Source: Yarrowia lipolytica (lineage: Eukaryota > Ascomycota > Dipodascomycetes > Dipodascales). From it: DNA of 64,000 bases. The stretch covers positions 2,170,001 through 2,234,000 of the forward strand of contig NC_090771.1 of the NCBI RefSeq assembly GCF_001761485.1. Direction: 5' to 3'. A model generated the notes under the pieces. It saw nothing but the letters and a program-made list of their open reading frames with translations. It made no database searches and had not been told where the DNA came from. The position numbers were made by a program, and so were the translations under genes. This document shows, piece by piece, positions 1 to 64,000 of this stretch. Each line of letters begins with the position of its first letter. Position 1 is the stretch's first letter.

Positions 1-843
1 ATGGAGCAGCTCAGCCAGCTTCAGCAGCAGCAGGCTTCTCAGGCCCAGAATACCCAGCACTACCAGGTATCCCAGGCTCAGGCGCAAGCTATTGCCCAGC
101 AGCAAGCTGCCGCCCAGTATCAGGCCGCTGCCCAATATCAGGCTGCCGCCCAGTATCAGTATCAGCAGATGGCTGCTCTTGAACAGCAGCTCGTTGCTCA
201 ACAACAGGCCCAACTTCAGGCTCAGGCTCAAGCGCAGGCCCAGGCCCGAGCACAGGCCCAGGCTCAGGCCCAGGCTCAGACCCAGGCTCAGTATGTTGCT
301 GAGCAGCAGGCCCAGCAGCAGGCCCAGCAGCAGGCCCAGCAGCAACTCGCAGCCCAACAGCAGGCTCAGCAGCAGGCCCTGTTGCAGCAGCACCAGAACC
401 AACAGCTTTCGCAGTTGCAGCAGTTGTCACAACTGGAGCAGCTCCATATGCAGCAGCAGGAGCAGATGGCTAAGATGGCTGCCTCGCAACTCACCCCCAC
501 ATCCATGTCGCCTTCTCAAATGTCGGTGGCTTCCTTCCCCGACCTGGGAGTTCCTCATCCGGCCATGTCCCGAAAGGCGTCGGAGTCCTCACTCAATTCC
601 GCCTCTTCGTCAACTGAGAACAACTCGTTGAACGACCTGTTCAACCAGATCACTCAGCAGGCATCCAATACTTCTTATTCATCGGCCCAACAGAGTCTCC
701 TGGGTCATCGATCCACCCATTCCGGTGTCTCTGGCATTTTCCACCCCCGTCAGGCCAAGGGAAGAAGCCCCGTTGAGAAGACCGGTTTCCCCATCGGACA
801 CTCTCCTAGCACTTCCGTCAACTCAGCTAATAATTCTTTTTAG
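1..843 (+). CDS. C-terminal part of a Gln/Ala-rich protein (5' end probably outside the window)
   Basis: The open frame runs from the first base of the window to a TAG at 841-843. An ATG happens to lie at position 1, but the frame is open to the edge, so the true start is probably upstream. The visible 280 residues begin with about 160 residues made almost only of Gln and Ala, with Leu and Tyr (QAQAQAQ, QQQAQQQ tracts). A Ser/Thr/Asn-rich tail follows, with a basophilic-kinase-like site (SRKASESS) near residue 190, and the protein ends in NNSF. No folded domain is visible. Such tails are common in yeast transcription factors and RNA-binding proteins, but I do not recognise the family. The CAG/CAA/GCC tracts make this a likely length-polymorphic locus. 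Confidence 0.75.
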
Positions 844-1408
844 GAGTATCTAACTTATTATCATTATGTATTATGCCCATGTCTTGTAGACTTGCCTTGT
901 TTATACATGAGCCATATACTTGTAGAAACCAGCCATGGGGGGCACAAAGCCTGTAATATCCTATCGCATATGTGCCATTCGTGCTTGTTCCCATCAATAA
1001 GAAAGTTGACAGTCACAGGGAACAGCGAGGACAGCGTCTGTCTCAGATGGTGTTCGGAGTGGCCCATCTGTCAAGCTGACTTCATGACAACAAATATGTC
1101 AAGTACAAGTAAGGTAATACTCGTTAATTTGTACAATTATCGACTTATTTAAGAAGTTCTTTCCTGCTCAACGGGTGAAGAAAAGTGTTCAAAAGTAAAT
1201 CATCTTGGTGGCAATTCAGAAAGCTGCCCCCCTCCTCCCCCCGTGTAATTCAACAATAATCGGAGTCACCATTTTCTCTTTGTATCACAGCCCCCTCTAC
1301 TTATTCGCTTCGCTCAAGACCGACTGCAGAAACTCTAAAAAAATTCATGCACGCAGTCTGACAACATCGTATCTCGAGCAAAGTCTGGGAATCACATTAC
1401 AGTACACA
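844..1408. other. Intergenic: 3' region of the Q-rich gene and NSA1 promoter
   Basis: No gene is seen. The part before NSA1 has pyrimidine-rich stretches (around 1220-1250 and 1270-1310), as is usual for yeast leaders. A frame open upstream of the NSA1 ATG has no ATG of its own. Confidence 0.6.
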
Positions 1409-2641
1409 ATGAAGATTTTTCTGGCCGCCGAAGATACTGGAGCAATCAAAGAAGTTGTTTTTGACGAGGGAATGGACACCTCGGTCCAGGACGGACCTCA
1501 GCCCCTCATCACATCCTTCGCTGCTCTTGGTAAACTGAAGCACATTCAAAAGCTGGCCCTGGTCACCACATCAAAGGGCACCAAATACATTGCTGCCGCG
1601 CGAAAGAACGGTACCATTGAAGTCTACCCATACCTTTTGACCGAGGAGTCGACTCCGATTTTCGTCTACTCTGCTGAGGGGGCAGAAAAATGTCCCTGGA
1701 TTGGTCTTACCCAGTATGACGACAATACTGTGGTTGCCGGTCTGGAAGATGGTCGACTCTTTTTCCTCGATGTTTCGAAGGTCACCATTGAGTCCGACAA
1801 GCCATACGACGCCCCCACTGCCTCTGTCAAGGGCCCCTTGGCATGCTTCGCTCTGGACAGGGAGCTGTATCCTGGCAAGATTGCCGTGGGTGGAAAGGAG
1901 CGAGATTTGGAGGTGTTTGGATGGGCTGTTAAAGGTGACGAAGTCACCGTGAGATCCGAGTTTCAGGCCCGAAATGTCAAGTCCAACGAAATCGATATGC
2001 GGGTGCCGGTGTGGATTTCTGGAATTCTTTTCCAGGCTTCTGACAAGGATGGATTCAGAGTCATCACTGCCACCAGACATGGACAGATCAGAGTGTATGA
2101 GACATGGCATGGAAAGCGACCGAAGTGGGACTTCAAGGTGACAAAGGATCCTCTGCGAACCTTGGCACCCGGTATGGATGCCTCCAACGTCGTCTCTTCA
2201 GATGCCCACTCCTCTACGTTCAAGTTCAACTTTGCAGACAATGAGAAGATTGTACTGAAAAACAAAGACAACAACCAGAACAAGGAACACAACAGAAAGT
2301 CTCCCTGTGTCGTCGAGAAGTTCCCCGGATCTCTCGGTGCCGTTTTGCATTTAGTTACCACCGACAATGGTTTGTTGGCTACCGTTGGTCTTGACCGATA
2401 CCTTCGAATTTTTGATCTCGAGACCACCGAGTGCACTGCAAAGATGTTCGTGGGTACCCAAGTGTCCTCTCTGCTTTTCGTGGATACCGAGCGAAAGACA
2501 GCCCAGGAAAAGCATGTGGAGGAAACAGCTGAGAAGGAGGATGACGAGCTGTGGAACGATCTAGACAAGGTCGAGAAGAAGAGCAACAAGAGAAGGGTCG
2601 CTGGCAACGACGAGGGCAAGAAGAAGCTCAAGTCGGCGTAG
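1409..2641 (+). CDS. NSA1: Ribosome biogenesis WD-repeat protein Nsa1 (WDR74 family)
   Basis: Nsa1 is a WD40 beta-propeller factor of nucleolar pre-60S particles; it joins the Rpf1-Mak16-Rrp1 module and is later removed by the AAA ATPase Rix7. The 410-residue product starts MKIFLAAEDTG and has the weak, degenerate WD repeats of this family. Examples are the GLEDGRLFFLD, GGKERDLEVFGW, ATRHGQIRVYETW and TVGLDRYLRIFDLET blades. The tail is lysine-rich and nuclear-localisation-like (KKSNKRR, KKKLKSA). Length fits yeast Nsa1 (about 460 residues). I chose the ATG at 1409 because the frame upstream has no ATG and reads like leader sequence. DRS1, another 60S factor, lies 27 kb away, but nothing suggests a functional cluster. 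Confidence 0.9.
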   Translation: MKIFLAAEDTGAIKEVVFDEGMDTSVQDGPQPLITSFAALGKLKHIQKLALVTTSKGTKYIAAARKNGTIEVYPYLLTEESTPIFVYSAEGAEKCPWIGLTQYDDNTVVAGLEDGRLFFLDVSKVTIESDKPYDAPTASVKGPLACFALDRELYPGKIAVGGKERDLEVFGWAVKGDEVTVRSEFQARNVKSNEIDMRVPVWISGILFQASDKDGFRVITATRHGQIRVYETWHGKRPKWDFKVTKDPLRTLAPGMDASNVVSSDAHSSTFKFNFADNEKIVLKNKDNNQNKEHNRKSPCVVEKFPGSLGAVLHLVTTDNGLLATVGLDRYLRIFDLETTECTAKMFVGTQVSSLLFVDTERKTAQEKHVEETAEKEDDELWNDLDKVEKKSNKRRVAGNDEGKKKLKSA

Positions 2642-3778
2642 ATGTAATTAATGTATTATAAGATTTAGAAGCAGTGTCTTCAGAACCAGAACAACCAAAA
2701 GGAAGTGCAGTAAGAGCGAATTTCATAAAGATAGAATATGGTCACAACCATCGAGACTCAGAGAGCGTGGGTATTGTACATCATAGCAGGTCTGGTATCT
2801 TACATGTGGCAAATCTAAAACTGTCTTCCAGGGAGTTTTGCGATGGGAATCAAACGATGAAACATATTCATCGTGTCATTTGTGTCACCAAACATGTCAG
2901 AGAACGGATGTGTCAGCACTACTCGCACATCACTAGCACTTTTACAGTAATTAGTAGTGTACCCAATAGTATATACTTTAATTTACAGTATCTGTACCGC
3001 CGTAGTTGGTTTATGAACGTACTGTAGTTGTAACGCACACAGACTCAACTGACCATTCTGCAAGCTCGGGCTGACGTTGAAGAATATCCCCTGTTTGTCT
3101 CACATTTTAATATCTTCGCTCTCGAAACTGTATGTGAGTTTGATGTACGTAGTCTCAGGATGTGCCACATTCCTATAATTATACCGTAATTTAGCTCTTC
3201 TCATTCCAAGTGTTGTTGTTGTAATTTGATTCATGGCCGTAGCTGTAATATCGTGGGAGTCCAGTGACCCCTACTTGTAGCGCAACGCTACACAATGATT
3301 ACAGCAGTGTTGCAGCTGAAATGCAGGTGTACAGTGTGCTGTATAGAGTGGCATGTGGACCACCCAGCCCCCTATATAGTAGTAAAGAAGGGGACATAGA
3401 AGCAAAGGGGTGAAGGCTCATGTGAGTAGATAAAACCCTGAGATGTAAAAAATTATGCGAATCTCCTTCAGCGCCCCAAAAATATATAACACTACTTGTA
3501 AGGGCCTGTTGCAGCCCCAATAAACTCTCTTATCTCACGGCCACATGCATCGTGTGCTTGTTTGGGAATTGTAATAATAATGGTCCGAAGTTTAACCAGA
3601 CTAACAGGATCAAAGCGGAGGAGCATGGCAGGGATTTTCGACACATCACATCGACAGAAACACATTGCGCTGGTTCACAAAAAGGGCACGCTACAGATAT
3701 TGAACACGCAACTGAAAGACAGACACACACTACTGATCCCTGACAACACTACAACTTCACACGGCCACACCATCGCAC
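2642..3778. other. Intergenic, 1.1 kb; TATA-like element but no gene seen
   Basis: AT-rich and stop-rich sequence. A TATATAA lies at 3483-3489, about 290 bases before the next ATG. It could serve that gene if the leader is long. Short frames at 3552-3936 overlap the start of the next gene and show no conserved features. Confidence 0.5.
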
Positions 3779-6220
3779 ATGTACACAGTGCCACCACAAT
3801 ACCACGGGTATGGGGACCCAAACCCATCGCCACACCTAGCCAATGCCGACCAACTGATGGACAATGTGTTTGTGGGTGCTCCTCAGCCGAAGGGTATGCA
3901 AAAGGTGCTCAAAAGGGTGAACAAGACTGTGCATAAGATGGGCAAGCGAGATCCAGGCTCAGGGACGGACGACTCGGACTTTGAGTATCAGCACGTGGAG
4001 GATGACCATGAGGTAAAGAGGGCCGAGCGAGGCAAAAAGACTAGGGCCAAAAGCAATTCCAAGAAACCGGCCTCTTCTCTGGGAATCGGGGATCTCTTAC
4101 CTACTGAAGAAAACAACGCTTCCCCTGAAAAGTCGCCCAATAAGAAGATTACGAAGACGAAAAAGAAGAAGAGCAGCTCGCGCAAATTTCAGTCCGATCC
4201 TCTCATGTACCAACACGACTCGTTGGCTGTCGACGAAGAAGACCCAGCATCTCGACCACCCCTACCACCTCCCCACAATCCTTACATGCTGTATCCGACA
4301 CATGTTCCTTTTGGTTCTCACCAAACCCCCTATGATTATTACTTCATGCAGCGTGAGATGCAACGACAGAATGCGGACTACTGGAGAGACTTCCAGTTAA
4401 CCCAGGCTCATCAGCAACCCCAACAGCAGCGTAGAAAGAAGGACAATAACTTCGCCTACATTTCACCCGGAGACAATGCCTATTATACCAGTCCGGAAGA
4501 ACACCAACGCAAGCAGTACGAGAAGATGATGGGACAGCAACGCCAGCCGGGAAGCTGGGATGGAATAATAGACCCTACTCAGGACCAGGAGTTCGGGTTC
4601 CGGTCCAACTACAACCCGTGGTTTGGAGCACCCATGGGGCATGCTTTGGGGGGAGTGCCCATGCAACATCCAGAACCTCCTAGAAATGATCCTAGTGAAC
4701 GAGAAAGAGGTTTAGAGGAAGAGACATCTACCCAGGTAACTGTTGAAACAGGCTACACAGAAATAACTGGCTCTAGTGGCTCTGGGTCGGGTACTGGCTC
4801 ATCTGACTCGGCGGGGTCTGAACATCGTTCAGCTACTTCTCAGGCAACCAAAAGAAACTTGTTTCCCAACTTTGGAGCCTTCATTCCCCCGCCAAGTCAT
4901 GATGAAAAGGTCTCTCGATTCTCAGCCAAGAACATCTTTGGTAAACGTACCGTCAGTGGGTCTCGAGAATCGTTGGCGTCAAGGGGAGATACCGAGTCGT
5001 CTGTGTCCCGTGACTCTGGTTCACACGACTCTGGTTCACGAGTGTCGGCCTCATCCTCCCGCCATCCACTCCCTGTCCCTTCTTCTCCAGGAAGTTATGT
5101 TTCGTCCACAACCTCCTTTTCTCTCAATGATGACCCGATCCGCCCTCAGAGCAGTGTTTCTCAACGAGGAATGATGATGCCCCCAATGCAACGAGGCAAC
5201 ACTCCTTACAATATTGGAGGTGAGTATGCCATGCCTGAAATTCCTCTTCCTCCTCACACTGAGTCTACAGTTTCAGCTTCCGAGGAGCATTCTCGGGCAC
5301 TTTACAATGTTTGGACTGGTCTGACCTCCACTGTCAAGGATTGGGTCAGCTCTTATGATCAGAACAGCAACCTCAAATCTGAGGTTGTTGCTGACAACTT
5401 CTTTTCCCAAGTGTACAAGAATGCCTTTGGACAGTCAGTGGATGTTGCGGGTAGCTACTCTGATACATCATCCTCTTTCGTCCCGCAAGAGATTCCTCTG
5501 CCTGAAGATCCCTCAGACGACGAGTTTGATGCACGATCCATGATGGAGGAAGATACCGTAGTTGGCGAGATTCCAGCAGGAGGAGCCGGAGCCGGCCCTG
5601 TCATCTACGAGGAGGATATCGAAAATCCGAACAAGAAGCGGCTGAGGAAGACCATGAAGTTCTTGCTTCGAAAGAAAGACAAAAATGGCATGCCTGTTGT
5701 CGTTGAGGCACCCGATGGGGGCTCTATTGATGAGCAAGGTGTCCCCGTTGGTGCCGTTCTCAAGTTTCGACGGTCGCCTTTGACAAAGATGAAGCGTTCC
5801 ATTAGTGGATCCAGCACTCGACCTGAGTCTAGTGGCTCGACACATGCTTCGTTGATCGATCTTCCTCCTCCAGGCTCTGCAGGATCAGTCTCCTCTGTTC
5901 CTCCACCTCCAGATTCCTCCAAGGTGCAGAAATTCATGTTCCAACTAGCAGTCTTGGCCGAACGCCTGCAGCCCCATTTAGAGCAGTTGGGTTCTCTGGT
6001 TCGCTCGCACCCCGTAGGAGCTACGTTCATGTATCCTATGGATGCTGCAGTTGCTATTCATCCCAAGCTCAAGTTCGTGGCTCTTGGCCTGGAAGTCGTG
6101 ATTTTGCTGTGCGTACTGTACGTTGTTGCCAGCGTAGTCTCGTCCATTCTGACCGTTTTGCGATTCCTTTTTGCACCTCTTATCTGGATACTCGGTATTG
6201 GCGCCAAAAAGAAGAAGTAG
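3779..6220 (+). CDS. Unrecognised 813-aa protein with a C-terminal membrane anchor and KKKK tail (putative ER protein)
   Basis: I do not recognise this protein. Residues 1-760 are mostly disordered and hydrophilic. There are basic tracts near 80-145 (KKITKTKKKK), Pro/Tyr/Gln-rich stretches, and long Ser/Gly/Thr runs around 330-460. A possibly folded, more conserved-looking block sits near 500-560 (NVWTGLTSTVKDWVSSYDQ). The C terminus holds two hydrophobic stretches, about residues 766-788 and 790-808, split by a single Arg, then ends AKKKK. A terminal KKxx-type dilysine fits retrieval to the ER of a protein whose tail faces the cytosol. The layout (large cytosolic region, C-terminal anchor) suggests an ER or nuclear-envelope tail-anchored or hairpin protein, possibly a contact-site or tether protein. 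That is inference only. Confidence 0.85.
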   Translation: MYTVPPQYHGYGDPNPSPHLANADQLMDNVFVGAPQPKGMQKVLKRVNKTVHKMGKRDPGSGTDDSDFEYQHVEDDHEVKRAERGKKTRAKSNSKKPASSLGIGDLLPTEENNASPEKSPNKKITKTKKKKSSSRKFQSDPLMYQHDSLAVDEEDPASRPPLPPPHNPYMLYPTHVPFGSHQTPYDYYFMQREMQRQNADYWRDFQLTQAHQQPQQQRRKKDNNFAYISPGDNAYYTSPEEHQRKQYEKMMGQQRQPGSWDGIIDPTQDQEFGFRSNYNPWFGAPMGHALGGVPMQHPEPPRNDPSERERGLEEETSTQVTVETGYTEITGSSGSGSGTGSSDSAGSEHRSATSQATKRNLFPNFGAFIPPPSHDEKVSRFSAKNIFGKRTVSGSRESLASRGDTESSVSRDSGSHDSGSRVSASSSRHPLPVPSSPGSYVSSTTSFSLNDDPIRPQSSVSQRGMMMPPMQRGNTPYNIGGEYAMPEIPLPPHTESTVSASEEHSRALYNVWTGLTSTVKDWVSSYDQNSNLKSEVVADNFFSQVYKNAFGQSVDVAGSYSDTSSSFVPQEIPLPEDPSDDEFDARSMMEEDTVVGEIPAGGAGAGPVIYEEDIENPNKKRLRKTMKFLLRKKDKNGMPVVVEAPDGGSIDEQGVPVGAVLKFRRSPLTKMKRSISGSSTRPESSGSTHASLIDLPPPGSAGSVSSVPPPPDSSKVQKFMFQLAVLAERLQPHLEQLGSLVRSHPVGATFMYPMDAAVAIHPKLKFVALGLEVVILLCVLYVVASVVSSILTVLRFLFAPLIWILGIGAKKKK

Positions 6221-6458
6221 TTGTCTGAACAATGCCACCTTCAAATACACACCGTTCTTGTTCAATGTATTTAATATTTTATCAGAAGCACCGTTGCAAA
6301 TATCCAGTATTACAATTGTGGTCTAAATTACCACCTTAGGGCTACAGTATGTAGTACATTCGTTCAGTATAAAAATATAACATAGTACATGATGGAATTA
6401 CATAAACATAATGTAACGGCCCAACTACAATAAATGCATCCAAATCCACCCAATGTGT

Positions 6459-7376
6459 CTAAGCCCGCTTGGCATACATCTCCTTCGTCTTCTCTCGACC
6501 CTGTTCAAGAGCCTTCTTGTACTGCTCATCGCCCATGCCGCCAACAACACCCTTCACCAACTCGTTGATAAGACCCACAAATGTTTCTCGTCGCAGAGCG
6601 TTGTCCCGAGTCCATTCTTTTCGCTTAAGATCTTCTACCACAAGCTCGGTAGTGGACCCGCCATTCTCCTTGAGCACTTCCCGTCTGTCTCGAGACACAG
6701 CAAGTACGGAGAACCGCAAGTCCCCTCCGGGGGCCTTCTGTACACGCTCCATTAGCACACTGCTGACCTTTTCGGGGAACTCTTCATTTGTGCAGCCACC
6801 GTAGTTGACAGGGTACTGTTTCAATCCATCAAGCTCCCACAATTGTCCGTTGATTGGCACATAGGCCACAAAGTGGTACAGACCGTCGTTCTCCTCGTCT
6901 GGGGTTTCTCGGTCATCGTCGCCGGACTCAAAGGGGTTGGGTCTGCTGAACGAGTTATGAGCCTGACGGATTTCATCAGACATTCCAAGAATCTCTCCCC
7001 TCGTCTCGGGATCAATGTCACGCGAGAATTCCTTGAAATTTGACAGGATTGGTCCGATTTCAATGTCCTCTGGCAAGTTGCACAGTACACTGAGGATGGC
7101 CTGGGTGGCGCAAGCATTCTGGATCTTCTGGTGGGCAAAGAAAAATTGGCCGCTGGCGTTCTTCTCAGTCTCAGAGTATTCTCGAGAGACGGCGTATTCG
7201 CTCTTTCGGTACTTGTACAGAAATATGATACCGTACAGAGGGTTGAATTGAGCCAGAGAGTCGGGATCGATAGAGAGAACGTCGAAGAACTCGATTCCAG
7301 AGACTCCGAGCTCCTCCACCAGAGTGGTGAAAACGCCACAGTCCGATTCGATGGTGTTCCAGCCGATTGAAGACAT
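6459..7376 (-). CDS. UCH37/UCHL5-type ubiquitin C-terminal hydrolase
   Basis: Cysteine protease of the UCH family (peptidase C12) that releases small adducts or distal ubiquitin. UCH37 orthologues dock on the proteasome through Rpn13, or on INO80 in animals. The product begins MSSIGWNTIESDCGVFT, a standard UCHL5 start. The full catalytic set is visible: oxyanion Gln83 and nucleophile Cys89 (HQKIQNACATQ), His168 (LYHFVAY) and Asp183 (WELDGLK). A crossover-loop region with acidic residues lies near 150-165. Length is 305 aa, close to human UCHL5 (329), including the C-terminal ULD-like helical part (ELVVEDLKRKEW). An in-frame ATG at 7457 would add 27 residues that look like leader (HISIQHQTSHLNK), so I prefer 7376. 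S. cerevisiae has only the shorter Yuh1, so this is the UCH37 branch kept by other fungi. Confidence 0.9.
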   Translation of the reverse strand: MSSIGWNTIESDCGVFTTLVEELGVSGIEFFDVLSIDPDSLAQFNPLYGIIFLYKYRKSEYAVSREYSETEKNASGQFFFAHQKIQNACATQAILSVLCNLPEDIEIGPILSNFKEFSRDIDPETRGEILGMSDEIRQAHNSFSRPNPFESGDDDRETPDEENDGLYHFVAYVPINGQLWELDGLKQYPVNYGGCTNEEFPEKVSSVLMERVQKAPGGDLRFSVLAVSRDRREVLKENGGSTTELVVEDLKRKEWTRDNALRRETFVGLINELVKGVVGGMGDEQYKKALEQGREKTKEMYAKRA

Positions 7377-7812
7377 ACTGATGTAGATGCGAGATGTGGG
7401 TAATTTGTTTAGGTGTGAAGTCTGATGTTGGATGCTGATATGATTGAGGTTATGCATGGTAGAGTTCGGTGACGTAATGGGGTCTTGTGGCAGTAGCGAT
7501 TTTTTATCATATACTGGGGTGTATGTATTCCGTTTATTTTTTATGTAAAAGTAAAAACACTAACTCCTGTCATTCTTTCTATGGCACATCTTTTTGCTTA
7601 ATCAACTTTGCCACTGATTCTTGAAATATGGTGCAGTAGCTACAGTGCATACAGTAATTATGTACATACAGTAACTCGTAGAAGTACAGGTTCATACAAA
7701 ATGTACAAAATGATGTACATATGAAACATTGCAAGTATAAGTACAAGTACGACATAGTCTACTACTTATCCCCTCAGCCCTATATCAGATGGATTCTATA
7801 CACTATAAACAT
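7377..7812. other. Intergenic: promoter of the UCH gene and 3' region of AIM25
   Basis: No gene is seen. AT-rich, with TACAGTA and GTACAAGTAC words (for example around 7740). Confidence 0.5.
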
Positions 7813-8787
7813 TTAGGACATGTCGTCAAAGTAGTCCCCTCCTCCCATGGAAAAGAGTCCTCCCGAGCTTCGACTGTGTCTGGAGAAATAGTCGAAATCA
7901 ATACTAACGGCGGTGGCCAATAGAACAGCTCGCTCATCCAATGTCATGGGTCCCACAACCTTACCGACATCAGGAACGGCCAAAAAGGCCGAAGGGTCCA
8001 TTCGCAGTACGTAGATACCGGTATCTGTGAAGAACTCTCGTCCCAGACCCACCCAGTTTCGATCCACAGCTCCCATGATAGCCCCTTCCCTGTCACGAGC
8101 AGGAAACGCAAAACTCAGGAAGGGAGCGTCAATGTCTGCAAACTGGTCGTACTCGTCATTGCTGTGATGCTGGAATAAGTTGTATTTTCGTCTCCATAAG
8201 TGCCATTGTTGCTGTGATTCTCCAATAATGATGCCGTCGCCCTGGCTAGCGGGAAGAATAGCCTTGATCTTGGAGTTAATAAAGGAAAACTTTCGAGAAA
8301 TGGTCAGCAGATGGTTGCCTGCGTTATCGTAGACGTTGACCTTGAAGGGTCGATGAAGTCTGTACACCTGTCGCATGATAGCCTTGACAAAGCCGAAATC
8401 CTCCTCCTCCATGAACCCAAGCTGGTTTCCATTGCCATCCATGATGATGTATTTGTTGGCCTGTTCAAAGCCTAGGATCAGGTTCATCATCTCCATACGA
8501 CGTTCAACCACCAGAATCGGCTCAGAAAGCATTCTGGTGATGGCATCAGCACCAGTAAGCACTCCGCCAGGGTTGGGTACCTGGTTGTAGTATGCAGGCT
8601 GCACCACATTGGGGTTCACGTTTGGATCCTGGGTGTCGACAGGTCTGAATCGTGCTCTCATCCGACGAGCATCGCCTCGAGGAGGATGCTGGAGTCGTAA
8701 AGATGACGAAAATGGCCGTAGAAAAGTACACACTGGCTGCCGGGAGCTTATCAAGCCGCTCAAAGGCCGTAACTGTCGCACAAACAT
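7813..8787 (-). CDS. AIM25: Mitochondrial phospholipid scramblase family protein (Aim25)
   Basis: Member of the scramblase (PF03803) family, which includes human PLSCR proteins and yeast Aim25. The yeast protein is mitochondrial and affects mitochondrial turnover; its biochemical activity is not settled. The 324-residue product starts with a strong matrix-targeting presequence: Arg, Ser and Leu-rich and free of acidic residues for about 38 residues (RQLRPLSGLISSR, FLRPFSSSLRL). The scramblase beta-barrel follows from about residue 85 (LSEPILVVERRMEMMN), with GFEQANKYIIMDGNGNQLGF, VNVYDNAGNHLLTISRKFSF and, near the end, the buried helix region (LLATAVSIDFDYFSRHS). It ends GGGDYFDDMS. Divergent from RSM26, also mitochondrial, across a 1 kb gap. 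Confidence 0.9.
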   Translation of the reverse strand: MFVRQLRPLSGLISSRQPVCTFLRPFSSSLRLQHPPRGDARRMRARFRPVDTQDPNVNPNVVQPAYYNQVPNPGGVLTGADAITRMLSEPILVVERRMEMMNLILGFEQANKYIIMDGNGNQLGFMEEEDFGFVKAIMRQVYRLHRPFKVNVYDNAGNHLLTISRKFSFINSKIKAILPASQGDGIIIGESQQQWHLWRRKYNLFQHHSNDEYDQFADIDAPFLSFAFPARDREGAIMGAVDRNWVGLGREFFTDTGIYVLRMDPSAFLAVPDVGKVVGPMTLDERAVLLATAVSIDFDYFSRHSRSSGGLFSMGGGDYFDDMS

Positions 8788-9803
8788 GGTTGGACAACGT
8801 AGAAGAGAGACTGTTCACGGTGGTAGCAATGTCATACTGGATACATGCAAAAGTATGCACCTAGAGCTTGCATGCGATGGGCTAGTGGAGGTGTACTTTT
8901 CCCGGGATTGTGTGTTTCCAAAGAGCAAGAAATACTGGATTCCATTATTTCATGTCTGTGGAGCTAGCTCATAGACCTGGTCTTCTCAGTAGTCATTAAT
9001 TTGACATCACACACAGACCCTGTCGGTATCCGCCTTGCCTTCAAAACGCCCAGTTGGGAAGACCACTCGGAAGTGTAATTTGGTGCCTGATAGTGTCGAG
9101 TCACTGTGATATAGCTACGAGTAGCTACAGTAGTTACTGTATATGGTCATACTAAATAGTACTGTACTTGTACGAAAGCCACAAGTAGGGTAGCTACACT
9201 ATACAATGCTGTATTGTACTTGTACTAGCACGAGCACGCCTACTGTAACAAAATATAGAGTCGTACCCGCAGTTTTCGTAGACATTTGGAGATTATGTAA
9301 GCACACCTTTCGTACTCGTACTCGTACTGTAGACACCTGGGGAAGGGGGGAGGGTGTGATAACCGCACTGGTCGGGTCTCCACAGATGAGTTACAGCAAG
9401 GCCTGACAGTTTGACGTTCAGTGACAATAATAGCGACTCCATTACTGTACCTGACCCGCTCTTCCGATCTACTCCTTCCAGACCAACCAGCGATTACGTA
9501 CATAAGGTACAGAACTCCCAACTGGCTAACACAAATTCTTTTGCTGTGAGACCCGCGCAAGTTTGTACAAGTACGAGAACATTAGGAATGACACAATTGT
9601 TGATTTGTAATTAATTCGCAGTCAAATAACTTTTTCTTACACCGCTATAATATCTCCAAAAAAGGCGCTCTACTACGTAATCCCTTGTTGTACATTTATA
9701 TCTTCCTCGCCCACAGCTCATTCACCAGCCAATTAAGGTTACCGTACAAGGGCCAAAATTTCACTTGGACACATCCAGATCTCCATTTTGCACTCCAGAC
9801 ACC
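8788..9803. other. Divergent intergenic region between AIM25 and RSM26
   Basis: No gene is seen. It holds many short words of the TACTTGTAC / GTACTGTA type (9120-9240), three tandem CGTACT units at 9311-9328, and a TTATATC near 9696 that may serve RSM26. Confidence 0.5.
9311..9328. repeat. (CGTACT)3 microsatellite
   Basis: Three exact tandem hexamers CGTACT in the AIM25-RSM26 intergenic region, next to further GTAC-rich words. Confidence 0.9.
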
Positions 9804-10586
9804 ATGTTTCGAAACGTGATTAGCCGAGCCAAAGTGACCCAGATCGGCTCGATCCGATCCATCCACACCCCCGCCAAGCTTTCACGAGAGTCCAAGTACG
9901 CCCAGAACGGCCTGGAGGGTCTGTACTCCAAAAACGGCTTCAACACCGCTTGGACCGACTACCAGCGGTTCCTGGTGTCCAAGCTCACTGACCTGACCGT
10001 CGACACTCCTCTGCAATCGCGATCCCCTTTTGATATTTTGCGATTCACTGCCGCCGACCGAGATCAGGCTGCTACATTCAACTTTGCCTCTCAAGCCTTC
10101 AACAACCACTTTTTCTTCGAGGCTCTGGCCGAGAAGCCCGTGGCCCAGACCACAGCGCCGACAGACTACCTGCGTTCTCGACTGGAGGACAAGTTCGAGT
10201 CCATGGAGCGAGCCCGAGAGAACTTTTTGGCTACCGCCGACGAGATGACCGGAAACGGATGGGTCTTCCTCTACGAGGGAGGAGACAAGAACATGTACAT
10301 TTCGGCTCACCACAACGCAGGATCTCCCTTTTCGTTCCAGCGATTCCAGCATCAAGAATTCAACTTCCCCGCCTCCGAGGAGGTCAAGCGGGACCAGCAA
10401 AACATTGAGGCTGCTGTGCGAAAGGGCCTCAAGGAGTCCATCCTGCCTCTGCTGGCCGTCAATGTGTGGCAGCAAGCCTACGTGGACGACTACGGAGTCA
10501 ACGGCAAGTACAATTACTTGGAGAACTATTGGGAGTGTATTAACTGGGATGTTGTCAACGCTAGACTGTTTGTTGGTGCCCAGTAA
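9804..10586 (+). CDS. RSM26: Mitochondrial small-subunit ribosomal protein Rsm26 (SOD-fold, mS42)
   Basis: Component of the mitoribosome small subunit, built on an Fe/Mn superoxide dismutase fold that no longer binds metal. The 260-aa product has a short presequence (MFRNVISRAKVTQIGSIRS), then the SOD-like N-terminal helical hairpin (AWTDYQRFLVSKLTDLT, FASQAFNNHFFFEAL). The C-terminal alpha/beta part has GWVFLYEGG and VWQQAYVDDYGVNGKYNYL, ending in ENYWECINWDVVNARLF. The match to yeast Rsm26 (266 aa) runs along the whole length from memory of that sequence. It is better than to its paralogue Mrp1, which is longer. The ATG at 9804 is chosen over an in-frame non-ATG extension. Confidence 0.9.
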   Translation: MFRNVISRAKVTQIGSIRSIHTPAKLSRESKYAQNGLEGLYSKNGFNTAWTDYQRFLVSKLTDLTVDTPLQSRSPFDILRFTAADRDQAATFNFASQAFNNHFFFEALAEKPVAQTTAPTDYLRSRLEDKFESMERARENFLATADEMTGNGWVFLYEGGDKNMYISAHHNAGSPFSFQRFQHQEFNFPASEEVKRDQQNIEAAVRKGLKESILPLLAVNVWQQAYVDDYGVNGKYNYLENYWECINWDVVNARLFVGAQ

Positions 10587-10979
10587 GGGATGAATATAAA
10601 AAAGGGGGATCTGAATGTATATAGTTGAATGATTTTATCATGTAAGGGATGTCGGCAACAGTACGTCTCCCCACGGTTTTCACGTACTTGTAGTGGCTCA
10701 CGTAGACACTATCTAGTGCTCTGTATACCTGAATCTGCTCACGTTGTACAACTGTTTGTCCATGTATCAAAAATAGAAAGCATTAATGTTTACTTTAGTG
10801 TGTAGCCAGAGGCTCGTGCTGGAGCTCTGCTCATGAGTCTGAAGCTCAGTACAGTATTCTTTTCAGACCCCCCATCTACTCATTAGAAATACCTCACTTC
10901 CAGCGTTAGAAACCGAAGTTCTTACGCCATTAGTCATTGTCCCATAGACATCCAATAAATAGCTCACTCTTTCTCATTA
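10587..10979. other. Convergent intergenic region
   Basis: 3' ends of RSM26 and the CENP-H-like gene face each other here. Nothing else is seen. Confidence 0.5.
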
Positions 10980-11687
10980 TTACCTGTTCAGCTCTCCTGC
11001 GCCAACAATCAGCTGAACCAAATCCTCGTCCTCACACCAATCGATCCCAGAGGCGGTGATCAGAGCTGTGAAAATCTCTGCCAGAACTCGTCGTTTGTTT
11101 TTGGTGTTGTGTAGCTTGGCCTCGAGCTCACTAATAGCCTGGTTGTTTTGATGACGGTCCGCGCTCTTGTCATTGGCCTTCTCAATCGACCGAACTATCG
11201 ACCGCTGCGTGTCCAGCGAAGCACGGTTCTCGCATATTAATACATCCAGCTGTTTGCGGAGACCAGTGACGACTATCAGGCTGTCAAGAAGGTCACGTGA
11301 TTTTTCGTCTCGCAGAGCCAGTAGTGGCAGGAGTGACGACTCGTGAAAAGTTGTTTCTCGTCCGTGGTGAATGGCATTGAGAATGCTTGAGGATGCAATG
11401 GAGTCGCGTGTGACGCGCCTTTGGACGTTCAAGCGCGTTTCCAGCTCCTTCACGCGACTTTTAAGCGTCTCAATGTTTGCTTCCCTCAAGTCCTCGGGAA
11501 GATCACTCACATCTGACTCTTTGACGGCTCGTTCCAGTGCCAGAGACTCGTAAAGATCGAGCTTCTCGAGGATTGTAGCATCGGTCTCGTTTAAAACTCT
11601 GTATGTGAGCTTCTCGAGCTGAGGGATACTGGTTTCATGCTTAGAAATGGCAGAAATGGTATCCAACGAACTTTGAGTGAGATTCAT
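10980..11687 (-). CDS. Coiled-coil protein, likely inner-kinetochore CENP-H (Fta3/Mcm16) homologue
   Basis: 235-aa, largely helical protein: heptad-rich segments near 60-90 (IETLKSRVKELETRLNVQRR) and 145-200, with no membrane segment. The C terminus reads IFTALITASGIDWCEDEDL then VQLIVGAGE. This resembles the diagnostic CENP-H ending (Leu-Ile, Ser, hydrophobic, Trp, acidic pair, Leu, Ile-Val) of animal CENP-H and fungal Fta3. CENP-H works with CENP-I/K in the CCAN, linking CENP-A chromatin to the outer kinetochore. The assignment rests on this tail motif plus length and coiled-coil layout, so it is likely but not certain. It could be another kinetochore or spindle coiled-coil protein. Divergent from VPS25. 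Confidence 0.6.
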   Translation of the reverse strand: MNLTQSSLDTISAISKHETSIPQLEKLTYRVLNETDATILEKLDLYESLALERAVKESDVSDLPEDLREANIETLKSRVKELETRLNVQRRVTRDSIASSSILNAIHHGRETTFHESSLLPLLALRDEKSRDLLDSLIVVTGLRKQLDVLICENRASLDTQRSIVRSIEKANDKSADRHQNNQAISELEAKLHNTKNKRRVLAEIFTALITASGIDWCEDEDLVQLIVGAGELNR

Positions 11688-12102
11688 GGGTATCTTTAGT
11701 TTTTGTCTTCGTTATGGCTAGAGAGTGGTTGCTTGTAAGTGGAGATGATGGAACTACTGTAAATAGGGTTCTGATGGATGGTGCGTGGACTGGGAACAAG
11801 CCACTCTACAGTATGTACTACTTGTAGTACAGCAGCTACTGTAGTAGCTTCAACAGAGAAGAAGCCTGTTGATGTAAGAAGAAACACTATATATTTGCTC
11901 GACGATTTTTCGTAGTTATAATCTCCTTATGGTTATGGTCTCACCGCGACTTGTATCTTTGATGCTTAACAAAAACCCTAGCAAAACTTCAGATCACGAA
12001 ACACTTCGCTGTAACCTTGTTGACAGTCCAACTGACCAGTCTTTCTGCACTGCACAACACCATCGCCAACGACACCTAGTTCACTACACATCCTCTGGCG
12101 CC
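11688..12102. other. Divergent promoter region, CENP-H-like gene / VPS25, with inverted repeats
   Basis: No gene is seen. Contains two adjacent small inverted repeats at 11815-11830 and 11835-11848. Confidence 0.5.
11815..11848. repeat. Two adjacent GTAC/GTAG inverted repeats
   Basis: GTACTAC-TT-GTAGTAC at 11815-11830 (7-bp arms, 2-nt loop), followed by GCTAC-TGTA-GTAGC at 11835-11848 (5-bp arms). They lie in the divergent promoter between the CENP-H-like gene and VPS25 and belong to the same word family seen upstream of many genes in this window. Confidence 0.85.
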
Positions 12103-12612
12103 ATGAACAGTGAAATATACAACTTCCCGCCATTTTTCACAAGACAGCCCAACGAAACCACGTGGCAGGCGCAGCTATCACATTGGAAGGACGTGATTTT
12201 GACCCACAGTCGGGAAACCAAACAGTGGAGGCTCAGCAACACAGACAGCATTTTCGAAAACAAAAAGATCCAGAGACGACTGAAACCGGATGTGATCCAG
12301 CTGGTTCTGTCAGATCTTGTGAGCAACAAAAAGGCCGACTGGGTCGACTCCAAGACGAAAACAGAGGTGTGGATCTGGTGGAGAAGCGCCGAGGAGTGGG
12401 CCACGCTGATTCTCGCATGGATCGATAGCACAGGCCAAAACGGATCCATTGTCACATTCTACGATATTGCCGGAGACGATAGTCCGGGAGTACCTGAGAT
12501 GGTGGGTATGGATTCCACCATGCTCCACAAGGTTTGCCAAGTGCTGGTTCACCAGGGCAAAGCTGCCGTCATGCGAGATGAAGATGGCAATGAGGTCGGT
12601 CTCAAGGTATAG
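12103..12612 (+). CDS. VPS25: ESCRT-II subunit Vps25
   Basis: Vps25 is present in two copies in the Y-shaped ESCRT-II complex (with Vps22 and Vps36). It binds ESCRT-III Vps20 on endosomes to sort ubiquitinated membrane cargo into multivesicular bodies. The 169-aa product shows the family's N-terminal signature: the NFPPFFTRQPNETTWQ motif, whose PPF segment contacts Vps22/Vps36, followed by WKDVILTHSR. Two winged-helix domains follow (about 10-95 and 96-169), with WVDSKTKTEVWIWWRSAEEW in the centre. Length fits the family (176-202). The ATG at 12103 (MNSEIYNFPPF) sits directly before the motif, and the upstream open frame to 11929 looks like leader. Confidence 0.93.
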   Translation: MNSEIYNFPPFFTRQPNETTWQAQLSHWKDVILTHSRETKQWRLSNTDSIFENKKIQRRLKPDVIQLVLSDLVSNKKADWVDSKTKTEVWIWWRSAEEWATLILAWIDSTGQNGSIVTFYDIAGDDSPGVPEMVGMDSTMLHKVCQVLVHQGKAAVMRDEDGNEVGLKV

Positions 12613-15508
12613 AAGTGGTTGGATTGGGCATTACGCATAATTAAAATGTATTTATTCTTGTTACCTAACTACGTACATACTCGTGCCTGTAGAAAGAAGG
12701 CAATTGAGTCTCCAATGTTGTCAGGACAGCAATAGAGAGCCTGCAACCACAGAGGATTGATGTGAAAGAGAAACTGATTTCAGCTCCCGTGTATGCATTA
12801 CAATAACGAGTACTTGTCATAACACATACAAGTACTGTATGTACTGCCCTTGTAATCTTTTATTATTGTGAAAGTATATCTTCTTGTTCTACAGAACAAG
12901 TACCGGAAGAAGTGGCTCTCATACATAGAAGAGTCTTTGTACATTAGAAGATGGACCCCATCTAAAGACAACCTAACCCTTCCCACTCCAAACACAGGGC
13001 CCCTCTTCTGGCTTATCTTTAGCTCCCTTACAACCAGCTACAGTTGTGTCTCCAAATAATATGCTGATCCAGGTCTGGTATTGTATGTACATACTTCATA
13101 CCACCGTTGGCTGATTAGCTGAACGTATCAGAGCCATCAATGGACCATTAGCCATGTGACCACGGTAGACTATTATGGCATCCGAAAATAGCGGTGTTTT
13201 ACAGTAGAATGAGTTGAATGTCTCATAATATAATCACCAATGTGATGCCCCTCATTCTCGTACACACTGCGAAACTGTTTTTTGTGATGTCTGATCCAGT
13301 CGGTGTCCTCGCCAAAGTAATTGATCCGAAGTAATACAAATCGCTGACTAATCACCCTCGTCCTTGGAGTCTTTTTTTTTTATCCGGAAACTGACTTGAC
13401 TTTCTGTTCACTTTCTACTCGGTGCTGCATCGGGGTGTTGCAGATTTCCTGCTGTTCTATCTTACTAAGCTTATATAGCCCCACGAGGATTAACTTTCGA
13501 TCCGTTTTATTCCGATATGCACCCCAGACTGTTTCCGGTCTAATCCGACCGTTAGAATGTGGGGGCATCGGCTGCTCGCAAATAACGATGCACCATGGGC
13601 CTTGATCTGCAGAATTTCGAGACACGTGGTTCAGCCATAGATTAACCCTCGGCTCTGGGCATTCCCTCACGGACCTATGTCGCTCTGCGCCCTCCTACCC
13701 CATTGGGTTAACGTTCTTGTGCGGGGAAGAAGGTCTCGATTAGGGGTTGCGTGGCTAAGCCCGACGTGTTCGAAGGTTGCAAACCTGGAGAGGAGGAGCA
13801 CAGGATACAATCCCCGAAGGTTATGTAATTGGGATGTGATTTTGCGTAATGAGCTGAGCTGTGGTGGGGGTTTGGCGGTGTCTGCACCACCTGACTCAGG
13901 TACAAAGTAGGTTATAATGTCCCAAAGCGATAATGACACGGAGTGTGCGAAATAGTGCGTCATGGGTGCGTGTTGGAAGGAAGGTCTGTAGGAGGTGTCT
14001 CCAGTGTCCAAAAGAGGATATCTACGCGACACCAGAGGAGTGCCCAAAATGAAACATGTCTGGTTTATGTTCTGATTTTGTTTCTGGCTCCTACTTAAGA
14101 CCTTGTACGTGCACTTACTCGTTAACCAGAGACTGTTACTCTCGCTGGTGTCAAAACTTTTTAGGGTGCAAACTTTCCATAAAGTTTAGTTACGCTTTGA
14201 ACTGGTACGGAATTATAAGTACGAGGTAGCTAATTCACATATGGACGTACGCCTCTGTAGGGTGGTGGTGGCAGCGGCACAGTAGCGGGAAGTAGGAGGT
14301 GGTTTATCACAAGTAATGTTACGCGATATTAGAGGTTTGTAAGTGGCTAATACTTGTGGTTGGCGCGAAAAACCGGACCCTCCCCGTGCGGGATTTACTG
14401 TAGCAATTAGGCACGTCAGGTTGGCCCCACCTGTGAGTCTTGGTGTTGAATCACCAGAATTATGGACATTCCATAATAACATCCGTCGGAGGTGTGAAAG
14501 AGGTGTTTTAAACGCCAGTAGAGATTGTGTAGGCCATTGTGAGGGTCCCGCGGATCTCTCTTTCGGATTGTGCCTCACAGACCCCTCAAGTTGTTCAGGT
14601 ATTTTTATATTCACCCTGCCATGTGTGCGGTGTGCCTCAAAGGACGTTCTCAAAAATGACCTACTTGTACCTGTACTGGTATTTGTATGCGCAAGATACC
14701 CCACAGTTGAGTGGTAAGCCCCAAAGTCTCGTAGATAGGTCGGACTGGTGGTAACGTACTCATACTTGAAAGAAATGTGAAAATATAAGCCACGGAGGGT
14801 CGGCCAAAGCCTCTACTTTCCTCTTGCAACACCGACTTTGCACTGCGTCTCTTCTGTCTCGGACCCACATTTTGACTTCGAAGACCCAAGCGTGCAGAGC
14901 ATAAGCACAAGAAGGACACCAGAACGAAGAAGCATCGGTTCAACCCAACCCACAAGCCCTGACTCATAGAGCGAGTTCACCTGTGATTCTGTGGTTGTTT
15001 TTTCTGTCTGTTCTTTTTGTGCGACACCTGCACAGTGTCTGTCACCTCAGTCCATCAAAGCGTCGGTGCCCCCTCCCACGTTCTCCGCACCAATACCACA
15101 CAGAGTTCTCCCTTTGGAGTCTGTCAGCCAGCGTAAGCATAAGTCTGTACAGTGATAAAATTCGCAATCCATATTATCCCATCAAACCTCACTGAACACG
15201 GCCCGAACGTGACCACATACACACACACACACAACCGTCCCCGATCAAACGCGACGACCCCAACACCACACGAATCTCCGTCCACACACACACAGAGGCG
15301 GTTTCCTTGCGCAAAAATAATCGTCCTTGTGGCGGACTCTGTTACACCGTCGATACATCATCAGCACCACACCAGACTACGCAACGCACTACACCACACG
15401 AGACAAGACACTCCACGGGCATCATAGCATCGCAATACGAGCATCACAGAGTCTTTCACTACACCACCTCTGTCACACCACACATAGGTCTCGTCACTCA
15501 TCCCTACC
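12613..15508. other. 2.9-kb intergenic region; no gene recognised; probably includes a long REG1 leader
   Basis: Stop codons interrupt all frames and no protein family or RNA gene was recognised. A TATAAG at 14784-14789 precedes about 700 bases that become poor in G and rich in C/A/T toward the REG1 ATG (14960-15508), including a CA repeat. This fits a long 5' leader. A 10-bp T run lies near 13372-13382 and a short hairpin AGGTT-GCA-AACCT at 13774-13786. Confidence 0.45.
15216..15233 (+). repeat. CA-type dinucleotide repeat in the REG1 leader region
   Basis: Short imperfect (AC)n run in the G-poor stretch about 280 bases before the REG1 ATG. Confidence 0.85.
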
Positions 15509-17710
15509 ATGGACAACTTTGCTTTGAAACGATCACGGTCCATGGGATTCGACGACTCCCATCGACCGGCTGAAATGATAAAGGAGCGAGAAGAAGAAGA
15601 GGCCAGGCTGGCGCTGGAACGAGCCTCTCTCAACAACACCAACAACACTGCCCCGACTACCCAAAGTAACGACCAGGCTTCGTCGATAAGCTCTGCAGAA
15701 GACGATACAGACACCCACGAAATCAGCTCTGTGTCGTCGCCTGAGCTGGAGGCCACAGACCCATCTAAATCCGCTGTGACCACCTCCGCAGAGCCTCCAG
15801 CGGCCCCGGTTCACGATGACTCGGACGTGCACTACGAGCCGTCGCGACACGTGGACTATCTGTCCCATGACTGGAAGGAGTCGGACATTTCGTCGTCGTG
15901 GCGCTATATTGTGCTGCGTCGAAAGGAGGTGGCCAACTCGGCCCGGCTGGAAAATGCGTCGTGGCGAACCTGGGCCAAGGCCAAATACAACCTGAAGACT
16001 GTGTCGCCCGAGAGTGTTAACTGGCTCAAGGACTACGACGTCACATGGCTGTACGGGCCCCTTTGCCGGACCTCTTCGCAGGCCAACATTTCCGGCGTTG
16101 GAGGAGCTGCTGCTGGAGATGCGACCCCGACCGCCTCTTCCGACAAGGAGGAGCAGGGAGCTACTGCGGGAGACACAAAGTCGATTCTCAAGAAACGAAG
16201 CGCAACAGAGATGATTCTGGCACTTCCACCAATGCGTCGGTCCAAGGACGACTCCGCGGTGACCCCCGCTGCAATTGCGGCTGCTGGAGACGACAAAGAC
16301 AAGGTGGTCAAGTCGTATTTCCGCCACCATCAGTACCGACAGAAGAACCCTTATGGCATGACTGATGAGGAGGTCGACACTCTGGCCGACAAGCTCAACG
16401 CCCAATACAAGCTGCCTCCCAAAAGCAAGTCCGCTGGAGAGGGTGAAGATGGTACCACTACACCCTCTTCGGTGACCCCCTCGGCCACACCTTCTAGAGA
16501 CGAGTTGGTGGCGCCTCCTCCCACTGCTAACAAGGATAATGTCTTGGAAGAAGACGAGGCTGCCACGCCTATTGCTACAGTGGCCCCTCCCCCCACGAAG
16601 CCCAAGCGTCGCATCCACTTCAACTCGGAGGTCCAGCAATGCATTTCTCTGGACTACGTATCATCTGACGAGGAAGACCAGTACGACTCGGATTCGGATT
16701 CTGACGATTCCGACTCGGACGAGCTCGACGAGGAGGACGACGAACCTGGTCTGTTTCTCATGGTGCGATCTTCGTCCTCGGCATCTATGCATCGACCCGA
16801 GTTGTCCGGTATGGCCCGGAACGAGCAGCCTGGTTCCGGTGGAAGAAGAGGCTCTAATGAAGACCTTTCAGACGACTCTGATAACGACGTTGAGACGGAC
16901 CCTCTCAAGGCAGTGCGAACAATTGCACCCATTCCTCCCACCTCGTTGAAGTATGCATATGACGAGGATCCCATGGATGCTGAGTGTAATGCCATTGCAA
17001 CCGTGCACTCCGCTGTGTCGCACAACAATTCGCGACGACGAGACTACGCACACTACGATTACAACTCAGTGTACCAAGCCCCAGTCAACAAGCATCAAGC
17101 CAATGAAAGCATCATCCCCAAGGCCCCATATATGGAGTCGCCTTCCAACTCGCTGACTCCTAGCCCCACAGGTTCTCCCGAGGGCTCTCCCAAACCAAAG
17201 TACATGGACATCTTGGAGCAGGTGCGACAGGCCCAGGCTGCTTTGGCAGCCCAACCCATAGAGGTTCGAACCCAGGAGACTGACAAGAACATTGTGGGTA
17301 CTGTTTCTGAGGTGGCAACGTTGGACGGACTGATTTCCGACTCGGATGATCACCATGATCATGATGAGCTCGCTGCTCTTCATGACCATTATTCTGATGA
17401 CGACAGCAAACCAACTGAGCTTGCTTCTGAAGCCTCTGAGCCTGCTGAGTCTTCCGAAACTTTCTCCAAGGGCGTGAGCTCTCCGAAACGGTCCATTGCC
17501 ACCACGGCAACCCCAACCACCAGTACGTCGACTGAAAATGTGTCTGGGCTGATTGACGAGAAGGAAGACCGACCAAAGGCGTTCCGAAGCCCTAGTACAG
17601 ACTCCACATCAAGCACGGGGTCGGGGTCCAGTGAGAAACGGTTGATTGACAAGGCCAAGGATATGGCCAGTAATCTGTGGGGCTGGGGATCTGCCAGCAG
17701 TGGCAACTAG
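15509..17710 (+). CDS. REG1: Reg1-like regulatory subunit of protein phosphatase 1 (glucose repression)
   Basis: Reg1 targets the PP1 catalytic subunit Glc7 to Snf1 kinase and keeps Snf1 dephosphorylated when glucose is present. The 733-aa protein is mostly disordered. Its one conserved block at about residues 113-185 (YLSHDWKESDISSSWRYIVL, then ASWRTWAKAKYNL and WLKDYDVTWLYGPL) is the PF08550 domain shared by Reg1/Reg2 and fungal relatives. Near 366-372 it has RRIHFNSEV, an RVxF-type PP1-docking motif in the same relative place as in yeast Reg1 (KHIHFN-like). An acidic Asp/Ser tract follows at about 385-412. Other parts are Ser/Thr/Pro-rich, consistent with heavy phosphorylation. The ATG at 15509 is the first in frame and sits after the long G-poor leader. 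Confidence 0.88.
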   Translation: MDNFALKRSRSMGFDDSHRPAEMIKEREEEEARLALERASLNNTNNTAPTTQSNDQASSISSAEDDTDTHEISSVSSPELEATDPSKSAVTTSAEPPAAPVHDDSDVHYEPSRHVDYLSHDWKESDISSSWRYIVLRRKEVANSARLENASWRTWAKAKYNLKTVSPESVNWLKDYDVTWLYGPLCRTSSQANISGVGGAAAGDATPTASSDKEEQGATAGDTKSILKKRSATEMILALPPMRRSKDDSAVTPAAIAAAGDDKDKVVKSYFRHHQYRQKNPYGMTDEEVDTLADKLNAQYKLPPKSKSAGEGEDGTTTPSSVTPSATPSRDELVAPPPTANKDNVLEEDEAATPIATVAPPPTKPKRRIHFNSEVQQCISLDYVSSDEEDQYDSDSDSDDSDSDELDEEDDEPGLFLMVRSSSSASMHRPELSGMARNEQPGSGGRRGSNEDLSDDSDNDVETDPLKAVRTIAPIPPTSLKYAYDEDPMDAECNAIATVHSAVSHNNSRRRDYAHYDYNSVYQAPVNKHQANESIIPKAPYMESPSNSLTPSPTGSPEGSPKPKYMDILEQVRQAQAALAAQPIEVRTQETDKNIVGTVSEVATLDGLISDSDDHHDHDELAALHDHYSDDDSKPTELASEASEPAESSETFSKGVSSPKRSIATTATPTTSTSTENVSGLIDEKEDRPKAFRSPSTDSTSSTGSGSSEKRLIDKAKDMASNLWGWGSASSGN

Positions 17711-18587
17711 CGCGGTTGAGAGAACCGGCGCAACGAATAGGGCGACATTTGAGTAGTCCTATAGTATTAATATCAGCATATGTATACAGTGGGAGGATAT
17801 CTGATAGATGCACATATGGATGTAGCTGGTGGCCTTGTAGCTGGCGGATGTTGAAGAACAGTATGTACAAGTATGTGCCGGTACAAGTAGATGAGTCGAC
17901 AATTGTCACAGAAAGGGGAAGCTGAGAAATACAGCGAGCATCGTACTTGTACAGTACAAGTACAATTAAAAACGAGGAGACATTGCCAACAATATGACTG
18001 CTAGAAACCAGTGATGCTCCTACCACTTACAACAGTTTTCTTCTTCATTTTTCATAGATTATTTAGCGCAATCTGCATAGCCACGAAGCCAGGTGGTACG
18101 AGTACAGTATGTACTCTAACTGACATGGTAGCTAATGCTGAGAAAGATATAAATAGCAATTGAACATCAACTCAACGCTGAATAACGCCATGGCCTTATT
18201 TGATCTGTTCAGATTACAGTACGCGTGTTTGTGTGTTCAGATGGAGCTAAGATGATCATTCCGAAAACTATATACCCAACACTGCACTGCAACAAGCTTA
18301 GATTTACTCGCGCGATATACAGGGGGATGGATAAGTAGTCGTAGAATAACGCCAATGTTTGTAAATATGTCCTAAAAAAGGTGTAAATCAAAATAAAAGA
18401 TTTCAGAAATCCATCACCGCTACTCGTATTGCCCCCATTTCCAGCCAATCGGCCCCCACAGGTCACCCCCGACAAGCCCAAACCCTGGACCAGGTTTGGA
18501 CAGTATGGTATGCATGCATAATGCCACCATCAAGGACAACACACACACCCCATACAAGGAGCCGTCACACGCCAGACAGATCACACC
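17711..18587. other. Intergenic: REG1 3' region and VPS54 promoter
   Basis: No gene is seen. It carries the near-palindrome at 17943-17963 and an isolated ACGCGT at 18221-18226, judged fortuitous. Confidence 0.5.
17943..17963. repeat. 21-bp near-perfect palindrome built from GTACTTGTAC and GTACAAGTAC
   Basis: GTACTTGTAC, a central A, then GTACAAGTAC: ten-base arms are exact reverse complements. This is the longest example of the GTAC-type words that recur in intergenic DNA of this window. Confidence 0.95.
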
Positions 18588-21500
18588 ATGTCCCGGCTAT
18601 CGGTGAGCAGTTCGCGGCAATCGCTGCAACTCGGCAGCGAAGACCTGGGTCCCAACGCCATTGGCTCTCTTGTAGAAGCCACCGAGGGCTACAAGCCGCC
18701 AACCATCAAGGACATTGAACAGGTCAAGCTGCCGTCCATTGCGCGAGTCAGCCAGCAAAAGTACAACGAGTACTTGCAGGAGGTCCAACAGGAGTACCGA
18801 CAGTATTGTCAGTTGAAACGGGGTGGATCGGACGTGCCTGGAGACGTCAACAGCAGTCTGGACTCAGTGCCTCAAGCCTTCTTTGAACCCGACTTTCGGC
18901 TAGACAATCAGCGTATTTTCGACACGGTCACCGAACACAAGACGGACGTGACCACATACAACATTTTGCAGGAAAAACTGAGCTACTACATCGACACGGT
19001 AGAAGTGAACCTGATTGAGGAAATCAGCAAGTCATCGGACTCGTTCTTCATGGCCATTGATGAGCTCAAACAGATCCACAGCGACACGGAGTCGGCCGTG
19101 GAGGTGGTGCGCGACCTAAGAACTCAGATGCAGACGCTGGACCAGATCCACGTCGAGAGAGGACTTCAGATGGTCCAGTTACAACAACAGTATGCTCAGG
19201 TGGAAGAACTCGAAAATGGAGTCACGCAGCTACAGGAAATTGTGCGACTGTTCCAAGAGGCCGAACGACTGTCGGAAGAACAACCACAGACAAACCTGCT
19301 GCCTTGTTTGGAACTGGTCGATTCTACGGATGCACTTATTCATGGTGACTCGGAGTATCTGGCGAGTACAACCGTCAAGATGAAGACCCCAATCTCCAAT
19401 CTCTCTCCTTTGACGGGTCTCAAACCCCTGCGGGATTCGCTGCTGTCTCTGCGTGTGAAGGTAGGTCATAAGATTGGTAAGCAGTTCACTCTGTTGCTGA
19501 TTGACGACTTACAGAGCCACGGACAAGCTGTCCCCACCGGAGACACAATTGTGCGACTAATGCAACAATTCAACCGACAGAGAAACAGAGCCAGCCCCCC
19601 GGAAGCAGTGAATACCTCTTTCAACGACGTGGATCCTGCATTCAGAGGTAAACTTGCATCTCTACTGAATCAGCTTCTCCGAGCAGGTCAGGTGCAGGAT
19701 GCCTTCAAGGCTTATCAGGACGCTATTGCGGACTATTCGCGAAGACTTATCAAACAGCACCTTCCATCTTCGACAGATACAAACTCCATGTCTTCCGGCC
19801 TATCAGGAGTCTCCGGCGTGTCTTCCGGCTCTGCGGCATCTCGTTCTGAGCGAGGAATGGCTTTGGCAGGCAAACTGCGGGCTCTTAGTGCCTCCGAGTT
19901 TGAAAACACGCTTGCTGAAATATACGCATCTCTCTCTGAATTTGTGCGACGACTTTTGACCCATCAGAAACTGCTTCTTGATCTGATTTCATCTCAGCCA
20001 GCCCTTCTTGAACAGTGTGGGGAACTGGCTTTTGGTCTCCGACAGGTCATTTCTGGAACGGTGGACAAACAGCTCGCATACATGACCAAGATTGTCAACG
20101 CCCGACGAGAACAGACTGCACAACTGCCATGTGACCTGTTTCTCAACTTCTACGCTCTCAACGGCATCTTTGTCCGAGAATGCGAGCAGTCTGTTGGCGT
20201 GGTTTCTAACCCTCTACAAACTACACTTGTGGGTCATCTCAAGCAGTTCATCCAAACGCTGTTTAACCGTGCCGATGAACATCTTCTCTCAGAGCTGGAA
20301 AAGGACAAATGGAAGGACACGGAAATCAGCGCACAAACACAACAGAAGGTGGATGATATCGTTGCCGCAGCAACTCAGGATCCTATCAAGTGGAAAGAGT
20401 TGCTCTTTGTCAATCTTATGGGCGGTACTCCCAACAATACAGATGTCCCCAAGGAAGGGAAAATGCGGCCCAAAAATGTGTTTGTCGAAGCAGCCTCCTT
20501 TATTATCCCCAACGGAACCACCCACTTGGTCGATGGACTAGTGGGTTTTCTCCAGCTCGTCGTCATCTTTCCTGGTCAGACTCCCGAACTTGTGGATGTC
20601 ATTACCTCGTTGATCAAGCGGTACAATGTGTCTGCTAATGAGCTAATTCTTCAAGCTGGGGCTACGAGAAGTGCAGCAAAGCTGGCGCATATTTCTGCCA
20701 AGAACCTGGCGCTAGTGTCCCAGTCTCTGGGATTCATCGTAACCCTCATTCCATACATGAGAGAGTACTGTCGACGTCATGTAACGTCGCAACAGATTCC
20801 TGCCCAGTTTGATCGGACCAAGCGCGACTTGCTTAAGCATCAGGACGACATTCATACCAAGCTCGTTTCCATCATGGTCGAGCGGATGGTCAACCACTCT
20901 CGTACTCTTCGGCGGATCGACTGGTCTAAGCCCGTCACAACCGCCAACGGAGTGCATGAGTACATGCAGCAGCTCATTAGTGACACTAACACCCTGTCCA
21001 AGAGTCTTAAAAAAGTTCTTGCCAGCGAAAACTACATTGTGAGTATCAGAAATCACACATTAACAGCGCTACATCAATAGTATTCTAACACAGCTAATCA
21101 TGTCCCAAGTGGTTGACAACTACAAGTCCAAACTACTCGAGGACTATGGCAACGCACACATCAAGACACAGGTAGAGAAGAACCACATGCTTGCTGATGC
21201 TCAGTTCTTTTCTGAACGCATTTCTCTGATCGATGGTTCAGGTAACGCTGGCACTGCTGTTCTGGAGTTCGTTCGAAGCATTGAGATTGTTACTCCCAAG
21301 GCCCCTGAGCCGGCTCCTGCTCCTCCCACCCCAGCTGAGCCTGCAGAGCCTGCCGAAGAATTCTTCTCTGCAGATATCAACTCCGATGGCGAGCATGAGG
21401 ATACCACCAGTCCAGTCAAGACTGAAGCTCCGCAGTCTGCTGCGAAGACCGCTGCTAAGGACGCCATCAATAGAGCCATTGCAGCAGAGACTCGTGAGAG

Positions 21501-22614
21501 TTCGCGTTCACGGTCTCCGGTGAAGGATGCTGCCAAGTTGGCGAAGGAGAACAAGCCCAAGGAGAGGTCGGATACGGAGGGGCCTAGCGACAAGGCAGAG
21601 ACTGCCGCAGTACCCCAACCGAAGGGAACCGAACCCGTGACTAACGATAAGGGTGTGGCAGAGGAGTCCAAACTTGAGATTCCTACTGGAGTTCCTCCTA
21701 AAGATGAGGCCAAGGACGAGTCCAAGGCAGAGGTTTCTACTGCTGTGTCTGAACCTGTCCCCGAGGTCAAGAAGGATGTTGAGGGCCACCAGGTGGAATC
21801 TAAGGATGATGCAAAGAAGTCTCAAACTGAGGACGTCAAGGAGACAGCAATGGAGCTTAATGATACAGAGATGGACTCCACTAACGTTGAGGAGAAGACC
21901 AAGGAGGCATCGGAGGAGGAATCCAGAGAGGAATCCAAGACAGGAGACGTCGCCGTTGAAGAGACCAATTCTGAGTCTCAACACGTCAGCGATGATATTG
22001 TGCCAGAGGGAGCAGACGCTGAGTCAGTGAAGGTCGAGCCTGGGCCAGAGAACGCAGATGAGGTGATCGCATCTGAGCCTGATACCAAGGAGGCTGTTTC
22101 TGGTACTAAGGAGTCTGAGGCCCAGTCAACGATTGACGCATTGGATGAGGCTGCCGTGGAAGAGAAGGAGAGGGGGGACAAGGTGGGGGACAAGGTGGAG
22201 GACAAGGTGGAGGACAAGGTGGGGGACAAGGTGGAGGAGATGAAAGGCGAGGTGGAGGAGGGTGAGACTGGAACCACGACCGAACTTGATGCTGTAAATA
22301 GTGAAAATGGCGCAAAAGAAAACGGCACTGTCAAGGAAGAGGCCAAGAATGAGGTCGAGGAGGTTAAGGAGGAAGTCCAGGCTGAACCTGAGAAGGTTGC
22401 TGACAAGCCTGAGTCCGCCGACAAGGACGAGACCAAGGCGGAGTCCGAAACCACCAGTACGCCTGATCTGTCAAAGGAGACAGCCGATGAGGCTAAGGAT
22501 GATGGTAAAGATGACAAGGACGACTCAGCCCCATCACTCCAACCGGAACCTAAACCCGCTTCGATATCTTCACCCAAGAAGAAAAAGAACAAGAAGAAGG
22601 GCAAGAAGAAGTAA
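18588..22614 (+). CDS. VPS54: GARP complex subunit Vps54, spliced, with a long acidic/lysine-rich tail
   Basis: Vps54 with Vps51-53 forms GARP, the tether for endosome-to-Golgi vesicles. Coding sequence is 18588..21038 joined to 21094..22614, 1323 aa. Exon 1 has the Vps54 N-terminal coiled-coil region (ILQEKLSYYIDTVEVNLIEE, near 125-145) and the Vps54-type C-terminal domain (FVEAASFIIPNGTTHLVDGL near 630; AKNLALVSQSLGFIVTLIPY near 705). Exon 2 continues the family's last helices (VVDNYKSKLLEDYGN, MLADAQFFSERISLI). Translating straight through would stop at 21080 inside the intron, so splicing is needed for the conserved C terminus. From about residue 880 there are roughly 440 further residues of Glu, Asp, Lys, Ser and Thr ending in KKKKNKKKGKKK. 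I know of no such tail in other Vps54 proteins (yeast 889 aa). Confidence 0.88.
21039..21093 (+). other. VPS54: VPS54 intron, 55 nt
   Basis: Donor GTGAGT at 21039-21044, branch point CTAAC at 21085-21089, acceptor CAG at 21091-21093. The branch-to-acceptor spacing of one nucleotide is typical of Yarrowia introns. It lies in phase 0 and its removal joins GAA AAC TAC ATT to CTA ATC ATG TCC in one frame. Confidence 0.88.
22177..22236 (+). repeat. Five tandem 12-bp units coding DKVG/DKVE
   Basis: GACAAGGTGGGG and GACAAGGTGGAG units in the order G, E, E, G, E, inside the VPS54 tail. The unit length keeps the frame and points to local slippage as one way the tail grew. Confidence 0.95.
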
Positions 22615-23542
22615 TCGAGATGGATTTTAATGAGTAATGTACATGTATTATGTGACGTGCGAATTGAGTTGTCAGTGGGCAGCTCACTGGAGTAGGGGGG
22701 GAGTAGGCAAGTCATACTCACTCCATAAAAAGCATTGCCTCATGCAGGTTCGAGTGGGTCTGGATTGTTTAGTGTAGTAGTTTACTAGAACTACAGTAGT
22801 CTATTTCTTTAATATTACACAGCCCTGAGGTAGTGTTTACCGAAGCTATGAGCATGACTGCTAGTAGTGAGTATGCTACGATACTGAGAAGAGATACCGT
22901 AATATACCGGGGATATTTGATATCATTGTTTCTGCCAAAAATGGTGCTCGCTCAGTGGGTACAGCTACGGTTCCTCCACAGCTAAACGAGGTTCTCTTGG
23001 CACCTTCCACAACTGGTGATGTGTGGGGCGCATGCAGGCTGTGTGCAGGAAAAAGCTATGAGACTAATCGCAGAGGGTTGGACCACAGGATGTTTGTTTT
23101 GAACACAGCCTGACTGATAACCACTGACTTGGCCGCAACCACCTTCGTTAGATGACACACTGGTTTGGCGTCATTTGCCACCTGTAACTAAAATTAATAG
23201 AGTTCTGTAGGTTTGGAAGTACTTGTAATAGTGATATAGGAGGTCAGAATAATAGGTATGAAATGTACAGGTAGATGGCAGGTCCTATCTTATATAATTT
23301 AAACCATTCTGTGTGGTTTCATCCAATGACAAACTCGGTTGATTTCTCACGTGTACATTCAATTACTTACGTACATATTTTGTATCATAACGTCTTATGG
23401 CAGTGCGGCTAAATACGAGAGCACACATAGTCAACAACGAAGACCTTCAACAAAGAGGTTTGACAGATTGTTTTTCTCGATGTCGCATATATAGAAGTAC
23501 TTGTAATGACAAGCATGTCCGATTCATTATTTGACAATCAAC
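22615..23542. other. Intergenic, 0.9 kb; no gene seen
   Basis: AT-rich DNA upstream of the DUF7702-like gene. A CACGTG-like CACGTGTAC lies at about 23349. Confidence 0.5.
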
Positions 23543-24481
23543 ATGATCTTCTTCGACAAACATATGGGAGCTGCTGCTCTCACCTTTCTGGTGCTGTATC
23601 TCTTCGCGCTGATCATCTGTATCTACATCCTTATCCAACGGGGTTTTAAGACGCGTTTCTCCTTCATCGCCCTCGTGTGTCTGATTCGAGTAGGGGCTCA
23701 GATATCCGGGGTGGGCTTCTCTATCCAAGGCTGGGAGCATTATGAGTGGTTGATTGCCTATTTGATTCTCGGGGCTGAAGGGTACTTCGCCATTGTTTTG
23801 GCAGCCTACCATTTTGTTGCTGTGTTTGAAAGACTTGTGACTGGTGATTCCTTTCTCCACCCCAAGCTACCTCTTGAACTCAAGGAGCGCAAAGGTCCGA
23901 GCGCTTCCTATGACCGCTTCGTCTGGCACCTTCGACACGACGTCTCATTCTACTTCCACTACTTGCTCATCCCCGCCAACGTGATTCTCATTTTTGGAGG
24001 TACGCGAACCATAGGAGTGGATGAAGATGAATGGAGCACGTCACCATTGGTTACGGAGGGAAAGATCTTGCGTGTGGTTGGCCAGTCCATCTTCCTTGGC
24101 GGATGTGTCTTTCTGTTAGCCTACGCTGTGAGATTGTGGCTTGGCAAGAAGCTCAGAGGAGCTCCTTTGACCGCAGTGCTGTTGGCTGGACCACCATTGT
24201 TGGTCCGAGGAGCTTTTGGAATTATCGCTGCTTTGGTCAGCGATTTCAACTACTATGACTTCAACAACTACAGCGCCAGTGGCCTTAAAATCAAATTCCT
24301 TCTTGGAGAATATCTCATGGGAACCACCATGGAGTATCTGGCGACTATGTTTTTGCTCCTCTCTCACTTCACATCCTTTAGCATCCGAGAACTGGAACAA
24401 GCCAATGAAACTCGTGAGACCTCTCGTTCATCGCGAGAAGATACGATTGAGGAGCCTTTCATTTACACGCCGAAGGAATAA
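23543..24481 (+). CDS. Seven-helix integral membrane protein, DUF7702-like
   Basis: 312-aa protein with about seven hydrophobic segments: roughly residues 8-30, 40-60, 70-95, 130-150, 175-197, 210-232 and 265-285. It lacks a cleavable signal peptide. The short N terminus, an RGFKTRFSFIALVCLIRVGA block between the first helices and the C-terminal LGEYLMGTTMEYLATMFLLL helix fit a family of fungal seven-helix proteins of unknown function (DUF7702 type, formerly described as hypothetical integral membrane proteins). The tail is cytosolic-looking, Ser/Arg/Glu-rich (RETSRSSREDTIEEP). The family is mostly known from filamentous fungi and is often found near secondary-metabolism genes, but no such cluster is visible here. 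Start: first ATG at 23543 (ACATGATC). Confidence 0.75.
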   Translation: MIFFDKHMGAAALTFLVLYLFALIICIYILIQRGFKTRFSFIALVCLIRVGAQISGVGFSIQGWEHYEWLIAYLILGAEGYFAIVLAAYHFVAVFERLVTGDSFLHPKLPLELKERKGPSASYDRFVWHLRHDVSFYFHYLLIPANVILIFGGTRTIGVDEDEWSTSPLVTEGKILRVVGQSIFLGGCVFLLAYAVRLWLGKKLRGAPLTAVLLAGPPLLVRGAFGIIAALVSDFNYYDFNNYSASGLKIKFLLGEYLMGTTMEYLATMFLLLSHFTSFSIRELEQANETRETSRSSREDTIEEPFIYTPKE

Positions 24482-24715
24482 ACCCATGGTTCGCGGAAGG
24501 ATCTAAGAAGGAGGTTGTGTATCATATATATCAAGTCATCAAGTAAATAAAATATATAGTATCGTATAAATAGGGTGCCTTACATAATTGACATTTGTTG
24601 GATCACGTTGTGCTTGAATACAAGTGTACATGAATGTTCGCGATCGGGTGGCATATATGTGGAGATGTAGAACACATTCCAAACTGTGCTCAGTTGACGG
24701 GGTAATATAATCACG

Positions 24716-24997
24716 TTATTGTTCACGTGGTAAATTGGCCTCTCGCTCATCACCACCTCTCTCTTCGTTGTTGTACTCCACCTTGAGGAGCTCGTTGCCG
24801 GTTTTCGCTCTGTTGAGAAGTTGGCTCATTTCAAGACCAATGTTGTGCAGACGGAGCTCCGTGCAGCGAAACTGCGTATGCGATTGCATCGTGGTTTCCA
24901 GCGACATTTTCAGTCGTCGAGAAATGTCTTCCAGGGGCTCATATGGATTCTTCCCCATGTTGTGTGGTGGACGCGTTAGAGTTGCAGTTTCGTGCAT
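24716..24997 (-). CDS. Possible small gene, 93-aa helical protein, unknown
   Basis: Starts MHETATLTRPPHNMGK and has a central amphipathic helical stretch (LEDISRRLKMSLETTMQSHT, then LRLHNIGLEMSQLLNRAKTG), with a charged tail ending REANLPREQ. Codon choice looks like that of the neighbours (CTG, CTC, GAG, AAC, CGA present), and the gene is convergent with the DUF7702-like gene. Size and helical content resemble small subunits of kinetochore or BLOC-type complexes, but I cannot assign a family. It may also be a chance open frame. Confidence 0.4.
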   Translation of the reverse strand: MHETATLTRPPHNMGKNPYEPLEDISRRLKMSLETTMQSHTQFRCTELRLHNIGLEMSQLLNRAKTGNELLKVEYNNEERGGDEREANLPREQ

Positions 24998-26662
24998 GAT
25001 GGGATATGCTGTTTCTTTTTGCAATTTAAACCGTGTTCCTGGGCATCACAGAGCCACAGAGCATTAATATGCGGTTCCATATACCGTTTGCGAGAATGGC
25101 GTGTACCGCCGCCCGAATCCCGGGCGCTTTGACCTCCTTTTAACCAAATTGATTATCACAAAGTCAAGTCTTCGATTCCCATAAAGCTCCATTTTCATGG
25201 ATACGATACGACTCAAACTCGAACACACACGGTTGAACATGGACTCAGTAAGCAAATGAGGTTGACTGAGATGTACGAGACGAACGACCACCATTATTAG
25301 CCACAGGGAAAACGGTATGTGTGCACGGTACGAACGGATACGCACATCCCGTGCGCTAAGGAGGCTGCAAGTGGTTTGGAACACGTATCATTATCACTAG
25401 CGCCAATTTGCGGGTCTACTTGTAGACAAGTTCCAGCGTGTACCAATAGTGGGCACGACAGGCCGCTTGGCATAATTCATTACAGTATTACTTGAAAATT
25501 ATACTTCCTGCAATCACACAATCCCTTTCAACCCTATGTCGATCCTATCTCCATCGCACATTGTTTTCTCGTACTCGTACCTGATATAGTCTACATGGCA
25601 TGTCTCATCCAAGCTTTCTAGAACCGACCCGAGTACTGTGTCTATCTATTATATGTGAGTCTCGGTCCTAGAGTTTGGGAAGAACTTCAAAATATGGTCA
25701 GGGGAGAGATGTGAGGATGCACTGTGATCTACGATCCGATGTAGATTTTTGTATTGGAAAAAGAAATCAACTACCAGACCGGATCAAACTGTCGGACAAT
25801 ACATATCAGAGATGACTCGCTACCCGCGCACTGGTACAGTACAGCCGGTGGCTACTACCAAAGCAACACCGTTGTGCCGGCATTTCTGTTGCATGCAGTA
25901 AGTTGGTCCGTTGGCTGCCTTTTGATTAGGTTCCAGCTGGCAGCCATTTGCAGAGTGAAAAATAGGGGGTTCATAACAACGAGTCAGTGAACAGCTCTAA
26001 CGGCCGGAAGAACGGAAAAAAAAGCCATAGATGGGGGTTTAACATCATTTCCATTATTCCTGACTCTATTATTTCCCTCTCAGACCACTTTTGGAAGAGT
26101 GGTAGAGTGGTGTGATTGACATAATTCCCTCCTCAACAGACAACCAGGGAAAAAAGACAGACAGACATGCACATGGTTAGCTGCATGTCCAGGGGCGGTT
26201 ACTGTAGCATGGGCTGGGTTGGAGCACCACCATCCTATTGTTAGGCCCAGATATAATGAAGGGGGCAGGGTTTCCTAAACCTCTATTCTAGGCCGTTGAC
26301 AGTTAATACGGGGTACAATGGTGTGCGATGTCAATTTCTAGCTTTGATTTATCGACTTACAATTACAAATATTTCACTGACTGAGCATCTGTTGACAGAA
26401 CAATTACAGTACCTACCATTCCCCCAGATCTAAGGATCTTCATTTTTAAACCTCGCTGCAAAGCATGGTCTGGAGCTTGAGTCTTGTTGCCTGTACTGTG
26501 GTCTAAACCCTAAGGCCAGACAAGGACATGCTTGTACTGTGCAGCGTACGGTCAAATTTCAAGCTTGCCTAACCGAAATTACACGGTAGTTGACTTGTCG
26601 ACTGAACCTCACTTTCAAGTCTTCGTCAGCAACAAGAACGAGACACAACTTCAAGACACACA
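24998..26662. other. 1.7-kb intergenic region upstream of LMO1; no gene seen
   Basis: No conserved frame, tRNA or repeat recognised. Short open frames at 25064-25384 and 25754-25990 lack features. Confidence 0.5.
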
Positions 26663-28762
26663 ATGCCCGGAAGAGACATCCCCCTGGAAACGCTCTACCA
26701 GCAGTGGAAACAGGGCTCTCCCGCATTCGAGCAGGTCCTGGCTTCCCCTGAAGGAGCTGCTAAGGCCCTCCTCAAGATCTCAGACGCCATCAACAAAGAT
26801 GTGGCCGATGCCCATACTGCGCACGCCCTAATTCTGCTGTCGGGCCTGCTTGCCGAAGGCAAGATCAACGTCGGCTCGTTCCTGGATACCGAGCTGGTCC
26901 ACCGAGTCATGACCCTCGTGTGTGTGGAGCGAATCTCGTCTGTTGTCTGTGCATCGCTCAGTGTGCTATCTTTCCTCATGTTGGGCCAGCTCAAGACCTA
27001 CGAGTCGCATTCGCTAGCCTCCAGCCAAAAACGACTCGCCGATCTGTTCCCCGAGGCCCTGGCCTCTTTTCCCCACAACCTGCTGGCCGGCCTGGTGTCC
27101 AAGCTGGCGTTCAAGAGCACCCAGGTTGTCGTCTCTGCTCTTAGAACGCTCAATGTCTTCGTTCACAAGCTTGTCTACGTCGGCGGCGACCTCAGTCTTT
27201 ACTGCCAGCTGCGACTCACCGACTTTGGCAAGAACATTTCCTCCATTCTGGACTCGCGATCGCACACCAACGCTGCCATGCCCCACCTGCGTACCCTGCA
27301 GGACCTACTTAAGGCTATCACACGCAAGTTCTACAGTGCCTTCCCAGCCCCAGACTCGGATAAGTTTGTCAACGAACTCATTGAGCTGTCTCGACCAGGT
27401 CTCACCGAGATGGTCGGTGTCGACAGCGAAGGAACACCCCAGTTTGAAAAGGCATGTGTCACGTCGCCCACAGACTGCTACATGCAGTTCGGAGTTGCCA
27501 CCACGGAACCCAACCCCAAGATCGTCGCCTACCTGGACTTCATGGAGTTTATCAACTCCCACGATATCACATTCACCAAACTCTTTGTCGAGCACTCGAC
27601 CTTCTGCAAGCCCACCAGTCGGTTTCCTCTGGCCCGAGCCTCTCGAACCGTTTCCCAGCTGATCCTCGACTTCTTTGGCTTTGAGGACGCCGCCTGGGCC
27701 ATTCTGGGAGCAGATACCCCTGAGTCCTTCTACCCTCCCAACAAGGGCGATGTTGAGATCAACGATTCTGACTTTCATCTACAGAGCCAACAGCTCAAGC
27801 TGACTCCTTCTCTGTCGACCATGGAGACCCATACCACCACATCGTCGTCGGCCTCTATCGACATCTCCAACTCACTGCGAGCAAACAACATGAACCCTTA
27901 CCTGTTCGACGCCATGGATATCCACAACTCGGCCATGGCCTTCTTCCTGAAGTGTTGGCGAGACTCCAAGGCCCAGCTGGTAGACTACGAGCGAATTGCC
28001 TCTCTTGTGGCTCTGCTGTTCCAGACCGCCAAGACCGACATGAAGAACGCCTCTCTCGGTGACCTTTTGCAGTACCTCGACGATGCCACCTACACTGTCA
28101 TGCGCCAGAAGGAGATCATTCTCATCGAGGACGTGTTTGTTGCCAACCTCAAGGACGAGTTTGCCCCAATGCACGAACGGTTCCAGAAAGAGGCCGTGAG
28201 CTTCGTAAAAGAGCAGCGCCTCATGTGCCTGTCTGCCGGTGAATGGTTCCAGAGTGTCAACCCCTTGAGCTCTGCTGCTGGTCAGCCCACCAAGTACTAC
28301 TTTGTCATTCTGGCTATGGGACGAAAGGTGCTCAAGTGGGGCGGGTACGCCAAGCAGGGACGAAACCCCACCTGGGAGGAGGCTCCCAACACTATCGAGC
28401 TTGCCAGTGTTACCCGAGTCGAAATGACCCACGTGCGAACCCAGTCGGTTTCCCATGACGTTATTGGACTGCAGACTCGAACCAAGCACCATAAGGTGTC
28501 AATCTATGGCCAGAGCCCCACCCCCATGCTTGTATTCTACGTGGACACTGAGGACCAGGCCGCCGAGTGGGTCGATGGTATCAACTGTCTCATTGGTAAG
28601 CCCATGTCCACCGAAAAAACCAAACAATACGTGACTCTTTTCACCGAAATGTCTCTTCGGGCACAAGTCATGGGCATTGGCCCCGAGGATAACGTCGAGT
28701 GTTCCCGAGTGGGAGCCCTTCCGATGTGGGCTGAGGCTTCTGACGCCTTCTACTATGTTTAA
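26663..28762 (+). CDS. LMO1: ELMO/CED-12 family protein (Lmo1-like)
   Basis: ELMO proteins partner with DOCK-type exchange factors to activate Rac/Rho GTPases; in yeast Lmo1 acts with Dck1 on Rho5 at the membrane and mitochondria. The 699-aa product has an N-terminal armadillo-like helical region of about 350 residues (ALILLSGLLAEGKINVGSFL near 52; LLKAITRKFYSAFPA near 213). A helical ELMO-like segment lies near 410-520. A C-terminal PH domain spans about 525-645 (STKYY-like PTKYYFVILAMGRKVLKWGG and VSIYGQSPTPMLVFYVDTED, closing with the typical AAEWVDGINCLIG helix). Domain order and length match fungal ELMO proteins (yeast Lmo1 is 665 aa). Codon use is strongly biased to C-ending codons, suggesting good expression. 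Confidence 0.85.
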   Translation: MPGRDIPLETLYQQWKQGSPAFEQVLASPEGAAKALLKISDAINKDVADAHTAHALILLSGLLAEGKINVGSFLDTELVHRVMTLVCVERISSVVCASLSVLSFLMLGQLKTYESHSLASSQKRLADLFPEALASFPHNLLAGLVSKLAFKSTQVVVSALRTLNVFVHKLVYVGGDLSLYCQLRLTDFGKNISSILDSRSHTNAAMPHLRTLQDLLKAITRKFYSAFPAPDSDKFVNELIELSRPGLTEMVGVDSEGTPQFEKACVTSPTDCYMQFGVATTEPNPKIVAYLDFMEFINSHDITFTKLFVEHSTFCKPTSRFPLARASRTVSQLILDFFGFEDAAWAILGADTPESFYPPNKGDVEINDSDFHLQSQQLKLTPSLSTMETHTTTSSSASIDISNSLRANNMNPYLFDAMDIHNSAMAFFLKCWRDSKAQLVDYERIASLVALLFQTAKTDMKNASLGDLLQYLDDATYTVMRQKEIILIEDVFVANLKDEFAPMHERFQKEAVSFVKEQRLMCLSAGEWFQSVNPLSSAAGQPTKYYFVILAMGRKVLKWGGYAKQGRNPTWEEAPNTIELASVTRVEMTHVRTQSVSHDVIGLQTRTKHHKVSIYGQSPTPMLVFYVDTEDQAAEWVDGINCLIGKPMSTEKTKQYVTLFTEMSLRAQVMGIGPEDNVECSRVGALPMWAEASDAFYYV

Positions 28763-29241
28763 TTCGATCCTATGTAATGACGTCAGGGTTAAACCTCATG
28801 TCTTCTGTGTTTATTTGCGTTCTCGTCTTGTATAAGCCTATGGTGGTGCGTTGAATGACATTATTTTGAAAGGTCATCCAGAGTATGTACAGTAGACTGT
28901 CGGCTTAAGTTATACTTCAGGTCAATACCTGCTGGAGATGGCTGTCCAGCTTCTACCATCCCAAATTCTCTAAGAGTAATACTACATATTGTAGGCCCAT
29001 GCCTACCTTTTGATTTTTCATATTGCTGGAAATCGGAGCTGAGACTCCAGTCCATCTACAGTATTAATACCCGCAAAGGGCTCAATTTGTCTGCTGTAAA
29101 CGTCAACAGTATGGTTGTATAGGACAGGAAACAAAAAGCACAGACTCCCATTGTTTTGGGGTTCTTCAAACATCGAGACAATACACATTACTGCGGACTG
29201 CATATCTATACAATAAATTCAACTATATACCATCCTTTTCT
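28763..29241. other. Convergent intergenic region LMO1 / DRS1
   Basis: No gene is seen. A 64-codon frame on the minus strand (28861-29055) lacks recognisable features. Confidence 0.5.
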
Positions 29242-31503
29242 TCACTTTCGCTTACCCTTTCCCTTGGGCTTACCTCGCTTAGAGGCCTCCTTTCGATCGG
29301 TCTTGGTCTTCTTGTACATTCGGACCTCCTCGTTGTCTTTCTTCTTCTTCATCTTGTCCTTGTTGCTGGCTAGTAGATTTCGTTTGTCCGAGGTCTCATC
29401 AGCCTTCTTCTCTTGGGCATTCTGGAACCAAGTTCGCCGAGGTCGGGATGCAATCTCCTTCTCGTACTTGAGAAGGTTCTCTCCCTTTCGCACCTCCATC
29501 TCGGCCTGCAGCATGGCCTTCTCCTCCTTCTCCTCAGCCAGAATCTCGTTGACAATGTCACCCTTCTCCTCGATCTTGGAGTATAGCTTCTCGACCTCAG
29601 GCCAGTCCACGTTTCGGCCCACGGCCTTGCCCTGTTTACTCTCAGATACAGACTTGATAGCCTCGCGGACAATGGCTCTGTCAGCAGCAGCCTCCCCGAC
29701 CAGAGTGATGGATCGACCTTCTCGTCCTGCTCGAGCAGTTCGTCCAACTCGATGCAGGTAGACAGCATGGGTCTGGGGCATGTCGTAGTTGACGACACAC
29801 TCGATCTTGGGGATATCCAGACCTCGGGAAGCCAGATCGGTACAGACCAGAATGGGCACCTCCAGTTTTTTGAATGCTGTGATGGACTGCAGACGCTGCT
29901 CCTGAGACAGAGCTCCGTGCAGTTCTCCAATTCGGACTCCGAGCAGACCCAGCATGATTCGAAGACGATGCGCAGTCTCTTTTCGGGCCACGAAAATAAT
30001 GGTTCGCTGCTCCTTGTCCATCTTCTTGAGGATGGAGGCCAGCAGAGCGGGCTTGAGATGGTCTCGCTTACGGATTCGAACAAACTCTTGCACCAGACCA
30101 GAAGCGGCCTGCTTGGGAGGGTTGATCATGACTCGAACGGGCCGAGAAAGAGACAGCTGAATAAGCGACGAAATGGACGAATTCATAGTGGCAGAGAAAA
30201 GCAGAGTCTGACGCTTCTTGGGAAGCAGTGTCAGAATCTCGGTCAGTTCCTGTTGGAAACCCTCCTCCAGCATTCGATCAGCCTCATCAATCACCAGAAT
30301 CTCGACATCGTCAACGTTGAACGAGGGAGAGTTTCGAACATGATCAATAAATCGACCGGGGGTAGCAATGACAACCTCGGGTCGCGTCTTGAGCTCCTGC
30401 TCCTGAACTCGAAGGTTCAGACCACCGACAGCCAGACCGAATCGCACGCCAGAAACATACTGTGCGAGCTTCTTACCAACATCGGCGACCTGAATGGACA
30501 GCTCTCGAGTGGGAGTCAGAACCACAACCTTAGTGGCTGCGACCTTGGAGGACTTGTAGAGAAGACGCTCCAAAACAGGAATGATGTACGCAGCAGTCTT
30601 ACCAGAACCAGTGACGGCACCAGCAACCAGATCCTTGCCCATGAGAGCAATGGGGATGGTTCTGCTCTGAATCGGAGTGGGGGCCTGGTATCCCAGAGCA
30701 GAAATACCCTTCATGACGGGTCTAGACAGATTCAGAGTCTGAAAGGTTTTGTGCACAGACTCAGTCTTATCGTTGTTCTCCTCCTCGGGAGCGTAGAATG
30801 CAGCCATCTCCTCGGCAGTGTCCTGGGGTCCCTCGTCGATGGCAGGGCCTTTATGGTCATCCAAAACCAAATCATCGGGGTGCATACACTCCTCAGCCTC
30901 GGAGTCGCTTCCATCAGAGTCCTCCTCCTCTTCATTCTCAACCTCTTCTTTGTTCTCCTCGTCCTCGTCCTCAGGCTCATCCATGTCCTTTCCGGGCTGG
31001 ACTCCTCCTCCGAAACCATCAATGGCCAGATCATCTTCGTTCTCCTCCATCTTAACGTCTGTCTCGGCCTCGTCCTCGTCCTCGTCCTCGTCCAGAAGGC
31101 CTCCTTTTCTCTTGATAATGCTGTCCAAATCAACTTCTCGCTTCTGGACCTTGTTGTCGTCCTTGGACACCTCAAAGTTCCAGCCGTCCAGACCTTCAGA
31201 GGTGGCAGCAAATCCGTCCAGCGAAAACTGGAAGTCGGGGTTGATGCCGGCCTTGGCAGCCTGCTTTTCTCGCTCCAGTAGCTCCTCGTCGGCTTCACTG
31301 AGTTTTTGCTTCTTCTGCTTCTTTGTCAGCTTGACAGGCTTCTCCTCCACCTCTTCCTTCTCGTCTGCACTCTCCTCCTCCAGATCTTCACCGTCGGAAT
31401 CTAGAGTCATGACAAAGTCGTCCTTTACTTTGGAAATCATGGCAGCCGATTGTTTGGACTTAGTAGCCTTCTTGACCGGTTTGGTCACTTTTCCCTTGAC
31501 CAT
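29242..31503 (-). CDS. DRS1: Nucleolar DEAD-box RNA helicase Drs1
   Basis: ATP-dependent RNA helicase needed for 60S subunit assembly (late 27S processing); human homologue DDX27. The 753-aa product has an N-terminal acidic/basic extension (about 1-250, with KKQKKQK and long Glu/Asp runs). The helicase core follows: Q-motif region with Phe254 and Gln279 ([15 protein letters not shown]), Walker A AVTGSGKT at 296-303, PTRELSIQ at 331-338, [13 protein letters not shown] with DEAD at 406-409, SAT and the arginine-finger motif [14 protein letters not shown]. The C-terminal tail is Lys-rich ([18 protein letters not shown]), as in Drs1. Start: ATG at 31503 ([12 protein letters not shown]); the open frame upstream to 31593 overlaps the promoter shared with RFC1 and looks non-coding. 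All helicase motifs are intact. Confidence 0.95.
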
Positions 31504-32097
31504 TTTTGTGTGTGTTATTTGCGTGCTGGTTTGAAATAGGGTGGATAATTTATTTCTGCATGGACATATTTTTCCAATAAACTCTGGATGCATTAATGAC
31601 GCACAGTCATGTGATTGACGTTAGGAGGAGGGTGAGGGAGTGAGTGTTGCAGTAGAAGTACGAGTACATACTGTAGAGGGTTATAACTTGATGAATCTTG
31701 GCTGAAGTGTCAATGTGAACAGATTTTATGACCATCAAGCCATTACAATTGATCACTAATAGTCATATAATCCAAATCTGTTCTTTAATCTGTTATTACA
31801 TTGTTCACCTTACGAAGTCCACCTGCCATCACACGCAGCAAGCCAGCATGTGGGTACAATAATTGCCCACAATACAAGAACAACTCATTTCACGATCATT
31901 AAATTGCATAGATAAACTGCTTCAACAACCTCTTACCTGTGATTATTTTTCATCACTTATTGTAGTCACAATATACAGTAACCTCTCTGTTGTAATTACT
32001 CCCCTGCCTCTTCTTTCGCCTCTCCCAACCGCAGCACTGCAAAACGCGTCAACACGAAGCTTTCCATTTATCACCACTGGAACGCAGTGCAAAAAAA
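31504..32097. other. Divergent promoter DRS1 / RFC1
   Basis: No gene is seen. Contains an ACGCGT box at 32044-32049 and a pyrimidine-rich stretch (32000-32040) just before the RFC1 ATG. Confidence 0.55.
32044..32049. promoter_or_regulatory. MCB-type box (ACGCGT) upstream of RFC1
   Basis: ACGCGT 49 bases before the RFC1 start codon. In S. cerevisiae this is the core of the MluI cell-cycle box bound by MBF (Mbp1-Swi6), which drives replication genes in late G1. A single copy this close to the ATG may lie in the leader, so its function is an inference from the target gene. Confidence 0.4.
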
Positions 32098-35013
32098 ATG
32101 CCTCCCAAAGATATCCGCAGTTTCTTTGGAGCCCAAAAGACCAAGGCGCCGGCCAAGTCCAATGACGTGAGTACCAATTGCACTGCCCATCTGTTTTGAT
32201 TCACGCAAAAACCACTAACATAGAAACGGCCAGCCACCACGTCTGTGGACGAAGAGAGAAAGCCCAAAAAGGTCAAACAGGAGGTCAAACAGGAGATTAA
32301 TTCCGAGCCCGAGAAGTCGCCCGTCAAGCCAAAGATTCCCGCAAAGCCCAATCCCACTGCTAAGACCAAGTCTCCTGCCAAACCTGCTCCCAAAAAGCGG
32401 ACAATCCAGATTGACGATTCTGACAGCGAAGATGGAGAGGCCCCTTATGAGATAGATATGGACAGCGACGACGGGTTTGTGGACGACGATGATTTGCCCG
32501 TGAAACCTGTGCAGCGACGAACACGACGATCGGGGCCAGTCAAGGATGACGATGTGATTGAGATTGATGAGGACGACAATGTGGTCAAGAAGCCACCTCC
32601 CAAGGCAAGCGTATCAAATAAGGGCCCAATCATTGACTATGACGATCTCGATGACGACGATCTCGAGCAAATCAAGCGTGCTCCTAAAAAGGCTGCCCCC
32701 AAGCCCAAGGCTGCTCCAACGGCCGCCCCCAATGCTCGATCCGCACCTGGAGGGGCTACAGCAGAGTCTGTACTAGCGCAATTACCCGACGCCGAGCTTC
32801 CCGAGGTCGAGGAGGGGAAGAAGTTCAACTTCCGAGAGCATCTGGCCAAGAACACGGCCACTGGAAGTGGAGAAGGAGGAGGAGCAGTGGAGCTTCCTGA
32901 GGCGGCCGAAAACTGTCTGGTGGGCCTCACGTTCGTTTTCACTGGCACCATGCCCAACTTGTCGCGAGAAGAGGGTCAGGCCGCAGTCAAAAAGTACGGA
33001 GGTAAGGTCACTTCTTCCATTTCTGGTAAGACCAACTGTGTTGTTCTGGGAGAAGATGCCGGACCCAAGAAGATTGAGCAGATCAAGAAGCTCAGAACCA
33101 AGGCTCTGGATGAAGCTGGTTTCTTGGAACTGCTCAGACTCATGCCTGCTGACGGTGGAGGGGGTGCTGCTGCTGAAAAGGCGCTAGCTAAGCAGGCAGA
33201 AGAGGCCGACAAGATTGCTGCTGAGAGCGCAAAGATGGCTGCTGAGATGGCGGCGCGAGAAAAGAAGGAGAAAGCTGCATCCAAGAAGGCGGACGCTTCT
33301 GGAGCCCCTCGGGCTGTGTCTATGGATGACCAGCTGTGGACAGTCAAATACGCCCCCAACAACCTGAATCACGTTTGCGGAAACAAGGGAGCGGTGACCA
33401 AGCTACAAAACTGGCTCAACAACTGGCACGACAATGCCAAACATGGATTCAAGCAGCCTGGAAAAGATGGATTTGGCATTTATCGTGCTGTTCTGCTGTC
33501 TGGTCCCCCTGGAATCGGTAAGACTACTGCTGCGCATCTGGTGGCCAACCTTGCAGGCTATGATGTGATTGAGAACAACGCCTCGGATGTGCGATCTAAA
33601 AAGTTGCTTGCTCAGGACGTTTCTTCAGCTCTCACAAACACCTCCATCATGGGTTTCATGAGCTCAGCGAAGTCTTCCAAAGAGAAGAAGATCTGTATGA
33701 TCATGGACGAGGTCGATGGTATGTCTGCTGGTGATCGAGGAGGTGTGGGCCAGATGGCTGCCCTGTGTCGAACTACTGAGGTGCCAATCATCCTCATCTG
33801 TAACGACAAGGGTCTTCCTAAGATGCGTCCATTTGACAGAGTGACTCTGGACATTCCTTTCCGACGAATGGACCCCAAGGCTATCCTAGCACGAATGATG
33901 ACCATCTGTCATCAGGAGAAGATCAAAATTTCAGCTCCTGTTTTGGAGCAGGTCATTGCTGGCTGCAACTCAGATATTCGTCAGATCATCAACTTGCTGT
34001 CGACTTATGCTCGAAACCAGAATGAGGGTGGTCTTGATATTGAGTCTGGTAAGAAGATGACCCAGTCATGGGAGAAGAATGTGGTTCTGAGTCCCTTTGA
34101 TATCACTGGAAAGCTGCTTTCCGGAGGCCTATGGGCTCCTTCCTCCAAGGCCACTCTCAATGACAAGATTGAGCTTTATTTCAACGATCACGACTTTGTT
34201 CCTCTCATGATCCAGGAAAACTATCTCAACGTGCAGCCTAGTGGAGGAGGCGACAACAAGGAGCGTTTGAGGAAGACGTTGGCTGCTGCTGAGTCCATAT
34301 CTGATGGTGATCTTGTTGATAAGATGATTCATGGCTCCCAGCAGCACTGGTCTCTGATGCCTTTGCATGGGTTCCTGAGTGCGGTTAGGCCTGCTTCTTT
34401 CGTTGCCGGCCAGGCCCGAGGACGATTCAACTTCACGTCCTGGCTGGGTCAGAACTCCAAGGGAGGAAAGCATCTTCGAGCTCTCCAGGAGCTTCAGAGT
34501 CATGCTGGATACAAGACTTCGGGCAACTCTCGAGAGCTGAGACAGCAGTACTTGCCTTTGATGACTCGAAAGCTTCTTGACCCACTTTTGGCTAAGAAGG
34601 CAGAGGGAGTTCCTGAGGTGATCGATTTCATGGACTCGTATTATCTCACCCGAGAGGATTGGGATGCTATCATGGAGATGGGTGTTGGTCCTGACAGTGG
34701 AGAAGAGCGTATGAAGAAGCTCGAGACTCAGACCAAATCTGCCTTCACTCGAAAATATAACACTTCGTCGCATCCCGTGCCCTACATAAAGTCTGGAACT
34801 GCCATGGACATGAAGGCGTCTAAGGCCCAACCTGATTCGGGAGACGTGGTTAATGAGGAGGTGGAGAAGGAAGAGGAAGAGGATGAAGAAGACATTTCGA
34901 AGGACAAGTACATCAATCAGCCCAAAAAGAAGGCTGCTCCTAAGAAGGCTGCTCCCAAGAAGACACCTGCCAAGAAAGCTGCCCCCAAGAAGGCTGCTGC
35001 TAAGAAAAAATAG
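32098..35013 (+). CDS. RFC1: Replication factor C large subunit Rfc1, spliced
   Basis: Largest subunit of the RFC clamp loader that opens PCNA at primer-template junctions. Coding sequence is 32098..32166 joined to 32224..35013, 952 aa. Exon 1 encodes MPPKDIRSFFGAQKTKAP: the DIRSFF segment is the PCNA-contact motif conserved at the N terminus of Rfc1. A BRCT domain lies at about 255-340 (LVGLTFVFTGTMP). The AAA+ core has Walker A GPPGIGKT near 450-457, IENNASDVR, Walker B MIMDEVDGM, then the RFC1-specific C-terminal helical domain (HGFLSAVRPASFVAGQARG). An acidic stretch and a Lys/Ala/Pro-rich basic tail (KKAAPKK repeats) follow, probably for nuclear import and DNA contact. Size fits the family (yeast 861). 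Divergent from DRS1. Confidence 0.95.
32167..32223 (+). other. RFC1: RFC1 intron, 57 nt
   Basis: Donor GTGAGT at 32167, branch point CTAAC at 32215-32219 one nucleotide from acceptor TAG (32221-32223). Placed after codon 23, phase 0. Removing it supplies the conserved N-terminal PCNA-binding motif to the main frame, which otherwise lacks a suitable ATG start. Confidence 0.9.
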
Positions 35014-35269
35014 CCTGTCCTGTTACTACTGTGTATGTATTTAGACGCAATTGATTTATATGAAATACATCCTAATGAAATTTTTGAGCGTATTCTATTG
35101 TCGTTATTCGTTAATCATTAATCGTGTTGTGGTGTCATAACTTGTAGGGGGTATGCTGTCTGATATTCGCTGCAGTACTCAAAATCAGAGACAGATTCTG
35201 GCAATATGAAAGATGGCGTGTCAAAAGACATGTCAAAAGGTCCGTAATCGCGTCTTGGTGTCGTAGCGA

Positions 35270-35584
35270 TTAACTCCTCTCTTGTTGCATTCGCCTCACT
35301 TTAACCTCCAGCTCCTTGGACCACTCGTCCACCTCTCCAACTAGCTTCTCCAGAGTATCGAGGTGGCCACGGACCTGTTTGAGCTGGTCCACGTACCTTG
35401 CGTTCTCGTTGTTCAGACCTTCGAGGTACTCTCTATCGTTTTCGAGGCCCTTGGTCGACTCGGCAAGTTGCTTGTACTTGTGTGTCTGTTTGCGATTCAC
35501 CACCTCCAGCGAGTCTAGCCACGTGACTGTGTAGTCTGTCTGGGCGTCGATCAGGTTTTCCGCAGCCTTGACGGTTTTCTCCAT
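35270..35584 (-). CDS. BLOC-1 subunit 2-like coiled-coil protein
   Basis: 104-aa, nearly all-helical protein. The order of features matches animal BLOC1S2: a first helix (ENLIDAQTDYTVTWLDSLEV), KYKQLAESTKGLENDREYLE corresponding to the KYxxM/L...NLxxLNxxY block, then YVDQLKQVRGHLDTLEKLV and a final WSKELEVKVRRMQ that parallels the YSKKLEAKYKKLEKR ending. BLOC1S2 is shared by BLOC-1 and BORC, which act on endosome and lysosome positioning and cargo sorting; fungal BLOC-1 supports the Rab5 cycle. The similarity was judged by eye. Coiled-coil proteins can mislead, so confidence is moderate. It shares a divergent region with the EMI1-like gene. Confidence 0.65.
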   Translation of the reverse strand: MEKTVKAAENLIDAQTDYTVTWLDSLEVVNRKQTHKYKQLAESTKGLENDREYLEGLNNENARYVDQLKQVRGHLDTLEKLVGEVDEWSKELEVKVRRMQQERS

Positions 35585-36094
35585 GGTGAATCACTGGGTC
35601 AACATGCCTGTGGTGGTGAGCTTACCCATATGCATGCTGTTAATTAAGTTGGTGCTGTTTGGAATTGTCGAGGGTGAATATGTCACGTAAGAAAACAGGA
35701 TGATATTAGTGAAGCCACCGCTGGTTAACGATTCAGATCCCATAAACATAGCTAGACATTAATTCTTCTCTCTTCAAAACCGTTACAACAGGTATTGTAC
35801 CAGTTTCAAAGCCAGGTTAGGGTTGGGAGCTGGAGAGGATGTCTATCTCTTTGATGTTGTGGGTTTGCTTGTACAAGTACTGCGTTGAGCCAACTACTGT
35901 AAGTCAGCCTGTGCCTCATCCTATTAGAAATAGTCGCATTCCACGTCATTCTTATCATTTCAAACACCCAGACCAAACTTGCAAGCAGCCCTACAGTATT
36001 TCAAAATGTACTGTACAGTATAGAGTTCAATCATCTTACACGGAAATTCAATTTCATTTCACGAGTAATTCCGACACCACACACATCACACACT
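35585..36094. other. Divergent promoter, BLOC1S2-like / EMI1-like
   Basis: No gene is seen. GTACAAGTAC at about 35873 and TACAGTATTTC words near 35990-36020. Confidence 0.5.
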
Positions 36095-36640
36095 ATGGGA
36101 ATGTTCTGGAACAGGAATCCCAAGGAGGAGCCTGCCACGGCTGCCGTTCAGGAGCAGGTGTCGACTTCCGCGCCTGCCGAAGCAGCTGCTGCTCAGGCAA
36201 AGGCCAAATCAGACGACGATGACTACGAGGCCATGTTTGGAGTCAAAGCCTCGGAGCTGCTGGGTGTCTATAAGCCAAAGCCCAAGAAGGTGTCTTCTGA
36301 GGAGCAGAGCTCTAAAAAGACCGAAAAAGATCCGTTAGAGGTGCCGACTTTGCCGGAGGGACCCAGGAACATGCGTGTCTATTTCCCCGAGGAAATGTCG
36401 TGTTGGGAGGCGTTCAACGAGGTGGTGGCATGTTACTCTGTGGGCGGCCAGGTGCGAAACTTGTACCGGTTCGGCTCTCTAAATTACTGCGATAAGCCCA
36501 AGGACAAGTGGAAGTTTTGCATGGGCGTCAAGCTGGATCCCGAGGAGATCAAGAAGGCCAAAATAAAGCAGTTCTACATGAAGCAGCTGGCTGAGAAGAT
36601 GACCGGCGGTTCTTCCGAGGATATTTGGGAGCGACGATAG
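36095..36640 (+). CDS. EMI1: Emi1-like twin CX9C protein (DUF3128)
   Basis: 181-aa protein. Residues 1-85 are Ala/Glu/Lys-rich and disordered. The C-terminal half is a DUF3128 domain: CWEAFNEVVAC (Cys103-x9-Cys113) and CDKPKDKWKFC (Cys132-x9-Cys142), a classic twin CX9C hairpin, followed by a helical KIKQFYMKQLAEKM tail ending IWERR. Twin CX9C proteins are usually oxidised by Mia40 in the mitochondrial intermembrane space. Yeast Emi1, the best-known member, is needed for induction of the meiotic regulator IME1 and for respiratory growth, by an unclear route. No presequence is visible, which is normal for this class. A second ATG at codon 3 is possible. Confidence 0.85.
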   Translation: MGMFWNRNPKEEPATAAVQEQVSTSAPAEAAAAQAKAKSDDDDYEAMFGVKASELLGVYKPKPKKVSSEEQSSKKTEKDPLEVPTLPEGPRNMRVYFPEEMSCWEAFNEVVACYSVGGQVRNLYRFGSLNYCDKPKDKWKFCMGVKLDPEEIKKAKIKQFYMKQLAEKMTGGSSEDIWERR

Positions 36641-38854
36641 CGTGCTTTTAGTGGGGCGAAATATAAGCGGCTACTCTGGCATTGTGGGTGTGAGACGAGT
36701 GTTCGTGGATCAGGGGCTCACTTGTATATAGACTAAAGATTGATATGGACGACGTGATGGATATGTCGACGTACTTTTAGAATTGCAATATCGTGTGTAA
36801 ACAACTCACAGACGTGCAAATCACTCCCACAGCACCTACACAACCACATCTACAGTATGGTATGTACAGTAGATCAATGGTATAGTCTTAGTACAACTAC
36901 TGGTACCACAGCAAGTGCAAGTGCCGCAGCTACTGTAGCTCCGGCAAGCATACCAAGAGTCCAAAAGACTGAGTGGTGTGTTTATTTTGTCGCAGTTTCC
37001 AGCCGTATAAGTGGTATCTACTATTTGTCCATCATCATCCTACAGTATATTCGAACGTCATGGTCCGAGTAGCCTATGCATCTTCATGTCGAAGTGGGAG
37101 GCGACCCCTGACATATCCCTCAGATCTCCATTTCACAGACGGGACCATTTGGCTGTTTAACTCATACAATTGTAGTGATATTCCTACACTTGCTCTCCAA
37201 CCATGCTGTCCTACTGTACCGTGTGCCAACCACCTGGTCCCTTACTGCTTTACTCAGATGGCGGAAGGAGTACAGACATATTAAGGAGCAATATTGTGCT
37301 ACAAGTAGCTACTGCAATTGAGAAAGTATGGCATTATGTAATTACTAAATCTACAAGTAGTTATTTCATGCTGATTGTGACTATGATTATCTTTTCCATG
37401 TATTGAAATGCTTCCATTTGTGGTAATCTGCTACAATACTACAATACTGCAAACAGTAGCTCGGCACAAAAAAAAAAAAAAACCTTGTGTACACTCACTG
37501 ACAGTAATAAGATGCTACATGCGACTTCTTCGTACGTACTGTATGTCTACTCACAATGGCATGATGAGTGATACACGCCATTGTTCGAGTCCTCTTGTCT
37601 CTCAGAATACCCCCAACATGTTTAGATCGACTAGAGGTGCGTGCACGTACTGCTGCCATGTACGTTCTTGTCCAGTTCGCCCCTGGGAACTGTCGATCTC
37701 TACAGCCGCCCCTATATTGGGATATAGAGCCCGATGCGGTGCCTGGACATCTCGTATCCACTATCACATGGTGTTTCAGCTCGCTTACAGGGTTGCATGC
37801 GACTGAGTGACAGACTGAGGCATGTGAAGTACATATCAGACTTCTGTCATCTTGGGGTACAAGTGTTAGACTGTGCTAGGCTCTGTTCAGGCACCGGCAC
37901 CATCTCCATTGTGGCGACTACGGCTCTTACTTTGTAGGTTGGTCTAGCGATAGTCCACGGCGCTGTGTTAGGATCATTGTCCTTGTATCAGGTGGCTATT
38001 GTGGGGGTCACCCTATATGGGCAGCACCTGTGTACATAAGAACCGTGTGTTAGATGGCCACAAGATAAAGGACACTGCAAAAGATGTTCACCACGAGTCA
38101 AACCGAACATATAATACTGCCTGGGGTATAAATAATATCTTGGGGTTTTGTGCCTCTACTTGTTGCATTCGCACATACTAATTGCACGACTTTTGGTCAT
38201 TGTACAATGCCCTATAAAGACCTACTGTAGATTCTTGAGTTCAACAGGGACGCATGTGGGGGAAGGCTGGTTCAAGAAAGATGCTCAGAATGGGGCTTCT
38301 TGAGACTGCAACAATTAGGAGAAAGCTAGGAGACATTCGGGGGGAACAATGGGAGCCGGGACACTAAATGGGGGTTAGGAAATGGCTGGTGTAGGGACGT
38401 GGGCGATTTAGTGTTGCCAAACAAGTCAAAGTGCCAGCTTTGACGCAGTTTGGAAAGGCTTAAAAAAATGAATCCAAAAAAAGCAAAATGGGAGCACGGA
38501 AGTAGATATGAAGACGAGAAGTGTGGCTAATAGCAGTGTCTAAAGCGGTGTTTGTCTCTAGAGCTATTTGTGACTACCTATTCTTCCCACGTCTTGCGGG
38601 TGGTATCAAGACGCTATTTGTTGTGGCACGTTTTGTATTGTACTACAAGTACATACAGTACCCCCACTTACTCCACCACAAGACAACCTATTTGTCTCCT
38701 CCACACCTTACGCTCCACATTAGAAAAGCGAGTTGCAGTTGGGAGACGCAAAACAACAAAGCGAGTTTGGACACACACATTAAGTTGGGCCCGCAGAGCA
38801 CAACACCACACTCACTCACTCTCTCCTCTGCTAGACGACACAATCACACACACA
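36641..38854. other. 2.2-kb intergenic region upstream of RAS; no gene recognised
   Basis: No protein family, tRNA or transposon piece recognised. Holds a poly(A) run at about 37470-37485 and many TACAGTA/TACAAGTA words. The last 300 bases before RAS are free of in-frame stops and of ATG, rich in A and C, and look like a leader. Confidence 0.5.
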
Positions 38855-39631
38855 ATGTCACGCAAAGACACGGCGCCGCTCTACAAGCTCATTGTGCTGG
38901 GAGACGGAGGCGTCGGCAAAACAGCTCTCACCATCCAACTGTGCCTAAACCACTTTGTGGAGGAATACGACCCCACCATCGAAGATTCATACCGAAAGCA
39001 GGTGGTGCTCGATGGCCAGACCGCCATGTTGGAAATACTCGACACCGCCGGCCAGGAGGAGTATACTGCTCTGAGAGACCAGTGGATCCGAGACGGCGAG
39101 GGATTCATCTTGGTCTACAGTATCACTTCGCGGTCGTCATTCTCTCGCATTCGTACTTACTACGAGCAAATCCAGCGAGTCAAGGAGGACGACGAGGGCT
39201 TCAGCGTGGTCATTGTCGGCAATAAGAGCGATCGAAACGCTGAGCGAGTCGTTTCCACTGATGATGGACGGGCTCTGGCTCGAGAGCTCAACTCTGGCTT
39301 CTTCGAGGCCTCTGCCAAGCTCAATGTCAACATTGAAAATGCCTTCTTCGACTGCGTTCGAGCGTGCCGAATCCAGCGTAACGGAGGCCAGGTTGAGCAG
39401 CCCGCCGACACAGGAGCTGCCCAGCCCCTCGTGACGCCCGGCGTTGCTGCTGGAGGCGCCCCAGTTAACAACCAGACTCCTGCCCCGGTACAGAAGGCTG
39501 CCCAGTCCTCCACCAACCCGCCACCCGCACAACAATCGGCTCCCGCACAGAAGACCGCGCCCGCAGCCAAGGACAAGGCCGAGCCCAAGAAGAAGAAGGA
39601 CAAGAAGAAGAAGAAGTGTGTCATTATGTAG
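38855..39631 (+). CDS. RAS: Ras GTPase with a lysine-rich CAAX tail
   Basis: Small GTPase of the true Ras type, expected to control adenylate cyclase/PKA and dimorphic growth. The 258-aa product has P-loop GDGGVGKT (16-23), an intact effector loop YDPTIEDSY (38-46), DTAGQEEY with Gln67 (equivalent to Gln61), NKSD (123-126) and SAK (153-155). All catalytic residues are wild type. After residue 175 comes an Ala/Pro/Gln-rich hypervariable region of about 65 residues, then a block of eleven lysines and CVIM, a farnesylation CAAX box. Unlike S. cerevisiae Ras1/2 there is no second Cys for palmitoylation next to the CAAX; the layout is that of K-Ras4B. I cannot say which of the species' Ras paralogues this is. 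The start at 38855 is the first ATG in frame. Confidence 0.93.
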   Translation: MSRKDTAPLYKLIVLGDGGVGKTALTIQLCLNHFVEEYDPTIEDSYRKQVVLDGQTAMLEILDTAGQEEYTALRDQWIRDGEGFILVYSITSRSSFSRIRTYYEQIQRVKEDDEGFSVVIVGNKSDRNAERVVSTDDGRALARELNSGFFEASAKLNVNIENAFFDCVRACRIQRNGGQVEQPADTGAAQPLVTPGVAAGGAPVNNQTPAPVQKAAQSSTNPPPAQQSAPAQKTAPAAKDKAEPKKKKDKKKKKCVIM

Positions 39632-40994
39632 AAAGGGGGGGGTTGATGATGTCAAGGGCAGAACAGTAATATGCGCCCAGGAGGGCGTGCACTAATAATT
39701 GAATACATGGGTGGAATTATAGCACGTGTAGCCGAGATTGGTGTGCCGCTCAATCGCGGTGTTAAAATTCTTATATTGCGTGCTTTAGAATCTGCTGATT
39801 TACAACAAGGGTCCCTCAGATGTTTGTATGCAATCTTTAGGACTTCGGAGGCAAACTGACAGTGCTAGTGGGGTGGGTTCTACAAGTAGGCAATTACAAC
39901 TTGCCATAGGCCCAGAAAGTCGCTAGAAACAGTACAAATGGCCACTCTATGTTCATGTTCACTCTTCAATGGCTATAATCGACTTTTTTTGCTTTTCAAA
40001 CTGCTCAGTGCCCTGATCAGCAATCAAGCCCAATCCGTTTAGCTCATCTTTTATGAAATCTAAATCACACCAGGATACAGCAAAATGTGGGACGATTTCT
40101 TACCTCTTTTAAGCGAGAGTAGAACATATAAGAGGAAATATTATTGTACAAGTACAAGTAATAAACATCGGCGGAGCGTGTGTGGATTCTGAGCTCAACT
40201 CCCAGGATGGCTCTTACTTGGCCAAACTGCTTAATGTCACACATCACCATTTTTTCAAAAGACTGCAGATTAAAAGCCGCACAGGTGAAAAGGGTCGTAT
40301 GTACCATTACAGTAGAGGGTGTCTGTATGTACTGTAGTTACAGTAAGTTGCAAAACAAGGGACAAATATCGGTACAATTTGTACTGGTACCGGTTGCCAT
40401 AACAGAATTTCAAGGGTCTGTGTGGTCAATTCAGGGTTCCGTAAATGCACAGACGGTCTCAGGCCAGGACGTATTGGAGATGCACTTGGAGATATGTTCT
40501 GATGAGCTAGAACGACTTAAAAATCGAGTAACTTTCTAAATCAGATTACGGGTGTATCACTACAGTAGAATCTCATGTCTGGGACCCAACCGTGTTCGCC
40601 AAAATAATACACAAGCCCAAGGAACTGGTTCAGCTCGTGCCTACTGGCTGTCCATGATCTCAGGCTCAATAATAACACAGCTCGTAACAGGGTTTGGTCG
40701 TCGGATGCATTACCTTCATACAGTACATACTTTTCCCTCACGTGATGATGACACAACTCGATGAATTGTACAGTAGATACAAAGAAACCCCTGAAACCGT
40801 GTCCAACCCCCGTTCCCATTTCGCTGTCGTCGCATTCCAATTTATTCAATTTTGGTAGGTGCCATGTCTACCAGCCCAAACTTAAAGTCGCGACGCGTTC
40901 CAATATTTGACGTTCCTGACTTATAGTCTTGTTTGCTTCAAACTTCGACACCACAACATCGAAAAAAATCGAGGAATTTCCCGGCCCTATCGAC
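39632..40994. other. 1.4-kb intergenic region RAS / DBF4
   Basis: No gene is seen. A chance open frame occurs at 40180-40539. ACGCGT at 40893-40898 close to DBF4 is listed separately. Confidence 0.5.
40893..40898. promoter_or_regulatory. MCB-type box (ACGCGT) upstream of DBF4
   Basis: ACGCGT about 97 bases before the DBF4 ATG, in the context GTCGCGACGCGTT, so two CGCG cores lie side by side. Compatible with MBF/SBF-type late-G1 control; inferred from motif and gene function only. Confidence 0.45.
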
Positions 40995-43610
40995 ATGGAC
41001 GTGGAACGGTCGCCTCTCAAGGAAAAGACCAATCTGAAACCCCGGCGAATTCTCGCCAAGGACTTTGAGGAGACGGCTCAGATATATTCGCGTCACAGTC
41101 CCTCTCCACCTCCTAGCGGCCGGATGGTGTCGCCGAAAATGCATAAAAGCCAGGAGAGCAACATCACCAGCGTGACTTCTCATTCACAGGCCAGTATTGC
41201 CACAGCCGATGCCTTCAAGTCGTTGTCACGACCCGACAGTAGTGAGGGCAAGGACACGACGACAGTGGCAGCCACGACTACAACGACGAACTCGGCAGTA
41301 ACAGGCGAGGCTCAAGGCCATGCTGGCGATTTAACGATGCACGATATTTCTGCGACCCACAACGACAACCAGGACGTGCCATTGGAGGCTTCTCAGGCGA
41401 TCACCAAGGGCGACTCTGACAAGGAGAATCACAACAGCAACAACAACAGCATCAGCCATGAGAACGACTCGTCGTCGCATTCACCCACACCCAAGAGAAA
41501 TAACCAGGTGAGCGAACAGGCATATAAGCGTCTCAAGCTGGAAAACGTCACGCTGAAGCCCTTTATCGACCCCAACACGGTGTTGCAACAGCGGTGTGGC
41601 CCTAAGAAGGATGCCAACTGGAGAACCGGAGATATGCAACAACAGCAGGTGGAAGCTGCCCATAACACGCTCAAAACTATTAGAGAGAACCACGCTGCAA
41701 GTGGCGTGGTGGTCACGGAGGAAAACAACAACACTGTCGAGAAGGAAGACCAGAAACAACATTCTTTGCTTCTGCCGGGAGAGCGCGTATCTCAAGCTCG
41801 GCGAGAAGAAGCTCGGGATCCACAGTTGCAGTTGTTTCCTTCGCGCGCAGTGCAGGAGGCTCGAGAGATCAAGGTCCCTAACGAGTACGAGGACCACTTT
41901 CGAATGATTCAACAGAGCAAAATGTCACAGCCAGAGAAGATCGACAAGCAACAACAGCAGTTGGAGAAGCAACACATGAAGCGTGTGGCTATCGACAACT
42001 TGGAGGAGTGGCGAAGCAAGTGGAGACCCATCATGAGAAACGCACAGTTCTACTTTCTCAAGGTGAGTCAGTCTAACATTGATCGGGTCAAACCTCTGCT
42101 CGATCACATTGGATCCAACATCAGCCATTTCTTTGAGAACAAAATCAACTACATTGTCACCCGGCAGAGCTTTGCTGACCAGTATAAGGATGGCAAGTTG
42201 GAAGGACTTCCCCCGGCTCTACTGACAGCACACAAGCTGCAACTCAAGGTATGGGGATACGAGAAGTTGGAGAAGTTTCTGCGACATTTGCTGGGAGAAA
42301 CTTTTGTCGATAATGCGCTTGGCGTTGCAGGGGGCAACAAAGATGTGGGCCTTGGCTTTCTCCTCAAGGAGGAGCGCGTGGCCGGTCCATCAGACCGAGA
42401 CCCCGAAGCCCATCGACAGGATTTCCACTATCTTCGAGGACCCCACGTGTACATTTGGGACCTGGACAAATCCATGAGATCTATCATGATCAAGGAGTAC
42501 AACAAGGACGACTTCCCCATTTGGTGTGACAATTTCATGGGAAAGCATCAGTTCCTCCGAGCTAAGGACGCACAGAAACGAGCAGAGAGCATGACCGCCA
42601 AAGCAACTCGGTCCAATTCGGGCATGAAAGATATCTTGGCGTCCGGTGTGCAGCCCATTTCTAACTCTCGATCGATTGCCCAGAGCGGAGATGCAGGTCT
42701 CCGAAACGGTCTAGCTCCTGTCGTTGCTTCTGTACCCTCCAGACAGGTGTCTCTCATGAAGCGTAATATCATGCATGAGCCCTACAGACCCATGGAGCGG
42801 GAGGCCACTCCTCAGTCCCAGCCCTCTCAGAACTCCCTACCTGTCAGTGCTCCCTCACAATGCCAGTCTCAGACCTCGATCCACTCAGGTTCCGCGGCTT
42901 TCAAGCGGCCTTCTATGCGACAGAACTCAACCTCCAGCTTCAACCAGGCTGCCGAGTGTCCCACTAAGCTCACCATCACCGAGGATCATCTGCATGCCAC
43001 GGCCATTCTGTTGCCTAATGTGGCAGCCCACATTCTCAACACCAGACCAGTAGTGGCAGGTATTGTCGACCTGGCTGAGCTTGTCATGTGCGCTGTTCTC
43101 CCTCAGTACGCTGAGAGATCGCTTCTGGACAGAAGATTTGTTTTCCGAGTCATTATTAATGAAGGTATCGAGCGACGCCTGGGCCATGAGATTGACGAGA
43201 ATCGAAGAGAGTACGATCGTCTTGAACTCCACGTGGCTTCGGTTACTCTGTTCTTCGCTAAAATGGTCTATAAATACTCGCATCTGGAAAGCGCTTGGGA
43301 CTATGCCTCGCTGTATTTGTACGACGAGCTGATGAAGAAAAATCTGTGTGAGGTGGCCGAGAGTCGCGAGCTCTTTGACTGCAGCAAGCTACTGCAATGC
43401 TTTGATGCTGCGCGAACAATCCCCACGGTGCCAGAGCCTCAGCAGGAGCGAAAAGCCTGGTGCGAGAACTGCAAGCAGGAGTTCACCTCGTTCAAAGACC
43501 ATGTGAACAGTCGAACTCATAGACGGTTCGCCATGGAAGAGTCCAACTTTGCCCACCTCGACGACTTCATTGGACGAATGAAATCCCGAGATTCGCATCT
43601 TAGTATATAA
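40995..43610 (+). CDS. DBF4: Dbf4, regulatory subunit of Cdc7 kinase
   Basis: Dbf4 activates Cdc7 to phosphorylate Mcm2-7 and fire replication origins. The 871-aa product has a long disordered N-terminal part (Ser/Asn/His-rich near 135-165). Motif N, a BRCT-like region, lies near 340-400 (FYFLKVSQSNIDRVKPLLDH, ENKINYIVTR). Motif M near 482-505 (PHVYIWDLDKSMRSIMIKEY) binds the kinase. Motif C is a CCHH zinc finger near 821-846: CENC, then HVNSRTHRRFA. Motif order and length fit fungal Dbf4/Dfp1 proteins (yeast 704). The N terminus is MDVERSPLKEKTNLKPRR with a possible destruction-box-like context. Start: the first ATG, at 40995; the frame is open further upstream without ATG. Confidence 0.93.
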   Translation: MDVERSPLKEKTNLKPRRILAKDFEETAQIYSRHSPSPPPSGRMVSPKMHKSQESNITSVTSHSQASIATADAFKSLSRPDSSEGKDTTTVAATTTTTNSAVTGEAQGHAGDLTMHDISATHNDNQDVPLEASQAITKGDSDKENHNSNNNSISHENDSSSHSPTPKRNNQVSEQAYKRLKLENVTLKPFIDPNTVLQQRCGPKKDANWRTGDMQQQQVEAAHNTLKTIRENHAASGVVVTEENNNTVEKEDQKQHSLLLPGERVSQARREEARDPQLQLFPSRAVQEAREIKVPNEYEDHFRMIQQSKMSQPEKIDKQQQQLEKQHMKRVAIDNLEEWRSKWRPIMRNAQFYFLKVSQSNIDRVKPLLDHIGSNISHFFENKINYIVTRQSFADQYKDGKLEGLPPALLTAHKLQLKVWGYEKLEKFLRHLLGETFVDNALGVAGGNKDVGLGFLLKEERVAGPSDRDPEAHRQDFHYLRGPHVYIWDLDKSMRSIMIKEYNKDDFPIWCDNFMGKHQFLRAKDAQKRAESMTAKATRSNSGMKDILASGVQPISNSRSIAQSGDAGLRNGLAPVVASVPSRQVSLMKRNIMHEPYRPMEREATPQSQPSQNSLPVSAPSQCQSQTSIHSGSAAFKRPSMRQNSTSSFNQAAECPTKLTITEDHLHATAILLPNVAAHILNTRPVVAGIVDLAELVMCAVLPQYAERSLLDRRFVFRVIINEGIERRLGHEIDENRREYDRLELHVASVTLFFAKMVYKYSHLESAWDYASLYLYDELMKKNLCEVAESRELFDCSKLLQCFDAARTIPTVPEPQQERKAWCENCKQEFTSFKDHVNSRTHRRFAMEESNFAHLDDFIGRMKSRDSHLSI

Positions 43611-45861
43611 GTTATTTTAATGCATTCATTCTATATTTTCCCTTGCCACAGTATTGTCCCTCCACTGGGCGCGTTTGGGAGATTGTTCTACCAGGATGTA
43701 ACAAAGTACGAGTGCATATACGCATGCATATCACGGGAATAGGTCCACTGTAGGCAACGAGCAGCCTGCCTAAAGGGCGGGCGCTCGGTGATCTGCCATT
43801 CCAGAAACACAAGAGTGAGCATTCGTGGAAGTGCCGTGCCAATGTTCTTTAAGACCAGAAAGAGGAACAAAGGAACCAAACCCCTTTCATTCCGATCCCC
43901 TTGTTGAAGCATATGTGATGACCAGGGTTGGAAACTGGCCCTTCAGTAGAGCACATGCTTGTACTGCTTGTGGAGTCTCTTAGCACCAGTGCACCCCTTG
44001 TTCGATCTAACGGCTGCAATTAGTCGTAAGAGCTATTCTTTTCATAACTTACTCTACACCATGGCGGCTTCCGCCTTTCATGGAGTTAAGACATCCATGG
44101 AGTTAAGACATCCATGGAGCAAAGACATCCATGGAGTTAAGACATGAAAACCATTGCAGATGCGCTTGTTCTTTACGAGTAGCTACTGCCTGAGACGAAA
44201 ATGAAAGGATTTTTTCTTGTTTCTTCTTTAGTGGCTTGCAAGTAGCTAATGCACGAGGGAAATTACAGTAAAAACATTGAAGCGCGGGTCACTCGTTTTT
44301 CTTTCTTCTGGTGGCAAATATGGCGCGAATAAAGCGCCAGAAACATCCCGACAGGTCTCTCAAAATCTTTAGTGTTACTGTAATAATATATTTCCTTGTT
44401 TACAAAAAAAATAAAAAAATAGCGATGGAATAACTCTTTGCCGCTGCAACTATTGAAACACTTCAGATTAAGGAAGCAAAAGCTGATGGATGCTACTTTG
44501 ATCGAAACGTTTCATTCAGTCTTCACTAATATTTGTAGTGGGCGTGTATAGATTCTTGACCATTCTAATGCCATCGCGATAAATATGGTATATTGCACAG
44601 TTCATCGTACACTATCGATCTAGAACCCAGTTATAGTTTGGTACCGTACTACTTTACAGTAGCTCGGGATGCCACCTGGACAGGCCTCTTAACATGTAGT
44701 GGGTCGCAGCAACCTTGCGACGCTGTAGACAAGGAAACAAAGTCCGTGAGACTTTTTCACCTCATATTTGATGTTACTACTTACCGCAACTTGTAAAAGA
44801 CTGGCGGATAAGTTATAAGTTTAGGTTCAACCCAATATGCATTGATATGTGTAGAACAACTTCTACTTCTTCATACAGTCGAGACATCGAGTCAGACCAT
44901 TCATGTAAAATTGTTAGTGCGTGTTAGAATTTAATTTCGTGAACTAAACCACGTGACAGGAATCTTCGATTACCTCAGAGAGAGCAAGGCGTTATGAGGT
45001 TAGTGTTCACACTCTACTGTAGGACCAAAATCTGGAATTTCACCTTTAATATTAAAGTTTTTTAGCCGGGCAGAAAAAGGTTGTGTCTATCAGTTTGGAC
45101 ATCTGGTACGAGTACGAGCACCGGTACTATACTCGTAAAAAAAGAGTAGTGATACTGTAAAGCAGTACACGCACCATCACCACCCGCCTACGGAAGAAAG
45201 AAAGTTGACACCAGTAAGAAATATCGAGGCTTTTTTCACATGATACCTATACCCGAGCTGAGTCCATCCACCATGCATCTATCTGCAACTAATCCATGAA
45301 TCTCTGATGTTGCAACTGCTTGGAGGCACTTACTGTACCGTACCAGAAAGCCAGACACAGTTCCAATTAGAGCAGGGTAATTCACTAGTATACCCTAAGA
45401 TTATCTGTATATACATGTCCTTTCTACAAACACTTCGGTTAATTGTTGCCTAAAAATGCAGGTCACTACTGTATGTACGTGTGTACTTGTCAAACGTTTA
45501 TTTTCAAGCTCACGATATTTCTTGAGAATTGTATCGAACACCGGAGACCTGGATGTAGATGGAAAGACCGCCATAAACTTTATCTACTGTACGCTGCAAG
45601 CACAAGTACTAAGTTTTCACACCTCTTCCACACGTACTAACCAAATTCAACATCAGTTTGCACTAATGTGGCCCCCTACACTAGCGTGGGAATCGGCGAC
45701 GCGGCAGGCACTTGTTTACGATTTTTCATTTAACACGAGCTAGTTCAAAAGTAGCAGATCGGAAAGAGCTAAAAGACAACTTTTGTTTGCTGCTCGTACT
45801 TCAAATAAACCGTCCGTCCCACATTCCGAGAGTCTCTTGAACGACTTTTCTCCAATACAAA
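43611..45861. other. 2.25-kb intergenic region before the giant wall-protein gene
   Basis: No gene recognised. Contains four 17-bp tandem repeats (44079-44146), A-rich runs (44403-44420) and scattered GTAC words. The region directly before 45862 is the likely promoter of the giant gene. Confidence 0.5.
44079..44146 (+). repeat. Four tandem 17-bp repeats
   Basis: Unit CATGGAGTTAAGACATC, four contiguous copies: copies 1 and 2 exact, copy 3 with GCAA for GTTA, copy 4 differing only in its last base. Noncoding context. Seventeen is not a multiple of three, so it is unlikely to be coding. Confidence 0.95.
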
Positions 45862-48800
45862 ATGGTGAACTTGCAGTACTTCGCTGTGGCATTGGTTCTG
45901 CTATCGAGCCAGACAGAAGCTCAAGGGATACTTGACTTTTTCGGTTTCCATAGGCCGTCCACTTCGTCAAAGCAAGCTGGTTTAACCTCTTCTACTACGT
46001 CCACTCCTTCATATTTAACCGTTTACACCACTACTACCACGGAAACACTTACTTCGACCATTGCCTCTGTCAACACCGTGGAGCAAACCGTATACGAGCG
46101 AGTTATCGTAGACTGTGATACCTACAAACCTCCTGTCGCCGAAGGACTGATTCAATGCTTTTTCGACTGTTCCTCCCTTGCTATCGAGCTCACCGCCTGC
46201 CTCGGATCCAAAAGTTGCATGTGCCCTACAGCTCGACGTCGGCACAAGCAAGTCGACACCTGCCTGTCTTGTGGTGCTATTAATTGGGCTATCGGACAAG
46301 CCTTGAAGGGCTGCGATCTGCCCCCCTTGCCCCAATGTGCTACTCTTGTCACTTCAAAGCTAACATCCTACAAGACGAACTATTTGACTTCCTATGTGAC
46401 CACTACTCACCCAGTCACCGCCACGTCATCGCTCCCTATATCTACCAGTACTGTCCAGGGAGCCATCGCTGGGACACTCGATTATATTGGTGATGATGGA
46501 TTTTTGCGCCAACGGGTAACTGTTGTCCCTGAAGACCCACTACCTAACAATGGAGTCTCTCTTGGCTCCGATGGTTTGCCCAGTTACGGAACTCCGGTTA
46601 CCACAGTTACAGTCGTCGGCGACAAGGCTGGAACAGTCACTTACGTAGGTGATGAAGATGGTATTCCTACTGCACGAGTCACTGTAACTCCTGTGTTGAC
46701 TCTACTGACCACTGGTGAAGTCACTGGAAAAGGTGTGACTTTCGACTCGGACAGGCTCCCCATCTTAGTGGTAACCGAGACCCAGATCATCGAAGCCAGT
46801 GTTATGGGTCCTATTGCTGGTACTACTACCGAGGTAGGCAGCAATGGTATCGGCACTGTGATAGTGACAACTGTCCCAACAAATCCAGTTGGAACTACAA
46901 CGGTGGCTGGTCCCTCAGCTGGTAAAGAGACCTTCAAAGGAGCCGACGGACTCCCGTATGTACGCGATACGATCATTCCCGCAAAGACTGTCACCTATGT
47001 CGCTACGGAATCCTTCAACAGTACAGTGATTGGTTCTGATGGTATCGCCACAGCTTATGAGATTATCGGGCCTCAGTCAACAGTCTACACCACTGGCACT
47101 CTTAATGGACGAGATATTGTGTTTGGTACGGATGGCTGGCCAGTTATTATAGTAACCATAGACCCTCCTGTTATCACAGAGACGGCGTATGGACTTGATG
47201 AAGGTCTCATAACATTCGTTGGTGACGATGGTCTCGCAACGGCGAGGACCACTGCCAAACCTACCACCACTCTCACCACATGGGCCACAGTCGAGACCAT
47301 TGGTGTTGCCTCAGGCAAGGATGGCCAACCAGTTGTCATGATCTACAATACCCCAACTGGCCCTGTTGCGACAAAGACAACCTACGGATTGACATCTGGA
47401 ATTGAGACATCCACAGGTGAGGATGGCCTTCCTACTTTGATGACAACAATGCCACCGAAGTCCACATCTACTGTCCTTGGTCCAATTGTTGGTACTGAAG
47501 TCACTCTTGATGGTAATGGCGACCCTGTCAAGATTGTGACAGCGACTCCCACTGGTCCTGTTACAACTCAATTTGATGTTGGTCTCCAAGCAAACACCTA
47601 CACTTTTACTGGTGATGATGGACTGCCTACCGAGCGTGTGGTCTCAGCGCCAACAGTAACAGATTATGTCCTCGGGCCAATTGCAGGCGTTTCTCTTATT
47701 ATCGGTGATGATGGCGACGCAACAGCCAGATACACAACTACACCTGAGGGGCCAGTCACCACACTGTCGTCATTTGGACTGGAGGCTACCACTTTCACTA
47801 CAACTGGGGACGACGGACTGCCCACTGAACAGGTGATCCTGGGTCCCTCCCTAACAAAGTCAGTTCTGGGAACTGTCGCAGGTACTACACTGAGCTTTGA
47901 GGATGATGGAGCCCCTGTAATGGTTGTGACAGCCACACCCACAGCTCCAGTGACTACTCAGTTTTCTTACGGCCTCTATCCAACTACTATCACCATCACA
48001 GGTGAAGACGGGTTTCCTACAGAACGTGTTGTTGTTGGTCCTTCTGCCACTCAGACCGTTTACGGTACTGTTGAAGGAGCAGCTCTGTCATTTGATGCGA
48101 ACGATTTCCCAATTGAAGTCATAACCGTTACACCCTCAGGTCCTGTTACAACTCAGTCATCCTTTGGACTCATGGCCACCACATACACGTTTACTGGCGA
48201 AGATGGCTTACCCACAGAGCAGGCTGTCGAAGGTCCATCGTCCACTGAATTAATTCTTGGTGCAGTTGAAGGCACTAGCTTGAGTTTCAGAGATGATGGT
48301 ACCCCTATTATGATTGTCACTGCTACACCATCAGCTCCTGTCACCACCCAGCATTCATTTGGTCTCTATCCTACTACTTTGATTGTCACCGGGGAGGATG
48401 GCTTCCCTACCGAGAGAGTTGTCGATGGGCCGTCTGCAACCAAAACTGTTTTTGGAACAGTTGAAGGTGTGTCTCTGTCATTTGAGGGAAATGATTTCCC
48501 TGTTGAGGTTATCACAATAACCCCTTCGGGGCCTGTGGTGACGCAGTCGTCATTTGGATTGCAAGCCACGACTTTTACCTTCACAGGAAATGATGGGTTG
48601 CCAACTGAGCAGGTTGTTCAGGGTCCTTCTTTCACGAAGTCAGTTCTGGGAACTGTAGAAGGCACAATGTTAAGTTTTTTTAATGAAAGCCTTCCAATCA
48701 TGATCATCACTGCCACTCCAACCGCACCAGTGACAACTCAGCATTCTTATGGCTTTTATCCCACTACTTTTACAGTCACAGGCGAAGATGGCTTTCCGAC

Positions 48801-51800
48801 AGAGCGAGTTGCGGATGGACCATCTGCTATTAAAACTGTGTTTGGCACAGTTGAAGGCACTGCGTTGTCCTTTGTTGGAGAAGACTTCCCCGTTGAGATT
48901 ATCACTGTGATACCCTCCGGCCCCGTCACTACTATGTCGTCGTTTGGGTTGACCGCCACAACATACATCTTTACTGGTGAGGATGGACTGCCAACGGAAC
49001 AAGTCATTGAAGGCCCCTCTCTGACTAAGTCCATCCTTGGTACTGTTGCTGGAACAGCTCTGAGCTTCGGAGACGATGGTAACCCCGTTATGATCGTAAC
49101 TGCCACCCCTACAGCTCCAGTCACCACTCAAATTTCTTACGGCTTTCAACCCACAACGTTCACTACAACTGGCGACGACGGATTCCCCACCGAGCGTGTC
49201 GTGCTGGGACCTTCTGCCACGCATACGGTGTTCGGTACTATTGGTGGAACCTCTCTGCTGGTTCTTGATGAGTTTCCTATTGAGATCATTACAGTGGTGC
49301 CCACTGGCCCTGTAACGACTCAATCCTCTTTTGGATTCCAAGGTATCACGTATACTCTTACTGGAGAAGATGGATTGCCCACAGAGCAAGTTGTCCTGGG
49401 TCCATCTGCAACAACTTCAGTCTTAGGCACTGCTGCAGGTTCTGCATTGAGCTTTGGAGAAGACCACCTGCCTATTTTGATAGTCACGGAGACACCAACT
49501 GGTCCAGTTACGACTCAGTTCTCTTATGGTTCCTACCCTACTACCATCACTACTATCGGTGCAGATGGCTTCCCTACCGAGCGTGTTGTCAAGGGTCCCT
49601 CTGCTACACAGACTATTTACGGTACTGTTGAGGGTACGTCCATCAGCTTCGATGGTGATGATTTCCCAGTTGAGATTATCACAGTGATACCTACTGGACC
49701 TGTTACCACCCTTTCATCTTTCGGTCTTCAAGGAACTACTTACACGTTCATCGGAGATGATGGATTGCCTACGGAACAGATTATCCAAGGACCTTCATTT
49801 ACCAGGACTGTTCTCGGTACAGTTCCAGGTACAAATATGAGTCTAGCCGCTGGAAGTATTCCTATCATGGTTATTACGGCTACTCCCACAGCACCTGTGA
49901 CCACCCAAATCAGCTACGGACTTCACTCTACAACGTTCACCATCACAGGTGAGGACGGTTTTCCTACTGAACGCGTGGTGAAGGGACCTTCTGCTACTCA
50001 GACCGTTTTCGGCGCTGTTGAAGGCACAGCCCTATCGTTCGATGGTGAAGAGTTCCTTGTTGAGATTGTCACAGTGACTCCTTCTGCTCCTGTTGCTACC
50101 CAGTCATCTTTTGGTCTCAATGGTACCACCTTCATCTTCACTGGCGACGACGGTTTGCCTACAGAGCAGGTCATTCGGGGTCCCTCCTTCACGAAGTCGG
50201 TTCTTGGTACTGCTGCTGGTACCTCTCTGAGCTTTGGGGAAGAAGGTGTGCCAATGATGATTATCACCGCTACTCCAACCGCACCTGTCACTACCCAATT
50301 ATCCTATGGACTGAATTCTACTACATTCATTGTTACAGGGGAGGATGGCTTTCCAACAGAAAAAATCGTTGAAGGTCCGTATGCTACTAAGACAGTTTTT
50401 GGTACCGTTGAAGGCATTTCACTGTCAATGGTTGACAATGAATTTCCTGTGAAGATCATTACCGTTGTCCCTTCAGGACCTGTGTCCACTCAATCGTCCT
50501 TTGGTCTTCAAGGCACCACTTATACATTCACTGGTGAAGATGGGTTACCTACTGAAAAGGTGGTTCTAGGACCCTCTTCGACGAAATCGGTTTTCGGAAC
50601 TAACGCTGGAACAATGTTGAGTATTGGTGACGATGGAATTCCTGTCTTGGTTGTAACTGCTATGCCAACAGCTGCTGTAACTACCCAACATACTTTCGGC
50701 CTCTATCCTACTACCTTTGTCACCACAGGTGAAGATGGATATCCCACTGAACATGTTGTGTTGGGGCCATCAGCTACTCAGACCGTATACGGTACCGTTG
50801 AAGGAACCTCAATAGCGCTTGACAAAGACTTCCCCATCGAGATCATTACTGTGACACCCTCTGGACCAGTGACGACTCAATCTTCCTTCGGGCTGAATGG
50901 TACGACATACACAGTCACAGGTGAAGATGGTCTACCAACTGAACAAGTCGTCAAGGGCCCATCCTCGACAACGTCACTTCTTGGCACCGCTGCTGGGACT
51001 GTACTCAGTTTTGGGGATGATGATTTTCCAATCATGATTGTGACAGCAACTCCCACTGGTCCTGTCAATACCCAGTTCTCTTATGGCTTATACCCCACCA
51101 CTATCACCACAATTGGAAAAGATGGCTTTCCCACTGAGCGTGTCGTGAAGGGTCCTTCTTCTACGCAGACAGTTTACGGTACTGTTGAAGGAACTGCGAT
51201 CAGCTTTATTGATGACAATTTCCCCGTTGAGATCATCACCGTGATTCCGTCTACTCCTGTGACTTCTCAGTCGTCTTTTGGACTTCAAGCCACAGTTTAC
51301 ACATTTACTGGAAAGGATGGATTGCCTACAGAGCAAATTGTTAATGGGCCTTCCTTTACCAAATCTGTTTTTGGCACAGTTCCTGGTACAGAGCTGAGTC
51401 TGGCCGCCGGAAGCATTCCTGTCATGATTGTTACTGCTTCACCCACTGAACCTGTTACTACCCAGTACTCTTACGGACTCTTCCCTACGACTTCGGTTAT
51501 TACAGGTGGAGATGGATATCCAACAGAGGTTATCGTGTTGGGACCTTCAGCTACCCGCTCCATTTTGGGTACGGTTGAAGGTACAGCTCTGTCATACGAC
51601 AGCAATGGCTTCCCCGTTGAAGTCATCACCGCCACTCCCTCTGCCCCCGTGGCTACACAATTCTCCTATGGTCTCCAGGCCACCACTTTCAATTTCACTG
51701 GCGAGGATGGCCTACCAACCGAACAGGTTATACAAGGTCCATCTTCTACAACATCAGTTCTTGGTACAATTGTTGGTACTGCACTGAGTTTCAGAGAAGA

Positions 51801-54800
51801 AGGAGATCCAGTTATGGTTGTCACGGCCACACCCACAGCTCCCATTACTACGCAGCACTCTTTTGGCCTTTATCCTACTACTCTCACCTTCACTGGTGAG
51901 GATGGATTCCCCACGGAACAAGTTGTTGATTCCCCTTACGCGACCAAGACCGTGTTTGGTACGGTTGAAGGAGTTTCATTGTCGTTTAATGGCAACAACA
52001 TCCCTGTAGAGATTGTCACAGTGATTCCCCTGGAACCTGTAACTACTCAATATTCGTTTGGATTAGAGGCGACGAATTACACCTTCACAGGTGAGGATGG
52101 TTTGCCTACTGAGCAAGTTATCAAGGGCCCTTCAACCACCATGTCAACTCTTGGCACTTCAGCTGGAACTCTCTCGAGCTTTGGTGATGACAGTGCCCCA
52201 GTAATGATCGTGACAGCTACTCCGAAAGCGCCTGGAACTACTCAGTTCTCTTACGGCTTTTATCCCACCACCATAACTACTACAGGAGATGATGGATTCC
52301 CGACAGAGAGAGTTATCCTGGGACCTTCGTCTACCCAGACTGTCTTTGGTACTACCGAGGGAGCTGCCTTGTCTTTTGATCTTAACAACACCCCCGTGGA
52401 GATCATTACCGTGATTCCTTCTGGCCCTGTGACTACATTGACATCATACGGGATCCACGAAACTAAGTACACATTCATAGGTGAAGATGGGTTGCCCACT
52501 GTACAAGTGCTTAAAGCTCACCCATTCACAACGAAGGTGTTTGATACTATTGCCGGTACATCAATGAGTCTTGGAGATGATGGCATTTCCATGATAAATA
52601 TTACAACTATACCGACAGCTGCAGTTACGACAGACCACTCAATTGGGCTTTATCCTACCACTATGACTGTCACTGGTGAAAATGACCTCACTATAGAACG
52701 ATCACTTGACGGGGAATCAGCTACAAATACCGTAATCGGTAAAAGTGATAAGACTTCATTAAGTGATGGTCTAGACCCTCTAGCCACTGAGTCTATTAAG
52801 GACATCACTTCTGCTCCTGTTGCAACGCAATCACCTCTCGGGCCAAAAACAACCACTTCCATCGAGGATGATTTGCCCACAGAAAACGCCATCCGAACCA
52901 GCTCTTTGATCGAAATTTTTGAATCCTCGGTCGAGATGACCAACGCTTCATCAGTTTCTCCTGTGACCACTCAGTCAATCTATGGTTTGCACGCCACAAC
53001 CTTCACCACCACGGGGGAAGATGGATCTCCTACTGAAAGAGTCACTCTTGGACCTTCAGCCACCAAGACTGTATTTGGTACCGCCGAAGGAACTGAATTA
53101 GTGGTAGGCGATGACAACCTTCCTACTGCGGTCATCATTGAAATTCCTTCGGGACCAGTTACTAACCAGTCTACATTTGGATTTGATTCTACTACCTACA
53201 TCCAGACTGGAGACGATGGGTTGCTCACCGAACATGTGACACAAGCTCCTTCTGCTGCTCAGACAATAAATGGAAATGTGGAAGGCTCAACGCTGGAGTT
53301 TAGCGAAGACGGACTGTCCACAAAGCTGGTTACTGTGCTCCCCTCTGGAGCAGTGGCTTCCAAGACGCCGTACGATATTGAGGCTACTACTTTGACAGAG
53401 CCAGGCCAAGACGGCCTTGCAACTGAACATGTGATTCAGGGGTCTTACTCTACGAGTTCCATCGTTGGTACAGCCGAAGGTACTCTTTTGACCCTTGGGG
53501 CCGACAGTCTACCAATTTCAATTGTCACGGCAACAACTGTCCCTGTTATTCTCCACAGCACACCCGAGCTGGTATCCACGTCTACTTCCTCTGCAAATGC
53601 TAAAGATTTAACAACCGAGAATGCTGCTAATACAGCTGTTGAATTTGCTAATAACACCTTACCAGCCGGGGCTGATGGTACCTCAAGTGTAGACAGCACT
53701 CAGTCCCCCGATAATGGTTCACTTGAATCTACTCTTGATATCCATTCCACTACAGCTACTGAAATCGTGGAGCATGGCATTCCCACAAGTGTTGTCTCAT
53801 CTGGTGCTACTATGATTGGTGATGTAGCAAACGAGTCTACTTCAAAAGATACAGCTCCCATATGGGTAGTAAGTGAAGCTTCCGTGGCTACAGAAAGCTC
53901 AACTGACGTTGTCTCTCACTTATCGTTTCTTGAGGCTAGCAAGACTACTACTATGGTACACACACAGACAATGAAGCCTGACATTGTCTTCTTTTCCAAC
54001 TCTACCCCCATTGAAGTGGCTGCTTTCGACACCTCTTCTACTCACCATTCTGTCGCAAGTAACGCTGTTCCGTCGGTTCCCACGTCAGTGGAAGTCAGGT
54101 CGTCAACCTTCACAGAAGTCCAGACGATTGTTATTCCTGTATCCGAGACATCCATTGAGACTTCAATTATCTCTGGACCCGAGACTTCCATTATCGCTGT
54201 GTCCAAGGAGACTTCGATTGTCTCTGTACCCGACAAAACTTCGATTGTCTCTGTACTTGAGTCTGCAGTTGTCTCTGTACTCGAGACATCCATTATTTCA
54301 GCTTCTGGGTCCAGCACCATTACAGCCACAGCCTCCACTTCTGCTTTGCCTATGACTTCCTACTCTGAGTCTTCTACCTTACTCGGCACACCGTCTCATG
54401 GGAATATCAAGCCAGAGTCATCCAGACTGGCTGATACCGATTCGGAGGAAGATAATACCTCCACATACACCCCTGGCATCTCAACGCCTACTCTATCTAC
54501 TCCTGGGTCTAACTTCACAGTTGATGACTTGCTTAAAAAGCCCCAGGGCTCTACTTCTGAGCCTACTAGACAAATCAGCAACAATGACGAGGTAACTAAT
54601 GGTGCCATTATTTCTAGTGCAAACACTTCTCCTGTACATTTGCCTAGCACCACTAGTGTCTCCTTCGACGCTGCTACCCCCAGCCAAGTTGCACCGCCTG
54701 TAGAGGGCTATCCTAAACCTATGCAAGCTAACGGTGGGTCTTCCCATTCGATACCCTTCACAGGACTACTCACTACAGCTATTTTCTTTATTCTTTTCTG

Positions 54801-54807
54801 GATCTGA
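45862..54807 (+). CDS. Giant secreted repeat protein, CFEM-like domain, probable GPI anchor (adhesin/wall type)
   Basis: 2981 codons without an intron. Residues 1-20 form a signal peptide (MVNLQYFAVALVLLSSQTEA). A Ser/Thr stretch is followed by a ten-cysteine domain at 85-159. Its core spacing C-x3-C-x9-C-x5-C-x-C-x12-C-x2-C (Cys99 to Cys137) resembles fungal CFEM domains. From about residue 205 the protein is built of roughly 65-residue repeats with motifs GPVTTQ, TFTGEDGLPTEQV, GPS.TKSVLGT and IVTATP. Twenty-five units at 47749-52620 alternate strictly between two types. Later units decay into a Ser/Thr-rich stalk (about 2560-2950) with ETSI repeats. The end ANGGSSHSIPFTG then a hydrophobic LLTTAIFFILFWI fits GPI attachment and wall cross-linking. 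Abundant Thr/Ser suggests heavy O-mannosylation. Likely role: adhesion or surface coat; inferred from architecture, not family identity. Confidence 0.9.
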   Translation: MVNLQYFAVALVLLSSQTEAQGILDFFGFHRPSTSSKQAGLTSSTTSTPSYLTVYTTTTTETLTSTIASVNTVEQTVYERVIVDCDTYKPPVAEGLIQCFFDCSSLAIELTACLGSKSCMCPTARRRHKQVDTCLSCGAINWAIGQALKGCDLPPLPQCATLVTSKLTSYKTNYLTSYVTTTHPVTATSSLPISTSTVQGAIAGTLDYIGDDGFLRQRVTVVPEDPLPNNGVSLGSDGLPSYGTPVTTVTVVGDKAGTVTYVGDEDGIPTARVTVTPVLTLLTTGEVTGKGVTFDSDRLPILVVTETQIIEASVMGPIAGTTTEVGSNGIGTVIVTTVPTNPVGTTTVAGPSAGKETFKGADGLPYVRDTIIPAKTVTYVATESFNSTVIGSDGIATAYEIIGPQSTVYTTGTLNGRDIVFGTDGWPVIIVTIDPPVITETAYGLDEGLITFVGDDGLATARTTAKPTTTLTTWATVETIGVASGKDGQPVVMIYNTPTGPVATKTTYGLTSGIETSTGEDGLPTLMTTMPPKSTSTVLGPIVGTEVTLDGNGDPVKIVTATPTGPVTTQFDVGLQANTYTFTGDDGLPTERVVSAPTVTDYVLGPIAGVSLIIGDDGDATARYTTTPEGPVTTLSSFGLEATTFTTTGDDGLPTEQVILGPSLTKSVLGTVAGTTLSFEDDGAPVMVVTATPTAPVTTQFSYGLYPTTITITGEDGFPTERVVVGPSATQTVYGTVEGAALSFDANDFPIEVITVTPSGPVTTQSSFGLMATTYTFTGEDGLPTEQAVEGPSSTELILGAVEGTSLSFRDDGTPIMIVTATPSAPVTTQHSFGLYPTTLIVTGEDGFPTERVVDGPSATKTVFGTVEGVSLSFEGNDFPVEVITITPSGPVVTQSSFGLQATTFTFTGNDGLPTEQVVQGPSFTKSVLGTVEGTMLSFFNESLPIMIITATPTAPVTTQHSYGFYPTTFTVTGEDGFPTERVADGPSAIKTVFGTVEGTALSFVGEDFPVEIITVIPSGPVTTMSSFGLTATTYIFTGEDGLPTEQVIEGPSLTKSILGTVAGTALSFGDDGNPVMIVTATPTAPVTTQISYGFQPTTFTTTGDDGFPTERVVLGPSATHTVFGTIGGTSLLVLDEFPIEIITVVPTGPVTTQSSFGFQGITYTLTGEDGLPTEQVVLGPSATTSVLGTAAGSALSFGEDHLPILIVTETPTGPVTTQFSYGSYPTTITTIGADGFPTERVVKGPSATQTIYGTVEGTSISFDGDDFPVEIITVIPTGPVTTLSSFGLQGTTYTFIGDDGLPTEQIIQGPSFTRTVLGTVPGTNMSLAAGSIPIMVITATPTAPVTTQISYGLHSTTFTITGEDGFPTERVVKGPSATQTVFGAVEGTALSFDGEEFLVEIVTVTPSAPVATQSSFGLNGTTFIFTGDDGLPTEQVIRGPSFTKSVLGTAAGTSLSFGEEGVPMMIITATPTAPVTTQLSYGLNSTTFIVTGEDGFPTEKIVEGPYATKTVFGTVEGISLSMVDNEFPVKIITVVPSGPVSTQSSFGLQGTTYTFTGEDGLPTEKVVLGPSSTKSVFGTNAGTMLSIGDDGIPVLVVTAMPTAAVTTQHTFGLYPTTFVTTGEDGYPTEHVVLGPSATQTVYGTVEGTSIALDKDFPIEIITVTPSGPVTTQSSFGLNGTTYTVTGEDGLPTEQVVKGPSSTTSLLGTAAGTVLSFGDDDFPIMIVTATPTGPVNTQFSYGLYPTTITTIGKDGFPTERVVKGPSSTQTVYGTVEGTAISFIDDNFPVEIITVIPSTPVTSQSSFGLQATVYTFTGKDGLPTEQIVNGPSFTKSVFGTVPGTELSLAAGSIPVMIVTASPTEPVTTQYSYGLFPTTSVITGGDGYPTEVIVLGPSATRSILGTVEGTALSYDSNGFPVEVITATPSAPVATQFSYGLQATTFNFTGEDGLPTEQVIQGPSSTTSVLGTIVGTALSFREEGDPVMVVTATPTAPITTQHSFGLYPTTLTFTGEDGFPTEQVVDSPYATKTVFGTVEGVSLSFNGNNIPVEIVTVIPLEPVTTQYSFGLEATNYTFTGEDGLPTEQVIKGPSTTMSTLGTSAGTLSSFGDDSAPVMIVTATPKAPGTTQFSYGFYPTTITTTGDDGFPTERVILGPSSTQTVFGTTEGAALSFDLNNTPVEIITVIPSGPVTTLTSYGIHETKYTFIGEDGLPTVQVLKAHPFTTKVFDTIAGTSMSLGDDGISMINITTIPTAAVTTDHSIGLYPTTMTVTGENDLTIERSLDGESATNTVIGKSDKTSLSDGLDPLATESIKDITSAPVATQSPLGPKTTTSIEDDLPTENAIRTSSLIEIFESSVEMTNASSVSPVTTQSIYGLHATTFTTTGEDGSPTERVTLGPSATKTVFGTAEGTELVVGDDNLPTAVIIEIPSGPVTNQSTFGFDSTTYIQTGDDGLLTEHVTQAPSAAQTINGNVEGSTLEFSEDGLSTKLVTVLPSGAVASKTPYDIEATTLTEPGQDGLATEHVIQGSYSTSSIVGTAEGTLLTLGADSLPISIVTATTVPVILHSTPELVSTSTSSANAKDLTTENAANTAVEFANNTLPAGADGTSSVDSTQSPDNGSLESTLDIHSTTATEIVEHGIPTSVVSSGATMIGDVANESTSKDTAPIWVVSEASVATESSTDVVSHLSFLEASKTTTMVHTQTMKPDIVFFSNSTPIEVAAFDTSSTHHSVASNAVPSVPTSVEVRSSTFTEVQTIVIPVSETSIETSIISGPETSIIAVSKETSIVSVPDKTSIVSVLESAVVSVLETSIISASGSSTITATASTSALPMTSYSESSTLLGTPSHGNIKPESSRLADTDSEEDNTSTYTPGISTPTLSTPGSNFTVDDLLKKPQGSTSEPTRQISNNDEVTNGAIISSANTSPVHLPSTTSVSFDAATPSQVAPPVEGYPKPMQANGGSSHSIPFTGLLTTAIFFILFWI
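47749..52620 (+). repeat. Coding array of 25 alternating ~195-bp repeats
   Basis: Each unit encodes about 65 residues and carries one (E/D)DG(L/F/Y)PT motif. Type A units read SSFGL...DGLPTEQV...GPS.TKSVLGT...MIVTATP. Type B units read SYGLYPTT...DGFPTERV...GPSATQTVYGTVEG...FPVEIITV. The L and F/Y versions alternate without exception over 25 units, so the true unit of duplication is about 390 bp. Degenerate relatives extend the array on both sides (about 46480-53520). Confidence 0.9.
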
Positions 54808-54978
54808 GTCTTGTGATGAACTAGTATCCATAAATGTTTTATGTTAATTTGTTCACTTGTATTTGTACTGTAGATGGTGTTTATTGGAACATTCTCGTTG
54901 AAAATGCTTAGAGTAAAAATGTGATGTCTATTGTAATGTCTATGTAATATACTGTACGTACCTTCAGGGAAATACCGT

Positions 54979-55905
54979 TTAAGAGGGGGGAGTAGATATT
55001 CTGGCACCCTCCAGTGTCAGTCGCTCCTTATTAATGTCCCACCACCACTTGAAAGTTCCAGTAGTGTCCTCGTATTCATCTTCTTCGACCTCCCACGGCT
55101 TGGGAGTGATGATGTAGTGAATGTTCTTGATGACAGAGTCGTCCCACAGCTCCTTGTGGAACACTCTGAGAGTTTTCAGAGCATTGTATCGGTAGCTCAG
55201 GCCGATCCAGCGGTCCTTGAACACGTCTGACAGAAGTGACTGGTCAGCAAAGTCGTACTCTCCTGTTGCAGGTGCAGAAACAGCGTCGATGATCTTGTCA
55301 TAGAGCTCGGGATCAGGTTTGACCACCTGCAGGCCACCATTGCAGATTCCTAGGCCAAGATTGCAGCTCTGGAAAAGCGGGTTCTTCAGGTCGTCAGACT
55401 TGGAGATGTTAGTGAAGGCACAGTTTTCCCGAATCCAGTCCTTGGGATAGTGTGGCTTGTTGTAAGGATTGCAAGTGCAGGCATGAGATGCAGCAAAAGC
55501 CCACGTGGAACCATTGCCGTTACTCTCACCAACAGGAAGGTCGAAAAGCTCGTCCATGTTTTGGACAACAACCATATCCGAATCCAATTGGACAACCTTG
55601 TCATATTCGAAAAGTGAGAATGGCTGTAGCTTACTCCAGCAGTCGTAGAATCTCACGTCCTGCGAGTAGTCCTTGGATTTGGCAGGAATTAGGTACTCCA
55701 CGTGTTTTGACGGGATTCCTCGCTCGGCCAATGCATCATGGCCCTCCTTTTCAAAGGAGTCAGTATAGAGAGCAATGAGTCGATATTGCGAGCCCACTCG
55801 TTTCAAAGAGTAGTCTAGCGTCAATAGACCATCCAGGTATTTGGTGTTGGTAATCAGGGTGGTCCAGACCCGCTCCTTGTCGTTGTGGGGAGCAATCTCA
55901 GGCAT
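54979..55905 (-). CDS. Glycosyltransferase family 8 protein (glycogenin/galactinol-synthase-like)
   Basis: Retaining GT-A glycosyltransferase, 308 aa from the chosen start. Visible signature: WTTLITNTKYLDGLLTLDYS at the N terminus, YDKVVQLDSDMVVVQNMDEL with the metal-binding DSD at 108-110, an ICNGGLQVVKPDPELYD block, and DQSLLSDVFKDRW, which are standard GT8 elements. There is no signal peptide or membrane segment, so it is probably cytosolic. GT8 enzymes use UDP-Glc or UDP-Gal; the acceptor cannot be told. A run of Cys (SHACTCNPYNK) is unusual. Start: ATG at 55905 (CCAAGATGCCTGAG), directly before the domain; an in-frame ATG at 55974 would add 23 residues. Tail-to-tail with the giant wall-protein gene. 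Confidence 0.85.
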   Translation of the reverse strand: MPEIAPHNDKERVWTTLITNTKYLDGLLTLDYSLKRVGSQYRLIALYTDSFEKEGHDALAERGIPSKHVEYLIPAKSKDYSQDVRFYDCWSKLQPFSLFEYDKVVQLDSDMVVVQNMDELFDLPVGESNGNGSTWAFAASHACTCNPYNKPHYPKDWIRENCAFTNISKSDDLKNPLFQSCNLGLGICNGGLQVVKPDPELYDKIIDAVSAPATGEYDFADQSLLSDVFKDRWIGLSYRYNALKTLRVFHKELWDDSVIKNIHYIITPKPWEVEEDEYEDTTGTFKWWWDINKERLTLEGARISTPPS

Positions 55906-56599
55906 CTTGGACTGGTGGAGGTGTTGGTCTAAGTCGAAGTCGGGAGATAAGAGCGCCCGAGAGCTATTATGCATGATCAATGTGGAAGTGATGTGCGCTG
56001 CTTTAACTGTAAGCAACCGAGAAGAACCCTGGAAGAAGCCGGGGGTAAAGTTTGGTGTTTAACTGGAACACGTTCGAAGAGGTTGCCACGGCTCGTCTAC
56101 TCGCGTAGTCCAGGAAATGTGGCCTTATATGTACTTCCCGGCTGGCCTCCACACAATGACTCAATTTAGCCGCGTGTGCGAGCTTATCCGAAGCGATGGG
56201 CTTGACAGGTCCACGGAAGGGCACTAAAAAATCCACAGACTCTAGTCCTTGTAGCGTTAATAATTGGTAATATATGCCCAATTTAGTTTGGAGTCGGGCC
56301 TTTGTACTGACATTGCCGAGAGCAACACAAAAGCAAAAGGTTGTACAAGAAACTGATACTTGTTCTTGTACTTGTAGTGGATTGCTCTCTTAGAAACATT
56401 TCCCGTCATACAGTACATGTGGACGTGCATTGCATCATGCATGCTCATATATTTATGCATGATATGTAATTGAATTCTGGGAGGTGTGGCTGGGGGGATT
56501 CGAACTCACGCATGGTGAGCAGACACCCAACACCAAGAGCGACAGGCTCAACCCCCAGATTCACGTGATAGAACGTGCAAGTCACAATCACACAACATA
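55906..56599. other. Divergent intergenic region GT8 / GET5 with a tRNA-like relic
   Basis: No protein gene. Contains the tRNA-like element at 56490-56558, CATG-rich DNA at about 56418-56465 and a TTGTACTTGTAG word near 56366. Confidence 0.5.
56490..56558 (-). pseudogene. Degenerate tRNA-like element
   Basis: Read on the minus strand: 7-bp acceptor-like arms CTGGGGG/CCCCCAG at the two ends, a GAGC/GCTC D-stem-like pair, a TGGTG/CACCA anticodon-stem-like pair with a 13-nt loop beginning TTGGGT, and a B-box match AGTTCGAATCC. The T-stem cannot form a normal 5-bp helix without using acceptor bases, and no T run follows closely. I read it as a decayed tRNA gene or a lone TFIIIC-type site, not a working tRNA. 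Confidence 0.4.
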
Positions 56600-57070
56600 A
56601 TGGCATCTGAAACGACATTCGCAAGAGCTTTTGTCTCTCTACTCGACCCCTCTTCGCTGCTTGCCACCGATTATGTCAAGGACAAGGCTCAGCTCGACAA
56701 GAAGCCCCTGGTGGCAATGCCCAAGATGCCCGAGGCCAAGAAGAAGACTGGTGTGTCTGGTAGTGGACTGGTGAACATTCCCATCGAGGAGAAGACCGCC
56801 CAAGCCGACGTTGTGGCCGAAACTATTGAGATCACCATTAAAACTCTTAAGGCACCAAAGCTCATGATCACCCTCTCTGCCCCCAGTGACGATTCGATCT
56901 TCAACGTCAAGCAGTTGGTAGTGAAGCAGGCCGCCGAGCAAGGTGTCACAACGACCGCCGACAGTGTCAAACTGCTTATTAAGGGCAAGGTTGTCCCCGA
57001 CTCCAAGATTCTGGGCGATGTTGCTGTTGACGGCAAGGTGGCCTTCATTGGTACCATCACCGAGGCCTAG
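56600..57070 (+). CDS. GET5: Get5/Mdy2-like ubiquitin-like protein of the GET pathway
   Basis: In yeast, Get5 bridges Get4 and the chaperone Sgt2, passing newly made tail-anchored proteins to Get3 for insertion in the ER. The 156-aa product has a short N-terminal Get4-binding-like region (about 1-45: FARAFVSLLDPSSLLATDYV, then KPLVAMPKMP). After a Gly/Ser linker a ubiquitin-like domain spans about 76-153 (ITIKTLKAPKLMITLSAPSD, VKLLIKGKVVPDSKIL). Layout and the LKGKV-type motif match yeast Get5. The protein stops right after the ubiquitin-like fold, so the small C-terminal homodimerisation domain of yeast Get5 (212 aa) is absent; animal UBL4A has a different C-terminal part. The start at 56600 is the first ATG and lies 41 bases from the tRNA-like element. 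Confidence 0.8.
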   Translation: MASETTFARAFVSLLDPSSLLATDYVKDKAQLDKKPLVAMPKMPEAKKKTGVSGSGLVNIPIEEKTAQADVVAETIEITIKTLKAPKLMITLSAPSDDSIFNVKQLVVKQAAEQGVTTTADSVKLLIKGKVVPDSKILGDVAVDGKVAFIGTITEA

Positions 57071-57624
57071 GAGATATGTGGCACAGAAGATAATAGTTGA
57101 TGCATTGTTTATGAGGAAAGCAAGGGTGGGACATGGTAGTAGTACTGTGGTTGAGCAATTGATATCCTCTACAAGTATTTTGAGAGTAGTCATAAATACG
57201 GAAGGTGGCGACAACGACTAATGCCCGCGGGACGTAATTGAAGTAGAGCCCGTGTAGTGGGTGGGGATCAGGGAAAGGTAACAGAAAAGATCCTATTGTC
57301 AATATCACTGTCAAAACCATCTATCTGAGCTGTCCTCACTTGCTCAATTTCAGTTTCCAATCCGAGATCTGCATGGCTTGAATTTCACGCGATGACCTGT
57401 ATTTGTGGAGTAGATATCCTGAGGCAATAAAGCAGGTTTGCCATTTTGATGACATCAATCCCTTAACTATAGTATTATTCTTCGATTAAAACACGAACCT
57501 CTCTCTACAATGCCTGTACTGCCACCTCCCTAGCAACGCCACTCATGCATGCACATCTTAGTTTAGATCATATTGTCCTCCACGATACAGGTACAGTACA
57601 TACTATACTCTACAAGTACAGATC
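57071..57624. other. Intergenic GET5 / UBP14
   Basis: No gene is seen. A GTACAGTACATAC and ACAAGTACAG cluster at 57590-57620 directly precedes the UBP14 ATG. Confidence 0.5.
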
Positions 57625-59904
57625 ATGGATCCATACACCGAAGCCGCCATCAATTTACAGCCTCCCAACGGCAGACCCGTGCACAAGGACGATTGTGCAT
57701 ACTCCTTCGACACTCCCGATCTTCAAGGCGGACTCGATGTCTGTCTCAGCTGTTTCCAAGCCTCTTCAGCCCACGCCAACCAGGACTACACAAAGCTCCA
57801 TTTCGATAACACTGGCCATTCGTACTTTGCAACCGTGCACAAGAAGCGCAAGGCCAAGGCTCGATCCGACGAGAATGCGCCCAAACGTTTGGCCATTGAG
57901 GCCCACAAGGAGGAGGATGACTGGGACACTCAGTGGGGAGTCAAGCTGGTGACGGCTGTGGGCTCGGAGAAGCTGGACGAGACCCGAGAGCCTTTCCCGG
58001 AACTTCTGGCTGCGGTGGAGAATGCCGAATCGTTTGCTGCTCGTTCGGAGGTTGCTGCCTGGGAGAACGAGATCGTTTCCTGTGAACACACCCGCAACCT
58101 GAATCAGTCTGCCGCACCTGATCTTAATTTCTCTGCTCCCCATTGCGCCCAGTGCGATCTCAAGGAGAACTTGTGGCTGTGCCTGGATTGTGGAGCAATT
58201 GGATGTGGACGAGCACAATTTGGAGGAGTGGCTGGAAACACCCATGCTCTGGCCCACTCCGAGACCACTGGCCATGGAGTGGCTGTCAAGCTTGGATCCA
58301 TCACAGCCCACTCTGCCGACGTCTACTGCTACATTTGTAACGACGAACGGCAGGATCCTGAGCTCCGAAAGCACCTGTCCCATTTCGGAATCCAGATTGA
58401 CGACCTTCAAAAGACAGAAAAATCTATGACGGAGCTCCAAATTGAACAGAATTACACGTGGCAGTTCTCCATGGAGAATGAGTCCGGTGAGATCAAGCCT
58501 GTGTTTGGACCTGGACTTACAGGCATGAACAACCTCGGAAACTCGTGCTACCTCAATTCGGCCATGCAAGTGATATTCTCTCTACCCGCGTTCCAGAAGC
58601 AGTTCAACGTGCCTCAGCAGTTCATTGCTGACCCTATTAACTCTCATGTGACACAGTTTAGAAAACTGGCCGACGGTCTGTTGTCTGGACGGTACGCCGT
58701 GCCTGATGTTTACGATGACTCAGAGGTGTCGTATCAGAGGGGTATCCGACCTTTCGCATTGAAGACTCTGCTGGGTAAGGGCCACCCCGAATTCTCTACC
58801 AACCGACAGCAGGATGCCTTTGAGTTCTGGGCTCATGTGACGGACATTATTGACAACAAGATTGAAGGAGGTAGAGCCCTGACTGATATCTTCCGATTCC
58901 AGACCGAAAAGCGACTCCAGTGCCTTTCTTGTAACAAGGTGCGGTACACCAAGGAAGCCCAGGAAAACCTCAGCGTGCCAGTTCCCATAAGAGAGAAGGG
59001 AGAGCAGGATGGAAAGACCGTTTACGAAGACGTGGAACTGTCTGAATGCCTTATTAAATACACTGGAGCCCAGACCACCGATTACTCGTGCAAATGTGGT
59101 GGCAAGGAGGCCTCTGTGTCCAACAAGTTTGCATCTCTGCCTGATGTTCTTGTTCTGAATTCAACCAGGTTCCAGATCAAGAATTGGGTGCCCATGAAGG
59201 TCGATGTCAATCTCAATGTCGACGAGAACCTCAATCTAGACGATTACATTTCGCCTGGTAAGCAGGACAACGAGGAGGAGCTTCCCGAAGACGAGGCAGG
59301 CGAGGGAAACTCGTCTGGATGGACCGCTAATGAGACAGCAGTCGAGATTCTTTCGGCAATGGGATTCCCTACTGTTCGATGTGAGAAGGCTCTTTACCAT
59401 ACCGGTAACTCCGATCCCGATGCTGCCATGAACTGGCTGTTTTCGCACATGGAGGATGCGGATATCGACGAACCTTTGGTTATCGACTCCTCTGTTCCTA
59501 GCAGTGGCTCCACCGACAACTCTGCTGCCATAGCTCAGGTTGCAGAGATGGGTTTCACTCCCAACCAAGCCAGAAAGGCCCTTCGAGAGTGTTCAGGAAA
59601 CGTGGAGATGGCTGTAGCTTGGCTTTTTGAGAATCCTGCAGACGAGGGAGAGGAGGAATCTGCAGCTGTCGCAACCGAGGTAGCCTCGTCTGGTCCTGTT
59701 GGTTATACTGAGAAGCCACACAATTACGAGCTGACAGGCATCATCTGCCACAAGGGTACTTCTGTTCACGCTGGTCACTACGTTGCTTACGTGAAGAAAG
59801 ATGGAAAATGGATCCTTTTCAACGATGAGAAGGTGGTTTCTTCCTCTGTTGAAGACATGAAGAAGCTGGCATACGTCTATGTGTTCCAGCGAGTTAGTGC
59901 ATAA
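57625..59904 (+). CDS. UBP14: Ubiquitin-specific protease Ubp14 (USP5/isopeptidase T)
   Basis: Disassembles free, unanchored polyubiquitin chains and so protects the proteasome. The 759-aa product has every domain of the family: an N-terminal variant zinc finger (Cys24, Cys40, Cys43 region) and the ZnF-UBP at about 153-240 (CEHTRNL, CAQCDLKENLWLCLDCGAIG, HALAHSETTGHGVAV), which grips the free C-terminal Gly-Gly of ubiquitin. The catalytic Cys308 box is NNLGNSCYLNSAMQ. Two UBA domains are inserted in the catalytic core near 567-615 (MGFPTVRCEKALYHTGN) and 632-675 (MGFTPNQARKALRECSGNVE). The His box is HAGHYVAYVKKDGKW with His718. Length matches yeast Ubp14 (781). All catalytic residues are present. 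Same strand as GET5, 0.55 kb downstream. Confidence 0.95.
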   Translation: MDPYTEAAINLQPPNGRPVHKDDCAYSFDTPDLQGGLDVCLSCFQASSAHANQDYTKLHFDNTGHSYFATVHKKRKAKARSDENAPKRLAIEAHKEEDDWDTQWGVKLVTAVGSEKLDETREPFPELLAAVENAESFAARSEVAAWENEIVSCEHTRNLNQSAAPDLNFSAPHCAQCDLKENLWLCLDCGAIGCGRAQFGGVAGNTHALAHSETTGHGVAVKLGSITAHSADVYCYICNDERQDPELRKHLSHFGIQIDDLQKTEKSMTELQIEQNYTWQFSMENESGEIKPVFGPGLTGMNNLGNSCYLNSAMQVIFSLPAFQKQFNVPQQFIADPINSHVTQFRKLADGLLSGRYAVPDVYDDSEVSYQRGIRPFALKTLLGKGHPEFSTNRQQDAFEFWAHVTDIIDNKIEGGRALTDIFRFQTEKRLQCLSCNKVRYTKEAQENLSVPVPIREKGEQDGKTVYEDVELSECLIKYTGAQTTDYSCKCGGKEASVSNKFASLPDVLVLNSTRFQIKNWVPMKVDVNLNVDENLNLDDYISPGKQDNEEELPEDEAGEGNSSGWTANETAVEILSAMGFPTVRCEKALYHTGNSDPDAAMNWLFSHMEDADIDEPLVIDSSVPSSGSTDNSAAIAQVAEMGFTPNQARKALRECSGNVEMAVAWLFENPADEGEEESAAVATEVASSGPVGYTEKPHNYELTGIICHKGTSVHAGHYVAYVKKDGKWILFNDEKVVSSSVEDMKKLAYVYVFQRVSA

Positions 59905-60251
59905 TGGATATGTAATACCGTAGCATGATGAGGGTAATAATAAATCTGAATAAATCTGTATCACGGAGACCATCAGATATTGAGATATATTGAACAAATT
60001 GAATTTGCTGTCGAAGGTCATTTACATGGTTTTGTCGTCAAAGCAGTACTTAAAAATAAAGTTCACTATCACGTGATTTCGAACTGGTTTTTTTTAATTC
60101 TAATGATTCATTACAGCTATATACCTAGTAAGCCGGGTTATTGGCGTTCAATAAATCATACACTTCTGAATCTTTGCGATGTGCGCTGCGGAATTGGCGA
60201 ACTGAATAACATAATATAACGATTCATTAAGGTTTGGAAGGTAGTTCAAAA
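59905..60251. other. Intergenic UBP14 / tRNA-Arg
   Basis: AT-rich; no gene is seen. TATA-like AATATAAC lies about 35 bases before the tRNA. Confidence 0.5.
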
Positions 60252-60340
60252 GAGGACGTGGCGTAATGGTAGCGCATTGGATTTCGGTTCTTGTGAACGA
60301 CGTCCTCCAAAGGCTGCGGGTTCGAGTCCTGTCGTCCTCT
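60252..60340 (+). tRNA. tRNA-Arg (anticodon UCG) with a 17-nt intron
   Basis: Acceptor GAGGACG pairs fully with CGTCCTC (60333-60339). D-arm TGGCGTAATGGTAGCGC carries the A box; anticodon stem TTGGA/TCCAA; anticodon TCG at 60284-60286. The intron at 60288-60304 sits one base 3' of the anticodon, as in eukaryotes. Variable loop of five bases; T-arm GCGGG-TTCGAGT-CCTGT carries the B box. The discriminator base is T60340 and CCA is not encoded. It reads CGA (and CGG by wobble), the arginine codon used most in the neighbouring genes. Confidence 0.95.
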
Positions 60341-60347
60341 CTTTTTT
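60341..60347 (+). terminator. Pol III terminator after tRNA-Arg
   Basis: C followed by six T directly after the discriminator base. Confidence 0.85.
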
Positions 60348-60432
60348 ACTACGTGATACCGATATTTTTGGTAAACAAGCTCTTATATAAATTTATTCTT
60401 AATGATCATCTCCCTGTCTGTAATAAATATAA

Positions 60433-62181
60433 CTACGCTGTCTCGATTCGAACGCTGTTAATAGTACCTTCGCTCATTGAAGGAGCGTATTCGAGATTTT
60501 CCTGTGAAGGCTTCTCGAGAATTATTGGAGCAGGAGAAGCGTTGTCGATACTGCTAGGCATTCGCCGCGAGATACCCACCACATCCCAGGGGGTCTTCGG
60601 GTTGGACAGAGCGAAAATCATGTCGATATCTTCCAGAGACTTGCCCATGGTTTCAGGATACATGAAATAGATGGTAGGGATCATAGCAGCGTTGATACAA
60701 GCAAAGATGATGTATGTCCTCCATTTGATGGAGTTGAAGGCCACGGGGGTAACCATGACCACCATGAAGTTGAAGACCCAGTTTCCAGAGGTCGCTAGAC
60801 CGTTGGCGGGAGCCCGAACTTCAAGGGAGGTGATTTCGGCAGGGTACAACCATGACATACCCAGCCATCCAATAGCAAAGAAAGAGTTGAACACAAACAG
60901 AAAGACTGCTGCGGCAATTCCGGCGCCTTCATTTCCGAGACCTCCGTCCGCTGGAGTTGAAGAGGCGTACACGCAGCCTGTCAAGATAGCCATTGTACAT
61001 GCTTGTCCGATGGTTCCAAACAACATGAGTTTTCTTCGTCCAAATCTCTCAATTGTGTAGAAGGCCACCCAAGAGGCCAAAAAGTATTCTGTTCCGTTGC
61101 AAGCTGCCAGAATTCTCGAGTTCATGGCGTTCATACCAATGGATGTCTGGTAAATATAAGCTGCGTAGTAAGTGATGAGGTTGATACCTGAGACCTGGTG
61201 CATGACCTGAATCCAGTAAGCCAACATGGTTCGATGGAAATGTTTCTTCTTTCCAAATGTGAAGAGCAATTTGATTTGCTGCCAGAATGGCAGTTCGTCT
61301 CCCATTTGACATTCACCCGCGGCCATCTTTCGCTGCGCCTCTTCACCTTCGATACCATGCTGAGCAAGTTGTCCCATGATGATGGACTCTTTCACTCTAG
61401 TGACCTGGTCAATTACGTAAGGATCGTCAAGTGCCACGTCTTCCAAAGCTGCAAAAACCCCCGCGGCTTCTTCGTAACGTCCCTTCTTGACCAGCCATCT
61501 AGGTGATTCAGGAAGAGACATGACAGTGAAAGTGAGGAACATAGAGAAGACACACTGGAATGCTACGGGAAATCGCCAGTCGGCGTCATTGGTCTTGACA
61601 AAGTAGAAGCCAAAGTCAATCCAGTACGAGAGAGCAATGCCTCCTGTAACCAGAGCTCCTTCGAGCATGACCAGAGCTCCTCGACGTTCGGGTCTAGCAC
61701 ACTCAGCTTGAAGCATGGGGACAGTGGCAGTGATAAAGCCGTTTCCGATACCGGCAATGACTCTGCCAACAATAAACTGGGCCAGACTGTAAGCTGCACA
61801 CTGGAGAATGGCACCAATGGTGATGATGATGGAACCCCAGAAGATCATGTACCGTCGACCAAGTTTATCGCCAGCCCACATTGTAAACAATGCTCCAAGC
61901 ATGCATCCAATCTCATAGATGCCCACAGCTGTGCCCTGGATGGTTGTGTTATGAGTCTTGACGTCAGGAGGAAGATGGTCAGAAGTGTCCATGCTAGGGA
62001 ACTCCTGGATAAAAGTAGGAAGAGTGAGGAGACCTCCCATTACTCCTTGGTCGTAACCAAACAGCAGGAAGCCAATTCCAGCAATAGCCGCAACCACTCG
62101 ATGTAGTGGAGTTCCTCGGCATCCGAAGAAGACGGTCTTGACCTCCGTAGAAGCCTTGGTGAAGGCGAGGAAGTCTTTCAT
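60433..62181 (-). CDS. Major facilitator sugar-porter family transporter, Stl1-like
   Basis: Twelve-helix proton-coupled transporter of the sugar porter family, 582 aa. Signature elements: FGYDQGVMGG in helix 1 (41-50), GDKLGRR after helix 2 (104-110), AGIGNGFITATVPMLQAECA, PESPRWLVKKGR before the central loop, QVSGINLITYY in helix 7, ERFGRRK and the closing PETMGKSLEDIDMIF. Helix 2-5 sequences (IYEIGCMLGALF; ALVTGGIALSYWIDFGF) resemble the yeast glycerol/H+ symporter Stl1 more than the hexose transporters. The substrate may be glycerol, another polyol or a sugar; it cannot be fixed from sequence. N and C tails are cytosolic. The ATG at 62179-62181 is the only good start. A tRNA gene lies 93 bases beyond its stop. 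Confidence 0.9.
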   Translation of the reverse strand: MKDFLAFTKASTEVKTVFFGCRGTPLHRVVAAIAGIGFLLFGYDQGVMGGLLTLPTFIQEFPSMDTSDHLPPDVKTHNTTIQGTAVGIYEIGCMLGALFTMWAGDKLGRRYMIFWGSIIITIGAILQCAAYSLAQFIVGRVIAGIGNGFITATVPMLQAECARPERRGALVMLEGALVTGGIALSYWIDFGFYFVKTNDADWRFPVAFQCVFSMFLTFTVMSLPESPRWLVKKGRYEEAAGVFAALEDVALDDPYVIDQVTRVKESIIMGQLAQHGIEGEEAQRKMAAGECQMGDELPFWQQIKLLFTFGKKKHFHRTMLAYWIQVMHQVSGINLITYYAAYIYQTSIGMNAMNSRILAACNGTEYFLASWVAFYTIERFGRRKLMLFGTIGQACTMAILTGCVYASSTPADGGLGNEGAGIAAAVFLFVFNSFFAIGWLGMSWLYPAEITSLEVRAPANGLATSGNWVFNFMVVMVTPVAFNSIKWRTYIIFACINAAMIPTIYFMYPETMGKSLEDIDMIFALSNPKTPWDVVGISRRMPSSIDNASPAPIILEKPSQENLEYAPSMSEGTINSVRIETA

Positions 62182-64000
62182 AGTGTTGTGTGTGTAAAGT
62201 AGCTTCGGACTCGACAGTCCAAGTTATATATGTCGAGGAGCTTACATTTCCGGGCTTCTCCTCGTAGGAATGGAGGGGCACAAGGTTTCAGAAACAGCAT
62301 GGCTGTCGGTACTCAATGTGAGATGCAGTAGTAAGTAGACGTTGGGATCGCCATAAATTAATAGAAGGTTGGTTTGGACAGATACGGTGGAGGAAAGCAG
62401 GGGCATTGGAGACTGCAAAACGCGGACTATGTGGGACACCACGAGCACATGCCGAAGTTCCCAGGCACGAAGATATCACGGAGAACAGTCGTGTTAGTGT
62501 TTCTGCAACGGTTAATTCGAGAAAAGCCTTGATTCTCCCCGCTTCGTGGGGGCCAATGCGCAGGCAGTAAGACATCCATGAGGTTTAATGCGTTCTTATC
62601 ATCTCTGTCACAGCCCTTCGTTGTGGAGACTTTCCTTTCTGAAAGTGAGTCTAACTTTGGCTGGACCATAGTTCGTTGGTTCTGACATACAAATACGTTG
62701 TCTTCAGCCTTGTGCAATTAGCAGCAGTGGGTCATTCTTGACCGTTGGCGTTTGATATCACATTGCAACGGAATCGGTATCAGGAAGGTAGCAGTAATAC
62801 AGAGGGTCCTCGAGGTTCCTCCACGGTATGTCTCATGCCCCCCACGATGGAGTTCCCCTCATTCTAATAACTCAGCGAGCTCTTGTGCTATAATCGACTT
62901 ACTGGGCCAGCAAAGTTCGAACCCTGTTCCCAAAGGTGAACGGCTTCTTTCCGTAGCATTGGGGGTCGTTGGGGCATTGAGGAGCAGAAATAAAGGTGAA
63001 ATGAGATATTCGTGCGGAGAAATCAAAATATTGGGTATCAAAAGAATGTCTTGACGAATTGTGGCAGATACTGACGTCATTTAGGCAGTGATAACAGCCC
63101 CCTAAGGCCCACCAACACGTGTAGTAAAGTTGGGTTTATACTACACTTGCTGGAGTCGAAGCAAAAATGCCGTGTTCACCTTATTGGTATTGGTAAATAG
63201 GAGATTGGGGGATACCCAGAGGTCCCAGAGGTCTGCTACAGTATATACTGTACAGTATGTAGTAAATAGGAGCTACGCCAAGATTGAAATAGAATAGCAA
63301 GTCTCTTGTTCTAGAATTTATAAAAAGATGGGCGAGCTGTGGAAGGAGCAACAAAGCAAATGCCACAAGATATTATTATACGTTGGACCCTGCAAGTACG
63401 AGTACAATACTGCCGTCAGGTGCAACACCACAATAGCAATGGAAGCTACAGCATGTACAGATCGAACACCACCTCACCAACTGTAACCCCACATATGGTG
63501 CAGGCAAACGACAGAAAAACAAGGTTATGTGGGGTTTGACAAATGCTGGAAGAAAAAGTAATGAGAAGTAACGTAGATGAGGTAAGAGCTGGTGAGGAGT
63601 AATCTACATCTACAGTTAATTACGCATCAGATTTGGTCCCGTTTCGTGGGCCTTATTTCCAATTTGGCAGCCAATATTATAGCATCCTTTAAAGTATTCA
63701 TTGTTAGTACAAATGACCGATGTTGTATCTGACATCGCCAAGCTACAAGTAGCGGCATATGTTGTAAAAAGAAGAAAAAGAGGCCACCGCCAAGAGCAAG
63801 CAGCCGAGCAGCATATCTATATCTGGAGATAGCTACTGTGACAAAATCCATCTGGCCAGCAGATCGACTCTATCGTCGGTGTGTGAAGGGTGCTCCGAAC
63901 ACTTTGGAGTTAGCGGATTTATGGTGTGAGCAGTGGTTGAGTGGGTAGTTTACTTCACTCTCGGAGCTGAAGGAATTGTCTGTGGCCACTGAGGCGTTAT
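62182..64000. other. 1.8-kb region at the window end; promoter of the transporter, no other gene seen
   Basis: No conserved frame, RNA gene or repeat recognised on either strand. Short frames (up to 100 codons) lack features. GTAC-rich words occur at 63239-63260 and 63395-63410. Confidence 0.5.

Follow-up and report, generated by a model that had tools for sequence, protein, structure and literature searches.

The window analysed here is 64,000 nucleotides long and contains one very large gene; it covers positions 2170001-2234000 of C2, one of the six contigs of a 20.5-Mb genome. Its coding frame is open on the forward strand from an ATG at 45862 to a stop codon ending at 54807, encodes 2981 amino acids and needs no intron, confirming the single unbroken 2981-codon gene described in the initial annotation; the features below lie on the same (+) strand and are given in window positions unless a contig is named. 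The order of parts proposed there, in which a cysteine head is followed by a stalk of repeats, a base rich in Ser and Thr and an end of GPI type, was likewise borne out as far as sequence can tell. The protein is composed of 18.1% Thr and 9.6% Ser, with 16 N-glycosylation sequons, and matched no Pfam family at E up to 1. GC3 of the giant gene was 0.41, the lowest among 13 hand-picked likely-gene frames in the window (others 0.50-0.69), which does not suggest high expression. A full-length identical protein is the representative of a database cluster of nine member sequences on five contigs. Protein searches yielded, among the matches listed, only the gene itself and one other sequence, P0003, and one search came back empty; the suggestion that the protein is lineage-specific is not contradicted by these matches. 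Literature searches listed nothing recognisable as the giant gene, its Cys module or its stalk repeat. Elsewhere in the window, a 17-bp repeat of 3.9 copies (44079-44145) lies in the 2.2-kb gap upstream of the giant gene, and a tRNA-Arg (TCG) gene of 90 bases lies at 60252-60341.

The protein begins with a probable signal peptide (residues 1-21; 45862-45924), recognised by its hydrophobic N-terminus and with a predicted cleavage place, followed by a Ser/Thr-rich linker (residues 22-84; 45925-46113), a ten-Cys head module (residues 85-159; 46114-46338) and a stalk of Thr/Gly/Pro repeats (residues 194-2499). The base (residues 2500-2954; 53359-54723) was delimited by its Ser/Thr-rich composition, Ser and Thr making up 16.0% and 15.5% of residues 2401-2981. 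A 24-bp tandem repeat at 54157-54296 (tandem-repeat finder, 5.6 copies, 69% matches) encodes Ile/Val/Ser/Thr-rich 8-mers, and these Ile/Val-rich 8-mers near the stalk base could be aggregation-prone. A QAN motif (residues 2955-2957; 54724-54732), the probable GPI attachment site, precedes a hydrophobic C-terminus (residues 2964-2981; 54751-54804). The most hydrophobic 15-mers near the two ends start at residues 1 (mean 1.80) and 2967 (mean 2.11); one internal 15-mer, starting at residue 2550, is also hydrophobic (mean 1.96). The protein appears to follow the general pattern of GPI wall proteins, with an N-terminal signal and a hydrophobic C-terminus after a small-residue site. Among 17 sequences inspected (16 frames of the same genome and P0003), 12 have a hydrophobic C-terminus, and in 10 of these QAN starts 23-27 residues from the last residue, counted with a cut at a mean of 1.5 that was set after the values were known; the motif is absent from two frames of the family described below, L010 and L028.

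The core of the stalk is an exact tandem array of 26 units (residues 498-2185; 47353-52416), 24 of them 65 and two 64 residues long, in which A and B units alternate according to lag identity and unit alignment. Half-repeat profiles extend the stalk into a degenerate first part (residues 194-497; 46441-47352), and a degenerate last part follows the array (residues 2186-2499; 52417-53358). Self-identity in residues 501-2250 was 0.49 at lag 65, 0.55 at lag 130 and 0.42 at lag 195, against a background mean of 0.09 over lags 10-199; the repeat therefore stands far above chance, in keeping with the stalk of ~65-residue repeats noted initially. Lags 31 and 34, which sum to 65, gave identities of 0.18 and 0.16 in the same residues, indicating that each unit consists of two half-units; an A/B pair spans 130 residues. 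The half-units, of ~32 residues, follow the pattern G..GT......DG......T.P. A half-repeat profile built from relatives and P0003, without seeds from the window, scored 42 half-units above 3 bits across residues 194-2500, and one shuffled copy had none; with window seeds the number rose to 56.

Residue identity between units of the same parity was 0.640, compared with 0.523 between units of different parity, a difference reached in none of 5000 relabellings. Units eight apart were 0.675 identical, above the 0.640 ± 0.013 obtained by within-parity reshuffling (reached in 20 of 5000). The two 64-residue units (residues 1083-1146, 49108-49299; residues 1602-1665, 50665-50856) lie 519 residues apart and are each one residue short in the same stretch, the gap having been set by eye at one column in both, and the signature LAAGSIP occurs at residue 1328 (49843-49863) and again 519 residues downstream at residue 1847 (51400-51420). 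Together, the likeness of units eight apart, the paired short units and the paired signature are traces of an eight-unit (519-residue) duplication. To judge from these patterns, half-units most likely gave rise to units and units to pairs as the array grew, with later copying of a block of about eight units. AlphaFold2 models of three stalk units (21 window rows; mean pLDDT 37.3, strands shown) and of the head (single sequence; mean pLDDT 43.9) were both too poor to use. Searches against solved structures gave one match for the stalk profile (E 0.91) and, for the whole protein, an outer-envelope pore protein (E 0.022), both taken as chance.

Within the array, protein sequence has been kept while DNA has diverged. 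Pairwise comparison of 24 units, leaving out the two of 64 residues, gave a mean pN of 0.27, a mean pS of 0.73 and 60% DNA identity (276 pairs); random codons for the same residues gave a pS of 0.764 ± 0.011 (20 samples of 60 pairs), so that synonymous divergence is near saturation and slightly under it. At fourfold sites encoding the same residue, codons agreed in 171 of 580 pairs (0.29) at lag 65 and 181 of 573 (0.32) at lag 130, where 0.31 was expected. Agreement at lag 519 was 163 of 461 (0.35; reached in 3 of 200 shuffles), a faint trace of the later block copy. The tandem-repeat finder, run with periods up to 500 bases, reported nothing in the 65-residue array. Synonymous sites so near saturation mark the array as old and not being homogenised. 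Saturation by itself shows that the array is old and has not been homogenised recently; to add that selection holds its length would be a further step. With the protein kept and the DNA diverged, neither slippage nor unequal crossing over should easily alter the length.

The gene was initially taken as a one-off, a view that did not hold: it belongs to a modular family of stalk and Cys-module relatives in its own genome, where all search counts are lower bounds. Stalk repeats were found at six other loci: L009 (contig C4), L010 (C3), L011 and L030 (C1), L012 (C5) and a 6587-codon frame (C3, 829741-849504; L022-L024) with four Cys modules, ~66-residue stalk repeats and a QAN tail. The relative at positions 1655-6621 of L009 has the same head and is split across two frames in the assembly; a 644-codon frame is open there on the strand opposite the repeats. 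L030 (C1, 1317001-1324000) is a broken near-copy of the L011 gene, spread over several frames, its front end 93% identical to that of L011. The stalk frame at positions 4166-5956 of L012, near the start of C5, is without a clear start or tail. A single stalk-like unit was also seen in three 252-codon frames of identical translation (L031, L032 and L033), which lie at the right end of C1 and at both ends of C4.

When eight front ends were compared all-against-all by BLASTP, the window protein grouped with L009 (E 2.6e-15), and L011 grouped with L030 and P0003 (E 2e-30 or better); there may be a relationship between L010 and L012 (E 0.007-0.008), and no match between groups fell below E 0.2. Front ends of three or more kinds are found on the same stalk repeat, which fits a spacer stalk with the front end as the working part. 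A Pfam match of L011 to COX2 (6.3e-5, just over the cut-off) lies inside the repeats and was set aside as chance, as were the other Pfam matches of stalk relatives, which were inside repeats or below cut-off; the L010 front end matched nothing among solved structures below E 0.22. The L009 array shares codons in 215 of 360 pairs at lag 34 (0.60; expected 0.35-0.36), and residues 801-4000 of the 6587-codon frame in 864 of 1374 at lag 66 (0.63; expected 0.38), values reached in 0 of 200 shuffles in each case. In residues 4001-6200 of the latter frame, codons agreed at lag 186 in 389 of 658 pairs, with 0.32 expected, but agreement was near expectation at lag 62 (175 of 513). Saturation is apparent in the L010 array at lag 31 as well as lag 62, and in the L011 array at lag 31 (29 of 107), not at lag 62 (45 of 101; 0 of 200 shuffles reach this). 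In being old and not homogenised, the array of the giant gene differs from those of two or more relatives in its genome.

All ten Cys of the protein fall within the head, which measures 75 residues from first to last Cys and has the spacing C-x13-C-x3-C-x9-C-x5-C-x1-C-x12-C-x2-C-x13-C-x7-C. The head matched no Pfam family at E up to 10. Its closest copy in the own-genome search was that of L009 (E 9.8e-9), other single copies matching weakly (E 0.002 to 0.6). With the L016 module copy as query, at least 38 matches in 13 open frames were obtained at E up to 0.1, among them the window head (E 0.065) and the modules of the 6587-codon frame (E 1.3e-9 to 5.3e-6); a direct comparison of the front end of that frame with the window head gave no match (E 1.7). 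The window head also contains the core of the module, C-x3-C-x9/10-C-x5..9-C-x1-C-x11/12-C-x2-C. Pattern searches, which demand Cys at set places, found 27 full module copies in 7 of 11 sources, and a further script added the four copies of the 6587-codon frame and, from another six frames, 11 core copies, for a total of 42 copies in 14 open frames of the genome. Frames L013-L018 and L025-L029, eleven in all, carry one to six Cys modules each, with mostly Ser-rich linkers. In an alignment of 19 module copies chosen from the 27 strict hits, the invariance of Cys is partly by construction, since the pattern demanded Cys and the rows were picked from its hits. The constancy of the gaps of 9 and 12 in all 27 strict hits is not, as the pattern permitted 7-12 and 7-18; the 15 additional hits also include gaps of 10 and 11. 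A Pfam scan of 19 module copies (window, L009, L013-L016 and L018) gave nothing below E 0.02 and no credible match. Against solved structures the module profile found nothing, and matches of the head to lin-28 (E 0.013) and, more weakly, to spike proteins were taken as chance.

We favour, with a probability of about 0.55, the reading that the giant protein is a GPI-type wall glycoprotein that would hold its head outside the wall in the manner of an adhesin. The order of parts, the structure and age of the repeat and the family are observations. From these, the signal peptide would direct entry into the ER, the hydrophobic tail would be exchanged for a GPI anchor near QAN, and the anchor remnant would keep the protein in the wall. 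The ~2300 Thr-rich repeat residues, presumably O-glycosylated, would form a long stalk carrying a single disulfide-bonded head past the wall, where the head may bind something; this wall-spanning reach is estimated from the number of repeat residues. Several observations run against an adhesin: the low GC3, the small head (known adhesin heads are larger than its 75 residues), the multiple copies of the module in other frames and the lack of QAN in L010 and L028. Secretion, like glycosylation, is a prediction for the giant protein, and its anchoring, O-glycosylation and adhesion are proposed by analogy with Flo, Epa and Als proteins as described in the available part of PMC6308950.

A serious rival, to which we give appreciably less weight, is that the protein is a structural or shielding coat, a mucin-like layer that would set wall thickness, hydrophobicity or permeability, with the Cys module cross-linking and binding no outside ligand. 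Repetition of the module elsewhere, mostly between Ser-rich linkers, would suit such a wall-structural role too and makes the module look like a building block rather than a receptor; it is harder to reconcile a coat with the giant protein, in which just one head caps a very long stalk, or with relatives that carry unlike front ends on the same stalk. Somewhat more speculative again is the idea of an undescribed surface system of interchangeable heads on a shared stalk repeat. The giant protein would here be a ruler of fixed length, its A/B units held by selection and its diverged DNA stopping length change, so that the head sits at a set distance from the wall, and the codon-sharing relatives would be the variable arm.

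The head was also initially described as CFEM-like. The CFEM domain has eight Cys at fixed places, forming four disulfides, and an Asp as haem ligand, according to the available part of PMC13030711. Eight of the ten head Cys resemble this arrangement in order and rough spacing, with gaps of 3, 9, 5, 1, 12, 2 and 13 against 3, 9, 7, 1, 9, 4 and 15 in the CFEM frame L019, and the likeness is limited to that, as profile tests failed. In the own-genome search the CFEM profile PF05730 found L019 and L020 over the cut-off and a third locus below it, and did not find the giant gene; only one of the 19 module copies reached CFEM in the Pfam scan (E 1.2), and the profile-profile probability of the module against two CFEM sequences was 1.5%. 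The haem-ligand Asp of CFEM sits between Cys 3 and 4. At the corresponding place among the eight Cys the head has LGSKS, with no Asp, where L019 has DALNKVG and L020 SSLNQIR; the test is weak, because L020, CFEM by profile, also lacks Asp there. CFEM domains fold as a helical basket, and the head model (mean pLDDT 43.9) was too poor to be set against that fold. A distant link between the Cys module and CFEM may exist, and we consider it very improbable that the protein is a CFEM protein on a long stalk, capturing haem or iron.

Nor do we give much credit to a variable-length repeat gene like SSR1, in which slippage would vary the surface: the gene does encode tandem repeats in a surface-type protein, and the related arrays of L009 and of the first part of the 6587-codon frame share codons between units, but the giant gene has lost synonymous memory at lags 65 and 130 and its array left the tandem-repeat finder blank. 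That the gene is a relic, rarely or never expressed with its frame still open, would agree with its low GC3 and is scarcely believable given 2981 stop-free codons, a pN far under pS between units and the nine-member database cluster represented by the identical protein.

The family to which the giant gene belongs and the divergence of its repeats make it worth studying. Surface tandem repeats in yeast can act as hypermutable length switches, as described for the structural wall protein SSR1 in the available part of PMC5491155. Here one genome combines a diverged array of some age with fresh ones from the same repeat family, so that a single laboratory yeast would serve to test whether selection favours a changing or a constant stalk length. 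No Pfam entry fits the 19 scanned copies of the Cys module, which offers a handle for annotating a set of large wall-type proteins.

Flo, Epa and Als proteins are built in a similar way, with a head on a stalk of repeats and a tail of GPI type (PMC6308950, available part), and Flo1/5/9/10 of S. cerevisiae are, in the same source, likewise secreted proteins with a head, a Ser/Thr-rich tandem stalk and a GPI tail. Unlike Flo proteins, the giant protein has a Cys module as head and repeats that are not homogenised, and Pfam scans of the whole protein and of residues 1-446 matched neither PA14 (PF07691) nor Flocculin (PF00624), nor Candida_ALS_N or Candida_ALS. The stalk sequence TGEDGLPTE recalls, presumably and by eye only, the flocculin repeat; the Flocculin profile was silent in the own-genome search, as were its controls. 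Als proteins of Candida share the plan and have beta-rich tandem repeats (PMC6308950, available part), and the poor stalk model shows strands, but the Als families are among those unmatched. Hyr/Iff proteins are also GPI-type, large and Ser/Thr-rich, whereas Hyphal_reg_CWP was unmatched in the giant protein and, in an own-genome search run without a eukaryotic control, gave no match. The initial view that the repeat does not match the Flo, Als, Hyr or Epa families agrees, for Flo, Als and Hyr, with the lack of Flocculin, Candida_ALS and Hyphal_reg_CWP matches; the repeat had no other Pfam match either. CFEM proteins (Rbt5, Pga7, Csa2) have eight Cys similar in order and rough spacing, as compared with L019 and L020 only; the giant protein differs in its ten head Cys, its lack of a profile match and the absence of Asp at the haem-ligand place. 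Y. lipolytica has adhesin-like genes under the control of YlRim101, Mhy1 and Fts2, which, in the available parts of PMC8265631 and PMC9769893, have in common with the giant gene a signal, Ser/Thr-rich repeats and a GPI site. Their repeats there (SSTGGADA, NGNGSDGS, PESSEA and others) are short and different from the 65-residue unit, and the giant gene could be in the tables of those studies. The profile tests made place the giant protein in none of the Flo, Als, Hyr and CFEM families, and on sequence grounds it is a yeast protein of the adhesin-like kind.
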